Virus record (IMG/VR): IMGVR_UViG_3300044825_001141
Location: 1-41,646 of that record
Length of the DNA stretch: 41,646 nucleotides
Reading direction: 5' to 3' (one strand)
Source of the DNA: a virus
The notes under the pieces are model-generated. The model saw only the letters and a list, made by a program, of their open reading frames with translations, was not told where the DNA came from and did no database searches. A program made the translations under genes and the position numbers. Of this stretch, positions 1 to 41,646 are shown one piece after another; the first letter of the stretch is position 1, and each line of letters starts with the position of its first letter.

Positions 1-9
1 TTCCGATCT
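1..9. other. Sequencing adapter remnant
   Basis: The first nine bases, TTCCGATCT, equal the 3' end of the standard Illumina TruSeq adapter. They do not match the sequence that precedes the same repeat at the other end of the window (which ends GCGACG just before 41521). They are therefore most likely not phage DNA and should be trimmed. Confidence 0.85.
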
Positions 10-135
10 TGGGCGATGCACGCAGGCGACGATGACCTGATCGACGCCATTTGCGACGCCCCGCGCGGCGAGCTCACGGAGCGCGTCTCCAAGGCGTTCG
101 CCACGTCCAATCCGGCGATCGTCACGGACTGGCTG
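10..135. repeat. Left copy of 126-bp terminal redundancy
   Basis: Bases 10-135 are identical to 41521-41646. The repeat lies inside a gene whose reading frame continues across the junction. Together with the adapter remnant this looks like assembly overlap of a circular or circularly permuted molecule rather than a functional packaging repeat. The length is close to a 127-base assembly k-mer (inference). Confidence 0.9.
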
Positions 136-234
136 ATGGCGCTGTTCCGCGCCCGCGCCGCCCGTGACATGAGGGCCCGCGTCGCTGACGCCATCGACTC
201 AGGGGAGAAGTCCGAATGCTTCTACGTCTACTGA
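10..234 (+). CDS. Hypothetical protein, 3' part of a gene crossing the contig ends
   Basis: This is the 3' portion of a gene that begins with GTG at 41383 and reads in frame through the terminal repeat, giving a 120-residue acidic protein when the ends are joined. No family is recognised. It directly follows the RecT gene, so it may belong to the same recombination operon. An ATG at 16 also begins an ORF here, but it is internal to the full gene. The gene ends with TGA at 232-234 and overlaps the next small gene by 19 bases. Confidence 0.8.
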   Translation, partial: WAMHAGDDDLIDAICDAPRGELTERVSKAFATSNPAIVTDWLMALFRARAARDMRARVADAIDSGEKSECFYVY

Positions 235-368
235 CGCGTCTTGCGCGCCCGCGCCTGCGCCTGCGCCGCGCGTGGCCGCGCAAGCCGATGGCAACCTGGC
301 GTGACGATGTGCTGCCGGCCCCGTCCCGCGACTGTGAGCGCCCGGCGTTCCGGGAGCGCGTTCTGTGA
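216..368 (+). CDS. Small basic hypothetical protein (50 aa)
   Basis: ATG at 216 is preceded by an excellent ribosome site (GGGGAG, 8 bases upstream) inside the end of the previous gene. The product is arginine- and leucine-rich in its first half (MLLRLLTRLARPRLRLRR), which could form a cationic amphipathic helix. It ends in GTGA, coupling it to the next ORF. No family is recognised. The support is the ribosome site and the overlaps, not homology. Confidence 0.55.
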   Translation: MLLRLLTRLARPRLRLRRAWPRKPMATWRDDVLPAPSRDCERPAFRERVL

Positions 369-532
369 GCGCGCCTCCGCTGCACTACGGGCCGACCGGA
401 AGCGCAAACCCGGACTATTTGCGCGCGTGTCGCGAGGATGAAGCCGACGAGGACGCGACGACGTTCACACTCCACCGCGGAGCGACCGACAATGAAATGG
501 ATTCCGCTGGAAACAGCCGCGAGGCGGCTTGA
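365..532 (+). CDS. Small acidic hypothetical protein (55 aa)
   Basis: GTG at 365 overlaps the previous TGA as GTGA and has GGGAG nine bases upstream. The product is acidic in the middle (REDEADEDATT) and has no recognised domain. Its last 41 bases overlap the next gene, so either the overlap is real or one of the two is over-called. Confidence 0.45.
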   Translation: MSAPPLHYGPTGSANPDYLRACREDEADEDATTFTLHRGATDNEMDSAGNSREAA

Positions 533-689
533 TATGGACCCGGATCATTTGCGCGTGCTGTGCGAAGGTCCGGACCTGGACTGCCATGGCGCCGTCTACG
601 GCAGTGATTACGTCGTGGCCGACTTGACCGTGGAGCGGCTGGAGAAGCGCAAGGCGAGACTCGCTGCGTCACCGAGAGAAAGTCTGTGA
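492..689 (+). CDS. Small helix-turn-helix-like protein (65 aa)
   Basis: Starts at ATG 492 with GGAG nine bases upstream; a longer start at 438 lacks a ribosome site. The N-terminus (MKWIPLETAARRLDMDPDHLR) resembles the short helix-turn-helix of excisionase/MerR-type DNA-binding proteins, in which an LETAARRL-type helix opens the domain. It is followed by a short strand-rich part and a basic C-terminal helix. A DNA-binding role is inferred from this pattern only. It ends in GTGA, coupled to the zinc-finger gene. Confidence 0.6.
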   Translation: MKWIPLETAARRLDMDPDHLRVLCEGPDLDCHGAVYGSDYVVADLTVERLEKRKARLAASPRESL

Positions 690-952
690 CCCTAAAACAA
701 GACATGAAGGTCTACTACGAGACTTTTCCGGAGTCGCTTAAGTGGTGCGACTGGTGCGGCAAGTCGTTTCGCACTCTTGCCGGACTGAGAAACCACTGCG
801 TGCGGATGCACGCCGCTGAGATGGACCGCGCACGCAACGAAGCCGCCAAACGGAAGTGCGGGCGGTGTAGAGGCACCGGCTGGCTTGAAGGCGACCCTAT
901 TCGCGGAATCAGCGATGAGCCGTGCGGGTGCGATGAGACATGGGAAGAATAG
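686..952 (+). CDS. C2H2 zinc-finger and CxxCxGxG protein
   Basis: GTG start in a GTGA overlap with the previous gene. Residues about 21-42 (CDWCGKSF to HCVRMH) have the spacing of a classical C2H2 finger (two Cys, Phe, Leu, two His), which is uncommon in bacterial viruses. A second cysteine group (CGRCRGTGW, then CGC) resembles half of a DnaJ-type zinc centre. This suggests a small nucleic-acid- or protein-binding adaptor. Function unknown; it is one of several zinc-binding small proteins in this early region. Confidence 0.75.
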   Translation: MTLKQDMKVYYETFPESLKWCDWCGKSFRTLAGLRNHCVRMHAAEMDRARNEAAKRKCGRCRGTGWLEGDPIRGISDEPCGCDETWEE

Positions 953-957
953 TCACC

Positions 958-1224
958 ATGAGTGAGCATCTTGACGAATCGGTAAACCGTGAAATAGACG
1001 ACTACATCGCCAAGTGTCGGGCGATGCAAAAGTCTCAAGTCGCGCCAGTTCCACGCTTTGCGCACGCTGTGTCCGCATTGGCAGACGAGCGAGACACACT
1101 GCTAGATAGAGTTGCGAGCCTTGAACAAGCAATCTGGGAAGCCTGCGACGCTTTCCGCTCGCTAGGTTGCGCAAGCGACGCTGAAAATCTGGAAGCAGCC
1201 ATTAGAGGATCTGCCGATGAGTAA
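958..1224 (+). CDS. Hypothetical coiled-coil protein (88 aa)
   Basis: The likely start is ATG 958, with GGAAGA upstream; an in-frame ATG at 940 overlaps the previous gene more deeply. The middle of the protein is a heptad-like helix (ADERDTLLDRVASLEQAIWE) typical of small phage early proteins that dimerise. No family is recognised. It overlaps the next gene by 8 bases. Confidence 0.7.
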   Translation: MSEHLDESVNREIDDYIAKCRAMQKSQVAPVPRFAHAVSALADERDTLLDRVASLEQAIWEACDAFRSLGCASDAENLEAAIRGSADE

Positions 1225-1585
1225 GGTAAAGCGGTACTACATCGGTCGCAATCGAGACCATGAAAAGGTCATGACTGAGATCACGGACAACGATAAGAGG
1301 TTTATCAAGATTCCAGATGATGAATGGGTCCGCGCGACCGACTACGATAATCTGGCATCCGCACGCGCCGAAATTTTCTCGTGGGTCATTGAAGGCGGCT
1401 GGACCGACATCGACAAACCCGAGTATTGGGTTGGTTCCTCCGCGTGGAGCGGGGACCACATGCGCGCGTTACGATTTGCCCGCCGGAAAGACGCCCAGCA
1501 AGCCGCCGACTTGATGCTGGCCGGCGTTAACGTGCGCATCTGTGAACACGGATGGGATATTCCGCCGAAAGTGTCGGGCGCATGA
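1217..1585 (+). CDS. Hypothetical protein (122 aa)
   Basis: ATG 1217 has AGAGGA upstream and overlaps the previous stop. The product is a mixed, tryptophan-containing soluble protein with no transmembrane segment and no recognised motif. It ends in an ATGA overlap with the next gene, so it is translated as part of the early block. Confidence 0.7.
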   Translation: MSKVKRYYIGRNRDHEKVMTEITDNDKRFIKIPDDEWVRATDYDNLASARAEIFSWVIEGGWTDIDKPEYWVGSSAWSGDHMRALRFARRKDAQQAADLMLAGVNVRICEHGWDIPPKVSGA

Positions 1586-1800
1586 CTCGCAAAGAACACT
1601 GGTTCTATCTCAAACATTGGTTTCGCGCGCAATGGTGCCGGGTCCGTGGGCATCGTCTTGAGACTGGGCACCATTTATCGGCATCTCTATTTTGCACTCG
1701 CTGCGGCCGAGTCCAGTTTTATTACCATTCGCAAGGGTTAATTGTTCCTGCAAGCGCGACAAAACAGAATCTCATTGATTTGGGGATAAAGAACCCATGA
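1582..1800 (+). CDS. Small zinc-ribbon-like protein (72 aa)
   Basis: Starts at ATG 1582 in an ATGA overlap. The N-terminus is rich in aromatic and basic residues (EHWFYLKHWFRAQWCR). A CTRCG knuckle follows in the middle, and together with upstream Cys and His residues (CRVRGH, GHH) it could bind one zinc. Family not recognised. It is coupled to a 39-codon ORF by another ATGA overlap. Confidence 0.65.
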   Translation: MTRKEHWFYLKHWFRAQWCRVRGHRLETGHHLSASLFCTRCGRVQFYYHSQGLIVPASATKQNLIDLGIKNP

Positions 1801-1916
1801 ATACCACGATGGGCCTAGCGCAGCCTGCCCGCGAAGCCCCACGAAAGCACAGGCCAGCGGCGGCAGGCATTGCCGCTGGATGCGCAACTGATTCGTCGGC
1901 AGAGCGTCAGGGGTAA
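1797..1916 (+). CDS. Short coupled ORF before the methyltransferase (39 aa)
   Basis: ATG 1797 overlaps the previous stop (ATGA), and its TAA overlaps the methyltransferase start as TAATG, so the frame exactly bridges the two genes. The product is Ala/Arg-rich with no recognised domain. The bridging, rather than homology, is the evidence. It may serve mainly to carry ribosomes to the methyltransferase, whose ribosome site (AGGGG) lies in its last codons. Confidence 0.5.
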   Translation: MNTTMGLAQPAREAPRKHRPAAAGIAAGCATDSSAERQG

Positions 1917-2764
1917 TGCGTGTCCTCGACCTATTCAGCGGGATCGGCGGATTCAGCCTCGGCCTTGAGCGAGCCGGGATGCGAACCGTGCAGTTCGTCG
2001 AGATCGACCCGTTCTGCCGCGCCGTCCTCGCGAAGCACTGGCCCGACGTGCCCTGCCACGACGACATTCGGACCTTTCACGCTTCCGCTGGATTTGCCGA
2101 TGTCATCTGCGGAGGGTTCCCCTGCCAGGACATCAGCACCGCGGGTAAAGGGCTCGGCCTTGCGGGCGAGCGCAGCGGCCTATGGCGCGAGTACGCGCGA
2201 CTCATTGGCGAAGTTCAACCGCGGTTCGTACTCGTGGAGAACGTCGCAGCATTGCTTAGTCGAGGGCTTGGCGAGGTTCTCGGAGACTTGGCCTCGCTCG
2301 GGTATGACGCGGACTGGCACTGCATACCAGCTTCCGCCGTTGGTGCCCCTCACCGCAGGGACCGAGTGTGGATCGTGGCCTACGCCTCGTGCGAACCAGG
2401 CAATGGCAGCGAGGATGACGCCCCGAGCGGCGTGGGACACGAAGCGGTATCCGAACTTAGAAACGGTGGTGGCCCGCAGGCTTTGGCCGACGCCGACCGC
2501 CAACGACTGGAAAGGCAGCGGCCCGACCGTGATCCGGAAGGATGGGAAAGACCGATCGTGGGACCGGCTGGACTATGCGACGGAGCAAGTTACCAACCCG
2601 GATGGTGGGCATCTGAACCCAGCGTGGGTCGAGTGGCTGATGGGGTTCCCAATCGGGTGGACAGACTGCGAGCCCTCGGCAACGCCGTTGTCCCAGCCAT
2701 CCCCTATCTGCTCGGATGTAGCGTGATGCGTCGCACTGATGGCTCCTCCGAGGGTCGCACATGA
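1916..2764 (+). CDS. DNA (cytosine-5) methyltransferase
   Basis: A C5 cytosine methyltransferase of 282 residues that transfers methyl groups from S-adenosylmethionine to cytosine in DNA, probably shielding the phage genome from host restriction. Visible motifs are motif I (DLFSGIGGFSLGLERAG, residues 5-21), motif IV with the catalytic Cys70 (GGFPCQDIS), motif VI ENV at 108-110, motif VIII (HRRDRVW, 146-152) and motif X (GNAVVP, 255-260). The target-recognition segment between motifs VIII and X is short, about 85 residues, which is typical of compact phage enzymes. No partner endonuclease is present, so it is an orphan enzyme. A second frame across the same DNA also looks family-like (see 2100-2726). 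Confidence 0.95.
   Translation: MRVLDLFSGIGGFSLGLERAGMRTVQFVEIDPFCRAVLAKHWPDVPCHDDIRTFHASAGFADVICGGFPCQDISTAGKGLGLAGERSGLWREYARLIGEVQPRFVLVENVAALLSRGLGEVLGDLASLGYDADWHCIPASAVGAPHRRDRVWIVAYASCEPGNGSEDDAPSGVGHEAVSELRNGGGPQALADADRQRLERQRPDRDPEGWERPIVGPAGLCDGASYQPGWWASEPSVGRVADGVPNRVDRLRALGNAVVPAIPYLLGCSVMRRTDGSSEGRT
2100..2726 (+). CDS. Candidate overlapping gene in a second frame of the methyltransferase
   Basis: This frame is open from GTG 1920 and has an ATG at 2100, giving 208 residues. Its sequence is not random: it contains SWRTSQHCL, RFSETWPRSGM, two SWPTP/LWPTPTAND blocks, and LNPAWVEWLMGFPIGWTD. As I remember it, these are hallmarks of a widespread phage protein family often annotated as a methylase or hypothetical protein. 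The same bases encode the normal methyltransferase C-terminus, including motif X, in the other frame. No clear ribosome site precedes 2100. It could be a true dual-coding gene or a conserved shadow frame. Confidence 0.45.
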   Translation: MSSAEGSPARTSAPRVKGSALRASAAAYGASTRDSLAKFNRGSYSWRTSQHCLVEGLARFSETWPRSGMTRTGTAYQLPPLVPLTAGTECGSWPTPRANQAMAARMTPRAAWDTKRYPNLETVVARRLWPTPTANDWKGSGPTVIRKDGKDRSWDRLDYATEQVTNPDGGHLNPAWVEWLMGFPIGWTDCEPSATPLSQPSPICSDVA

Positions 2765-3012
2765 GCCGCGAAGTACCATTCGACGAGAATGCGTACTGCG
2801 ACCTGTGCAACACAAAAGGCGCGTACGACTTCATGGGCGACCAGTTGTGTGAGGCGTGCGGCACGGCTGCACTGGAACCGTGGGAAGTGACGTGCGCCCG
2901 ATGCGGGAAGGTCGGCACATCGGCGACGTTTGAGGTTGAGGAAGGCGACGAGTGGGAGTGCCCGGAGTGTTGGGAACGGTGCGAGGCGCAGGAGCGCGCA
3001 CGAACCCCTTGA
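2761..3012 (+). CDS. Double zinc-ribbon protein (83 aa)
   Basis: ATG 2761 overlaps the methyltransferase stop as ATGA. The product contains four CxxC pairs (CDLC, CEAC, CARC, CPEC), enough for two zinc ribbons, in an otherwise very acidic chain. Such small rubredoxin-like phage proteins often bind nucleic acid or host enzymes, but the function here is unknown. It is the last gene before an internal promoter. Confidence 0.75.
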   Translation: MSREVPFDENAYCDLCNTKGAYDFMGDQLCEACGTAALEPWEVTCARCGKVGTSATFEVEEGDEWECPECWERCEAQERARTP

Positions 3013-3037
3013 CGTCTTACGTGTAAGAGACTACAGT
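3009..3037 (+). promoter_or_regulatory. Promoter with palindromic operator in the spacer
   Basis: A sigma70-type -35 box (TTGACG, 3009-3014) and -10 box (TACAGT, 3032-3037) are separated by 17 bases. The spacer contains the inverted repeat TCTTAC-GT-GTAAGA at 3015-3028. A regulator bound there would block polymerase. The next gene encodes a small ribbon-helix-helix-like protein, suggesting autoregulation (inference). Confidence 0.6.
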
Positions 3038-3043
3038 CACCCC

Positions 3044-3217
3044 ATGACGCACAAGAACAACGCCAAGTACCAGGCCGAGTACCGCGCTCGCTTGAAGGCG
3101 CGCGGACTCGTTCAAGTGATCGTGTGGGTGCCGAAGTCTGCCGTGAGCCGACTCAAGGCGTACGTCGCCAAGCTAGTGCGAGGCGCAGATAGCGCCGGAG
3201 GTGGTCGCGATGAGTGA
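3044..3217 (+). CDS. Small ribbon-helix-helix-like DNA-binding protein (57 aa)
   Basis: ATG 3044 is 7 bases after the -10 box, so the transcript has almost no leader. The product is basic, and its core (YRARLKARGLVQVIVWVPK) resembles the MazE-like/DUF3018 small DNA-binding proteins: a basic helix, then one beta strand (VQVIVWVP), then a helix. Such proteins dimerise through the strand and bind palindromes. It is probably the repressor of its own promoter and of the following early genes. The next gene starts inside it. Confidence 0.65.
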   Translation: MTHKNNAKYQAEYRARLKARGLVQVIVWVPKSAVSRLKAYVAKLVRGADSAGGGRDE

Positions 3218-3500
3218 GGAATTCTGGAAGGACCGCGCGGGCTCGTATCGCGCTCGCGCGGTCGAGGCCGAGGCAGGTATCAGCACGCTCGCTGTCGAGA
3301 TCAACGCCCTCCGCGCCCGGCTGGCGGAGGCGGAACGGCTGCTGTACGCCGCTGCCCGCCGCGTGCCGCCCGCGTTCCTGTCGTGCGACGAACTGACGGC
3401 GGATGGCGACCTGCGGTATTGGCACGACGAGTACACGGCGTTCCGGATTGCGGGACGCTCTGACAATGGATCTGCGCCTCAGGGAGACGGCAATGCTTAA
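3210..3500 (+). CDS. Hypothetical coiled-coil protein (96 aa)
   Basis: ATG 3210 has a near-perfect ribosome site (GGAGG, 8 bases upstream) and overlaps the previous gene by 8 bases. Residues about 10-45 form a long Ala/Glu/Leu-rich helix predicted as coiled coil (EINALRARLAEAERLL), followed by a short aromatic C-terminal part. No family is recognised. Such proteins are common fillers in phage early regions. Confidence 0.7.
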   Translation: MSEEFWKDRAGSYRARAVEAEAGISTLAVEINALRARLAEAERLLYAAARRVPPAFLSCDELTADGDLRYWHDEYTAFRIAGRSDNGSAPQGDGNA

Positions 3501-4323
3501 CGGGCTCGACTTGGCTGGCATCAAGAAGCTGCACGCGGAATACGCCGAGCACGCGTACAAGAGCGATGCGGACCCAGACTGGGCGGACATGGCGCACGAA
3601 CATCGGGGCGAACTGCTGCTTGAAGTCGAGCGGCTGCGGGCCGAGGTCGCGGATGCTCGCGAGGTGCAGATGATCGCCGTGCGGCAGCGCGACAGGGCTA
3701 ACGATTCGTTCGTGTGGTTCGGCGGTCTCGACGACAAGGAACGCGTCGAGAAGGACGAGAACCACCGCCTGCGCGCGGCGCTGGATTCCGTCGTGAAGCA
3801 CTGGCGCGAGTTCGGGCCAGAGCACGGCTTCGACGAGACGCTAGAACGCGCCGCCCTCGCCGGAGGCGCGGAGGCGAAGCCGGACGCGAACATGGAGGCG
3901 CGCATAGACGCGGGCCTCGCGGAACTGCGTCGTAAGATCGACGCGGGCGACATTGAATGGCCGAGAGCCACCGAGCCTGCGTCAGAACCTCTCGCAATGG
4001 ATCGCGACGCGCAGATTCGGTGCTTCCGTGACTTGGAATTCGGGCCGCTCGACGTGGCGCTTGCGCAAGCGATGGAAGCCGCGCGTCAGGCGGCAATGCA
4101 TCGCGGCTTGGCCGATACCGCCGGAAAGCTCCAGTGGCTTAACGGTATCGCAGCGTGCGAGAAGGTCGAGCTATCGAACCGATGGAAAGAGGTCAGACCC
4201 TCGGATCAGCCCGACGATGGCCCGTCCTGTAGCTGCGGCAACCCGAACGCGCCGGGCATGTATCACCGCAAAGGTCGCGCGTGCTTCGCGCGGCCCTCGG
4301 ATCAAACGGAGGCGCGTCGATGA
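3493..4323 (+). CDS. Hypothetical helical protein with C-terminal Cys motif (276 aa)
   Basis: The start was chosen at ATG 3493 because AGGGAG lies just upstream and it overlaps the previous gene by only 8 bases; ATG 3466 is the alternative. The first 120 residues are mostly charged helix (ELLLEVERLRAEVADAREV) suggesting coiled coil. The C-terminal 45 residues contain CSCGNPNAPGMYH and a further Cys, a possible zinc site. It is the largest protein of the early block apart from the methyltransferase. Family unknown. Confidence 0.7.
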   Translation: MLNGLDLAGIKKLHAEYAEHAYKSDADPDWADMAHEHRGELLLEVERLRAEVADAREVQMIAVRQRDRANDSFVWFGGLDDKERVEKDENHRLRAALDSVVKHWREFGPEHGFDETLERAALAGGAEAKPDANMEARIDAGLAELRRKIDAGDIEWPRATEPASEPLAMDRDAQIRCFRDLEFGPLDVALAQAMEAARQAAMHRGLADTAGKLQWLNGIAACEKVELSNRWKEVRPSDQPDDGPSCSCGNPNAPGMYHRKGRACFARPSDQTEARR

Positions 4324-4535
4324 ATCTGCACCCCTGCCCGTTCTGTGGCGGCACGCCCGAGTGTCGCCGCGTAGGCAACGACCGCACGCGCCTGCGTTCG
4401 ATCATCGTTCGATGCCCGACGTGCCGCGTTGAGCGTACCGACTCAGGAATCCGCACCGGCTTCGACTGGTTGGAAGGCGTCGCGGAGAAGAACTGGAATC
4501 AGCGACCAGTTCCCATGAAGAGTGCGCCTCTGTGA
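4320..4535 (+). CDS. Lar-like restriction-alleviation zinc-ribbon protein
   Basis: ATG 4320 overlaps the previous stop as ATGA. The 71-residue product has the Lar family layout: N-terminal LHPCPFCGG, a second pair CPTC in the middle, and the closing helix AEKNWNQRP. Lar of the Rac prophage relieves type I restriction, so an anti-restriction role beside the methyltransferase is plausible. Many phage homologues have never been tested, so the activity is inferred from family resemblance. Confidence 0.8.
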   Translation: MNLHPCPFCGGTPECRRVGNDRTRLRSIIVRCPTCRVERTDSGIRTGFDWLEGVAEKNWNQRPVPMKSAPL

Positions 4536-4771
4536 AAAAGCGAACACCGGTCGAGCGGCTGCTTTCGGCAATGGACGCCTGCGCGGTCGCGCGCGCGGAG
4601 GCACTGTGGACGAACGGCTACCGAGCCGGTCGGCCTGACAAAGAGGCCGAGTTGCACGGCAAGGAAATGCGGCAGTGGGAGACCGTGCGACAGGTCGAGG
4701 GGCGTTTCCGCCGTGTCTGTAACGAAGTGCTGCGCGAGGCGCGGAAGCCGCAACGTGCGCGCAAGTCATAA
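4532..4771 (+). CDS. Hypothetical basic helical protein (79 aa)
   Basis: GTG 4532 overlaps the previous TGA as GTGA. The product is highly charged and apparently all-helical, with a basic C-terminus (REARKPQRARKS). No cysteine motif, membrane segment or known family is visible. It is placed in the early block by its overlaps and by codon use like its neighbours. Confidence 0.65.
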   Translation: MKKRTPVERLLSAMDACAVARAEALWTNGYRAGRPDKEAELHGKEMRQWETVRQVEGRFRRVCNEVLREARKPQRARKS

Positions 4772-4774
4772 CTC

Positions 4775-5026
4775 ATGACCGCCTCACCCGAAACACCGCA
4801 CCAGACCGCCAACCGCCTCGCGCGGGAGAACAAGGCTATGCGCCGGATGCTGGCCGCGCTGGTGAAAGAGATTGAGGGTCGCGGGATCAGGCTGCGCAAC
4901 GACGCGCCGTTTCAGGAGGCGAGGAACTTCCTGTGGGGGAGCGACGTGTTCCACACCCGCACGACGATGAACAACCCGGTCGCGCCTGAACTGCGAGGCG
5001 CTGACAGCGCAGGAGAGCAACAGTGA
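4775..5026 (+). CDS. Hypothetical protein (83 aa)
   Basis: ATG 4775 lies three bases after the previous stop. The N-terminal half is a basic helix (RLARENKAMRRMLAALVKEIE) with coiled-coil character; the C-terminal half is polar and probably flexible. No recognised family. It is joined to the next gene by a GTGA overlap. Confidence 0.65.
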   Translation: MTASPETPHQTANRLARENKAMRRMLAALVKEIEGRGIRLRNDAPFQEARNFLWGSDVFHTRTTMNNPVAPELRGADSAGEQQ

Positions 5027-5268
5027 TCGTCGAGATTGCCCACCACAACAGCGCATCCAAGGTGCTGTGCATCTACTCACGTGCGCCAGGGCCGCAGGAA
5101 GTGCTCGCGAGTGTTTGTATCCCGGACACGGGCGACGCGCAGGAGCTGATCGCAGCAGCGCGCACGCTGTACGAGGAAGGCGTCCGCGAGGGGCGGCGAC
5201 AGGTCACCTACGCGGTGCGGCAGGCGCTGTGCCCGGCTGACCAGACAAACGAACGTCAGGTGCCGTGA
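5023..5268 (+). CDS. Hypothetical protein (81 aa)
   Basis: GTG 5023 is in a GTGA overlap. The product begins with a short beta-rich part (IVEIAHHN, KVLCIYS) and continues with a helix (AQELIAAARTLYEEGVREG), giving an alpha/beta appearance. Family not recognised. Its TGA shares a base with the next tiny ORF (TGATG). Confidence 0.65.
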   Translation: MIVEIAHHNSASKVLCIYSRAPGPQEVLASVCIPDTGDAQELIAAARTLYEEGVREGRRQVTYAVRQALCPADQTNERQVP

Positions 5269-5309
5269 TGGATATACAGAAAGCATCTGTAGGGAAGGCT
5301 GATGCTTAA
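5268..5309 (+). CDS. Candidate 13-codon minigene
   Basis: ATG 5268 overlaps the preceding stop as TGATG and reads MDIQKASVGKADA. Its TAA falls just inside the start of the next gene. The same bases include the ribosome site of that gene (GGGAAGG), so this may be a coupling device rather than a functional peptide. Low confidence. Confidence 0.25.
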   Translation: MDIQKASVGKADA

Positions 5310-5529
5310 GTACGTCGTCGGCACCGGTGTCGTGCAGTACGCGACGGAGACGTGGACGCAGGCGATGCGCCGTCACGAGCGCATGGTCGCGCACAACGAG
5401 GCTGTCGATCGCGAGCTAGCGCGGTGGCGCAACCCTCCTACGTGCGAGGGCTGCGGCTACCCGGCCGGCTGGCACACACCGAAGTGCAGACTCGCTCACC
5501 CGACTGACCCGCCTCCGCCTACCGCTTGA
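5302..5529 (+). CDS. Hypothetical protein with CEGCGY knuckle (75 aa)
   Basis: ATG 5302 with GGGAAGG upstream. The C-terminal third carries CEGCGYPAGWHTPKC, with Cys/His spacing suitable for one zinc ion. It is the last gene of the plus-strand early block and is convergent with the late operon: its final 11 bases overlap the end of the holin gene on the other strand. No terminator hairpin is visible at this junction. Confidence 0.7.
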   Translation: MLKYVVGTGVVQYATETWTQAMRRHERMVAHNEAVDRELARWRNPPTCEGCGYPAGWHTPKCRLAHPTDPPPPTA

Positions 5530-6031
5530 TCGCCGCCGACAACGCCTCAGTCTTGTCTTTGCTGCCGGCGCTGGACCCGAAGTAGTAGTTCATGATCGCG
5601 CCCCATGCGCTGCCGAGGGCGCCGAGCATGACCAACAGCGCCTCGCGGCCCTGCTCCGGCACCGGCTGCGTCAGCATGAACGCGAGCACGCCGAAAAATC
5701 CGAGTGTGACCAGCAGCGCCATGATTTTCGGCGTGTGATCGCGGACAGCGATTTCACGCTGCCTGGCGCTGTTGCGGTCCTCGTTAGACAGCCGTTCACG
5801 GTCGATGCCGAGTTCTTCGATGCGTTTCTGGAATTCGATCTCCGCGATGCGAACCTTGGCGAGCGTGTCGGGGTCGCCGGACAGCACGGCCTTCTCGACG
5901 GCCTTCTCATCACCGCCTACGAGTCCCGCAAGGATCTTGCCCGCAAGCGCGCCGAACGGTCCGCCGAACGCGGCGCCGATGGTGGGCGCGATTGCGCTGA
6001 TGACGTCTTTTGCCTTGTCGCCGAGGTTCAT
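5519..6031 (-). CDS. Holin of the three-transmembrane type (170 aa)
   Basis: Last gene of the late operon; ATG 6031 overlaps the lysozyme stop as ATGA. The N-terminus is Gly/Ala-rich and hydrophobic (residues about 10-40), a charged helical middle follows, and two clear membrane segments lie near the C-terminus (MALLVTLGFFGVLAFML and ALLVMLGALGSAWGAIMNYY). The protein ends in a GSSAGSKDKTE tail. This layout matches gene-transfer-agent type 3TM holins, which permeabilise the inner membrane to release the lysozyme. The family is recognised by architecture and the tail motif. Confidence 0.75.
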   Translation of the reverse strand: MNLGDKAKDVISAIAPTIGAAFGGPFGALAGKILAGLVGGDEKAVEKAVLSGDPDTLAKVRIAEIEFQKRIEELGIDRERLSNEDRNSARQREIAVRDHTPKIMALLVTLGFFGVLAFMLTQPVPEQGREALLVMLGALGSAWGAIMNYYFGSSAGSKDKTEALSAAIKR

Positions 6032-6459
6032 ACCCACTCTCCCGTTCGGATCATGCGTGCGTGTCGCTGCCAGCGGGCCGGTGACTGTTCGCGCGCCACG
6101 CGGCTGTCTAGGAAGTGATCGGCGGCGTCGTTCCAGCGCCCGTCCCGCATCGCGGCAATGGCTCTGGGAAAGCCAAGCAGCCCGCTGACGCCGAGTTGGA
6201 AGCACATCGACACAAGGACGGCGTGACGCGCCGCATCGAGCCCTGCGGCCCACGGCAGCGCGCGGTGCAAGTCCGCGGTCTTTTCACGGACGTCGCAGTC
6301 CAGCAGCGCGTCGATGATGGCGTTCGGGAGTTTGCCGCCCTTGCGCTCGTCAATCAGGTGGCCGACGCCGATCGTCCAGAAGCCCAGCGAATCCTGGTAC
6401 GCGTGCGGCACGCGGGCCTCATCGCGCTCCAGCAGCGCGGGCAGGCTGTCGGGCGTCAT
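6028..6459 (-). CDS. Endolysin, T4-type lysozyme (GH24 muramidase)
   Basis: Cleaves peptidoglycan to burst the host. The catalytic triad Glu14-(8)-Asp23-(5)-Thr29 (ERDEARVPHAYQDS, then TIGVGH) reproduces the Glu11/Asp20/Thr26 spacing of T4 lysozyme. At 143 residues it is near the usual length. There is no signal peptide or signal-anchor segment, so export needs a holin. Two holin candidates flank it with ATGA overlaps on both sides, forming the lysis cassette. Confidence 0.93.
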   Translation of the reverse strand: MTPDSLPALLERDEARVPHAYQDSLGFWTIGVGHLIDERKGGKLPNAIIDALLDCDVREKTADLHRALPWAAGLDAARHAVLVSMCFQLGVSGLLGFPRAIAAMRDGRWNDAADHFLDSRVAREQSPARWQRHARMIRTGEWV

Positions 6460-6677
6460 GCCGTCGCCTTGGCGAACACCGCCAGCACCTTGATGAGTCC
6501 TGCGCCCGCAGCACCGCCGATGCCGCCGACTGCGATGAGCATTCGGAAGCCGCCCTTCGCCTGCTGCTGGTAGGCCAGCAGTTGATCCACCTTCGCTTCA
6601 AGGCGGTCGAGCCTGCTGTCGTGCGTGTCGAGCTTCGCGTTATGCGCGCCTATGACTCGCTGCGTGTCGTCACTCAT
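6456..6677 (-). CDS. Small membrane protein, second holin or antiholin candidate (73 aa)
   Basis: ATG 6677 overlaps the previous stop as ATGA. An N-terminal charged coiled-coil helix (HDSRLDRLEAKVDQLLAYQQ) is followed by one hydrophobic segment (FRMLIAVGGIGGAAGAGLI) and a short basic tail. Position just before the lysozyme and a single membrane segment fit a holin or holin regulator. The longer frame to 6932 belongs to the neighbouring gene's DNA. Confidence 0.65.
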   Translation of the reverse strand: MSDDTQRVIGAHNAKLDTHDSRLDRLEAKVDQLLAYQQQAKGGFRMLIAVGGIGGAAGAGLIKVLAVFAKATA

Positions 6678-7168
6678 GTCCCCGGCTTCCTCCGTGCAAT
6701 CACCGGCCACGACCGCCAGCCAGGTTGGGCGTCGTCGTCGATCATCCAGCCGATGCGATACGGAGTGCCGCGGAACGTGAACGCGCGGCATTGCCGCCAG
6801 CCCACGGTCGCAACGTAGCCGCCGGGGGTGTAGCGCACCGCCGGGGACACAGGGAGTTCGAAGTACGCGAGGGGTAGCAGGCGCATGCCGTTCGCGGAGT
6901 TGCGCCACGCGCACCAGACGAACGCGGCCCAAGGCGTCGGAGGAATCCGGCGCATACCGCCGACGCCATCTTCTTCGTTAGACCAGAGCGCGGTGAACCA
7001 CCCGCCGCGCCACGCCCACGTCGGGCCGGGGAACGCGCGCAGGTAGGACTCGCGGATGTGCCACGCGCGGCACGCGGCGAGGATGCCGACGACGGGGAAA
7101 CCGACCAGCATCACGACCGCGCTGAGAATCTGGTACACGGTCCAGTAGAGCCAGCCGAGAGCGATCAT
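6674..7168 (-). CDS. Membrane-anchored hypothetical protein (164 aa)
   Basis: The start was chosen at ATG 7168 because it makes an ATGA overlap with the upstream gene. The first 35 residues are strongly hydrophobic (WTVYQILSAVVMLVGFPV), making an N-terminal membrane anchor. The rest is tryptophan-rich and basic. It sits between the tail-fibre accessory gene and the lysis cassette. Phages often carry such a DUF-type protein here; its role is not known to me. Confidence 0.65.
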   Translation of the reverse strand: MIALGWLYWTVYQILSAVVMLVGFPVVGILAACRAWHIRESYLRAFPGPTWAWRGGWFTALWSNEEDGVGGMRRIPPTPWAAFVWCAWRNSANGMRLLPLAYFELPVSPAVRYTPGGYVATVGWRQCRAFTFRGTPYRIGWMIDDDAQPGWRSWPVIARRKPGT

Positions 7169-7584
7169 GGCGCTTGGTTCGCGTTGAGGACGATGGTGGC
7201 CGACACGACGGCCGTACTCGTCCCTGCGCGTCCGATGTCTATGGTGAGCGTCGCGGACGATGACGAGCCGCCGTTCTCGTTGACGGTCCACGTCCGCGTC
7301 GTGCCGAGGTCAAGCCACGTCCCCGTCGTGCCGCTGGACAATTCGCCGGCAGTGACGGTCGCGCGGCATTCGTAGGCCGACCCCGCCGCTGCCTTGGGCG
7401 CGATCCAATCGCCGATGTCGACCGTACCGCCGAGCGTCGTGACGCGGTTGATGTCGCCGCCGTTCGTCAGTTCGTACGACGCGGACGCCTGCACCGGGGA
7501 CGTGGTGTTCGACGTGACCGTCACGCCGCTGATGGACAGCCGGTTTCCGCCCGAGCCCGCCAGTGCTGCGAGAACGCCGCTCAT
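7165..7584 (-). CDS. Beta-rich virion-associated protein downstream of the tail fibre (139 aa)
   Basis: ATG 7584 overlaps the fibre stop as TGATG. The product is low in charge and rich in Ser/Thr/Gly with alternating hydrophobics (ISGVTVTSNTTSP, ECRATVTAGEL, SSATLTIDIG), indicating an all-beta, immunoglobulin-like fold. Location directly after the fibre gene suggests a fibre accessory or capping protein. No exact family assigned. Confidence 0.7.
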   Translation of the reverse strand: MSGVLAALAGSGGNRLSISGVTVTSNTTSPVQASASYELTNGGDINRVTTLGGTVDIGDWIAPKAAAGSAYECRATVTAGELSSGTTGTWLDLGTTRTWTVNENGGSSSSATLTIDIGRAGTSTAVVSATIVLNANQAP

Positions 7585-9242
7585 CAGGACACGCCCGCGC
7601 CCGTGAGCGCCCAGCGGGTCGACGCCACCTTGACGAGCGTCACGATGGACTTCGTCGCGATGGTGCGGCTACCCGTGGACGACGTACCGCCCTGGAACCA
7701 TTCCAGCGTGTCGGTCGTGATGTTCAGCGTCGTGTTGCCGCTGCCGTCGTTGACGAGAACGATGGTCGAGCCGACTTCGAACGCCACCGATGCGTTCGCC
7801 GGGATCGTGACCGTGTTCGTCGTGCCGGACAGCAGGATGTGCTTGCCGCGATCCGTCAGCACCAGCGACGTATTCGTGGACTGCGGCATGCCGAGGTAGC
7901 CGGCATTGAACGGTGAGCCACCGGAATCGTTGATCGTCGCCGCACCGATGGCCGTGATACCGGTGTAGCTGCCGCTGATGCGGGCGGTGTTGACGGTGCC
8001 GGTAAGCTGCGTGGCGTCGAGGTTCGTGAGGCTTGCGCCGCTGCCGCTGAACGTCGTTCCGGTGACGGTGCCCGTGATCGTTGCGCCGCCGCCGCTGACC
8101 GTGAGGCCGCCGCCGCTGATCGTGAGGCCGACGCCGCTGGACGGCGCATTGATGGTGACGTTGCCGGCTGCGGCGATGCGTACGCGCGTAGTGTTGTTCG
8201 TGAAAAACGACGCTTCGTGGTTGCTGGTTGCGCCAATCTGGAACGTCGCGCCAGAGAACGTGGCGACCGCCGTGACCGTGCCATCGGTCATAGACAGCGG
8301 GCTTCCGCCGGACACTGCGGACGCGGAAATTGTCGTTCCACTGCTCGGCGCGTTGATTGTGACGTTGCCGGCGGACGCGACGTTCAGACGAAGCGCGCTG
8401 GCCGTGTAGATCCCCGCGGCCGACGAACCGGCGTAGAAGCCTTGGCCGGTGTAGGACGCGCCGCTATACATGCCGACGCCGCCGCCGTCCACCCCTATGT
8501 ACCCCGACGCCGTTCCGCTCAACTTGAGGATGAGCCCGTTGGTATTCGGGTTGTCGATCGTCAGCGCCGTACCACTGCTCGGCGCGTTGATCGTGACGTT
8601 GCCGCTCTCGTTGATTGTTTGCCGCGTCGTGCCGCTGGTTGCCAGCGCAAGCACGCCCGACGTGCTGCCCGACGCATCGAGCTTCGTGACGCGCGTCGCC
8701 TCCGTGTGCGATACGAACAGCCCCGGATTATTGGTCCCGCCCAGCACACGCGAAATGAACGCGTTCGCAGCATCAACCGCGTTGATGTTAAGCGTCGTGC
8801 CTGCACTGGGTGCCTGAAACGTCCACTGCCCCGTGCTGCCGACCGACAGTCGCAGCGTCGTATTCGACGCGATGCCGACCGTGTTGGCGCCCGGCAGGTA
8901 CACGCCATTCGCAGGCACGGATGCGCCGTTGACCGTGACAGATGGCGCGACCACCGCGCCCGTGAACGTCGCGCCGGACAACAGCGCATACCGCGCGTCG
9001 CCGGTCTGTCGGTTCAGCGCGTCGGTGGCGGCGCTGGCGTCGGCGAGGCCGGTGATCCGCTTGTTGTTCCACGGCGTATTTGCCGTCGGAATGCCCGTGC
9101 CGTCGCGCAGGAGGCAGTTCGACAGCGCCAACGCGATGTCGACTTCCTGCTCATCGAGCTTGGAAATCTCGATCGGCGATGCCGCCTGCTCGTCCGTCCA
9201 GTCATAGACGCGGCTGAATGTACCGGAGCCATCGTAGGGCAT
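7584..9242 (-). CDS. Tail fibre protein with modular repeats (552 aa)
   Basis: Receptor-binding fibre. The N-terminus (YDGSGTFSRVYDWTDEQAA) matches the virion-attachment start common in podovirus fibres. The shaft holds repeated modules of about 60-70 residues, each with a NVTINAPSSGT-type block (around residues 217, 297 and 363, with a related QWTFQAPSAGT near 141). It ends in a beta-rich tip (KHILLSGTTNTVTIPA, ending in STRWALTGAGVS). Repeated Gly-rich beta segments suggest a trimeric shaft. The DNA repeats can recombine to change fibre length. Confidence 0.85.
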   Translation of the reverse strand: MPYDGSGTFSRVYDWTDEQAASPIEISKLDEQEVDIALALSNCLLRDGTGIPTANTPWNNKRITGLADASAATDALNRQTGDARYALLSGATFTGAVVAPSVTVNGASVPANGVYLPGANTVGIASNTTLRLSVGSTGQWTFQAPSAGTTLNINAVDAANAFISRVLGGTNNPGLFVSHTEATRVTKLDASGSTSGVLALATSGTTRQTINESGNVTINAPSSGTALTIDNPNTNGLILKLSGTASGYIGVDGGGVGMYSGASYTGQGFYAGSSAAGIYTASALRLNVASAGNVTINAPSSGTTISASAVSGGSPLSMTDGTVTAVATFSGATFQIGATSNHEASFFTNNTTRVRIAAAGNVTINAPSSGVGLTISGGGLTVSGGGATITGTVTGTTFSGSGASLTNLDATQLTGTVNTARISGSYTGITAIGAATINDSGGSPFNAGYLGMPQSTNTSLVLTDRGKHILLSGTTNTVTIPANASVAFEVGSTIVLVNDGSGNTTLNITTDTLEWFQGGTSSTGSRTIATKSIVTLVKVASTRWALTGAGVS

Positions 9243-9250
9243 GTTCTCTC

Positions 9251-11053
9251 CTATCGCGCCATGATGGACGCGGTACCCGCGGCCAACGGCGTTGAGTTGC
9301 GGGCACCGGTCAGGGCGTCGACGACCACGCGCTTCGGCGGCGTCTTGCCGAGAAGCACGGCGAGTTGTTCGGGATCCAGCAGAAGCTTCGCGAGCTCGGC
9401 GTCGACCTTCGGCGTCACTTCGCGACCGGCCATGCCGAGTACGGAGCGCGCGAGTAGGCCCGGCCGACTCAGCGTCGCGGGCAACGGCAGGTTGATCTCG
9501 CCCGCCTCCGCACCGGACACGTCGGTCGGACGGCCGGGCTTGTACGCGTTCTCGGCGGCGGTGACGGCGTTGTCGATCTGCTCCGACCGCGCGCTATACG
9601 TCTTGAGGTACGAGCGCCATGCGCCCTTCGCCTCATTCGGCAGCGCGTCCTCAATCGTCGCGTCGATCGCGTCTTTCAGCTTCGTGCGCAGTCCGCCGGC
9701 CAGTTTCTTGTCGAAGCTGGCGTTCTCGGTCAGCGACTTCTCGATCTCGTTGCCGACTTCCTTACGCAGCATGTACATGTCATGCGCGTTGATCGTGCCG
9801 TCGGGCGCGGTGATCTTCTTCAGCCGCGCGCTGATGCTGCTCATCGACTGCTGCACGACCGTCGATGCGCGCTCACCTGGCTTGGACAGAATCTTCGCGA
9901 TGGCGTCGTCCGCGTTCGTCGGCGTAACGGGTCTGCCGCCGCCGATGCCTTCGGTACGAAGCTTGTTCGCCTCCGCTGCCAGTTCGCCCTGGCGCTGCCG
10001 CGCACCGCCGCCGAAATCCTCGGCCACGGCGATGTCGCGCGGCGACATGAAGCGCGCTTCGATCTTGCGCGCCATGTTGTCCACGCCTTCGGTCGTCATG
10101 TTCGCGAGCGACAGCGCGTTGTCGCGCATCTCGCTGGTGAGTTCGTCGCGCGCTTTCTTTGCGCCTTCCAGCGCCCGCGCATTCCCCGAGTCCCGCTGCG
10201 CGAACATGACCGACGGATTGCCCGCGTCGCGGTTTCCTGCCCGGCGTGCGACCGTGCTTTCAAGGCTCTGGACGAGCGTGCCCTGATCGGTGCCCTGTAC
10301 CTGCTGCGCCGCCGTCGGCTTGTAGCCTTCGGGAAAGTTCCGCTGCGCCAGCAGCGCCTCGATGAGCGGCCCGCGATTCTCGTCCGCAACGAGGTCTTGC
10401 ACGGTGCGGCCGGCAATGCGCTGCGGGCCCTGCGCGCTGACGAGGTCGTACAGGTTCGATGCGCCACGGCCTGCCGCCCGAGCCAGTCCCGCGACCGGCC
10501 GAGCCGCGAGTTGGGCTGCTGCGATCGCAGGCGGCAGCGCGAGGCCCGCGGCGGCGCCGACGGCCGCGCCCTCGTTGCCGCCCTGCATGCGCTCACCGGG
10601 CTGCGCCGAGCCTGCGCCCGCCGCGTAGCCTGCGCCTGCACCCGCGGCACCCGACCGCGCCATGACCGTCGGCAGGCTCGCTGGCACCGCCGCGCCTCCC
10701 GTGGCGACCATCGACGGCACCATCGTCAGCGCCGTGCCTGTGCCTTCTGCGAGCGCCCCAGCGGTGGGATTCTCGGCCTTGAACCGATCGTCCTGCGCCG
10801 CCGTCTGGCTCCGCAGCGAGTCGTAGAGTTCGCCGAACGCGCGCGGGTCGCCTTGTAGTTTCTTCAGCACCGCATCCATGCCGCCAGCGATCTCGTCGGA
10901 CCAACCGAGCGTCGCGCCGCGCTGCACCATTCGGTACAGACCCTCGGCGATGCCCATCTGGCGAGCCTGCGGCTGCGCGGGTGCGCCGCCGGACGCCTTC
11001 GCCTCCAGTTCCGCCATCCGGCGCAGGGCCATCAATTCGTCGCGGTCGCTCAC
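9251..11053 (-). CDS. Large internal virion / ejection protein (600 aa)
   Basis: A long Ala/Gly-rich, mostly helical protein. Residues about 100-195 form a hydrophobic Ala/Gly-rich stretch (AAVGAAAGLALPPAIAAAQL) that could insert into or cross membrane. The remainder is charged helix (residues 250-530). Size, composition and position between the connector genes and the tail fibre match the ejection proteins of short-tailed phages that form a channel for DNA entry. Its start overlaps the end of the previous gene by 4 bases. Assignment by context. Confidence 0.65.
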   Translation of the reverse strand: MSDRDELMALRRMAELEAKASGGAPAQPQARQMGIAEGLYRMVQRGATLGWSDEIAGGMDAVLKKLQGDPRAFGELYDSLRSQTAAQDDRFKAENPTAGALAEGTGTALTMVPSMVATGGAAVPASLPTVMARSGAAGAGAGYAAGAGSAQPGERMQGGNEGAAVGAAAGLALPPAIAAAQLAARPVAGLARAAGRGASNLYDLVSAQGPQRIAGRTVQDLVADENRGPLIEALLAQRNFPEGYKPTAAQQVQGTDQGTLVQSLESTVARRAGNRDAGNPSVMFAQRDSGNARALEGAKKARDELTSEMRDNALSLANMTTEGVDNMARKIEARFMSPRDIAVAEDFGGGARQRQGELAAEANKLRTEGIGGGRPVTPTNADDAIAKILSKPGERASTVVQQSMSSISARLKKITAPDGTINAHDMYMLRKEVGNEIEKSLTENASFDKKLAGGLRTKLKDAIDATIEDALPNEAKGAWRSYLKTYSARSEQIDNAVTAAENAYKPGRPTDVSGAEAGEINLPLPATLSRPGLLARSVLGMAGREVTPKVDAELAKLLLDPEQLAVLLGKTPPKRVVVDALTGARNSTPLAAGTASIMAR

Positions 11054-12330
11054 GGCTTGCGCGCTCCGTACTTGGCGCGCAGGGCTTCAAGTTCCGCCTG
11101 TTCAGCCGGCGTCAGCCCGCCGCCTGCGGCCGGCGCGGCGGGCGCAGCGGGCGCGGCAGGAGCCGCGGGAGCGGCTGGCGCGGCACCACCGGCGCCGGAC
11201 CCGTTCGCGACCCACTTCTCCAGGTTGTCCAGCGCCTCGCGGTTCGCGCGGACATCCAGCGTCGGGTCCGTGGCCGCTTCCAGCCACAGTTTCAACTCGA
11301 CATTGGAGTTCATCTGCTGTGCCGACATGCCCGTGGCGTTCTTGATCACCTGAAGCAGCATCGGGCGCGCCTGCTTGATCGAGTTCCGCGCGCTCTGGTT
11401 GTCGGTACCGACCGCGCCGCCGATGGTCTGGCCGATGCCAGACGACGCGACGCGCGCGGCGATGTTGTGCAGCGCACCCTGACTCGGGTCGACGATGCCG
11501 CCGCCCTTGTCGAGCGTGTCGTAGTGCGACCGCAGCGTGGCGATGACGTCGCCAGCAGAATTCGCAGCCTGATCGCGCTGCGCCGCCTTGGCATCCTCTT
11601 TTGCTTGCGCCGCCGCGGCGGCTGCGTCGCCGCGCATGGCCGCGATGTCGCGCGCACTGTCGGCGCGCAGTTGTGCGAGTTCCCGCATGAGCGCATTGCG
11701 CTCGCCGGCAGCCGTCCGGGCATCGGCAAGGCGCATCTGCAACTCGGTCATGCGCTGCTCGCGGGTCGCGCGACGTTCCTCCAGCGCCGCAGCGCGGTCC
11801 TCGCGCGTGCCCTGAAGCGTCGCGCGGCGAAGTTCGTTCGTGGCGATCAACTCCGGGTCGGTCGACTTGAGGCTCTGTTCCAGCAACGCCTGCGCCAGCG
11901 CCTCGGTACCCTTCGGACCCATCGCGTTTGCTAGCCGACGCTGCGACTCCGAGCGCCCGTACGTCGGATCGGGCAACTGCCCATCCGGCGCACTCCGGAT
12001 GCGGCTGACATCAATCGCGCCGACCATGTCGTCCGGTACCGCGCCGGCCAACTGCTGCATCGCCGCAGACACGTTCGCCTGACGCTTGCCCTGCGCCGTC
12101 GTGAAGTTGTCGTTCGCGACCTTCGCGTTGTAGGACGCGGCCAGAGAGTTCGCGAGGTCGACGAGCGCATTGCCGACGCCGTACTTCGCCTGCACCGGGC
12201 CACCGGATTCGGGCAGGTTCGGGCGCATGTACCGCTGCTGCATCGCCTCCGCTATCTGCGCGCGGCGCTGTGCGGCCTCGACGTCGTCGACGTTGGAGGG
12301 CTTCAACAGGTCGCGGAACGAAATTGCCAT
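11050..12330 (-). CDS. Internal virion protein candidate (426 aa)
   Basis: ATG 12330 shares a base with the upstream TGA (TGATG); a longer in-frame ORF upstream is antisense noise through the neighbouring gene. The protein is helical with a long coiled-coil region (residues about 150-260, EERRATREQRMTELQMRLAD). Near the C-terminus is a PAA-type low-complexity linker (APAAPAAPAAPAAPAAP), followed by TPAEQAELEALRAKYGARK. The composition suggests a packaged ejection protein. Function inferred from position. Confidence 0.65.
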   Translation of the reverse strand: MAISFRDLLKPSNVDDVEAAQRRAQIAEAMQQRYMRPNLPESGGPVQAKYGVGNALVDLANSLAASYNAKVANDNFTTAQGKRQANVSAAMQQLAGAVPDDMVGAIDVSRIRSAPDGQLPDPTYGRSESQRRLANAMGPKGTEALAQALLEQSLKSTDPELIATNELRRATLQGTREDRAAALEERRATREQRMTELQMRLADARTAAGERNALMRELAQLRADSARDIAAMRGDAAAAAAQAKEDAKAAQRDQAANSAGDVIATLRSHYDTLDKGGGIVDPSQGALHNIAARVASSGIGQTIGGAVGTDNQSARNSIKQARPMLLQVIKNATGMSAQQMNSNVELKLWLEAATDPTLDVRANREALDNLEKWVANGSGAGGAAPAAPAAPAAPAAPAAPAAGGGLTPAEQAELEALRAKYGARKP

Positions 12331-13103
12331 CAGATCCTCCGCGCGCCGTACGCGATCAAGCCACCCGCCGACTGACGCGGCGGCGGCGCGACTGGTCCGC
12401 CGCGCTGCATCTGCGCCAGTGCCATCAACTGCGCCAACTGCTGCTGTGTCGTCTGCGGAGGCTGCTGCTGCTGCTGCTGCTGCTGACCAGGCGCCTGTCG
12501 TGCCCACTGCTGCCAACCGTTGCTGGTCGTGCCCGCGGTACCGCCGCCTGTGGCCGCAGCGCCGCCGTTGAATGCGCCGCCAAGCGCGCCGCCAACGGCA
12601 CCGCCCGTACCGGAGCTCATGCCGATTGTTCCAGGGATGGCCGACGAACCCGAGCCGCCCGCTCCGAGGCCCACGGCGCCGCCGCCCGTGAAGCCGCCGC
12701 CGGCCGCATTGAAGCCGACCGTGCCGGGAATCGCACCGCCGCCGGTCGCTGCCGCGCCGCTGCCGCCTGCGCCGCCGCCGGCCGCGCCGCCGCCGAGCGC
12801 CGCACCGCCTGCGATAGCGCCCGCAACGATGCCTATGGTGTCGCCGGGCTTGTTCTGCGCCCAGTCCGATACCGGCCGCAGTTCCTTGAACCACGCGGAC
12901 GGACCGTTCTTGCGTTCGAACTTGATGGCGGGATCGCGCTTCGCGACCCACGACAGTTGCTTGTTCGTCCAGTCCGCAGGCTTGAGGTGCGTCTGGTCGT
13001 ATTTCTTTCCGAACAGGTAATGCAGCGGGTCGAACTTCAGTCCGAGCCGCATGATGAAGGACTTGTTGTTGTCCTTCTTGCCAGCGTCGGACAGGTCGCT
13101 CAT
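12330..13103 (-). CDS. Glycine-rich virion protein with polyglutamine tract (257 aa)
   Basis: ATG 13103 overlaps the upstream stop as ATGA. The first 100 residues look globular (FDPLHYLFGKKYDQTH). Residues about 100-195 are an extremely Gly/Ala-rich low-complexity run, and the C-terminus has eight consecutive Gln encoded by eight CTG/CAG units at 12462-12485. Gly-rich segments in small virion proteins of podoviruses are often membrane-active. The role is probably in DNA ejection, by context. Confidence 0.65.
   Translation of the reverse strand: MSDLSDAGKKDNNKSFIMRLGLKFDPLHYLFGKKYDQTHLKPADWTNKQLSWVAKRDPAIKFERKNGPSAWFKELRPVSDWAQNKPGDTIGIVAGAIAGGAALGGGAAGGGAGGSGAAATGGGAIPGTVGFNAAGGGFTGGGAVGLGAGGSGSSAIPGTIGMSSGTGGAVGGALGGAFNGGAAATGGGTAGTTSNGWQQWARQAPGQQQQQQQQPPQTTQQQLAQLMALAQMQRGGPVAPPPRQSAGGLIAYGARRI
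12462..12485. repeat. Trinucleotide microsatellite, (CTG)8
   Basis: Eight perfect CTG units (CAG on the coding strand) encode a Gln8 tract in the glycine-rich virion protein. Such tracts are prone to copy-number slippage without frameshift. Confidence 0.95.
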
Positions 13104-14689
13104 GCGTACCTCCGCGCGACGCGCGCGTAGTCGACGTGCTTCACGCCGTTGAATTCAAGCACCGAGTCCGGATCGACGCGCTCGATCTCCTGCGCCATCA
13201 CGCCTTCGTGACGGACGTCGTCGCCGATGTAGCTGAACTCGTACCAGCCGATCCCCGGCTCCAGGTCGCGGAGATGCACGATGTCGTGCTTGGCGCGCAT
13301 GTCGGACATCATGATCGCCGCGCTACCCAACTGCCCGCCGAGTCCCATGAGACCGCCCATGATGCCGTTGCTGGCGCCCTGCTTGGCGTTCCACACGTTC
13401 AGGTTGCCCTGATAGGCGTTCCAGATGTTTCCTGCGACGTCGGTGCCGGCCATCTGCGGCGCGTTGTAGCCCGCGAACTGCGGCACGTTGACCGGCGCTT
13501 CGTTCCGGAGCGCGGAGAACTCGTTCAGCGGCATGTTGCGGAGCGCCATCGCTTCCGCGAGCGCCTGCGACCGTGCCGTGTTGTCGAACGTCGCCCCCGC
13601 GCGCGCATCGGCGTTGCCGGAGGCGACCGACGAGTTGCGGAACGCTCCCGCGGCCTGCTGCTCGCCGAAGCCCTGCGCGCGCGCGTTGTTGTTCGCGTTG
13701 AACGCATTGACCGACGCATCGTTCTGGAACCCGCCGCGCAGCAGCGCCTCCTGCACGGCCTGCGCACGGGCGTCGTTCGTGAAGTTGCCGCCGGTCACGC
13801 GCTCGCCGAACGCCTGCGCACGGTTGCCCTGCGACGCGTTGATGAGGCGCGTGAACTCGTCGCCGCCTGCGACCGTCGCCGAGCGGCGCGCCTGGTCGTA
13901 GGCGTCGTTCTTCGCCATGAACTCGTTCTGCCACGCGTTCTTCCACGCCTCGGAACCTTCGTCGACGATGCCCTGATTCTTCAGCCGCGTGCGTACCTGG
14001 TCCTCGCGCTGCTGCCACGCGGGATCCAGCCGCGACGCGTAGCTTCCGTAGACGGCGTCCTCGACGCTCTTGCGCGCGCCCGTCAGGTCTTCCGCGCCGT
14101 ACAGTTTCGGGAGGCCGTTCATGTCGATCGAACCGACGAGGCCCGGAGCGCCGCCAGTGTCGAGCGACGTGCTGTAATTCGGCCCCAGCGACGACATCAG
14201 GCCCGGCAGACCCGACGTGTTCAGGTCGGTCTGGTAATTCTGCATCGTCGGCGACGAGCGCAGCGCCGGCATGCCGGACGTATCGAGCGGCGTGCCGTAC
14301 GTATCGCCGATGCGGTTCAGCATCCCGCCCGCGATGCCGTTCAACTGCGCGTTCTGCGCCAACTCCTGATCGAGTTGCGCCTGCGTCTCCGGCGTCAGCG
14401 AGATGTTCTGATCGTAGATCGTCGCGCCCGTCGTCGGGTCGACCCGCGACGTGTACTTGCTGGAGCCGAGCGGCGTCGTCACGCCGCCGGAACCAAGCGC
14501 GGCGTTGTACTGCGCCGTGTCCTTGTTGGAAGCCGTCTGCGCCGCCGACACGACGTTCGGGTCTGGCGTTGCAGGCGCGGCGCCGCCGCCCTTCATCTGC
14601 GTGACGGGGCCGTCGTGTTCGTACACGCGCTCCGCGGACTCCAGCCGGCACGTCGTCCAGTCGAATACGGGATTGACGAGGATTTTCAT
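13100..14689 (-). CDS. Virion protein with C-terminal S74-type chaperone domain (529 aa)
   Basis: The start was chosen at ATG 14689 because it makes an ATGA overlap with the upstream gene. The main body is Ala/Asn/Gln-rich and helical, with repeated NDARAQAVQEA-like segments (residues about 200-370) typical of internal or tail-needle proteins. The last 70 residues (from about 460, SDMRAKHDI, WYEFSY, HEGVMAQEIERVDPD) match the intramolecular chaperone (peptidase S74) domain that trimerises fibres and cleaves itself off. The Ser-Asp at its start is the expected cleavage site. It ends in ATGA with the next gene. Confidence 0.7.
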   Translation of the reverse strand: MKILVNPVFDWTTCRLESAERVYEHDGPVTQMKGGGAAPATPDPNVVSAAQTASNKDTAQYNAALGSGGVTTPLGSSKYTSRVDPTTGATIYDQNISLTPETQAQLDQELAQNAQLNGIAGGMLNRIGDTYGTPLDTSGMPALRSSPTMQNYQTDLNTSGLPGLMSSLGPNYSTSLDTGGAPGLVGSIDMNGLPKLYGAEDLTGARKSVEDAVYGSYASRLDPAWQQREDQVRTRLKNQGIVDEGSEAWKNAWQNEFMAKNDAYDQARRSATVAGGDEFTRLINASQGNRAQAFGERVTGGNFTNDARAQAVQEALLRGGFQNDASVNAFNANNNARAQGFGEQQAAGAFRNSSVASGNADARAGATFDNTARSQALAEAMALRNMPLNEFSALRNEAPVNVPQFAGYNAPQMAGTDVAGNIWNAYQGNLNVWNAKQGASNGIMGGLMGLGGQLGSAAIMMSDMRAKHDIVHLRDLEPGIGWYEFSYIGDDVRHEGVMAQEIERVDPDSVLEFNGVKHVDYARVARRYA

Positions 14690-15084
14690 ATGTACCGGCA
14701 CTCCGAGCGAAGCATCCCGTAGTAGAGAACGTCGCCGTTCGCGACGCCCTCGCGCTTTCGTCCTTCCACCTTGAAGCCCGAGTGTTCAGCGAGGCGAATG
14801 GACCGCGCGTTGTCCGCGTCGATCTCCGACGTGATGCGCGCGACGCCGAGTTGCACGAACGGGTAGCGGAACACCGCACGCAGGAACGCCTTGCCGCCGC
14901 TGCCGAGCTTGTCGACAGCGATCGCCATGCGAACCTCACGAGACGTCTGATGGAAGTACATCGCTACTGCTCTCAACTCTCCGCCCACTTCCCAGCCGAT
15001 ACACGTCACGTCGCCGGGGCCGACGCCGTCCCACGTCACTCGCGCGTCGAGCCACCGCTTACAGCGGCCCGGCGCGTCCAGCAC
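14686..15084 (-). CDS. GNAT-family acetyltransferase (132 aa)
   Basis: GTG 15084 overlaps the upstream TAG as TAGTG, which fixes the start; longer in-frame starts run back into the previous gene. The GNAT core is visible: strand-helix with KLGSGGKAFLRAVF for acetyl-CoA binding, the RITSEIDADNARSIRLAEHSG helix-turn, and GFKVEGRKREG. It should acetylate an amine on a protein, tRNA or small molecule. It lies among virion genes, as in several podoviruses, so it might modify a virion or host envelope component. Substrate unknown. Confidence 0.85.
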   Translation of the reverse strand: MLDAPGRCKRWLDARVTWDGVGPGDVTCIGWEVGGELRAVAMYFHQTSREVRMAIAVDKLGSGGKAFLRAVFRYPFVQLGVARITSEIDADNARSIRLAEHSGFKVEGRKREGVANGDVLYYGMLRSECRYI

Positions 15085-16670
15085 TAGGCGAGTACGCCGC
15101 CCTGTTCGAACAGCATGTCCGTCGCCGACCATGAGATTGTCCTGCTCGTACTCTGTCCCTTGATCTTTGGCGCTATGGCATGGCCGATGCCATTGACTCC
15201 ATACCATTTCGCTAGGCGCGTCTGAGCGCCGCTCCATTCCACGTCCCATACGCCACCCCACGGGTCACCGCCGCCACCGCTGATCGGTCGCAGGTACGTC
15301 ATTGCCGTTTCTTCGTAGTCAACGTCGACGGCGACGTTCATCGTGAAATCGCCATCCGTCGACATGATCGGACGCATCATCTTCATCTGCTTCGCGCGGC
15401 CTCTGGCGCCGAGGTACGTGAACGCCTGGCGGCACGTCCAGTTGATCGCGCTTGTCCCATCGGCGGTGCCGAGGTCCGCCTTGACCATCTTTCCGTTTGC
15501 GCCCATCCATAACGTGTCTCGTGCAACTTCGAAGCAGAAGCCGTTCCAGCCGGTGAACTTGCACCACGCGCCCGTCTCTGTGTTCATCACGTACTGCTTC
15601 GACGCGCTGTCCTCTGCCGTCGGTACGTTGACGATCACCTTCGATCCGGTGGGATGCACCATGACCTGCCAGCCGTAGCGCGTGCCGTGTACGGAGAGGT
15701 CGTTGTTCAGGATGTTCCGAATCTTGTCGCTGACCGCAAGGCCGGCGGACTGGTTGTCGATGCTGATCGCCTTGCGCAGCGGATACAGGCCGTCGGCGCA
15801 CATCACGACCGCGTCGGATCCCCACTTCGCCCAGCAGCGATTGCCCTTGATGACGGGACGGCCGACGCGGAAGTGCGCGGCCAGCGTCCAGTCCGCGGCG
15901 GTTGTCGGGTCGGTGCCCGTGAACGCGATGATCTCGCCTTCGCTCGACAGGAAGCCGATGTAGTCCGCGAGGCCGGCGTTGTTCTGATCCGTCATCGTGA
16001 TGATGGAGTTCAGATAGCCGCCGAGTTTGAACAGCGGGCCGAGGTCGATGTTCGACGCCGCGCCGGACTTCGTGTCGACCGGGAGGTACTGCACGCGCAG
16101 TGTGTTCTTGACGCCGTACCAGAGGCGGCGCGCGTACACGGCGACGGTGAAGTAATCCGACGTGGCCGATGCACCAGAGGCTACCGTCGTGGCCGATGCG
16201 CTCCACGCGCTGCCGTTGTACTCCAGCGCGATGTCCGCGCCGTTCACGGCCGACAGGAAGTTGCCGCCCGACGTACCGAACGCGGCGTAGTCAAACCGCG
16301 TGCTGGTGAGCGCCTGCACGGTCGGACCGGAGCCGCCCACAACGGGCGACGACAGCGCGCCGGCAGACGTGCCTTCGAAGATGCTGTAGGTGCTTCCGTC
16401 CTTCACGCACGGAAACACTTTCGTCGACGACGGGCCATTCCAAATCAGGATCGACTGGCAGATGCCAGTGAACGTCGACCACGCGGTGTAGCCCTTTCGC
16501 ACGTCGATGCTCGTCGTGCTCGGGAACATGTTCTCCATCTCGATCGCGTCGGTCTGCTTCATGTTCGCGATGGAGTCGCGCGCATTGATGCCACCGATCG
16601 GCGCAGGAAGGGACGTGGACGCGGACTTCTGCGCGCCCGGGCGAACCTTCACTTCCTGCGGCATCCTCAT
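15084..16670 (-). CDS. Tail hub / head stabilisation protein, P22 gp10-like (528 aa)
   Basis: ATG 16670 overlaps the upstream stop as ATGA. The opening (LPAPIGGINARDSIANM, then AIEMENMFPSTTSIDVRKGY) is typical of phage stabilisation proteins that close the head and form the tail hub. The body is beta-rich with many Trp and Gly, as expected for a beta-propeller-like hub (compare P22 gp10). It sits three genes after the capsid cluster, next to the head-completion protein, in the usual order for short-tailed phages. Confidence 0.85.
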   Translation of the reverse strand: MRMPQEVKVRPGAQKSASTSLPAPIGGINARDSIANMKQTDAIEMENMFPSTTSIDVRKGYTAWSTFTGICQSILIWNGPSSTKVFPCVKDGSTYSIFEGTSAGALSSPVVGGSGPTVQALTSTRFDYAAFGTSGGNFLSAVNGADIALEYNGSAWSASATTVASGASATSDYFTVAVYARRLWYGVKNTLRVQYLPVDTKSGAASNIDLGPLFKLGGYLNSIITMTDQNNAGLADYIGFLSSEGEIIAFTGTDPTTAADWTLAAHFRVGRPVIKGNRCWAKWGSDAVVMCADGLYPLRKAISIDNQSAGLAVSDKIRNILNNDLSVHGTRYGWQVMVHPTGSKVIVNVPTAEDSASKQYVMNTETGAWCKFTGWNGFCFEVARDTLWMGANGKMVKADLGTADGTSAINWTCRQAFTYLGARGRAKQMKMMRPIMSTDGDFTMNVAVDVDYEETAMTYLRPISGGGGDPWGGVWDVEWSGAQTRLAKWYGVNGIGHAIAPKIKGQSTSRTISWSATDMLFEQGGVLA

Positions 16671-16900
16671 GCGTCTGCTACCAGCGCATCGAGCCGCGCC
16701 TGCATCGTCGCGATCTTGACTTGGAGATCCGCGATGGCCACGAGGCGCGCTTCCTCTTTCGACGCGCGCTCGGCAGCGATGGTGATTTGCTCGTCGTCCC
16801 ACCACAGCACAAGTTCGTCGGGCATGGCCTTGCCCCACTGCTTGCACGCGAGGCGCAACATGCGGCGGTAGCGAAGCAGTTCCTCGGTGACGTTGCTCAT
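16667..16900 (-). CDS. Small coiled-coil head or connector protein (77 aa)
   Basis: ATG 16900 and the stop at 16667 both overlap neighbours as ATGA. The product is a charged helix over most of its length (DLQVKIATMQARLDALVADA) with a WGKAMPDELVLWWDD core. It lies between the head-completion and stabilisation genes, so it may be a minor connector component. No family recognised. Confidence 0.7.
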   Translation of the reverse strand: MSNVTEELLRYRRMLRLACKQWGKAMPDELVLWWDDEQITIAAERASKEEARLVAIADLQVKIATMQARLDALVADA

Positions 16901-17616
16901 ACCGACCAGTTCGCGATCGGCACGAACACGCCCGGCCGGTAGCCGGTGTTGCTGTCGGCCATGTTGAGGCGGCGGCGCGTGCCGTCGTCACCGATGGCGC
17001 GCTTCACCATGCCTTCGTACGTCGCGAATTCTTCCGCGTACGACAGGCCCTTCTTGCGCAGCCAGCGCCACTCAAGGCCCGCCTGGATGATCTCCTCGTC
17101 CAGCAGCAGGAGGTCGGTGTCGGCCGCGACGTTCGCGCGGTACGTCGTTCCGCCTGCGTCCGTGCACCAGCACTTCGACACGTAGTCGAACGCGCAGGTA
17201 TCGCCCGCGGCGGGCACCGGATCAAACAGGAGTTCGTTGCCGCGGATGCGGTACTGCGAGTACGGGCCGGACAGCGACAGCGCCATGCGCGCCTGCCACT
17301 CGCGACGACTCACCGGCCCGATGACCGGCTGCTGCGTCGTGCGGTTCCAGATCGTCTCGTTGACGATGCGGCGAAGCTGCTGCGTTGCGCCGATAAGCGA
17401 GGCCAGCGTGCCCTGCGACTGTGTCGCGACGGTCGTGAACGTCGCTTCGAACGTGAGCGCCTGCCAGTCGTGTCGCCGCGATAGGTCGCGGCACTCCTGG
17501 TTCAGCAACTCGACCATCTGCACGACGTCGTCGGCGGGATTCGCGACGCCCGTGTCCGGTTCGGGAATGCCGACAGCGTTCGTGAAACGCTGAATTACGT
17601 CCAGTGCAGTCGCCAC
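16897..17616 (-). CDS. Head-completion / tail-connector protein, P22 gp4-like (239 aa)
   Basis: It begins with a helical repeat-like start (ALDVIQRFTNAVG) and continues with ELLNQECRDLSRRHDWQAL, PVSRREWQAR, a small beta middle (YRIRGNELLFDP) and a helical end (GLEWRWLRKKGLSYAEEFATYE). This layout matches head-to-tail adaptor proteins of podoviruses that bind under the portal. It lies immediately before the stabilisation protein, as expected. The homology call is from pattern memory, not alignment. Confidence 0.8.
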   Translation of the reverse strand: MATALDVIQRFTNAVGIPEPDTGVANPADDVVQMVELLNQECRDLSRRHDWQALTFEATFTTVATQSQGTLASLIGATQQLRRIVNETIWNRTTQQPVIGPVSRREWQARMALSLSGPYSQYRIRGNELLFDPVPAAGDTCAFDYVSKCWCTDAGGTTYRANVAADTDLLLLDEEIIQAGLEWRWLRKKGLSYAEEFATYEGMVKRAIGDDGTRRRLNMADSNTGYRPGVFVPIANWSV

Positions 17617-17629
17617 TGTCGGCCTCCGG

Positions 17630-18301
17630 TTACTTGCGCTTGATCGTCGGCGTCGGCGTCTCGTTCGGCAGGATGTCGTCCGCCGTCAGAGTCTCAGTGG
17701 AAGTGGACTCGACTGCCCGGCCGGCAGCGAGCGCCTGTACCTGCTTCGTCAGCGCATCGACCTGAGCGCGCAGGTTCGCGTTCTCGGTCTTGAGCGCGGC
17801 GTTCTCCAGCGTCAGCGGACCCTTGTCCGACAACTGCGCCAGCCACGCCTTCGCCTTGTTCTTGAGTTCGATGGCACCCATGCCGATGCGACGGACGCCT
17901 TCGTCGTTGATGCCGGCCAGATCCTCAACGGTCAGGATGTTGATGCTGGTCAGCGTCTGCTGCTGCGCCGGGCTGATGACGCCCCAGCCCTTGATCGGCG
18001 TGCCGTTGAGCGGAAGTTCCTGGCCGTTCTTCCACGCGTGGTACTGCTTCCGGTAGTTCTCGGCCCACGCGAGCGGAATCCGCTCGTTGCGCAGATCGGC
18101 CTCCAAGTTTGCGAGCCACTGGTCGCACTTGACGACGTGCACGTCCTTCGAATACGGCGGAGTGATGAGCGCGAAGTCGACGTCACGTCCGACCCACTTG
18201 CCCTGTTCCAGCGTCGCTGCCTTGTTCTCGATCGGACGTCGTTCGAACCGCACGTATGCGGGCCGTTCGGTCCGGTCTGCCACCGCGCCTACTGCTGACA
18301 T
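17630..18301 (-). CDS. Virion-associated protein with HhH-like and coiled-coil segments (223 aa)
   Basis: Strong ribosome site (CAGGAGACAGGA) before ATG 18301. Residues about 115-160 (SINILTVEDLAGINDEGVRRIG) have a helix-hairpin-helix flavour. A leucine-rich coiled coil follows (LKTENANLRAQVDALTKQVQ), then a disordered Ser/Thr tail. It is the first gene after the intrinsic terminator, so it should be expressed less than the capsid genes. Function unknown; position suggests a head or connector role. Confidence 0.7.
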   Translation of the reverse strand: MSAVGAVADRTERPAYVRFERRPIENKAATLEQGKWVGRDVDFALITPPYSKDVHVVKCDQWLANLEADLRNERIPLAWAENYRKQYHAWKNGQELPLNGTPIKGWGVISPAQQQTLTSINILTVEDLAGINDEGVRRIGMGAIELKNKAKAWLAQLSDKGPLTLENAALKTENANLRAQVDALTKQVQALAAGRAVESTSTETLTADDILPNETPTPTIKRK

Positions 18302-18312
18302 TCCTGTCTCCT

Positions 18313-18341
18313 GAAAAGAGGGCGGTGGTCACCCACCGCCC
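18313..18341 (-). terminator. Intrinsic terminator downstream of the capsid genes
   Basis: On the minus strand a perfect 9-bp GC stem (GGGCGGTGG / CCACCGCCC, 18320-18341) with a 4-base loop is followed directly by TCTTTTC. It lies between the coat-associated gene (stop at 18380) and the 223-aa gene. It probably acts as a partial terminator that makes capsid mRNA more abundant than the downstream connector and tail mRNA. Confidence 0.8.
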
Positions 18342-18379
18342 CCGAATGACGCCTGCGCTGGGGTGACGCAGGTGCCGCT

Positions 18380-19099
18380 TTACGCCACTGCCGAGGACGT
18401 CGACGGGTACTGGATGTAGCCCGCGCCGTAACCCGTGTACGTGCCGGTCAGCGTGATGCTGCCCGTCGCCGTCGAGTTCTTGTCGCCGAGCGTGCCGATC
18501 GCCGAGCCGGTGTAGATCGTCTTGCCGTCCGGATCGAGCTTCGCCACGACCGTCGACGCGGGAATGCCCGTGCCCGACAGCGCCATGCCGAGGAACGCGC
18601 CGTCGTAGCCGCCGGGGACGACCACCGTGCCGGTGCCGTTCGTGGTGTTGGCCGTGAACGTCGTCGTCGCCGTCGCGGCCTTCAGGTTGTGCACGTTCAC
18701 CATGCCCTTGAGCGTGGAGTACGCGCCGACCATGCCGGCCGTGCCGATGCCGACCGCCGCATCCGCCGCGACCGTCGCGCTCGTCTTGTAGACGGCGCAG
18801 CCGACCAACTGGATCCAGCCGTACGTGCCGGACGCCATCGGCGCCATCGCGACGCCGAACGGCGCGCCGAGCGACGCCGTCGACGGCAGCAGCGTGCCGA
18901 GGAACGTCGGGAACGTGCCGACGATGACGAGCGATCCCTTGATGATCGCGTCGTTGCTCTTGATGTACTGGAACACGCCGTAGCCCCAGTACGGGTCCAC
19001 CGCTTCGACCTGGTAGCCGAGCGGATGGCGCTGCGTCGTGTCCGGCAGGAACCAGTCGTTGAACGGGCTGGCGCCCGCGAAATTCAGAGGTGCGAACAT
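18380..19099 (-). CDS. Capsid decoration / cement-type protein candidate (239 aa)
   Basis: Directly follows the major capsid gene with its own ribosome site (CAGGAG). The protein has almost no charged residues after residue 40, many Gly/Thr/Ala/Val, and many short beta strands (TATTTFTANTTNGTGTVVV). It is similar in style to head decoration or coat-associated proteins. Expression should be high because the terminator lies just after it. Family assignment is by context and composition. Confidence 0.65.
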   Translation of the reverse strand: MFAPLNFAGASPFNDWFLPDTTQRHPLGYQVEAVDPYWGYGVFQYIKSNDAIIKGSLVIVGTFPTFLGTLLPSTASLGAPFGVAMAPMASGTYGWIQLVGCAVYKTSATVAADAAVGIGTAGMVGAYSTLKGMVNVHNLKAATATTTFTANTTNGTGTVVVPGGYDGAFLGMALSGTGIPASTVVAKLDPDGKTIYTGSAIGTLGDKNSTATGSITLTGTYTGYGAGYIQYPSTSSAVA

Positions 19100-19130
19100 G
19101 TCTGTGTTCTCCTGATTGGGTGGCGCCGGC

Positions 19131-20093
19131 TTACGGCAGGATCACGGCCTGGAGCTTGCGGTTGGAGCACGTCACGTTGCCCATCCACAGAATCGGGATG
19201 ACGGCCCCGTCCTGGTTGACGGGCTTCATCTCGTCCATCTGCTCCATGTCCGCGTCCTTGTGGACGACCAGCTCCATGTAGTTCGTGTTCACGAAGTACA
19301 TGCGGTTCACGGGGATACCGCTGTTGCCGTCGTAGATCACGTCGGCGTTCTTGTACTTCAGGCTCACGAAGCCGGCCGAACCCTTCGTCGTGTCGTTGTA
19401 TCGCTTCAGCGAAAGCTGCGACGCCTCGAAGAACGTGTAGTAGTTGTTGTCCGCCACGATCAGGTCGACCTGGTCGTCCGGGCCGCGATCGGTGGCGAGC
19501 CACGCCGGCAGCATCAGGCTGCCTTCGATCGTCGTCGCCGACGGGGTCACCGACAGCACCGACGCGTCGATCACCGTGTTCTGCCAGAAGGCGAACGACG
19601 ACGAGTCGATGCCGCCGACCGTGCCCGTGCCGGTGTCGCTGATGAGCGCCTGGAGGCCGTTCACCTGGTTCGTCAGCGTGCCCGCCGAGTACAGGTCGTT
19701 GGAGAAGTTGTTGTTGAACGTGCGGAGCGCGTTCTTGATGCGGCTCTTGGCGAGGTTGATGATCTGCGACTCGCCCGAGTTGATGCGGAGCTCGCGGCCC
19801 GACGCGACGACGTTGATCGCGATCTGGCGCCACTGGTACTCGGCCGCGCTGATGACGTCGGACTGGCTGATGTTCAGCGTGTCCCAGTCCGAGTACCGCT
19901 GGTACGTCGAGTTCGACGCGTAGTCGAGCGGCGCGACGATCGACAGACCGCCATCGACCGTGCGCTTGTTGCCGCGACCGGTCATGTACTTGAGGAAGGC
20001 GTTCCGGTTGGAGAGGTTGTCCTTGATCTCCTTCCGGTGCTTGCGGAACGTGGTGCTGACCAGTTCCGTGAAGGTGCTGTTCGGCGATGCCAT
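19131..20093 (-). CDS. Major capsid protein
   Basis: Forms the icosahedral head. It has a strong ribosome site (CCAGGAGATT) and follows the scaffold gene. The 320 residues include an N-terminal helical arm (TELVSTTFRKHRKEIKDNL), a long spine-like helical region (INLAKSRIKNALRTFNNNFSN) and a beta-rich P-domain with VDLIVADNNYY and PVNRMYFVNTNYMEL, a pattern typical of HK97-fold coats of podoviruses. No protease domain is visible, consistent with a separate scaffold. Confidence 0.9.
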   Translation of the reverse strand: MASPNSTFTELVSTTFRKHRKEIKDNLSNRNAFLKYMTGRGNKRTVDGGLSIVAPLDYASNSTYQRYSDWDTLNISQSDVISAAEYQWRQIAINVVASGRELRINSGESQIINLAKSRIKNALRTFNNNFSNDLYSAGTLTNQVNGLQALISDTGTGTVGGIDSSSFAFWQNTVIDASVLSVTPSATTIEGSLMLPAWLATDRGPDDQVDLIVADNNYYTFFEASQLSLKRYNDTTKGSAGFVSLKYKNADVIYDGNSGIPVNRMYFVNTNYMELVVHKDADMEQMDEMKPVNQDGAVIPILWMGNVTCSNRKLQAVILP

Positions 20094-20111
20094 GGGTGAA
20101 TCTCCTGGGGT

Positions 20112-21116
20112 TTAAGTCCGTGACCTGATGGCGCGGAGGTCCGCGCGCATCGCTGCGTCATCGAGGAACTTGCCCTTTGGTTCTGTCGGAGCCGTACGGG
20201 CGTCTGGCCCTCGCACGTTCGGTGCGGTGGCGCGCTTGGCGGATTCGGCCTTCTCGGCAGCCCGCTGCTGGTTCGTCGTCTCGCGCTCTGTCTGAACGCG
20301 GGCGAGTTCCTTGGCGCGGGTGACGGGGTTGGCCCATACCGCTCGGTCGTAGGCGTCCTTCAGGCTCATGCCCGACTTCAGGAGTGGCACCATGTCGTGA
20401 GCCACGTCGTTGAAGTGAGCGTTCACCGGGTCGGCCGCGAACACATCGACTTCTGACTGCGCCTTCTCGCGGGCGGCGTTGAATTCCGCCTGCTGCCGGG
20501 CTGTCAAGCTTGACTTTACCATGTCCAGTTCTTGACGCAACTGGACAACCTCGGGGTTGGGAATTGCGCCCTGCTGGCCGGCGTCAGCCTGGATGAACCC
20601 AAGGTCGCGCCCGATCGTCTCGTACGCCGCGCGGCGCTCGGCCTCCGTGCCGTTGGTCAGCCGGTAGTGCGCGTTCATGAGGTACTGAACGGCCTGCACG
20701 GGCTCGATGCCCTGCGCCTGAAGCATCGGCGTGTACGGCGTCAGGATGTCCTTCAACTGCCGCGCGTACGTCGCGTCTCCCTTGTACTGCTCCAGTCCAT
20801 CGAGGAACTGCTGCTCCCGCTGCGCGTAGTAGTCCTGCGCTTCGGGCGTCAGCGTGGCCCACAGCGCGTGCTTGTCCTTCGCCCACGACTTCGGTGGCTC
20901 CCGGACTGCGGTCGGCGTGGTGGGCGTCTCCGGCTCGCTGGCGACGTCGTTCGTCTCCGGGTCCGCAGGCGTGTCGTCAGTCGACTCGTCGGGGATGTCG
21001 GCTTCGTCGGACTCGTCGACGGGCTCGGGCCGCGCGTCGAACAGGTCGGCACCGATGGATGACACAGCAGACTCGACGTCGAAACCGCTGTCGGCGGTGG
21101 TCGTCTCGGGATCCAT
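20112..21116 (-). CDS. Scaffolding protein (334 aa)
   Basis: Immediately precedes the major capsid gene. The N-terminal 75 residues are very acidic and disordered (DEADIPDESTDDTPADPE). They are followed by a helical core containing PPKSWAKDKHALWATLTPEAQ, a motif common to phage scaffolds, and an Arg/Lys-rich C-terminal tail that would contact the coat. It directs prohead assembly and then leaves. The ribosome site is GAGAGGAAG before ATG 21116. Confidence 0.88.
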   Translation of the reverse strand: MDPETTTADSGFDVESAVSSIGADLFDARPEPVDESDEADIPDESTDDTPADPETNDVASEPETPTTPTAVREPPKSWAKDKHALWATLTPEAQDYYAQREQQFLDGLEQYKGDATYARQLKDILTPYTPMLQAQGIEPVQAVQYLMNAHYRLTNGTEAERRAAYETIGRDLGFIQADAGQQGAIPNPEVVQLRQELDMVKSSLTARQQAEFNAAREKAQSEVDVFAADPVNAHFNDVAHDMVPLLKSGMSLKDAYDRAVWANPVTRAKELARVQTERETTNQQRAAEKAESAKRATAPNVRGPDARTAPTEPKGKFLDDAAMRADLRAIRSRT

Positions 21117-21118
21117 GA

Positions 21119-21535
21119 CTACTTCCTCTCCAGTTCGGCGGTGGCTCCCGCCATGAGTTCGTTGTGCAGGCGTTCACGCTTGCGATTGGGCATCTTCTCG
21201 ATCGCGGCTTCTACCGTGTGATCGACGGACCGCTCCAGTGCCGCGTCGGCCTCACGGCGCGCGCGGTCCGCGTCCTTTCGCATCTCGGGGTCGTATTCCT
21301 GGCAGCCGTTGCGCGCGAGGTCGTCGCGGCGCTGTGCCCATGACGTGATCGGCCGACCGTCCACGGGCGAGTCGTAGCGGCAATCGCGCTGCACGAAGCC
21401 CATCGGCGCGCTGATGATGACCTGGCGCGTCGGCGCGCCGCAGTCGCAGCGCGGTGTGTCGGCGCGCGCGTCGACGTGGCGGAAGTAGTCCTGCGACGCG
21501 CCACAGGCGACGCATTCCGCGGTGTAGTACGGCAT
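21119..21535 (-). CDS. FmdB-like zinc-ribbon phage protein (138 aa)
   Basis: The N-terminus carries CVACG and CDCG, with a FmdB/YgiT-like ribbon in between, followed by a conserved-looking basic part (SAPMGFVQRDCRYDSPV) and a charged helical tail (RRDDLARNGC, ADRARREADAALE). Proteins of this type usually sit just before the scaffold or capsid in phage head modules, as here. Precise role unknown. Its neighbours are separated by only two bases on each side. Confidence 0.75.
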   Translation of the reverse strand: MPYYTAECVACGASQDYFRHVDARADTPRCDCGAPTRQVIISAPMGFVQRDCRYDSPVDGRPITSWAQRRDDLARNGCQEYDPEMRKDADRARREADAALERSVDHTVEAAIEKMPNRKRERLHNELMAGATAELERK

Positions 21536-21537
21536 CG

Positions 21538-23517
21538 TCAGTCTCCCAGAAGCAACCAGCTTTCTTCGTCCTCATCGAGCTCGCGTTCACGCTCGATGGC
21601 GCGCCACATCTGAAGTAGCGCGCCGACCGCTTCGGAGTCGCGCGTGAGTGCATTCCAGTCGACCGTCGCGGGTTCAGGAACCGACTTGCGTGGCGTCTCG
21701 GAGTACGGCTTGACTACCGACCCAGCGGCTTTCTTCTTGTCCGTGGTCGCGAGTGACTTGTAGACGACTTCTGCGACGACGTCGTCTAGGATCTTGTCAA
21801 TCTGCGCGTTCAGTTTGGGCTTGCGACGCTTCTTCGACTGGTAGTCGATCGATCCGCCACCGCCCATTCCCGCGCTGGGCAACTGAGGTCCGGTCGACGG
21901 TGCGATGAACGTGACGTCCCCGCCCGTCAGCGTGAACACGCCCGCTTCGGCTGTCAGGCGCGCGGATACGTCGGGCGTCAGCGTTATGTCGCTACCGGCG
22001 AGCGTGAATGCGCCAGAATCGAGCGCCAGCTGGCGCGCGGCCTGGAGCGTGACAGCCTGCCCCGACAGCGCGAACGAGCCCGCCGCCAGCGCGAGCGTGC
22101 GCGCGGCCCGCAGCCCGACATCTCCACCGGTCAGCGTAAACGTGCCGGCGTCCGCTGTGAGTGTCGCAGGCGAGCCGCTTGGCGTCAGCGTGACGTCGGA
22201 CCCGGTGAGCGTGAACGAGCCCGCAGCGAGCGCCAGGCGACGCTGTGCGGCCAGCCCGACCGCCGTGCCACTGAGGCTGAACGATCCCGCGGCCAGCGAC
22301 AGCGTACGGGCAGCGCGCAGGCCGACAGCCGTGCCGGACAGCGTGAACGAACCGGCGTCGAGCGGCAGGACGTATCCCTGCGCAAGCCCAACCGTTCCGC
22401 CAGTGAGCGTGAACGACCCTGCATCCGCCGTCAGCACCGGATCGGTGCCGCTCGGCGTTAGAGTGACGTCCTGCCCCGTCAGCGTGAACGACCCGGCCGC
22501 CAGCGCCATCGACAGGTCGCGCGCCGCATCGCTGCCGGTCAGGGTGAACGAGCCCGCCGAGATCGGCAGCACGTACCCTTGCCGCAGCGTCACCGCGCCG
22601 CCGGTCAGCGCGAACGAGCCGGCCTCTATGGTCAGCGTGTACGGTGAGCCCGACGGCGGCGCTTCGCCTGCGCCGATCCACCCTTCGCCGACGAACGACG
22701 TGGACGACCCGACGACCAGCCCGCCCGTCTGCGCCGACCCCTCGGCGAGTCCGACGTTGCTGCCCGTCAGCGTGAACGAACCGGCATCACACGTCAGCTT
22801 GAAGCGCCGGAACGTGATGTCGCCGCCGGTGAGCGTGAACGAACCGGCGTCGCACGGCATGGACGTGCCGCCGGTCGCGCCGTTGATCGACAGCGCGCCG
22901 ATCACCCACTGGTAATTCGAAATTGTGCCTTGCGAGTTCCGCGACCAGTCTGTGGTCACGCTCGCAGCGCCCGCCTCCCAGGACGAGCCAGCCGAAAGGA
23001 TGTTGTTGTAGTTCGCCTGGTCGAGAATCGTCTGCGCGCCGCCGGCCGTCATGCCGAACGTGCCGTCGAGGAAACGTCCGTGCCAGTCCAGCACGATCGC
23101 ATCGGTGCCGCTGGACACCGTGCCCGACGCAGCATCGGCCGTGCCGTTGCCGTCGGAGAACACCATCGTCCCGTTAGGCGTGCCGCTATCGACGCCCGCC
23201 ACGGAAACGGCTATTACGGCGATTTCACTGGTAGACGCCGCCGGAGTGGCGGTGATCGTCACCGTGCCCGCTGTTGGGCTCGTACTGCGGTAGACGTGGA
23301 GCCGCAGGAACGATTGCACCGCCGTCGAATCGCCGATGCTCGACAGCGCACCGCCGCCGCCGCTCGACGTGACCGAGGTCATGCCGCCGGGCGAACCGTC
23401 CGACAGGATGACGCCCACATACAGCACGTCGCCCGATGCAATCGTCAGGTTGCCGGTGGTGACGCTCGTCCCGGTGCCTACCGCGATAACGCTGTCGGTG
23501 ATGGTCGGTGCGGCCAT
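21538..23517 (-). CDS. Repeat-rich beta protein of the head module (659 aa)
   Basis: ATG 23517 overlaps the previous stop as TGATG. Residues 1-215 are a beta-sandwich-like domain (SGDVLYVGVILSD, IVLDWHGRFLDG). Residues about 220-540 hold 13 imperfect copies of an AGSFTLTGxDVxL motif spaced roughly 20-30 residues apart. The last 110 residues are charged and helical (KKRRKPKLNAQIDKILDD). The repeat is familiar from other phage head-module proteins and probably forms a stacked beta shaft, such as a head fibre. Copy number is likely to vary between relatives. Confidence 0.7.
   Translation of the reverse strand: MAAPTITDSVIAVGTGTSVTTGNLTIASGDVLYVGVILSDGSPGGMTSVTSSGGGGALSSIGDSTAVQSFLRLHVYRSTSPTAGTVTITATPAASTSEIAVIAVSVAGVDSGTPNGTMVFSDGNGTADAASGTVSSGTDAIVLDWHGRFLDGTFGMTAGGAQTILDQANYNNILSAGSSWEAGAASVTTDWSRNSQGTISNYQWVIGALSINGATGGTSMPCDAGSFTLTGGDITFRRFKLTCDAGSFTLTGSNVGLAEGSAQTGGLVVGSSTSFVGEGWIGAGEAPPSGSPYTLTIEAGSFALTGGAVTLRQGYVLPISAGSFTLTGSDAARDLSMALAAGSFTLTGQDVTLTPSGTDPVLTADAGSFTLTGGTVGLAQGYVLPLDAGSFTLSGTAVGLRAARTLSLAAGSFSLSGTAVGLAAQRRLALAAGSFTLTGSDVTLTPSGSPATLTADAGTFTLTGGDVGLRAARTLALAAGSFALSGQAVTLQAARQLALDSGAFTLAGSDITLTPDVSARLTAEAGVFTLTGGDVTFIAPSTGPQLPSAGMGGGGSIDYQSKKRRKPKLNAQIDKILDDVVAEVVYKSLATTDKKKAAGSVVKPYSETPRKSVPEPATVDWNALTRDSEAVGALLQMWRAIERERELDEDEESWLLLGD
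21905..22858 (-). repeat. Thirteen imperfect protein-level repeats (AGSFTLTG type)
   Basis: Within the 659-aa gene the motif (A/S)G(S/T/A)F(T/A/S)L(T/S)G recurs 13 times. DNA blocks such as CGTGAACGAACCGGCGTC recur among copies. The linkers alternate between TPSGxx, LRAARTL and AQGYVLPL types, suggesting growth by duplication of longer blocks. Confidence 0.85.
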
Positions 23518-24254
23518 CAGTATTCAGCCACGTAGAACGACTTCCACCCGAAATCCGTGTAGTTCGTATCGTCGCGCGAGAAGTACGCGTGCCCGCTGCG
23601 TCCACCGAGCGCAAGACGGTTCGTGCCGTCGGTGTCCTCGCCGTCATAGATCAACTGCTGAATGCCGGTCGCAACCGGCGTCCAGTAGACGGCGACGCGC
23701 CAGTCGTCGAAGTACGCATCGATGATGTCGCCGTCATTCCAACTGATGCCGCTGGAACTGTAGGAGGTGTACTCGGTCGGCGCGGTGACGAATCCCTGCG
23801 GCGCGTTGAACGATGAACCGAGCACGCCGTTATGCCGCGCGTGCACAAAGCTATAACCGGTGCCATCGAACCCGAACAGCAACTCGTAGTGCTGAATCGT
23901 CTGCGTGCCGCCGTAGCCCCACACGCCTTGATGGATGAACTCGATTTCGTGTTCTAGGTTGCCGTTGGCTGCGGCCCGCGCGTATGCACCGGACGCCACG
24001 GCCATCACGCCGCGGTAGTGCCTACGATTGCTCCAGGTGTTCGTGGCCGACACAAGGATCTGCGAATCCTTGTAGTCGTTCGAATTGCCTGCACCTGCCG
24101 TCGCGCCGAATCCACTGATGACGCGCGGCGTGTTCCAGTCGCTCGGGCTGATCTGGTAGATCCCGCCCTGCGACGTCATCGGGTTTTCGTTGTACCCGAA
24201 CGAATCCGTGAACGTCTGGAACGGTGGATGTCCTATGCGAAGTCCGCGGGCCAC
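23517..24254 (-). CDS. Beta-rich structural protein (245 aa)
   Basis: The start is uncertain. GTG 24254 lies just after the upstream stop (TGATGTG) and gives 245 residues; longer in-frame starts lie inside the HTH gene. The chain is rich in Tyr, Trp, Gly and Asn (GVWGYGGTQTIQHYELLFGF, YFDDWRVAVYWTP), consistent with a jelly-roll or lectin-like fold. It belongs to the block of probable head-fibre proteins between portal and scaffold. Carbohydrate binding is only a guess. Confidence 0.65.
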   Translation of the reverse strand: MARGLRIGHPPFQTFTDSFGYNENPMTSQGGIYQISPSDWNTPRVISGFGATAGAGNSNDYKDSQILVSATNTWSNRRHYRGVMAVASGAYARAAANGNLEHEIEFIHQGVWGYGGTQTIQHYELLFGFDGTGYSFVHARHNGVLGSSFNAPQGFVTAPTEYTSYSSSGISWNDGDIIDAYFDDWRVAVYWTPVATGIQQLIYDGEDTDGTNRLALGGRSGHAYFSRDDTNYTDFGWKSFYVAEY

Positions 24255-24255
24255 A

Positions 24256-24507
24256 TCACACCCGCCATTCGATGCCGCAGGCGGGCACGTACATCGGCGC
24301 GCGCGGCAGCTTCCAATAATTGACCGCAGGCGGCTGCGGACGACGGCCACCGCGACGGCGCGACAAGCCGAGTTGTGACACCACGCGCGTCACCGTCACG
24401 CGACTGCATCCGATCGCCTGCGCGATCTCGCGCGGCAATCGGCCAGCACGCGCCAGCTTTCCGATGGTGCGCCGGTCGTCGGGCGTAAGATTCCGGCGGC
24501 GCTTCAC
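24256..24507 (-). CDS. Helix-turn-helix DNA-binding protein inside the late operon (83 aa)
   Basis: GTG 24507 overlaps the upstream stop as GTGA. A basic N-terminus leads into a homeodomain/Hin-like HTH (residues about 8-45, DRRTIGKLARAGRLPREIAQ, then SRVTVTRVVSQLG), followed by an Arg-rich linker and an aromatic tail. It resembles the HTH of small terminases or resolvase-type proteins but lacks any catalytic domain. Its location among structural genes is unusual. Possible roles are late-gene regulation or packaging. Confidence 0.7.
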   Translation of the reverse strand: MKRRRNLTPDDRRTIGKLARAGRLPREIAQAIGCSRVTVTRVVSQLGLSRRRGGRRPQPPAVNYWKLPRAPMYVPACGIEWRV

Positions 24508-25385
24508 AACCGCGCGCACACCGCCACCAGCGTGCGACCGCGGTACGTCGGGGACTGCAACGTCACGTCCGACTCCGTGACGCGGTGATATTCCGTCGTC
24601 CCGGCGATTTCCTTCACGTCGCCGCATGGCTTGCCGACAGGCACGGTGCCAAGCTGGTAGCCGCGGACGTTCGCCGTGCCGGCGGCGTTCAGGATCAGTT
24701 CGTACGCGGGACGCGTCGTCGTCGTGCCGTTCGTCGCGACCTTCCAGACGACCGCCGGTGGCGGTGGCGGCGGAGGCGCGCCCGACTGCACGACCAGTGA
24801 CACCGGATTCGTCATGCCGCTGTAGAACCCGTCCGTCGTCAGCACCCGCACAGCGAAATACCACGTACCGTCGATCAGGCCGCTCGCCGTATACGACGTC
24901 GCAGGTACCGGCACTTCGGCGATGCGCGTGAGCGCGTTCACAGAGATGCCCGCGAATACCTCCGTGCCCGCGAGCGTCGTCAGCGGCTTGCCGTCGGTCC
25001 ACGTCGTGGGCAGCGTCCATGACACCGTCGCCGTACCGTTCGATGACGTCGGTGGCGTCGTCGGCGGTAGCGGCGTGACAGGCGTCGACGATGCGCCAAG
25101 CAACGCAGCCTTCGTGATGAGCGTGCCCGTGGAGCACACCGCCGGGCCCGGCGCGTTCACGCTGATGGCGACGAGGTCCGCGTCCTTCAGCGTCGAGAGC
25201 CGCGTCCAATACTGGTTCGCGGGCGTGTACACCTTCGGGTCAGTCGCAGGGTCGGACCAGCGCAGGTCCGAACAGCCGCCGCACGACTGCGACGCGCCCC
25301 AGTCGGCCGCGCATGACAGCACCGTCGTCTGCGCGACCGCAGGAACCGCGACGAACAGCAGAAACGCAGCGAGAATGCCGCGCAT
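24504..25385 (-). CDS. Secreted protein with signal peptide and fibronectin-III-like domain (293 aa)
   Basis: ATG 25385 begins a textbook signal peptide (MRGILAAFLLFVAVPAVAQ, cleavage after AVA at about residue 18). Just after it are CAADWG and SCGGC cysteines. Residues about 110-205 look like a fibronectin type III domain (TVSWTLPTTW, TSYTASGLIDGTWYFAVRV), followed by a Pro8 linker and another beta domain. An exported protein in a virion operon is unusual: it might sit in the periplasm and act on entry, exclusion or lysis. The 19-codon ORF upstream is coupled to it. Confidence 0.75.
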   Translation of the reverse strand: MRGILAAFLLFVAVPAVAQTTVLSCAADWGASQSCGGCSDLRWSDPATDPKVYTPANQYWTRLSTLKDADLVAISVNAPGPAVCSTGTLITKAALLGASSTPVTPLPPTTPPTSSNGTATVSWTLPTTWTDGKPLTTLAGTEVFAGISVNALTRIAEVPVPATSYTASGLIDGTWYFAVRVLTTDGFYSGMTNPVSLVVQSGAPPPPPPPAVVWKVATNGTTTTRPAYELILNAAGTANVRGYQLGTVPVGKPCGDVKEIAGTTEYHRVTESDVTLQSPTYRGRTLVAVCARL

Positions 25386-25444
25386 CAGATCAGCCACGGC
25401 GGCGGGCAGTCCGGAAAGAAGATTCGAAGGATTGCGTCGAACAT
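25385..25444 (-). CDS. Candidate 19-residue leader ORF coupled to the secreted protein
   Basis: ATG 25444 has a strong ribosome site (CCAGGAG, 6 bases upstream). It reads a hydrophobic peptide that starts MFDAILRIFFPDC and ends PPPWLI, and its TGA overlaps the signal-peptide gene start as TGATG. The downstream gene lacks a good site of its own, so the small ORF may load ribosomes for it. The Pro3-Trp end could also pause ribosomes. Confidence 0.55.
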   Translation of the reverse strand: MFDAILRIFFPDCPPPWLI

Positions 25445-25465
25445 GTGAACTCCTGGTGGTTTTCG

Positions 25466-26407
25466 TCAGTCCCAGAGGCCGATGGCCGTCGTGTTGTTCG
25501 CCGACGAGATCTTCGTCACGCGCATGTAGGAGCCGACCGAGACGACCGCTGCGGCTGCCGTCTGCAACGCAATGCGCGGCTGAACAGTGCCCGCCGCGGT
25601 CACTTCGAACGTGCCCTCGACCTTGAAGAACGCCGACGTGGCCGTGCCAGCCGTCACCAGAGGCGCAGCGACAAGCGTCGCGTCGGCAGACCACGAGCCC
25701 GCGAGCGTGCCCGTCGCGCCATCCGCGGCGACGTCGCGGCCGAAGCCGAACCACAGAATCGAGCCGAGCGTCGCCGAGCCGCCTGAGAGGTCGAACGTCG
25801 CGTTACCGCTGGTCGCCGACATGCTCGTCAGTGCGACCATCATTTCGAACGTGTACGTACCGACGTCGAGCGTGATGCGCCCGTTCGTCGCAGCGTTGAA
25901 CAGCTTCTGCGCCGCCGTCTGGCTGGTCAGCGTGAACGTCGAATCCTGGCGCAGATAGACAGGCGCGCGGGCGATGTCGTCCCTAACCACCCGCAGGTCC
26001 GTGATCTGCGAGGAACCAATCGTCGTGTCGCTCGCCGGCACGTACACGACCGCCAGAACAACATCGTTCGCCGTGCGCGCCGGAGGCTTCGGGGCCGCTG
26101 CTGCCGTACCCGCACGAACCGCGAGCGAACCGGACGAGTTCACGACGATCAGGTCGAGCCGCGGGTTCGTCGCATCGGCCGTGCCGATCGTGACATCTGC
26201 CCCGGTCACGGAGAACCAGACGCCGTTGGAGATCACCACGCCGGCAGCGACCGCCGGCGTCATGTCCGCGCCGCCCGTCACCGCGCAGCCGCTCACGACG
26301 CAGTCCGTGCCCGCCAGGCCGGCGACGAGTACGTCGAGGTACTCCTGAAACAACACCGATTGGATGTTGCTGTCGCCCTCGCCCTTGTCCGGAATGGTCC
26401 ACGCCAT
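25466..26407 (-). CDS. Beta-rich virion protein, head-fibre candidate (313 aa)
   Basis: Begins MAWTIPDKGEGDSNIQSVLF and continues with Gly/Ala/Thr-rich beta repeats (GVWFSVTGADVTIG, LDLIVVNSSGSLAVRAG). This opening and the DLIVVNS-type segment are seen in phage baseplate/fibre proteins that sit on the virion surface. The C-terminal half (TFTLTSQTAAQKLFNAATNG onward) is a conserved-looking jelly-roll-like domain ending IGLWD. It belongs to the decoration block between portal and scaffold. Confidence 0.7.
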   Translation of the reverse strand: MAWTIPDKGEGDSNIQSVLFQEYLDVLVAGLAGTDCVVSGCAVTGGADMTPAVAAGVVISNGVWFSVTGADVTIGTADATNPRLDLIVVNSSGSLAVRAGTAAAAPKPPARTANDVVLAVVYVPASDTTIGSSQITDLRVVRDDIARAPVYLRQDSTFTLTSQTAAQKLFNAATNGRITLDVGTYTFEMMVALTSMSATSGNATFDLSGGSATLGSILWFGFGRDVAADGATGTLAGSWSADATLVAAPLVTAGTATSAFFKVEGTFEVTAAGTVQPRIALQTAAAAVVSVGSYMRVTKISSANNTTAIGLWD

Positions 26408-26416
26408 AACGTGCGC

Positions 26417-26845
26417 TCAGGCGAGCTGGAGCAGCCCACTGGCTCCAAAATCCAACGTGAACGTCTCCGTATCCGCGAGCGTCACCGCCGAGCCGTAGTC
26501 GTACCAGCCGATGAGCGGATCGGCCGGCGACGTCGGGTCGTCGTTGTAGATGCTCACGAACTGGAACGCCGCCACGCTACCGCCGCTGGCCGTCAGCACC
26601 GTGTCCGTGCACGCGAGCGTGTAGGTGCCTGCCGTCTGCGACGATGCCGACACGGGGATCACGCGCGAACTGAGGTTCGTGTAGCTGATCTGCGTGAGAT
26701 CCGCGAGCACGCTGTTCGTATTGACCGGCGTGTTCGCCGCCGCACTCAGTGCCGCCGTGAGCGTGCAGGTCGAGTCGGACGAGAAGTTGTGGACGCCCTC
26801 GGCAAGATGCTCGACGAAGGCACGGAACTTGTTGAATGCCGCCAT
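26417..26845 (-). CDS. Small beta-rich structural protein (142 aa)
   Basis: Starts MAAFNKFRAFVEHLAEGVHNF and then becomes a low-charge beta protein (GTYTLACTDTVLTASGGSV, AFQFVSIYNDDP, LIGWYDYGSAV). Proteins with this start and the WYDYGS segment occur in many phage head modules, upstream of fibre-like genes. It is probably a minor coat or fibre-base component. Ribosome site upstream: GGAGACTTCCACC before ATG 26845. Confidence 0.7.
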   Translation of the reverse strand: MAAFNKFRAFVEHLAEGVHNFSSDSTCTLTAALSAAANTPVNTNSVLADLTQISYTNLSSRVIPVSASSQTAGTYTLACTDTVLTASGGSVAAFQFVSIYNDDPTSPADPLIGWYDYGSAVTLADTETFTLDFGASGLLQLA

Positions 26846-26860
26846 GGTGGAAGTCTCCGA

Positions 26861-27109
26861 TTAGTCGATGTTCGGTGGCAGCGCCGACTCGGCTGCCGAG
26901 AGTGCGTCGAGCGTCGCCTGCGCGTGCGTGAGCGCGGCGTTCAGCTTCTCGACGGTGGCGGCATACCCGTGCCGCTCGGCGTAGTCGCGCGCGCGCGTGA
27001 GCGTCGCCACGGTGGCGAGCGTCGCGCTGCGGCGCTGTGCGATGACGAGCAACACGGCGGCGTGCGGCGAGTTCTCGACGGGGCCGCAGACCATGCGGTA
27101 ATGCGCCAT
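26861..27109 (-). CDS. Hypothetical helical protein (82 aa)
   Basis: ATG 27109 overlaps the previous stop base. The product is a helical, Ala-rich protein (RRSATLATVATLTRARDYAE, AALTHAQATLDALSAAE) with no membrane segment or known motif. Situated between portal and decoration genes, it may be a small chaperone or minor head protein. Confidence 0.65.
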   Translation of the reverse strand: MAHYRMVCGPVENSPHAAVLLVIAQRRSATLATVATLTRARDYAERHGYAATVEKLNAALTHAQATLDALSAAESALPPNID

Positions 27110-27330
27110 CAGCGTGCCGCCTGCGGGGATGCGATGATGTCGCGCAGCCCGCGCGCGTTCAGCCGGAATCCGCGGCGCTCGACGACTGGCCTGCCCGCGA
27201 TCGGCACGCCGTTGTCGTCGACCCAGCCGACGACGATCTCGGCGCCGTCCGTCATGCGGATGTGCAGCGTCCGGCCGCTCGTGCCGACGTACGCCACCTC
27301 TTTGCCCTGCATCTGGCGCGTGAGGTCCAT
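27109..27330 (-). CDS. Small beta-barrel-like protein (73 aa)
   Basis: ATG 27330 overlaps the portal stop (TGATG). The sequence has regular short strands (EVAYVGTSGRTLHIRMTDG, EIVVGWVDDNG) like a small SH3/Tudor-like barrel, then a basic end. No family is recognised. Fully coupled to portal translation. Confidence 0.65.
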   Translation of the reverse strand: MDLTRQMQGKEVAYVGTSGRTLHIRMTDGAEIVVGWVDDNGVPIAGRPVVERRGFRLNARGLRDIIASPQAAR

Positions 27331-29603
27331 CAGTTCATCACCTCGTCGACGACTTCCGTGATGCGCCCGTCCGGCCCGCGCTTCGGCGTGCGCTTGCGAG
27401 GCGCTTTCGCGACCTTCAACAGTTCGTCCGTGCGCTGCGCCTGCTCGGCGACGACTTCCAGGAGCTTCTGCTGCGATTGCGCGAGCGACTGCACGATGGA
27501 CTGAAGCTGCGTCGTCGCCTGAGCGACTTTCGTGTCCGCGTTCTTGGCCTGCGCGTGCGCATCCTTCGCGGTTTTCTGCTCCAAGCCGACCATCTGCTTT
27601 TTCTGCTCGATTTTCGAGTTTTCCGCCTGCACTTTCTGCGTGAGCGAGTCGGACGCGACTTTCTGCTCCAGCTTGAACACGGTTTCGCGCGTCGCGAGGT
27701 CCGATTCGCGCTGCTTCAACTCTGCATCGCGCTTGTCGAGCGCCGCATTCTGCGTCGACGTGTTCAACTGCTGCTGTAGACGCAGGTTTTCGGCCTGCAT
27801 CTGCATTTCCTTCTGCTTTGCAGCCGCTTCGGCGTCCGCGGCCTTCTTCTCGGCGCCGTTGTCCTGCGGTTTCGGCGGCTGCATCGACTTGATCTGATCT
27901 TCGATCTCGTTTCCGAACCGGAAACGCTTCGTGATCGCGAGCAACATCGACTGCGCGACTTCGAACGGCATCACGCCGGCCTGCACCATCGGGCCGACGC
28001 CGTTCACGAACTGCCCGATCGCTGTCAACAGTTCAGTGATCTGCTTCTGGTCCTCCGCAGCCTCCGGCTCGACGGTGGAATTCGTCTCGATGTCGATTTT
28101 GAACGCGCGCGTGAGGTCGTCGTTCAGTAGCGCAAGCACATCCTTCCACAACACGACTTGCTGAAGCTGCATCTGCATCTGCTGCATCTGCTGCATCGCC
28201 GCCTGGTCGCCCGACTGCGCCGCCGCCTGTACCTGCGCCATCATCTGATGCGCGGCCGCGGTCTGTTCGTCGGTGAAGTACGGCAGTCCCGTCATCTTCG
28301 CCCACGAATCCTGCGAGAATTTCGACGCCGCGACTTCCAGCATCATGCGCAGGAGGTCGCGCGCGTACCGCTGAACCTCGGCCTGCTTGGGCTTCAGTCG
28401 CAGGGAGCCCCACTGGTTCTTGATCTGCTGTGCGCCGAGCGTTTCCGACGCCTTCGACGCGCCGCGCAAGATGTCGGAGATGCCCAGGATCTCGTAGATG
28501 ACCTGCTTGACGTTCTCGCGCGCGACGTAGAGCTCGCGGATCGTCTGGATGATCTTGTCGAGCGGCATGAACCAGATGGCGTTGTCCAAGCCCTTCTCGG
28601 CGGCGAGCGACGACGACTTGTCGGCAGGAACGAGTTCGTTTTCCTCCGACTCCAGCAGGTTCTCGATGTCGGCGCCGAGTTCCGAGTCGTACACGCCGCG
28701 TGCCTTGCACGCCTGCACGAGCTTGCGGAGTCGCCGCGTGATGTCGTTCAACTCTGCCGCCTGCTGTTCGTACAGCGCGTACAGAGACGTCGGCGTCATG
28801 TCGTCGGTTTTCTCGACGAACTGCAACGGCCGCGGGCAGTTGAAGAAGCCCGTCAGGCCCAGCGGATCCTCGTCCGTTTTCAGGATCGTGTCGGACTTCG
28901 CCGGGCTGATCCACAGCACCTTGCGACCGCCGTCCTTGTCCCACACCTGGTAGACGCACGCGGTCTTGACCGAACCCTTGTTGCGGTCCTCGGCGTCGAG
29001 CTTGCCGTCGGTGCCAGACGGCTCGTCGTCACCCGTGGTGAACTCGACGTCCTCCAGCCCCGTCGAGCCGAACTTCTCCTTCCACTGCGCCTTCGTGAAG
29101 TGATGCTCGTAGGCGACCCACGGCACCTTCGACCACTTCCGCGCGTAGCCGAAGTACACGCGGTCCCACGACTCGTGCGACAGGCACACGAGGTCGCCTG
29201 TCTCGTCGTGGTAGCGCACGCTGGAGAGTCCGCGCCCCGGCAGCAGGCCGTCGAGCGTGTCGGCCTTCACGGCCTCATGGAAGGTTTCGTACCCCTCCAT
29301 GTTCGTGTCCAACAGGAACTCCAGCATCCGTTCGCCGGCCGTCGCTGCCGCCTTCGCGACCTTGTCGTCGTCCTTGAAGCGACGCGACACGACCGGCCGC
29401 GGCGTCTGTGAGTACAGTGCCGGCAGCATCGTCTCGGTGTTGCTGAACACGATCGCGAACGGCTGGTCGTTGGCCGAGCCGTCGTACAGGTCGCGGACCG
29501 TGCGCCCGCGTTTGCGGTAGTCCTTCTCGCGCCGCTTCGCCGCTTCGATGTCGGCGAGCCAGCGGGCGGCTGCGTTCTCGGTGGTGTCGTCGGCCTCGGC
29601 CAC
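27330..29603 (-). CDS. Portal protein (757 aa)
   Basis: Dodecameric DNA gate at the unique head vertex. GTG 29603 overlaps the upstream TAG as TAGTG. Portal features include an N-terminal helical part with TVRDLYDGSANDQPFAI, ARKWSKVPWVAYEHHF in the wing, a long central helical region (QQAAELNDITRRLRKLVQA), and GISDILRGASKASETLGAQQ, a motif seen in P22-like and BPP-1-like portals. A Gln/Met-rich stretch lies near residue 470, and there is a long C-terminal coiled coil (about 580-720). It follows the terminase genes in the expected order. Confidence 0.92.
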   Translation of the reverse strand: MAEADDTTENAAARWLADIEAAKRREKDYRKRGRTVRDLYDGSANDQPFAIVFSNTETMLPALYSQTPRPVVSRRFKDDDKVAKAAATAGERMLEFLLDTNMEGYETFHEAVKADTLDGLLPGRGLSSVRYHDETGDLVCLSHESWDRVYFGYARKWSKVPWVAYEHHFTKAQWKEKFGSTGLEDVEFTTGDDEPSGTDGKLDAEDRNKGSVKTACVYQVWDKDGGRKVLWISPAKSDTILKTDEDPLGLTGFFNCPRPLQFVEKTDDMTPTSLYALYEQQAAELNDITRRLRKLVQACKARGVYDSELGADIENLLESEENELVPADKSSSLAAEKGLDNAIWFMPLDKIIQTIRELYVARENVKQVIYEILGISDILRGASKASETLGAQQIKNQWGSLRLKPKQAEVQRYARDLLRMMLEVAASKFSQDSWAKMTGLPYFTDEQTAAAHQMMAQVQAAAQSGDQAAMQQMQQMQMQLQQVVLWKDVLALLNDDLTRAFKIDIETNSTVEPEAAEDQKQITELLTAIGQFVNGVGPMVQAGVMPFEVAQSMLLAITKRFRFGNEIEDQIKSMQPPKPQDNGAEKKAADAEAAAKQKEMQMQAENLRLQQQLNTSTQNAALDKRDAELKQRESDLATRETVFKLEQKVASDSLTQKVQAENSKIEQKKQMVGLEQKTAKDAHAQAKNADTKVAQATTQLQSIVQSLAQSQQKLLEVVAEQAQRTDELLKVAKAPRKRTPKRGPDGRITEVVDEVMN

Positions 29604-29746
29604 TACGACTTCCCGCCCCGCTTCATCTCCGCGTACTTCTGCGCCAGCGTCTCGCCCATCTCGTGCATGAGCTTCGCGGAGCCCTTGCGCTTCGGCGCTT
29701 TGCTGGGTGCCTTAGCCGGCACCCGACCCGGCGCGCAGCCCTTCAC
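29603..29746 (-). CDS. Small basic protein before the portal (47 aa)
   Basis: The start was chosen at GTG 29746 because it overlaps the upstream stop as GTGA; its TAG overlaps the portal start. The product is very basic (VPAKAPSKAPKRKGSAK) with a short amphipathic helix (LMHEMGETLAQKYAEMK). It may bind DNA or the portal. A longer in-frame start at 29839 lies inside the upstream gene. Confidence 0.65.
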   Translation of the reverse strand: MKGCAPGRVPAKAPSKAPKRKGSAKLMHEMGETLAQKYAEMKRGGKS

Positions 29747-30027
29747 GCCTGCCCCGCCAGCGCAACGACGGTCACGTCGATCGTGCCGCCCACCGTGACG
29801 TGCAGACCGCCCGGCGCGCACACCGGCAGGTAGTTCCACCCCACTGACGGCGTGATCGTGCCGGTCATCGCCGTGCCGCCCGAGCCACCGCGGCGGAACA
29901 CCAGCGTCCCCGAGGACGTCGAGTTCACGTAGAACCCGATCATCGTCATGTCGCGCCCCGCGGCGCCGACGTTCCCCGTCGCCGTCAGGTTGAACGCCTC
30001 GCCCGCTTCGACTACCGGTGCGCTCAT
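29743..30027 (-). CDS. Small beta-rich protein between terminase and portal (94 aa)
   Basis: A strong ribosome site (GGAGGTG) precedes ATG 30027. The product is low in charge with regular beta strands (MTMIGFYVNSTSSGTLVFRR, GGLHVTVGGTIDVTVVA), like a small decoration or head-vertex protein. It is the first gene after the large terminase, 42 bases downstream. Family unknown. Confidence 0.7.
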   Translation of the reverse strand: MSAPVVEAGEAFNLTATGNVGAAGRDMTMIGFYVNSTSSGTLVFRRGGSGGTAMTGTITPSVGWNYLPVCAPGGLHVTVGGTIDVTVVALAGQA

Positions 30028-30069
30028 GTCACCTCCGCGTGGGTCGCACCGCCCGGGCGTGCGTATTGC

Positions 30070-31557
30070 CTACTTGTCGATCAAGCCGTTCGCACGTTTC
30101 CGGCGCATGGCCTTGAGATGCCGCGCCTTCAGGTACCCGAACGACTGCGCCGGAAGGCTACCACCCAACAGCCGCGCTTGACTAGGCCCTTCGGACGTGT
30201 CCTGTGACGCCTCGCGTGCACTGCGCCACGACACCGCTACCGTCATGAACGCGTCCGCCGGGTGCGACGCCCAGTCGTGCTCCGGCGCGTCCATGAACAC
30301 CCGCTTCTCCGGATCCCACTCACGATGGTAGTGCCCCAGCGCCTCGATGCCGTCCGCGCACCGCGTCTCGTCGATCCACGCCTTCGACAGCGTCGCGCGG
30401 CCCGCCTGAATCTGCTCCTGCTTGTCCAGCCGCTTCGCAATCGCGAACCGACCCAACTCGCCGTTCATGGCCTCGTTCAACTCGTGGAACTGCTGCAAAA
30501 TTGACTTCCCGCCCGCCGCCAACGTCCGCGGCCGCGCGTCGTGCGGCAACCACTGCGTGCCATACACCCACCCCCGCTCCCGCTTCTTCGCCCGCAGCAT
30601 CTCCGCGTAGAACGGCACGTCCTTGAAGTTCGACGCGTGATAGTCCACGAACCGAACCTCGCCGCCGAACACCTGGTAGAACCACGCCACCGTCGCGTCC
30701 GTCCGACCCAAGTCCCACCCCGTGTACACCGGATGCCCAGGCTCCAACGGAACGATACCGACACGCCCCGACTCACGCGCGATCGCCAGCTTGTCCCCGA
30801 ATATCGACCCCGGTATCGCCGCATCGAACGATACCCAGTACTCTTGCAACCACAGCGACCGCCCGTACTCCTCGCCGTGCTCGTCCTGCATCTCCCGGAG
30901 CTCCGCACGCATCTGCGCGTCCGTGAACAGCCCCGAGTCGTCCGCCGTCACCGTCGAATAAAACCACCCCCCCGGGTCCACCGACCCATCCGCCAGCGTC
31001 CGCATCGACGCCTCCGCCGAGTCGCACAGCCGCTTGAAGTGGTTCTTCCCGCGCGGCGTCGAGTTGAACGCCGCCCACCCGCCGTTCTCCAGCAAGATGG
31101 GCCTGAGGTAACCCCACGCCGCCGGGTTCGCCAGCGCGTACTCCGAAAACACGATCCCCACCGGCGGCGAGCCCACGAGCGAGTCGAAGTTATCGCTACC
31201 GACCACCCGGAACGTGCTCCCACAGTGCAGGTCCAGCGTCATCTCCTGCGACCGCTCGCGACGTATCACCTCCGGCGGAAACGCCAACTCCAGCCGACGC
31301 TTGCCCTGATGAGGATCGGTTGCTTCCCAGAAGGCTTTTCTGGCCTGACTGTAGCTCGGGGCGCAATACCAGTAGTCGCCTGTGCGTTCATGCGCCGCAC
31401 ACACCGTGTGATGCAACAGCACGTCGTCCTTCCCGTGCCGGCGCGCCCATCTCAACACCGCCCGCTTCCCGCCCGCCGCCAAGTAGTCCCACACCGGTTG
31501 CTGATACGGCCTTGGCGTCCACTTGAACGGCAGCGTCAGGCGGCTCTCATCACTCAT
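30070..31557 (-). CDS. terL: Terminase large subunit
   Basis: The DNA-packaging motor and headful/cos nuclease. The ATPase has a Walker A region at residues 36-45 (RWARRHGKDD, the Arg-type P-loop common in phage terminases) and Walker B VGIVFSEYA at 133-141. A coupling motif STPRG lies at 166-170. The nuclease domain starts YTGWDLGRTDAT (Asp282, Asp287) with VRFVDYH (Asp305) and a late acidic residue in SHPADAF. At 495 residues it is the usual size. The start overlaps nothing; about 158 bases separate it from the small subunit. Confidence 0.95.
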   Translation of the reverse strand: MSDESRLTLPFKWTPRPYQQPVWDYLAAGGKRAVLRWARRHGKDDVLLHHTVCAAHERTGDYWYCAPSYSQARKAFWEATDPHQGKRRLELAFPPEVIRRERSQEMTLDLHCGSTFRVVGSDNFDSLVGSPPVGIVFSEYALANPAAWGYLRPILLENGGWAAFNSTPRGKNHFKRLCDSAEASMRTLADGSVDPGGWFYSTVTADDSGLFTDAQMRAELREMQDEHGEEYGRSLWLQEYWVSFDAAIPGSIFGDKLAIARESGRVGIVPLEPGHPVYTGWDLGRTDATVAWFYQVFGGEVRFVDYHASNFKDVPFYAEMLRAKKRERGWVYGTQWLPHDARPRTLAAGGKSILQQFHELNEAMNGELGRFAIAKRLDKQEQIQAGRATLSKAWIDETRCADGIEALGHYHREWDPEKRVFMDAPEHDWASHPADAFMTVAVSWRSAREASQDTSEGPSQARLLGGSLPAQSFGYLKARHLKAMRRKRANGLIDK

Positions 31558-31715
31558 GCGGCGCTCGCATTGTCAAGCGGTATCTGACGGGAGGCGGGGG
31601 ATCCGTACTGCGATGCAGCAATGCGGATTTGACCCGGGAGAGGGAGGAATGGAGGAGTCCCCCCACGCCAGAGGCTCCGCGGTGCCGCCCCGCCTGCCGC
31701 GAAAGCCCCGGCCCG

Positions 31716-32192
31716 TCACGCGACCCCGCCCCGGTCAGCGTCCGCGTCGCGATCCACGTCCAAGGCTGGCTCGGATGCTGGCAGGGCATGGGATGCGCTC
31801 GCCCTGCCCTGCACGCGCTCGACGACCACGTACGTCACAGGCCTGGCAGCCTCACCCCATGCCGCCGGCTGCCGCCGCTCAAGCCACTGCATCGCCGCGC
31901 GCGCGTCCGGCGGGCGGTACTCCCGGACGGTATGCACGTCGCCGAACCGATCGATCTTCTCGGACCAAGCCTCACCCCCGACCGCGGCGGAGTACAGCGC
32001 GCGCTGCACGCGGGCATCGTGCAGATCCGTCATCGGCTGGAGTACGTCGGGGGACGTGGCGACAGCGGCGACCGACAGCCCGGTAGCCGCGGCTATCTCC
32101 GCGTCGGTCATACCCGCGCGCGCGAGCTCGGCGACGGACGCGGGCAGCGTCGGTGCCGGGGGATCGTCGAATAGATCATCGGCTGTAGACAC
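31716..32192 (-). CDS. terS: Terminase small subunit candidate (158 aa)
   Basis: First gene of the late operon, upstream of the large terminase. GTG 32192 (MSTADDLFDDPP) is preferred; an in-frame TTG at 32228 would reach into the tandem repeats. Residues about 20-45 (VAELARAGMTDAEIAAATG) form an HTH like those that recognise the pac/cos site. The middle helix (ARVQRALYSAAVGGE) and KIDRFGDVHTVREY are typical of small terminases, and the WLERRQPAAWG helix is likewise characteristic. The 158 bases after its stop hold no supported gene. Confidence 0.8.
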   Translation of the reverse strand: MSTADDLFDDPPAPTLPASVAELARAGMTDAEIAAATGLSVAAVATSPDVLQPMTDLHDARVQRALYSAAVGGEAWSEKIDRFGDVHTVREYRPPDARAAMQWLERRQPAAWGEAARPVTYVVVERVQGRASASHALPASEPALDVDRDADADRGGVA

Positions 32193-32229
32193 GGCCCGGA
32201 CGGTAGCCGGGGTCAAGCGTGGCCGCAAC

Positions 32230-32283
32230 GGTTACCGGGGTTACAGCGGCTACAGCGGTTACCGGGGCTACAGGGGTTACACG
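32230..32283 (+). repeat. Tandem array of six 9-bp units (GGYTACMGS)
   Basis: Six consecutive 9-mers: GGTTACCGG, GGTTACAGC, GGCTACAGC, GGTTACCGG, GGCTACAGG and GGTTACACG. The period is exact. The shared core GGTTAC is the reverse complement of the GTAACC core in the dispersed elements to the right, so one protein could bind both groups. Confidence 0.9.
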
Positions 32284-32320
32284 CCAACGCCGTGACTAGC
32301 GCTTGACGGGCCGGTTACCG

Positions 32321-32543
32321 ACGCTGTAACCGAAACCCAAACGCTGTAACCGACCTAACCCATTGATAGCTCCCGGGACGGCACGCTCGTTACTATAGTT
32401 ACACCACTCATTAAGAGTAGTAGAAGAAAGTATAGGCTTTATAGAGACCCCCCGTAACCAACTGTAACGCTGTAACCGTGTAACCCAACACTGCCAGCAA
32501 AATCAATCACTTACCAGCAGTGTAGACAATGGTGCTGTAACCG
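32321..32543 (-). repeat. Dispersed iteron-like elements (ACGCTGTAACCG)
   Basis: The 12-mer ACGCTGTAACCG occurs identically at 32321-32332, 32341-32352 and 32467-32478, with an 11/12 copy (GTGCTGTAACCG) at 32532-32543. Partial cores (TGTAAC, GTAACC) occur at 32454-32460, 32463-32469 and 32479-32486. They flank the AT-rich core on both sides. Confidence 0.85.
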
Positions 32544-32649
32544 CGCCCGCGATGGCCCGTGCGCGCGCTTGGTCAACACTTGCGCGCCCGCGTGCGCAGA
32601 CTGTGACGGATCCGTGACGAAAGTCGCAATAAATGCATCAATGCCGGGC

Positions 32650-32677
32650 TTGACATGCGCTTAGGAATGTAGACAAT
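32650..32677 (+). promoter_or_regulatory. Sigma70-type promoter for the 32.7-35.2 kb operon
   Basis: A perfect -35 (TTGACA, 32650-32655) and a -10 (GACAAT, 32672-32677) are 16 bases apart. The -10 lies within TGTAGACAATGG, a 12-mer also present at 32521-32532. Transcription would start near 32684, so the first gene cannot begin at the ATG at 32676. Confidence 0.65.
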
Positions 32678-32711
32678 GGCTACACGGTCAAGGCGCCGTG
32701 AGGAGACACAC

Positions 32712-32879
32712 ATGGGCGGATACAGGGTGGTGGAAACGGGTACGGATCGCGTGATAGCGGTCTACGGATCGGCGGAGCTCGCGACTGCGCGGATGCGTCG
32801 GGAGCGTGCGCGCGGGGTGGCGTGCGATGTGCGGACGTGGACGTGGGGCGCTGCGGTGCTCGCGGCGGGTGCGCTGTGA
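32712..32879 (+). CDS. Small hypothetical protein (55 aa)
   Basis: ATG 32712 has GAGGAG upstream and lies after the predicted transcription start; an in-frame ATG at 32676 falls on the -10 box and is rejected. The product has a strand-turn-strand start (GYRVVETGTDRVIAVYGS) and an Arg-rich helix, resembling tiny phage early proteins of the DUF-type. It is coupled to the next gene by a GTGA overlap. Confidence 0.65.
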   Translation: MGGYRVVETGTDRVIAVYGSAELATARMRRERARGVACDVRTWTWGAAVLAAGAL

Positions 32880-33139
32880 GCCGCGGCGCGGACATGACGC
32901 CCGAGGCGTCGGAAGGCTACGCGGCGGGGCTGGCGGGTGCCGATCGGCGGACCGCGTGCACGTACTTGGCGACGTCCCCATGCTGGTACGCGTGGCAGGC
33001 GGGTTACTGGTGCGCGTGGCGCGGCATGCCGGCGCCGTCGGACGTGCGCATGGGGCGCGGATCGAAGGTGCGCGTGCGCGACCTGGTGCTGTCGGTCGAC
33101 GTGTCCAAGGCGGGCGTCCGCATCGAGCGTGTCCAATGA
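32876..33139 (+). CDS. Hypothetical protein, Trp/Cys-rich (87 aa)
   Basis: GTG 32876 overlaps the previous stop as GTGA. The N-terminal half contains GYAAGLAGADRRTACTYLA followed by aromatic residues and Cys (SPCWYAWQAGYWCAWRG), possibly a compact fold with a disulfide or metal site. The C-terminal half is a small beta part (VRVRDLVLSVDV). It ends in ATGA with the next gene. Family unknown. Confidence 0.65.
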   Translation: MSRGADMTPEASEGYAAGLAGADRRTACTYLATSPCWYAWQAGYWCAWRGMPAPSDVRMGRGSKVRVRDLVLSVDVSKAGVRIERVQ

Positions 33140-33378
33140 GCCGCGTCACCATGCTGGAGAGCGCGCTACAGGCCGCGTGGCGGGCGCAGACGACGGCGGA
33201 GGCGGACTGCCCGCATTGGGACTATGACGGCCCTAGCGGCGGGCATACGTGCTGTGACGCGCTCGCGGAGGCACAGCGCCGCGTCGACCGGCTGTCCAAG
33301 GCGCTGCGCCGGGCGCGCATGGTCGACGCGGCGCGCGCGGGTGACGCGGACAGCTATCACATACTGTGCCGGGGTTGA
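33136..33378 (+). CDS. Hypothetical helical protein (80 aa)
   Basis: ATG 33136 is in an ATGA overlap. The product is helical and basic with one Cys pair (HTCCDALAEAQRRVDRLSKA), and its N-terminus forms an amphipathic helix (MLESALQAAWRAQTTAE). No known family. Its stop lies within the -35 region of the next promoter. Confidence 0.65.
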   Translation: MSRVTMLESALQAAWRAQTTAEADCPHWDYDGPSGGHTCCDALAEAQRRVDRLSKALRRARMVDAARAGDADSYHILCRG

Positions 33379-33402
33379 CATCCCCCAGCATGCTGGTACG
33401 AT
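33375..33402 (+). promoter_or_regulatory. Promoter upstream of the clamp-like gene
   Basis: TTGACA (33375-33380) and TACGAT (33397-33402) are separated by 16 bases. The spacer contains the palindrome CCAGCATGCTGG (33385-33396), a likely operator. Just downstream is GTAGACATTG (33408-33417), similar to the GTAGACAATG of the first promoter. Confidence 0.6.
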
Positions 33403-33460
33403 CAAGCGTAGACATTGACAACACGCCGCGCGGTGCGGCTCACACTGAGAGGGTAGGCAC

Positions 33461-34180
33461 ATGACGACTCACGAAACCACGATCACGGTCCGCGCGCTGC
33501 GTGCGGCGATCCTCATCGCGGCGAAGGATGACGCGCGGTATTACCTGAACGGCGTTTTCGTCGACCTGGCGCGCGGCGCGCTCGTGTCGACCGACGGGCA
33601 CAGCATGTTCATTGTCCGGCTCGGCGAGAGCGATTGGTCGCCGATTGCCCCGGTGCAGTGCGACAGCGTGCACGGTGCGGCGCTGATGCAGCGGGGTTTC
33701 ATCATCCCGCGCGAGCTCGCCGACGCGGTGCTGCGCGCCGTCGCCGCGGTCAAGGGCAAGGCCGCAAAGCCTCGCACGCTGACGTGGACCTACGAGCCTG
33801 CGGCGTTCCGGCTGTCGGTCACGGTCAACGGCCAGACGATCGCGGGGAGCGCGGTACAGGGCACGTTCCCGGAGTATGGCCGCATCATCCCGCGGTCGGT
33901 GTCGGGCGCGCGGTGCTCGCTAGATCCGTACAAGGTGGCGACCATGGCGGACGCGTTCGCCGCGCTCGTGGATCCGAAATACCCGCAGCACATCGCGGTG
34001 CACATGAACGGCGACGGCCCTGCCATCCTGGCGCGGCTGGACTGCGCGGACGCGTTCGGCATCGTCATGCCGATGCGGCACGAGCTCCGCTCGGATGCGG
34101 ACCTGGCGCGGCTGATGGCGGACGTGCTGCGCGAGCCCGGCCGGGCGCCGGCCGCGGACGCGGTCGCCGCGGCGGCCTGA
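33461..34180 (+). CDS. DNA polymerase sliding-clamp (DnaN)-like protein (239 aa)
   Basis: ATG 33461 with GAGGGTAGG upstream. Residues about 25-60 (ARYYLNGVFVDLARG then LVSTDGHSMFIVRL) carry the beta-clamp signature, in which VATDGHRL-type motifs follow a strand. Residues about 75-185 continue with IIPRELADAVLRAV, PEYGRIIPR and FAIV-like strands, giving one and a half to two clamp domains. Bacterial clamps have three domains and about 370 residues, so this is a short phage version. It may tether a host or phage replication factor, or titrate host clamp partners. No DNA polymerase is encoded. Confidence 0.75.
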   Translation: MTTHETTITVRALRAAILIAAKDDARYYLNGVFVDLARGALVSTDGHSMFIVRLGESDWSPIAPVQCDSVHGAALMQRGFIIPRELADAVLRAVAAVKGKAAKPRTLTWTYEPAAFRLSVTVNGQTIAGSAVQGTFPEYGRIIPRSVSGARCSLDPYKVATMADAFAALVDPKYPQHIAVHMNGDGPAILARLDCADAFGIVMPMRHELRSDADLARLMADVLREPGRAPAADAVAAAA

Positions 34181-34238
34181 CACACACGGCGCCGTCCGGT
34201 GGGCGGGCGGCGCGTCTCACTACAGCGAGGGTAGGACC

Positions 34239-34496
34239 ATGGGCTATCACGACGATCCGGCAATCAACGATGCGCTGCTAACCGTCATCAACGACGGCAA
34301 CGGCTCGCAGTGCGGTCTCACGTACGAGGATCGCAAGCAACTCGGCGCGGAGTACGCGGTGCGTCCGGCGGGCGTGCTGCGTGACTTCAAGCGCGCCGCG
34401 CGCAGGTACCGGCGCGACCTGACGCCGTCGCAGGCTACCGCGGCCGCGCGGTTCCTGGCGGACTACTACGTGCAGCACGTCCGGGAATGCCAGTAA
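34239..34496 (+). CDS. Hypothetical protein (85 aa)
   Basis: ATG 34239 has a leader like the clamp gene (GAGGGTAGG, 34227-34235). The product has an acidic start (DDPAINDALLTVINDGNG) and a basic helical C-terminal half (VLRDFKRAARRYRRDLTPSQ). No known family. Its TAA shares a base with the next start (TAATG). Confidence 0.65.
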   Translation: MGYHDDPAINDALLTVINDGNGSQCGLTYEDRKQLGAEYAVRPAGVLRDFKRAARRYRRDLTPSQATAAARFLADYYVQHVRECQ

Positions 34497-34717
34497 TGAG
34501 CCTCACACGCATTGAAATGCTGCGCTCCATCGTCGACGGCAAGCAAGCACAGCGCATCCGCGTCGACGGACGCAAGGTTTACGTGGACCTGTTTACGGCG
34601 TCGATGCTCGTGCAGGTATACGACGCGTTGAACGCGGAGAACCGTGAGAAGTTCATCGGGCTGCCGTTCATGAAAATGGTCGGCGTGGGTTGGGCGCTCG
34701 TGAAGAGGCAGAAATGA
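34496..34717 (+). CDS. Hypothetical protein (73 aa)
   Basis: ATG 34496 overlaps the previous TAA as TAATG and is preferred over an in-frame ATG at 34487. The product is alpha/beta: IRVDGRKVYVDLFTASMLVQ is followed by a helix (YDALNAENREKFIG) and a hydrophobic end. Its family is not certain; similar small proteins are frequent in phage early regions. Confidence 0.65.
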   Translation: MSLTRIEMLRSIVDGKQAQRIRVDGRKVYVDLFTASMLVQVYDALNAENREKFIGLPFMKMVGVGWALVKRQK

Positions 34718-35031
34718 GCGCGCACACACCGGGCCCTTGGGAAGTCATGCCGGCGCATCGCGCGGCGCCGCATACCGTGCGCGCCGTCGGTTCGTCGCTG
34801 TACGTCGCGACGACCGCAAGCGATTCCTACCGGACGCGCGACGAGGCCGCGGCTAACGCGCGCCTCATCGCCGCGGCGCCGGACATGCTCGCGGCGTTGC
34901 GCATGTGCCGCGACGCGGAGCGCGAGAGGCGCGCCAAGCTGCTACCGGGCGCGCCGGCAACCACGTACACCGACGCGCGGATAGCGGTGATATACGCCGC
35001 CATCGTCAAGGCCACGGGGAGCGCGCCATGA
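34714..35031 (+). CDS. Conserved phage protein of the HTPGPW / NARLIAAAP family (105 aa)
   Basis: ATG 34714 overlaps the previous stop as ATGA. HTPGPWEV at the start and AAANARLIAAAPDMLAALRM in the middle are the signature of a very common but uncharacterised small phage/prophage protein. The first part is beta-rich and the second helical. Function unknown; its abundance suggests a useful role during infection. Confidence 0.8.
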   Translation: MSAHTPGPWEVMPAHRAAPHTVRAVGSSLYVATTASDSYRTRDEAAANARLIAAAPDMLAALRMCRDAERERRAKLLPGAPATTYTDARIAVIYAAIVKATGSAP

Positions 35032-35225
35032 CCGCCCGCCGCCTCTCCCCCGACGCGGTGCGCGCCATCCGTGCGACGCTCGATGCTCGCAAGTTGCTAC
35101 CGACCGACGGCGAACTCGCGGCCCGCTACGGTGTCTCGCAGCGCACCGTGCGTGCCATCGGGCAACGCGTGCTATATCGGGACGTGCCCGACGCTACCGC
35201 GCCGCCTCCCGTTCCCATTCGCTGA
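35028..35225 (+). CDS. Small helix-turn-helix protein (65 aa)
   Basis: ATG 35028 is in an ATGA overlap. The core (DGELAARYGVSQRTVRAIGQ) is a clear HTH of the Trp-repressor/GntR-like type used by small phage regulators. It ends 32 bases inside the convergent primase-helicase gene (overlap 35194-35225). It may control the divergent early promoters. Confidence 0.75.
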   Translation: MTARRLSPDAVRAIRATLDARKLLPTDGELAARYGVSQRTVRAIGQRVLYRDVPDATAPPPVPIR

Positions 35226-37518
35226 ACGCGTCAATCTCCGGCCGGCCGTCCTCTACCTGGGGGACGGCCGGACGGGCCGCGGCTTGACCCGGTAGCCAGC
35301 GACGCACCGCGCGCCCGTGCTCTTTGCGCACCGCGGTGCGCCATCCTTCAAGCGTCAGGATCGCGCGCACGCGTCCGCTATCGCTCCCCGACTGCCGGTC
35401 GATCGCGACGTTGACCGCCTCGGATAGAACGTCCTCAATCCGCACGCCTACACCCTGCCGCGCGTTGGCATACGACATGATCGGCTCATGCCACGGATCG
35501 GACGCGCGCGCGCCGTCGATCAACTCGCGTGCATGCTCCACCGGCACATCCCACCATGACGCGCCCTCACGGTACCGCGCGACCGCCTCCGCGAATAGTT
35601 GGTCGCGGTGCTCGCGTACATAGCTCGTCTCGATCGCCGAGACGACCACGCGCCAGAAGCGGCGCGCGCCCGTGTCGTCTTTGACCCAGTCCGTGCGGTT
35701 GGTCGTTCCGACCATCACGCACATGCGCGGGAAGTCTTGCGCCGTGCGTCCGTACGGCGGCCGGTACGTGTCAATCCGGTTGCTGATGATCGCTTTGACT
35801 TTCTCCTGACCCGCACGCGTGAACGGGTCGAGCTCGGCCACTTCGACAAGCATCTTGCCGCGCATGCACTGCACGAAGTCTTTCGACAGTGGCGATTCTG
35901 TCGCTTCCGTGAACCACTCACCGCCGAGGATGCGACACACGGTCGACTTGCCGACGCCCTGCCCGCCTTCGAACACGGGCATCGTGTCGACCTGGCAGCC
36001 GGGCCGCATCACGCGCGCGACGATGGATAGCAGGAAGCAGCGACCGACCGCCATGTGGTAGGCGTCAACGGGCGTTCCGAACGTGCGCGGCAGCCAGCTA
36101 TCGAGCCGGGAGACGCCATCCCACGTCAGAGACGCAAGCCATTCTTGCGCGCAGTTGCGGCGCTGGCTCATCGCGTAGAGGTCGACCGCGGCCTGCACCT
36201 TGCCCAGCGTCATCTTATGAAGCTGTAAGTCGCGCTGTATGTACGCGAGATAGGCGGTGTAGTCGCTGTCGGTCAGCGGACGCGGCACGCCGTCGCGTGC
36301 GGTCATGGGCCGTTGCAGGAAGTCATCGAACCAGAACAACGGCGGGTTGTAGGCGAGAATGCGCAACACCGTGTCCTCATTCGCGGGCGGCGTGCCGTTA
36401 TTCTCGCGAGTCTCCAGCCCCATGACTTCCCACCGCTGGCGCTTGTCCATGCGGGTGACGTCGAGTCGTTGAGGCGCCGCCGGCAGGGACGCAAGACTCG
36501 GGGAAGGCTCGACCGAGTCCGAGGGTAGCGCGGTGGGCGCGTCCACTGCCGGCGGCGACGGATAGCGTACCACGCGGCCCGGCGCCGAGAGCCAGCGTTT
36601 CAGGTCCGCGCGATTCCATGTATCCGCGACCGCGTCGGCAAGATCCCAGCCGTCCGCCTCGCCTGTCGGTTGAATGATGCGGCCCGTGCATCCGAGCGCG
36701 ATCAACTTTTCCGCGACGCGCGCCATGCACTCGCGCCCTGGCGCATCGTTGTCCGGCCACAGGTTGACCGTGCGACCCTTGAGCGGCGACCAGTCGACGG
36801 TATCGACCGCCTTGGCACCGCCGGGCCACGTCATCAGCACTTGCGGCGCGACGATCGCGGCGCCCGCGTCGACACACTTCTCCCCTTCGACCAGCAACAC
36901 CGCGGCATCGGCCGGCGCTGCGGCGAGACGATCGAGCCCGTACAGCGGGCGGGGCTTGGGAAACGCCTTGCTCCGCCATCCGTCCGCGGTCCATATCCAC
37001 GGCGCGAACTGCTTGCGCGGCTCGGGGTCGTCCGCCGTCGGCGCGAGGTCATAGCGCGCCACGTAGCCGAGCACGCCGTCGGCGTCGGCATAGCGATACA
37101 GCGCCGTCGGTTCGCCGTGCGAGCGATGCCGCCCTGGCACGGGCGCATCGGCCGGGGGCCGCTGCAAGGGCGCGTCGAGCGCGGCGGCGCGCTCGGGCTT
37201 GGGGAGCCTGACCATAGGCGTGACCGCCGGGTGATGACCGTTGACGCGCTCGCCGCCGAGCTCGCGCGCCGCCTCGCCGTTGCGCATGCCGTGCGCCTTC
37301 GCGTACAGCGACACGAGCCCTTTTCCGCCCGTGCCCTCGGCGAAGTCTTTCCAGACGCCGGTTTTCAGGTTGATCGAGAGGGAATCACCGGGCTCGCCTT
37401 GCAACGAGCCGATGACCCACTCGTGCCCGCGGCGCTTGCCCTGCGGGAACCACTCGGGGACAAGGGTATCCGCGCGCGCGAGTAGGCCCGCGTCGACCGC
37501 ATCGAAGTCGATCGACAT
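35194..37518 (-). CDS. Primase-helicase with Toprim-like and VapE (SF3-type) domains (774 aa)
   Basis: Replication initiator. The N-terminal 100 residues resemble a primase zinc-less entry domain (GDSLSINLKTGVWKDFAEGT). A Toprim-like fold follows with LVEGEK at 208 and WPDNDAPGRE in which two Asp bind metal. The C-terminal domain is of the virulence-associated E type, with Walker A GGQGVGKST near residue 518, ISNRIDTYRPPYGR, and the arginine-rich sensor GTTNRTDWVKDDTGARRFW. It should unwind the origin and prime synthesis. It is the last gene of a four-gene minus-strand operon. Confidence 0.9.
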   Translation of the reverse strand: MSIDFDAVDAGLLARADTLVPEWFPQGKRRGHEWVIGSLQGEPGDSLSINLKTGVWKDFAEGTGGKGLVSLYAKAHGMRNGEAARELGGERVNGHHPAVTPMVRLPKPERAAALDAPLQRPPADAPVPGRHRSHGEPTALYRYADADGVLGYVARYDLAPTADDPEPRKQFAPWIWTADGWRSKAFPKPRPLYGLDRLAAAPADAAVLLVEGEKCVDAGAAIVAPQVLMTWPGGAKAVDTVDWSPLKGRTVNLWPDNDAPGRECMARVAEKLIALGCTGRIIQPTGEADGWDLADAVADTWNRADLKRWLSAPGRVVRYPSPPAVDAPTALPSDSVEPSPSLASLPAAPQRLDVTRMDKRQRWEVMGLETRENNGTPPANEDTVLRILAYNPPLFWFDDFLQRPMTARDGVPRPLTDSDYTAYLAYIQRDLQLHKMTLGKVQAAVDLYAMSQRRNCAQEWLASLTWDGVSRLDSWLPRTFGTPVDAYHMAVGRCFLLSIVARVMRPGCQVDTMPVFEGGQGVGKSTVCRILGGEWFTEATESPLSKDFVQCMRGKMLVEVAELDPFTRAGQEKVKAIISNRIDTYRPPYGRTAQDFPRMCVMVGTTNRTDWVKDDTGARRFWRVVVSAIETSYVREHRDQLFAEAVARYREGASWWDVPVEHARELIDGARASDPWHEPIMSYANARQGVGVRIEDVLSEAVNVAIDRQSGSDSGRVRAILTLEGWRTAVRKEHGRAVRRWLPGQAAARPAVPQVEDGRPEIDAFSEWEREAAR

Positions 37519-37522
37519 GGAA

Positions 37523-37708
37523 CTATCTCCGGGACGTGCTCGCCAGCTTCAGGAGCTTCAATGCATGGCCCGGCACGTTTCGTGTGCCGCACATCCACGC
37601 GCGAACCGTCTGCGGATTCCGTTCCACGATTTCGGCCACTTCGGTCGCTTTGAGTCCGCGCGTCGACATGAACCGCCGCAACTCATCCCTTCTCTGTTTC
37701 GCGCTCAT
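37523..37708 (-). CDS. Small helix-turn-helix protein (61 aa)
   Basis: ATG 37708 has GGAGG nine bases upstream and is preferred over an in-frame start at 37744. The chain has an HTH like Cro/CI-type repressors (LKATEVAEIVERNPQTVRAW), then CGTRNVPGHALKLLK, typical of one-domain phage HTH proteins. It lies between the nuclease and primase-helicase genes; a role in copy control is possible. Confidence 0.75.
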   Translation of the reverse strand: MSAKQRRDELRRFMSTRGLKATEVAEIVERNPQTVRAWMCGTRNVPGHALKLLKLASTSRR

Positions 37709-38054
37709 CGCGCTTGCCCTCCAGTAGTTCCGCCGCATCGTCAACGGAGCGGATCACGCCCGCGATGCCGCCCGCGTCGCGGATATGGCGAATGAACGCC
37801 GATTGAGCGTTGGTCGTCCGCCCGGTTTTCGATTTGCCTTCAAGCGCCACAAACACAGCGACACGCTGCCCGACCATGTCCGGTGTGATGGTCACGGACT
37901 GGTAGCCGATCAGGTCCGACGATCCCTCGCACAGTCCGAACTTGACCGGACGGCCGAAGCCGTCGAACAACATCCCGACGTTATTGCGCCAAAGTCTACA
38001 GGTGCCGTGGCAGAACGCAAGCCGCACCCGCTGGATGAGGTCCGTTTCGCTCAT
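37683..38054 (-). CDS. VRR-NUC domain nuclease (123 aa)
   Basis: ATG 38054 overlaps the helicase stop as ATGA. It is a stand-alone VRR-NUC (PD-(D/E)xK-like) nuclease: RLWRNNVGML, then the catalytic GSSDLIGYQ, then VALEGKSKTGR (Glu and Lys), then QSAFIRHIRDAGGIAGVIRS. Phage VRR-NUC proteins are thought to cut branched DNA, and it is coupled here to an SF2 helicase. The length is normal for the family. Confidence 0.9.
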   Translation of the reverse strand: MSETDLIQRVRLAFCHGTCRLWRNNVGMLFDGFGRPVKFGLCEGSSDLIGYQSVTITPDMVGQRVAVFVALEGKSKTGRTTNAQSAFIRHIRDAGGIAGVIRSVDDAAELLEGKRDERETEKG

Positions 38055-39463
38055 CCCGCCCTCCGCGACTGCTTCGCCATGCGCGCGTCGATTATGTGGC
38101 GCGCCCACGCCGCGGGATCTTTATAGCCCCGCATCGTGCCGAGTTCGATCAGCTTGCGCATGTCGGTCGCCCGCCCTTGCTCTTGCCGCGCGGCGCGCTG
38201 CTCGGGCGTGAAGATGCGCGCGGACGTGATCTCCTGGAGTTCGCCGTCGACGCGATCGACTTTGCGTGCCTGTAGAGGAAATGGATGTCCGCAAGATCGG
38301 CAGACAGTGACACCAGATGGACTAGCAGCGAAGCAAGTGCTGCATACCCGGACGGAGACAGCGCCGTCGCTTGCAGCGCGCTTAGATCGCCTCTCACGGC
38401 CGTCAAGAGTCCACTCACGCGGCTCAGTCGGGAGCCCATGACGGAGAGTGTTTCCGGCATGGTCGAGGATGATCGCATCGCTCTTTCCATCAGCAGTTCG
38501 TAAGCACCGCCCGACTTGTTGAAGCCAAAGCCCCGCACTGGCGGTGGGTCGCAGGCTGATACCGCACTCGATCGCCGGGAGGTCGAAGCCTTCCGAGATG
38601 AGATCGCACGATGTGATGACATCTATTTTCCTCTCCCGGAACGCAGCCACGATGCGCCGTCGCTCCATGTGGTCCATCGCGCCGTCGATGCGTACGGCGA
38701 CGTATCCCGCGTCGGTGAATTGTGCCGCGACATGCTGCGCGTGGTCGATTGACACGCAGAATGCAACGCCCAAGCGACCGCGCGCCAGTCTCGTGTAGTG
38801 GTCAACGGCGTCTCCTGTGATCTTAGGCTTGTCCGCCGCGGCGATGAGTTCCGCGACCGCGAAGTCTCCCGCGCGCATATGCAGGCTCGACGTGTCGATG
38901 CCTGGCGGTGCATATACACGGACCGGGCACAGCGCGCCGAGGTCCATAAGCTCTTGCGTCGTCGGCCCGATGACCATGCGTTCGAACACTTCGCCGAGCC
39001 CTTCGCCCGACAGGCGCACAGGGGTCGCGGTGACGCCGAGCACGCGCGCTTTCGGGAACGCCGAAAGTATCTGACCGAGCGTGTTTTTGCGCGTCGTGTG
39101 ATGCGCTTCGTCGATGACGATGAGGTCCGGCGGAACAGTGCGCTGGAGTCGCCGCACGACGGACGCCGTCGAGCCGACCTGTACCATCGCACGCGGGCGC
39201 TCGTAGTAGCCCGCAGCGATGAATCCGTGATCCACGTCGAAGCTCTTGAGCGCACTAGAAATCTGGTCTACGAGTTCCTGCCGATGCGCGAGGATCAATA
39301 CCCGGTTGCCGCGCCGCATCGCGCCATGCGTGACGTAGGCGAAGCACACCGTCTTACCCGCCCCGGTGGGCATGACCAATAGAACGCGCCGCGCCTCTCT
39401 GAACGCGGCCCGGACGCGGGTGATGGCGTCCTCCTGATACGGTCTTAAAATGGGTGTTGACAT
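38051..39463 (-). CDS. SF2 DEAH helicase with C-terminal zinc knuckle (470 aa)
   Basis: Helicase motifs are clear: LRPYQEDAI (Q-motif), MPTGAGKT at 31-38 (Walker A), IDEAHHT with DEAH at 118-121, VTATP (motif III), and the second lobe with SEGFDLPA and QQVGRCLRT (motifs V and VI). Residues about 370-400 hold a four-Cys zinc knuckle (CSTCF and CRSCG). This is the type of phage helicase paired with VRR-NUC, likely for recombination-dependent replication or branch processing. It is the first gene of the operon, starting at ATG 39463. Confidence 0.93.
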   Translation of the reverse strand: MSTPILRPYQEDAITRVRAAFREARRVLLVMPTGAGKTVCFAYVTHGAMRRGNRVLILAHRQELVDQISSALKSFDVDHGFIAAGYYERPRAMVQVGSTASVVRRLQRTVPPDLIVIDEAHHTTRKNTLGQILSAFPKARVLGVTATPVRLSGEGLGEVFERMVIGPTTQELMDLGALCPVRVYAPPGIDTSSLHMRAGDFAVAELIAAADKPKITGDAVDHYTRLARGRLGVAFCVSIDHAQHVAAQFTDAGYVAVRIDGAMDHMERRRIVAAFRERKIDVITSCDLISEGFDLPAIECGISLRPTASAGLWLQQVGRCLRTADGKSDAIILDHAGNTLRHGLPTEPREWTLDGRERRSKRAASDGAVSVRVCSTCFAASPSGVTVCRSCGHPFPLQARKVDRVDGELQEITSARIFTPEQRAARQEQGRATDMRKLIELGTMRGYKDPAAWARHIIDARMAKQSRRAG

Positions 39464-39527
39464 ACGCTGTGTTGACGTTGTAGCCTGACTCGGCGGTGGT
39501 AGTCAAGCTTATTACGAGGGTACACAC
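39464..39527. promoter_or_regulatory. Divergent intergenic region between helicase and exonuclease
   Basis: These 64 bases must carry both promoters. GTGTTGACR is directly repeated at 39454-39462 and 39469-39477. On the minus strand TTGACT and TACAAC with an 18-base gap form a plausible promoter for the helicase. On the plus strand I see no convincing -10. GAGGGTA at 39516-39522 is the exonuclease ribosome site. Confidence 0.35.
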
Positions 39528-40517
39528 ATGACCATGATCGTTCCGAAGTCGCGCGCCGAATGGCTGGCGCTCCGGCATAAGTACGTCAGCAGCACGGAGT
39601 CGGCCGCATTGTTCGGCCTGTCCCCGTACATGACGGCGTACGAGCTCGCCGTGCAGAAGCAGTGTCCCGAGCCGGACCCGGACTGGGCCGGCAACGAGCG
39701 CATGAAGTGGGGCATCCGGTTGCAGCACGCCATCGCCAAGGGCATCGCCGAGGAATACGGCGTCAAGATTCGCGCGCTGAACGGCTACTCGACGCACAGC
39801 CTCGGCCACGTCAAGGCGGGCGCGTCGTTCGACTACGAGATCGTCGGCATCGTCGACGGCGAGTACAGCGGCGACACGATCCTGCGCGACCTGTACGCCA
39901 AGCACGGTGCGGGGGTGCTGGAGATCAAGAACGTCGACGGGCTCGTGTTCCGCGACCAGTGGAAGTCCGACGACGGCATCGAGCCGCCCGCGCACATCGA
40001 GATCCAGGTGCAGCATCAGTTGGCGTGCATCGCCCGCCAGTGGGCCGCGATTGGCGTGCTCGTGAACGGCAACACCCTGCATCTGATGACGCGCGAGCGC
40101 GATGACGACGTCATCAAGGCCGTGCTGACCGCATGCGAGCGGTTCTGGACGGACTTGGGCAAGGGCATCCTGCCGCCGGTCGAACTGCCGGCCGACGCCG
40201 CGATCATCTCTCAGGTGTACCGCATCGCGGAACCTGGCAAGGTCATCGACGCGGACGAGGAAATCGAGGCACTGTGCGCGGAGTATCGCGCCGCAGCAGA
40301 CCGCGCGACCGCCGCGGAGGCCGAGAAGAACACGGCGAAGGCCAAGATCCTCATGAAGATCGGCGACGCCGAGCGCGTCATCGGTGCTGCATTCACGATC
40401 AGCGCCGGCACTGTCGGCGAGTGCGAAGTTTCGTACACTCGCAAGGCGTACCGGAACGTCCGCATCACCGCCGTCAAGGCGAAGAAGTCCACGTCGAAGG
40501 AGACTGTCAATGGCTGA
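39528..40517 (+). CDS. YqaJ/lambda-exonuclease-type recombination nuclease (329 aa)
   Basis: It degrades one strand from DNA ends to feed the annealing protein. The N-terminal signature RAEWLALRHKYVSSTESAAL is the YqaJ start. Catalytic residues follow: Asp102 in GASFDYEIVG, Glu132 and Lys134 in VLEIKNVDG, then EIQVQHQLA. The C-terminal third is helical and probably disordered at the end. It overlaps the RecT gene by 8 bases, a classic exonuclease-annealase pair. ATG 39528 or 39534 could be used. Confidence 0.93.
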   Translation: MTMIVPKSRAEWLALRHKYVSSTESAALFGLSPYMTAYELAVQKQCPEPDPDWAGNERMKWGIRLQHAIAKGIAEEYGVKIRALNGYSTHSLGHVKAGASFDYEIVGIVDGEYSGDTILRDLYAKHGAGVLEIKNVDGLVFRDQWKSDDGIEPPAHIEIQVQHQLACIARQWAAIGVLVNGNTLHLMTRERDDDVIKAVLTACERFWTDLGKGILPPVELPADAAIISQVYRIAEPGKVIDADEEIEALCAEYRAAADRATAAEAEKNTAKAKILMKIGDAERVIGAAFTISAGTVGECEVSYTRKAYRNVRITAVKAKKSTSKETVNG

Positions 40518-41373
40518 GAACCCCGTCGCTGTCGTCTGCCGGACGCTCGTCACGCCCGAGATGCAGCAGAAGTTCAAGGCGGTGCTGCCGCCCGACGTGT
40601 CGCTGGACCGCTTCACGCGCGTCACGCTGACCGCGATCCAGAAGAACCCCGCGATCATCGACTGCGACCGCACGACGCTCTACAACGCGTGCGTCGACGC
40701 GGCCAATCGCGGCCTGATGCCGGACGGTCGCGAGGGTGCCATCGTATCCTTCCGTCAGAAGGACGGACCGCCGCGCGCGCAGTTCATGCCGATGCCCGAG
40801 GGCGTCATCAAGGAACTCGCCAAGGCAGGCGTCAAGGCGCACTCCGTCAGCATCTACGAGAAGGACACGGTCGAAATCTGGCACGACGACGACGGCCAGC
40901 ATTTCCGCCACGTCCCCAAGGTGTTCGGCGACCGCGGCGAGCGCATCGGCGCCGTCGCGTGGGCGAAGGATGCGCAGGGCCGCACCTACGTCGAGGCGAT
41001 GAACATGGACGACCTGTTGCGGGTCGCTCAGGTGTCGCGGTCGAAGGACAAGAACGGCAACATCGTCGGTCCGTGGGCGCAGTGGCCGGAGCGCATGGAG
41101 CAGAAGTCCACGCTCCATCGGCTGCGCAAGCGCATCGCGATCATCGGCGCGGACGACGTCGTCGATCGGTTGCAGGAGGACGAGGCCGCCGACGTGGCGA
41201 CGCCGGACGACGACCCGCCTGCGCCTGTCTCCGCGCCTACCGCGGCCCCTGCTGCGACCACGAAGCGCCCGCGCGGCTTGCAGGCGGTCGTCGACCGCGC
41301 AAAGGCCGAGGATGCCGTACCGGCCGGCGGCGACGACGGCGACCCCGGCTACTCCGACGACGACATTTTCTAG
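40510..41373 (+). CDS. recT: RecT-family single-strand annealing protein (287 aa)
   Basis: ATG 40510 overlaps the exonuclease stop. RecT features are visible: a helical start, TLTAIQKNPAIIDCDRTTLY, AANRGLMPDGREGAIV, and the beta/alpha core with WAKDAQGRTYVEAMNMDDL and LHRLRKRIAIIG. The C-terminal 60 residues are Pro/Ala-rich and disordered and end in a short acidic tail DPGYSDDDIF, which resembles the protein-binding tip of SSB (DDDIPF). It anneals single strands during replication and repair. Confidence 0.92.
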   Translation: MAENPVAVVCRTLVTPEMQQKFKAVLPPDVSLDRFTRVTLTAIQKNPAIIDCDRTTLYNACVDAANRGLMPDGREGAIVSFRQKDGPPRAQFMPMPEGVIKELAKAGVKAHSVSIYEKDTVEIWHDDDGQHFRHVPKVFGDRGERIGAVAWAKDAQGRTYVEAMNMDDLLRVAQVSRSKDKNGNIVGPWAQWPERMEQKSTLHRLRKRIAIIGADDVVDRLQEDEAADVATPDDDPPAPVSAPTAAPAATTKRPRGLQAVVDRAKAEDAVPAGGDDGDPGYSDDDIF

Positions 41374-41382
41374 GAGCGCGCC

Positions 41383-41646
41383 GTGACCAAGACACTCGAC
41401 CACGAGGTTGCGGAACGGGAAATGGACTGCACCATCGCTCAGATGGTGCGGTTTACCCCGCTTATCGCGAACTCGACAGACGACGCCATGCGTCTCATGA
41501 CGCCACCGGACTTCGCGACGTGGGCGATGCACGCAGGCGACGATGACCTGATCGACGCCATTTGCGACGCCCCGCGCGGCGAGCTCACGGAGCGCGTCTC
41601 CAAGGCGTTCGCCACGTCCAATCCGGCGATCGTCACGGACTGGCTG
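41383..41646 (+). CDS. Hypothetical protein, 5' part of the gene crossing the contig ends
   Basis: GTG 41383 lies nine bases after the RecT stop, with TAGGAGCG as ribosome site. The frame stays open to the window end and continues in frame at position 136 on the other side of the redundancy, giving 120 residues in all. The visible N-terminus is helical and acidic (LDHEVAEREMDCTIAQ). Function unknown. Confidence 0.8.
   Translation, partial: MTKTLDHEVAEREMDCTIAQMVRFTPLIANSTDDAMRLMTPPDFATWAMHAGDDDLIDAICDAPRGELTERVSKAFATSNPAIVTDWL
41521..41646. repeat. Right copy of 126-bp terminal redundancy
   Basis: Identical to bases 10-135. Removing one copy and the adapter joins the 120-codon gene perfectly and yields a circular map of about 41,511 bp. 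Confidence 0.9.

Follow-up and report, generated by a model that had tools for sequence, protein, structure and literature searches.

Two reading frames over the same DNA in a phage genome most likely each encode one half of a single DNA methyltransferase, and the locus is very probably, judged from its sequence, a dual-coding gene for a split, two-subunit (alpha/beta) C5 methyltransferase of the M.EcoHK31I kind. Each frame is a genuine gene under selection, and frame two is not a shadow of frame one. The split arrangement, known from a few enzymes, is widespread in phages. A large class of phage genes annotated as "DNA cytosine methyltransferase" appears to encode only part of an enzyme, the remainder being hidden in another frame and often unannotated. 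If such an annotated gene were cloned or codon-optimised by itself, the product would probably be inactive. The locus is also among the clearer measurable cases of dual coding, which can be measured here because different parts of the gene have different main coding frames.

The window, meaning the whole stretch of DNA that was analysed, is a virus record of 41,646 bases with tailed-phage genes (IMG/VR IMGVR_UViG_3300044825_001141), and the alpha and beta features described here are on its plus strand. The frame-one gene, alpha (1916..2764), begins with the ATG at 1916 and encodes 282 amino acids, which match PF00145 of Pfam (E=2.7e-42, covering residues 1-159) and phrog_363 of PHROG (E=5e-84). 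Its product has what identifies a C5 methyltransferase, namely motif I, motif IV with its PCQ (GGFPCQ, 2111-2128), motif VI (ENV, 2237-2245), motif VIII (GAPHRRDR, 2342-2365) and the fold of the catalytic domain. In all it carries motifs I-VIII and motif X, the latter with the C-terminal helix as RLRALGNAVVPAIPYLLG (2663..2740), and it lacks motif IX. The frames in the remainder of the window (5519-41546), read by eye only, look like those of a tailed phage, with terminase-like, portal-like, structural, primase/helicase-like and YqaJ/RecT-like products.

The second gene, beta (2100..2726), lies in frame two, +1 relative to alpha, and encodes 208 amino acids from a likely ATG at 2100; its frame is open from a GTG at 1920 to the stop at 2726, and a start upstream of 2100 is possible. 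The N-terminal part of beta (2100..2383) runs over alpha motifs IV-VIII, is constrained in both frames and contains SWRTSQ (2232-2249) and FSETWPRSGM (2277-2306). It is followed by a variable segment (2387..2602) in which beta is the main coding frame, where target recognition is probably encoded in the beta frame and which includes WPTPTANDWKG (2484-2516), and then by the motif IX-like LNPAWVEWLMGFPIGWTD (2613..2666), found in the beta frame only and nearly invariant in 88-90 sequences. A preliminary description of this DNA had reported two frames over the same bases, and both were found in place with every frame-two motif that it quoted; it was also right that the two C-terminal motifs share their DNA, as LNPAWVEWLMGFPIGWTD overlaps the frame-one stretch running into motif X, RVADGVPNRVDRLRALGNAVVP. 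Its view of frame two as a separate phage family held in one respect only. A family does exist: phrog_1008, known from phages and labelled "DNA methyltransferase", is matched by beta with E=1.7e-33 and E=8.7e-34 in two comparisons, and its profile matches 88/88 beta sequences (best 7e-39), with no family found for beta in Pfam or NCBIfam; the protein is not an unrelated one, since it carries the motif IX that frame one is missing.

Selection on frame two was assessed in 80 viral relatives that were collected using the frame-one protein alone, so that frame two played no part in choosing them. The beta frame was open in all 80, with a length of 126-370 codons, and a pattern for LNPxWVEWLMGFPxGWTD matched in the +1 frame of 72, while a motif IX pattern matched in frame one of none of the 80. 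Near-duplicates were removed to leave 74 sequences, and in each gene the synonymous codons of frame one were shuffled with one another. Across alpha codons 64-248 the +1 frame of these 74 relatives contained 4 stops, compared with 249 expected from the shuffles, in support of the earlier suggestion that the dual coding is real. In the same set there was no stop depletion in the +2 frame (606 vs 589 expected), in any of the three antisense frames or in the +1 frame upstream of beta (151 vs 142). The segment over motifs VI-VIII (alpha codons 106-157) had 0 beta-frame stops against 97 expected and a beta identity of 0.572 against 0.316, and beta identity was likewise raised in the WPTP segment (0.418 vs 0.172 expected; for alpha, 0.272 vs 0.234) and in the IX segment (0.713 vs 0.293). 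The reciprocal test supports frame one in the same manner, with an alpha identity of 0.819 over codons 252-264 (motif X) where 0.237 was expected from beta.

The synonymous codons of alpha are frozen at the sites that beta needs. Gly129 is encoded by GGG in 72/72 relatives and Gly243 by GGG in 71/72 (background 19%), while Val240 uses GTG in 67/69 (background 28%) and Pro235 uses CCC in 69/71 (background 31%). As a negative control, 15 ordinary bacterial C5 methyltransferases from a phylum-wide draw had 83 stops in the +1 frame over motifs IV-VIII, with 82.3 expected.

The AlphaFold2 model of alpha has a pLDDT of about 95 for residues 1-160 and the motif X helix, falling below 50 for 161-165 and 168-240, and its best fold match is M.HhaI (E=5.9e-16). 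By this pattern of confidence and the M.HhaI match, alpha looks like a catalytic domain that lacks the small domain used for recognition, in place of which the model has what looks like a disordered loop. A C5 methyltransferase of the ordinary type has motif IX and a recognition domain in the same chain; in frame one of the 80 relatives no motif IX pattern was found, and over the variable segment the alpha residues 161-165 and 168-240 are modelled as disorder. Beta, for its part, covers the segment that holds the target-recognition region in ordinary enzymes. The reading of LNPxWVEWLMGFPxGWTD as motif IX is based on the pattern itself and on a weak profile match (E=1.8), in which the beta profile hit only two plant DRM C5 methyltransferases in the PDB, at LEPDEVEMLLGFPKNHTR, in their motif IX region. 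The model of beta was poor (pLDDT 61.5, pTM 0.28), a fold search with it returned no match, and its low confidence leaves no usable fold result for beta; a profile-profile comparison of beta with alpha found no relation.

Since the C-terminal motif of beta is the motif IX absent from frame one, alpha and beta probably belong to a single enzyme as its subunits, as in M.EcoHK31I. Among the three options that the preliminary description had offered, real dual coding is supported and a shadow frame is rejected; it missed this relation between the subunits and motif IX. Alpha would bind SAM and catalyse the reaction with motifs I-VIII and would also hold the motif X helix, and beta, begun inside alpha near motif IV, would contribute motif IX and probably target recognition. 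Beta would presumably be translated as a separate chain, bind alpha and set the specificity, the two chains together making up an active enzyme. This enzyme would probably methylate the phage's own DNA and so may protect it from host restriction.

M.EcoHK31I, from the work of Lee, Kam and Shaw in 1995, is reportedly a C5 methyltransferase of two polypeptides for YGGCCR. Its beta gene lies inside the alpha gene in another frame, and it is part of a restriction-modification system, whereas the pair in the window belongs to a phage. The larger subunit of M.EcoHK31I contains motifs I-VIII and X and the smaller only motif IX, and the predicted recognition domain was assigned to the larger subunit (PMC3404938). 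Compared by description, the window pair is similar, with I-VIII and X but no IX in alpha and an IX-like motif in the second-frame product; the recognition segment, however, is dominated by beta here and was placed in the larger subunit there. M.AquI and gp49/gp50 of Streptomyces phage Samy are also C5 methyltransferases in two parts, with the break after motif VIII. In both, motif X accompanies motif IX in the second subunit, unlike the window, where X is in alpha. Samy gp50 is annotated phrog_1008 and, as in the window, is read in a frame that overlaps the gene of the N-terminal subunit.

Totally overlapping C5 methyltransferases were described in Streptococcus thermophilus phages, with MM1 and Tn5252 cited (PMC5601072), and the record of S. 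pneumoniae phage MM1 is annotated with alpha and beta subunits. The 5093-group phages, MM1 and Tn5252 resemble the window in that one stretch of DNA is read in different frames for two products (PMC5601072), but frame one of MM1 and of 5093 encodes a complete enzyme that includes motif IX, and the C-terminal end of the +1 product differs from that in the window. Overlapping genes are also annotated in E. coli phage K1ind2 ("Mte8-like protein") and Paenibacillus phage Shelly ("g55 internal gene"), both of the same frame-two family (phrog_1008) as beta, and the phrog_1008, K1ind2 and Shelly records give no analysis of function or selection. Given these earlier reports, this kind of overlap was already known. 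The present analysis adds the quantified selection on the two frames, the switch of the dominant frame, evidence for a recognition segment mainly in beta, the spread over phages and bacterial contigs and the comparison with enzymes of the MM1 type and of the ordinary type, and no papers describing these points were found among the open-access literature.

The MM1-type enzymes are complete, single-chain C5 methyltransferases of Firmicutes phages with motif IX in frame one, here taken from L334 7480-8637 (MM1), L333 6067-7026 (5093) and L335-L470, 61 of them non-redundant. In these 61 enzymes the +1 frame has 0 stops over codons 62-180, compared with 343 expected, and its amino acids are conserved, while past codon 180 it is unconstrained; the product of about 130 amino acids spans motifs IV-VIII and has no motif IX. 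The window-type beta profile matches this second frame at E about 1e-12. This looked like homology, but the shadows left by synonymous shuffles scored alike and all shuffles were beaten in only 3/25 sequences. With a similarity no greater than that of shuffled shadows, a common protein family is not claimed, and the frame-two proteins of the two classes may have arisen independently. The caution that a shadow can by itself produce family-like similarity was in general sound, as the shuffles reproduced a match of this strength.

The MM1-type enzymes keep a selected overlapping frame although motif IX is in alpha, so the supply of motif IX is not the only possible role for such a frame, and its function in these enzymes is now directly testable. 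It could be, at slightly less than an even chance, that +1 overprinting has been repeated and is old in phage C5 methyltransferases, with or without a beta-supplied motif IX, so that at least one hidden class does something other than complete an enzyme. The same selected frame without IX is what favors beta in the window being an independent overprinted protein, such as a regulator or a protein that inhibits some host function, and not a subunit. That is nevertheless improbable for the window class, whose alpha has neither motif IX nor an ordered small domain and whose beta contains an IX-like motif where one would be expected along the DNA.

The switch of the dominant frame was followed through substitution rates by codon position in close pairs, 90-98% identical. 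Over codons 1-58 the third position of alpha changes fastest. In the variable segment it is the wobble position of beta that does so, at 0.435 compared with 0.236 and 0.263. The beta wobble position also leads in the IX segment, at 0.153 against 0.048 and 0.018, the last being the third position of alpha. Frame two is the main coding frame from codon 158 to 251, and this movement of the fastest position from the alpha wobble to the beta wobble means that the dominant frame runs one, two, one. The order of the motifs along the DNA is that of an ordinary enzyme, with I-VIII in frame one, recognition and IX in frame two, and X in frame one. A switch near codon 158 is also what would be seen if programmed frameshifting alone expressed frame two, as a single chain with I-VIII from frame one and recognition and IX from frame two. 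Frame two, however, is constrained from about codon 62, about 95 codons ahead of the switch, which argues that it is read from an upstream start, and the frameshifted chain would lose motif X; on these two grounds such a chain is very unlikely. Beta begins near alpha codon 57-62 in most relatives, and several close the frame just 5' of a start codon there, which also speaks against frameshifting. An ATG lies within codons -19 to +4 of the position of 2100 in 87/106 relatives, and no strong ribosome-binding site was found upstream of the candidate beta starts.

A beta-profile search of bacterial genomes and viral contigs returned 160 loci, 156 of which, including many on bacterial contigs, encode a full alpha in the -1 frame; among the 160, no clearly free-standing copy of beta was seen. 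It had been feared that frame-two homologues would occur only antiphase to methyltransferases, and in this the fear was borne out; that they would show no constraint beyond that imposed by frame one was the opposite of what was found, given the stops, the identities, the frozen codons and the shift in wobble position. An untranslated shadow of a well-conserved methyltransferase gene, with its family a mis-annotation, would fit the antiphase position of all homologues seen and a shadow similarity reaching E about 1e-12, yet it is scarcely credible, and the mis-annotated or neutral frame of the preliminary description is rejected, since stop depletion affects a single frame and only within the beta interval, synonymous codons are frozen, the wobble position shifts to frame two and ordinary C5 methyltransferases have no comparable effect.

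Within the split class the annotation is uneven, the beta frame being present and unannotated in Acinetobacter and Lacticaseibacillus phages. In Samy, alpha stops after motif VIII, and motifs IX and X are both in beta. A Kiritimatiellae contig (L244, 2100-3600) is the cellular-contig counterpart of this arrangement, its alpha stopping after VIII and its overlapping frame two holding IX and X in one chain. Two further loci (L229 and L313) were considered as different designs and rejected, as they look like local frameshifts in the contigs.

Three loci have inserts between motif IX and motif X (L018 3184-3609, L030 3660-4004 and L061 3600-4300). An HNH-like endonuclease insert sits in the beta frame, matching phrog_2340 (2.5e-7) and phrog_1271 (5.7e-7) in L018; the alpha frame is open through the insert, and a second copy of EPDVRRVAHG...LGNAVVPQ lies downstream. 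The inserts of L018 and L061 continue from beta, and that of L030, for which no family match was found, starts from a separate ATG downstream of the beta stop. Mycobacteriophage methylases are described with an out-of-frame HNH insertion, the "ShiLan domain" (PMC11855218), which the inserts in these three loci resemble.

Follow-up and report, generated by a model that had tools for sequence, protein, structure and literature searches.

What does a short non-coding stretch between two divergent operons do for a phage, and which protein reads it? This question is raised by positions 32193-32711 of the virus record IMGVR_UViG_3300044825_001141, which was analyzed over its whole length of 41,646 bases and is called the window below. 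A first-pass annotation had proposed a candidate replication origin or master operator at this place. The proposed origin is well supported by the repeated boxes of the region, their AT-rich core, the association of comparable arrays with VapE genes and the covariation of box and VapE sequences, and 32230-32542 is very probably a replication origin read by the VapE primase-helicase of the phage.

Since bases 10-135 of the window recur exactly at 41521-41646 (a 126-bp terminal repeat), the genome is circular or circularly permuted, with a length of ~41,511 bp. The first nine bases, TTCCGATCT, resemble a sequencing-adapter tail, and the record probably represents a complete circular or permuted genome, although it notes no end repeat.

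As first described, 32193-32711 separates a leftward late operon, which begins with the terminase genes, from a rightward early operon. The first late gene encodes the terminase small subunit (31716-32192, minus strand); its start codon is uncertain, the frame being open to 32228. Ahead of the early operon, a promoter-like TTGACA-N16-GACAAT is found at 32650-32677 on the plus strand, as a consensus match only. The -10 element of this site is overlapped by the second of two exact copies of TGTAGACAATGG (32521-32532 and 32668-32679, 147 bp apart), the only ones in the window and possibly a regulatory site. An inverted repeat, ACACTGC ... GCAGTGT (32488-32523), lies immediately ahead of the last box and might be an operator. 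Within the early operon, the product of gene 33461-34180 matches both PHROG 3007, named RusA-like, and PHROG 947, a DNA polymerase processivity factor; the former name may be misleading, as tblastn with this product returns phage beta-clamp genes.

Box array and AT-rich core

The repeat array at 32230-32542 is real. It had been read as six exact GGYTACMGS 9-mers and four 12-mers, ACGCTGTAACCG, with inverse orientation. The orientations are indeed opposed, but 9-mers and 12-mers are one motif, CTGTAACC, and not two repeat types. Five of the 9-mers are exact (32230, 32239, 32248, 32257 and 32266), the sixth (32275, GGTTACACG) carrying one mismatch. Similarly, the 12-mer is exact at 32321, 32341 and 32467, while the fourth copy (32532) has in common only the 10-mer GCTGTAACCG.

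Box orientation is fully sorted, seven minus-strand boxes (32230-32313) being followed by seven plus-strand boxes (32324-32535). The former comprise six head-to-tail boxes with a 9-bp period (32230-32282) and a seventh, CGGTAACC, at 32313-32320. The latter start with an exact CTGTAACC at 32324-32331, where the orientation switches, and continue with a second exact box (32344-32351), four boxes within 32452-32485 (32452, 32462, 32470 and 32478) and a last exact box (32535-32542). With up to one mismatch, 14 copies of the motif fall within these 313 bp and 28 in the whole window, compared to a mean of 12.8 and a maximum of 21 in 100 shuffles of the whole window; the exact copies, five in the window, all lie inside the array. 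The pentamer GTTAC/GTAAC is likewise concentrated, 14 of its 23 copies in the window falling in the 519 bp (Poisson P ~6e-25 at the outside rate). Perfect sorting of orientation would occur by chance with a probability of ~6e-4 if the copies were independent, which the six tandem ones are not.

A box density so far above chance argues against a fortuitous or coding micro-repeat, for instance one in frame 32056-32295, in which the 9-mers would be read as GYRGYSGYSGYRGY. The in-frame 9-bp period of six boxes would fit such a repeat, but seven further boxes are opposite in orientation and outside this frame, and box spacing varies in relatives, so that this explanation is hardly credible. The plus-strand open frame 32056-32295, which reads the 9-mers as GYRGYSGYSGYRGYRGY, is probably a by-product of the array. 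Elsewhere in the window, a coding repeat (TCGTTCA, ~66-bp spacing) occupies 22212-22545 within the large late gene 21538-23517. A search of viral_contigs for paired GCTGTAACCG patterns returned 54 loci, none of which was kept as a relative: 53 of them have copies at intervals divisible by three, as coding repeats would, and the remaining one (L115) is a 20-bp tandem duplication with no other such boxes nearby.

The boxes surround an AT-rich core (32360-32460), a candidate unwinding element. As the first-pass annotation had pointed out, this stretch stands out in a GC-rich genome, with 46.5% GC against 65.9% overall, and by nearest-neighbor energies no other 80 bp of the record are as unstable as those beginning at 32387. 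In several relatives (L153, L165, L173 and L158), CTATACTAATACACATG and/or an alternating ACACACAC run is frequent in the core next to the inner boxes and may be a conserved unwinding element.

Plus-strand boxes lie next to the core on both sides, and inward-facing pairs are not formed in the window. In most relatives displayed, by contrast, the boxes face inwards around the core, although Burkholderia phage Mica is mixed too. This mixed polarity and the distance from the VapE gene are the main oddities of the window array.

Other signatures of origins were considered. GC skew had been suggested as a check, and its cumulative minimum does fall as predicted, at 31983; however, transcription diverges at the same point, so that the minimum is not diagnostic, and GC skew was dropped as evidence because it tracks gene orientation. 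The region folds unremarkably as a single strand (z -1.22), which gives no support to a large hairpin origin. Nor does the region resemble a DnaA-dependent, oriC-like origin, no DnaA box (TTWTNCACA, at most one mismatch) being found in 32000-32800.

The VapE primase-helicase and its linkage to arrays

In agreement with the first-pass annotation, the phage encodes its own primase-helicase. The Toprim-VapE gene lies at 35194-37518 on the minus strand, and its product combines a Toprim domain, a VapE helicase and a predicted C-terminal winged helix, an architecture from which an initiator is inferred. The VapE domain is clear (residues 461-662, Pfam E 2e-68), the Toprim match weak. By sequence, the best solved structure is 7pds (E 2.8e-34), titled 'The structure of PriRep1 with dsDNA', PriRep1 being a SaPI protein; another entry, 7ola, is titled SaPI5. 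An AlphaFold model built from 26 sequences (mean pLDDT 84.8, pTM 0.50) aligns with 7pds along residues 360-751 (Z 31.1, 388 residues, rmsd 3.4), and its N-terminal part (~112-320) matches DnaG primase folds (Z 11.6-14.7). Residues 677-743 show the winged-helix order of elements, with three helices and two strands. PDB 1KA8, the origin-binding domain of P4 alpha, is absent among the matches listed for this protein in the sequence and fold comparisons.

The array lies 2651 bp from the VapE stop codon, with early genes in between, and adjoins the terminase gene. To which of the two it belongs was addressed in loci selected solely for encoding VapE relatives (the best 80 from viral contigs and the best 80 from bacterial genomes). 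A strict detector, which replaced a first simple one without a rate model that caught GC-rich coding noise, looks for short repeats in two sorted orientations and scores them by a Poisson model relative to the rate in the locus itself. It gave the window array a score of 21.5, the next best in the window reaching 5.5. Among the 160 loci, 51 strong arrays (score at least 8) were found, 40 of which fall in the interval from -100 to +1500 bp relative to the 3' end of VapE, where 5.5 would be expected if arrays were evenly spread. Such scores occur in 46 of these 160 VapE loci as opposed to 3 of 76 TerL-found loci without VapE, one of these three (L008) looking like a coding repeat. TerL-found loci that do contain VapE vary: two (L011 and L012) have an array at the VapE 3' end, L055 has a match far from VapE and L062 has none.

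Because many of the 160 loci are near-duplicates, especially Pseudomonas prophages, the count was repeated on a non-redundant set of 74 loci (<60% VapE identity, picked by length), 71 of them with enough sequence. The strict detector found 15 near and 5 far arrays in the 74 loci, for 2.1 near expected (binomial 1.6e-11); at a score of 8, a near array is present in only 15 of the 71. As this detector scores the mixed-orientation clusters of phage P4 poorly, an orientation-free version was made; with P4 as positive control, it detected the two annotated clusters. Under this version, 44 of the 71 non-redundant loci have their maximum close to the 3' end of VapE (7.5 expected); the other 27 may have arrays elsewhere, as in the window, or none. 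Ten of the loci (L204, L205, L211, L228, L265, L278, L280, L289, L292 and L297), several titled Pseudomonas, have common TGTCCTAC/TGTCCCAC arrays ~384 bp 3' of VapE, which are predicted origins.

What else accompanies the arrays bears on other possible readers of the boxes. In the 46 array loci besides the window, in all of which VapE is present by selection, relatives of the window's DEAD helicase occur in 9, of its VRR-NUC nuclease in 8, of an HTH protein in 1 and of its large terminase subunit in 1, those of all other tested window proteins occurring in none. An operator array, on which a phage repressor or activator would set the early/late transcription switch, would suit the divergent control region, the promoter-like site ahead of the early operon, the position of the tandem boxes 38-90 bp upstream of the first late gene and the two small HTH proteins encoded in the window (37523-37744 and 34905-35225). 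However, relatives of these proteins, which had been suggested as partners for gel shifts, occur in 1 and 0 of the 46 array loci, respectively, and they are unlikely to be the box binders; in addition, the arrays of most relatives lie 3' of VapE (best 80 + 80 loci) and over 100 bp separate the last box from the early promoter-like site. An operator as the main function is thus unlikely, though the initiator may have an autoregulatory side-effect at the boxes.

Covariation and the replication module

Box and VapE sequences vary together. In the 15 strict non-redundant loci, without the window, box similarity correlates with VapE similarity (Spearman 0.515, 0/5000 permutations). The correlation is weaker in a set of 27 loci including the window (Spearman 0.206, 2/5000 permutations), to which seven loci, all left out of the strict 15-locus test, were admitted by hand under looser criteria: for the window, L155, L142 and L227 a distance from VapE of up to 4000 bp was allowed, for L147-L149 a threshold of 6.5. 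Divided by VapE domain, the signal resides in the AAA+ part (1/5000 permutations) and the C-terminus (39/5000), and not in the N-terminal Toprim part (2878/5000). This covariation could also arise if box and VapE were inherited together as a module, with no direct contact between them.

For the window alone, box similarity to 26 loci rises with VapE similarity (Spearman 0.69). L173 has both the closest VapE of the 26 (41% identity) and the closest box, TGTAACCC, which has TGTAACC in common with the window, and the boxes of L152, L155 and L158 contain TGTTACC. Lack of conservation in close relatives had been named as a refutation of the origin; instead, relatives of the replication module share both this type of array and its box core. 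Close VapE relatives with deviating boxes also exist, namely L153 (42%, TCTACACG) and L154 (40%, TGTTTCCG).

No close relatives of the whole phage were found in the collections searched. Single queries with the small terminase, VapE and clamp genes returned no relatives from viral_contigs, where VapE relatives surfaced only with an alignment query. Among these relatives, L155 is a mirror image of the window, with DEAD helicase, VRR-NUC, VapE, convergent early genes, array and terminase. Its DEAD helicase has 50% identity to that of the window (DEAD/ResIII, 38051-39463, minus strand), its early genes include the same PHROG 1273 protein and its boxes read TGTTACCC. The VRR-NUC nuclease of the window (37683-38108, minus strand), like the helicase part of the replication module, has a Pfam score slightly below the curated cut-off. 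L155 retains this layout with a large terminase of another family (PHROG 38, PHROG 2 in the window), which speaks for the array being part of the replication module.

The same locus weighs against terminase recognition, in which the adjoining small subunit would bind the boxes and packaging would start at the array as a pac or cos site. The array is directly upstream of the small subunit gene, and a circularly permuted or circular contig, with its 126-bp terminal repeat after a 9-bp adapter remnant, fits headful packaging. Nevertheless, the array persists in L155 beside a different terminase, TerL-selected loci rarely have one (3/76 without VapE), and the large subunit has a relative in 1 of 46 array loci, the small subunit, too divergent to trace in relatives, having a detectable one in none. 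A packaging site is therefore unlikely.

Four named phages, Mica, Marinobacter phage PS3, Pseudomonas phage vB_Pae_U5 and Acidithiobacillus phage AcaML1, have short boxes in two orientations beside or near a VapE-type gene; their box sequences differ from those of the window, and the array is annotated as an origin in none of the stretches shown. In Mica, which has the DEAD, VRR-NUC, HTH and VapE module in common with the window, TGTCACC boxes lie around an AT-rich core 2.8 kb beyond VapE. In podovirus ctHz2215 (L150), AGTGGCTA-type boxes, located by eye, occupy a divergent region ahead of VapE. No clear array was detected in Acidovorax phage Aval (L143) and Variovorax phage VarioGold (L144).

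With array, core, protein architecture (from sequence and predicted fold), VapE linkage and box/VapE covariation established here, a course of initiation at the proposed origin can be outlined. We infer that the Toprim-VapE primase-helicase would bind all fourteen CTGTAACC boxes, the C-terminal winged helix being the most likely point of contact, and that a VapE multimer assembled on the two oppositely oriented box groups would melt the AT-rich core at 32360-32460. The AAA+ helicase ring would then be loaded on the opened strands, and synthesis would be primed by the Toprim domain or by host enzymes.

More broadly, it is somewhat more likely than not that VapE primase-helicases of Gram-negative phages and prophages are self-loading initiators, each reading its own short iteron, that box and protein co-evolve as a recognition code and that the window is a case in which the origin sits in the early/late control region. 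If so, origins could be predicted from VapE sequence and 3' flank in a large unmapped set of phages, and the position of the window origin in a divergent control region would couple the start of replication to the transcription switch. Many phages and prophages have such arrays together with their VapE genes, whose name says no more than 'virulence-associated protein E', and the covariation of box and protein offers natural pairs for dissecting initiator specificity. For a phage without a close sequenced relative in the collections searched, the window itself supplies a specific origin and initiator that can be put to the test.

Comparison with known origin systems

A literature search, from which subscription journals were mostly absent, found nothing on origins of VapE-encoding phages, and the window was compared to better known systems. 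Plasmid iteron origins and lambda ori consist of tandem short binding sites beside an AT-rich element. The window has both features, with 14 boxes in 313 bp of non-coding DNA and an adjacent, easily melted AT-rich element; no RepA- or O-type initiator was identified among the window proteins searched.

Satellite phage P4 offers a likeness of architecture. Its alpha protein and the window VapE are primase-helicases of similar length (777 and 774 aa), and the window protein has, as expected for a P4-type initiator, a Toprim primase fused to a helicase and a predicted winged helix. In the P4 record, 'ori type 1 repeats' are annotated in crr (4291-4590), just 3' of the alpha primase gene (end 4636), and again at 9310-9413 within the annotated origin. 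They read CTGTTCACC, which resembles CTGTAACC, and as in the window their orientation is mixed and their surroundings AT-rich. Alpha is reported to bind these repeats through its winged helix (PMC4234260). P4 has two clusters, ori and crr, whereas the window has one array.

SaPI origins are reported to contain iterons, to follow directly downstream of the gene for the rep helicase and to be recognized by the C-terminal domain of that helicase (PMC7581432). The window resembles this system in that its iterons are paired with a PriRep/VapE-type initiator helicase that has a predicted C-terminal DNA-binding domain (7pds match). It differs in that its VapE protein carries an N-terminally fused DnaG-like Toprim domain, unlike SaPI Rep/PriRep, and in that its array is 2.65 kb away behind the early operon and not directly downstream, the place reported for SaPIs; a location directly 3' of VapE is, however, found in many relatives (best 80 + 80 loci). 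Because neither the directly downstream position of SaPIs nor the two clusters of P4 are present, the window array is assigned to no narrower class than that of iteron-type origins, its initiator being P4/SaPI-like.
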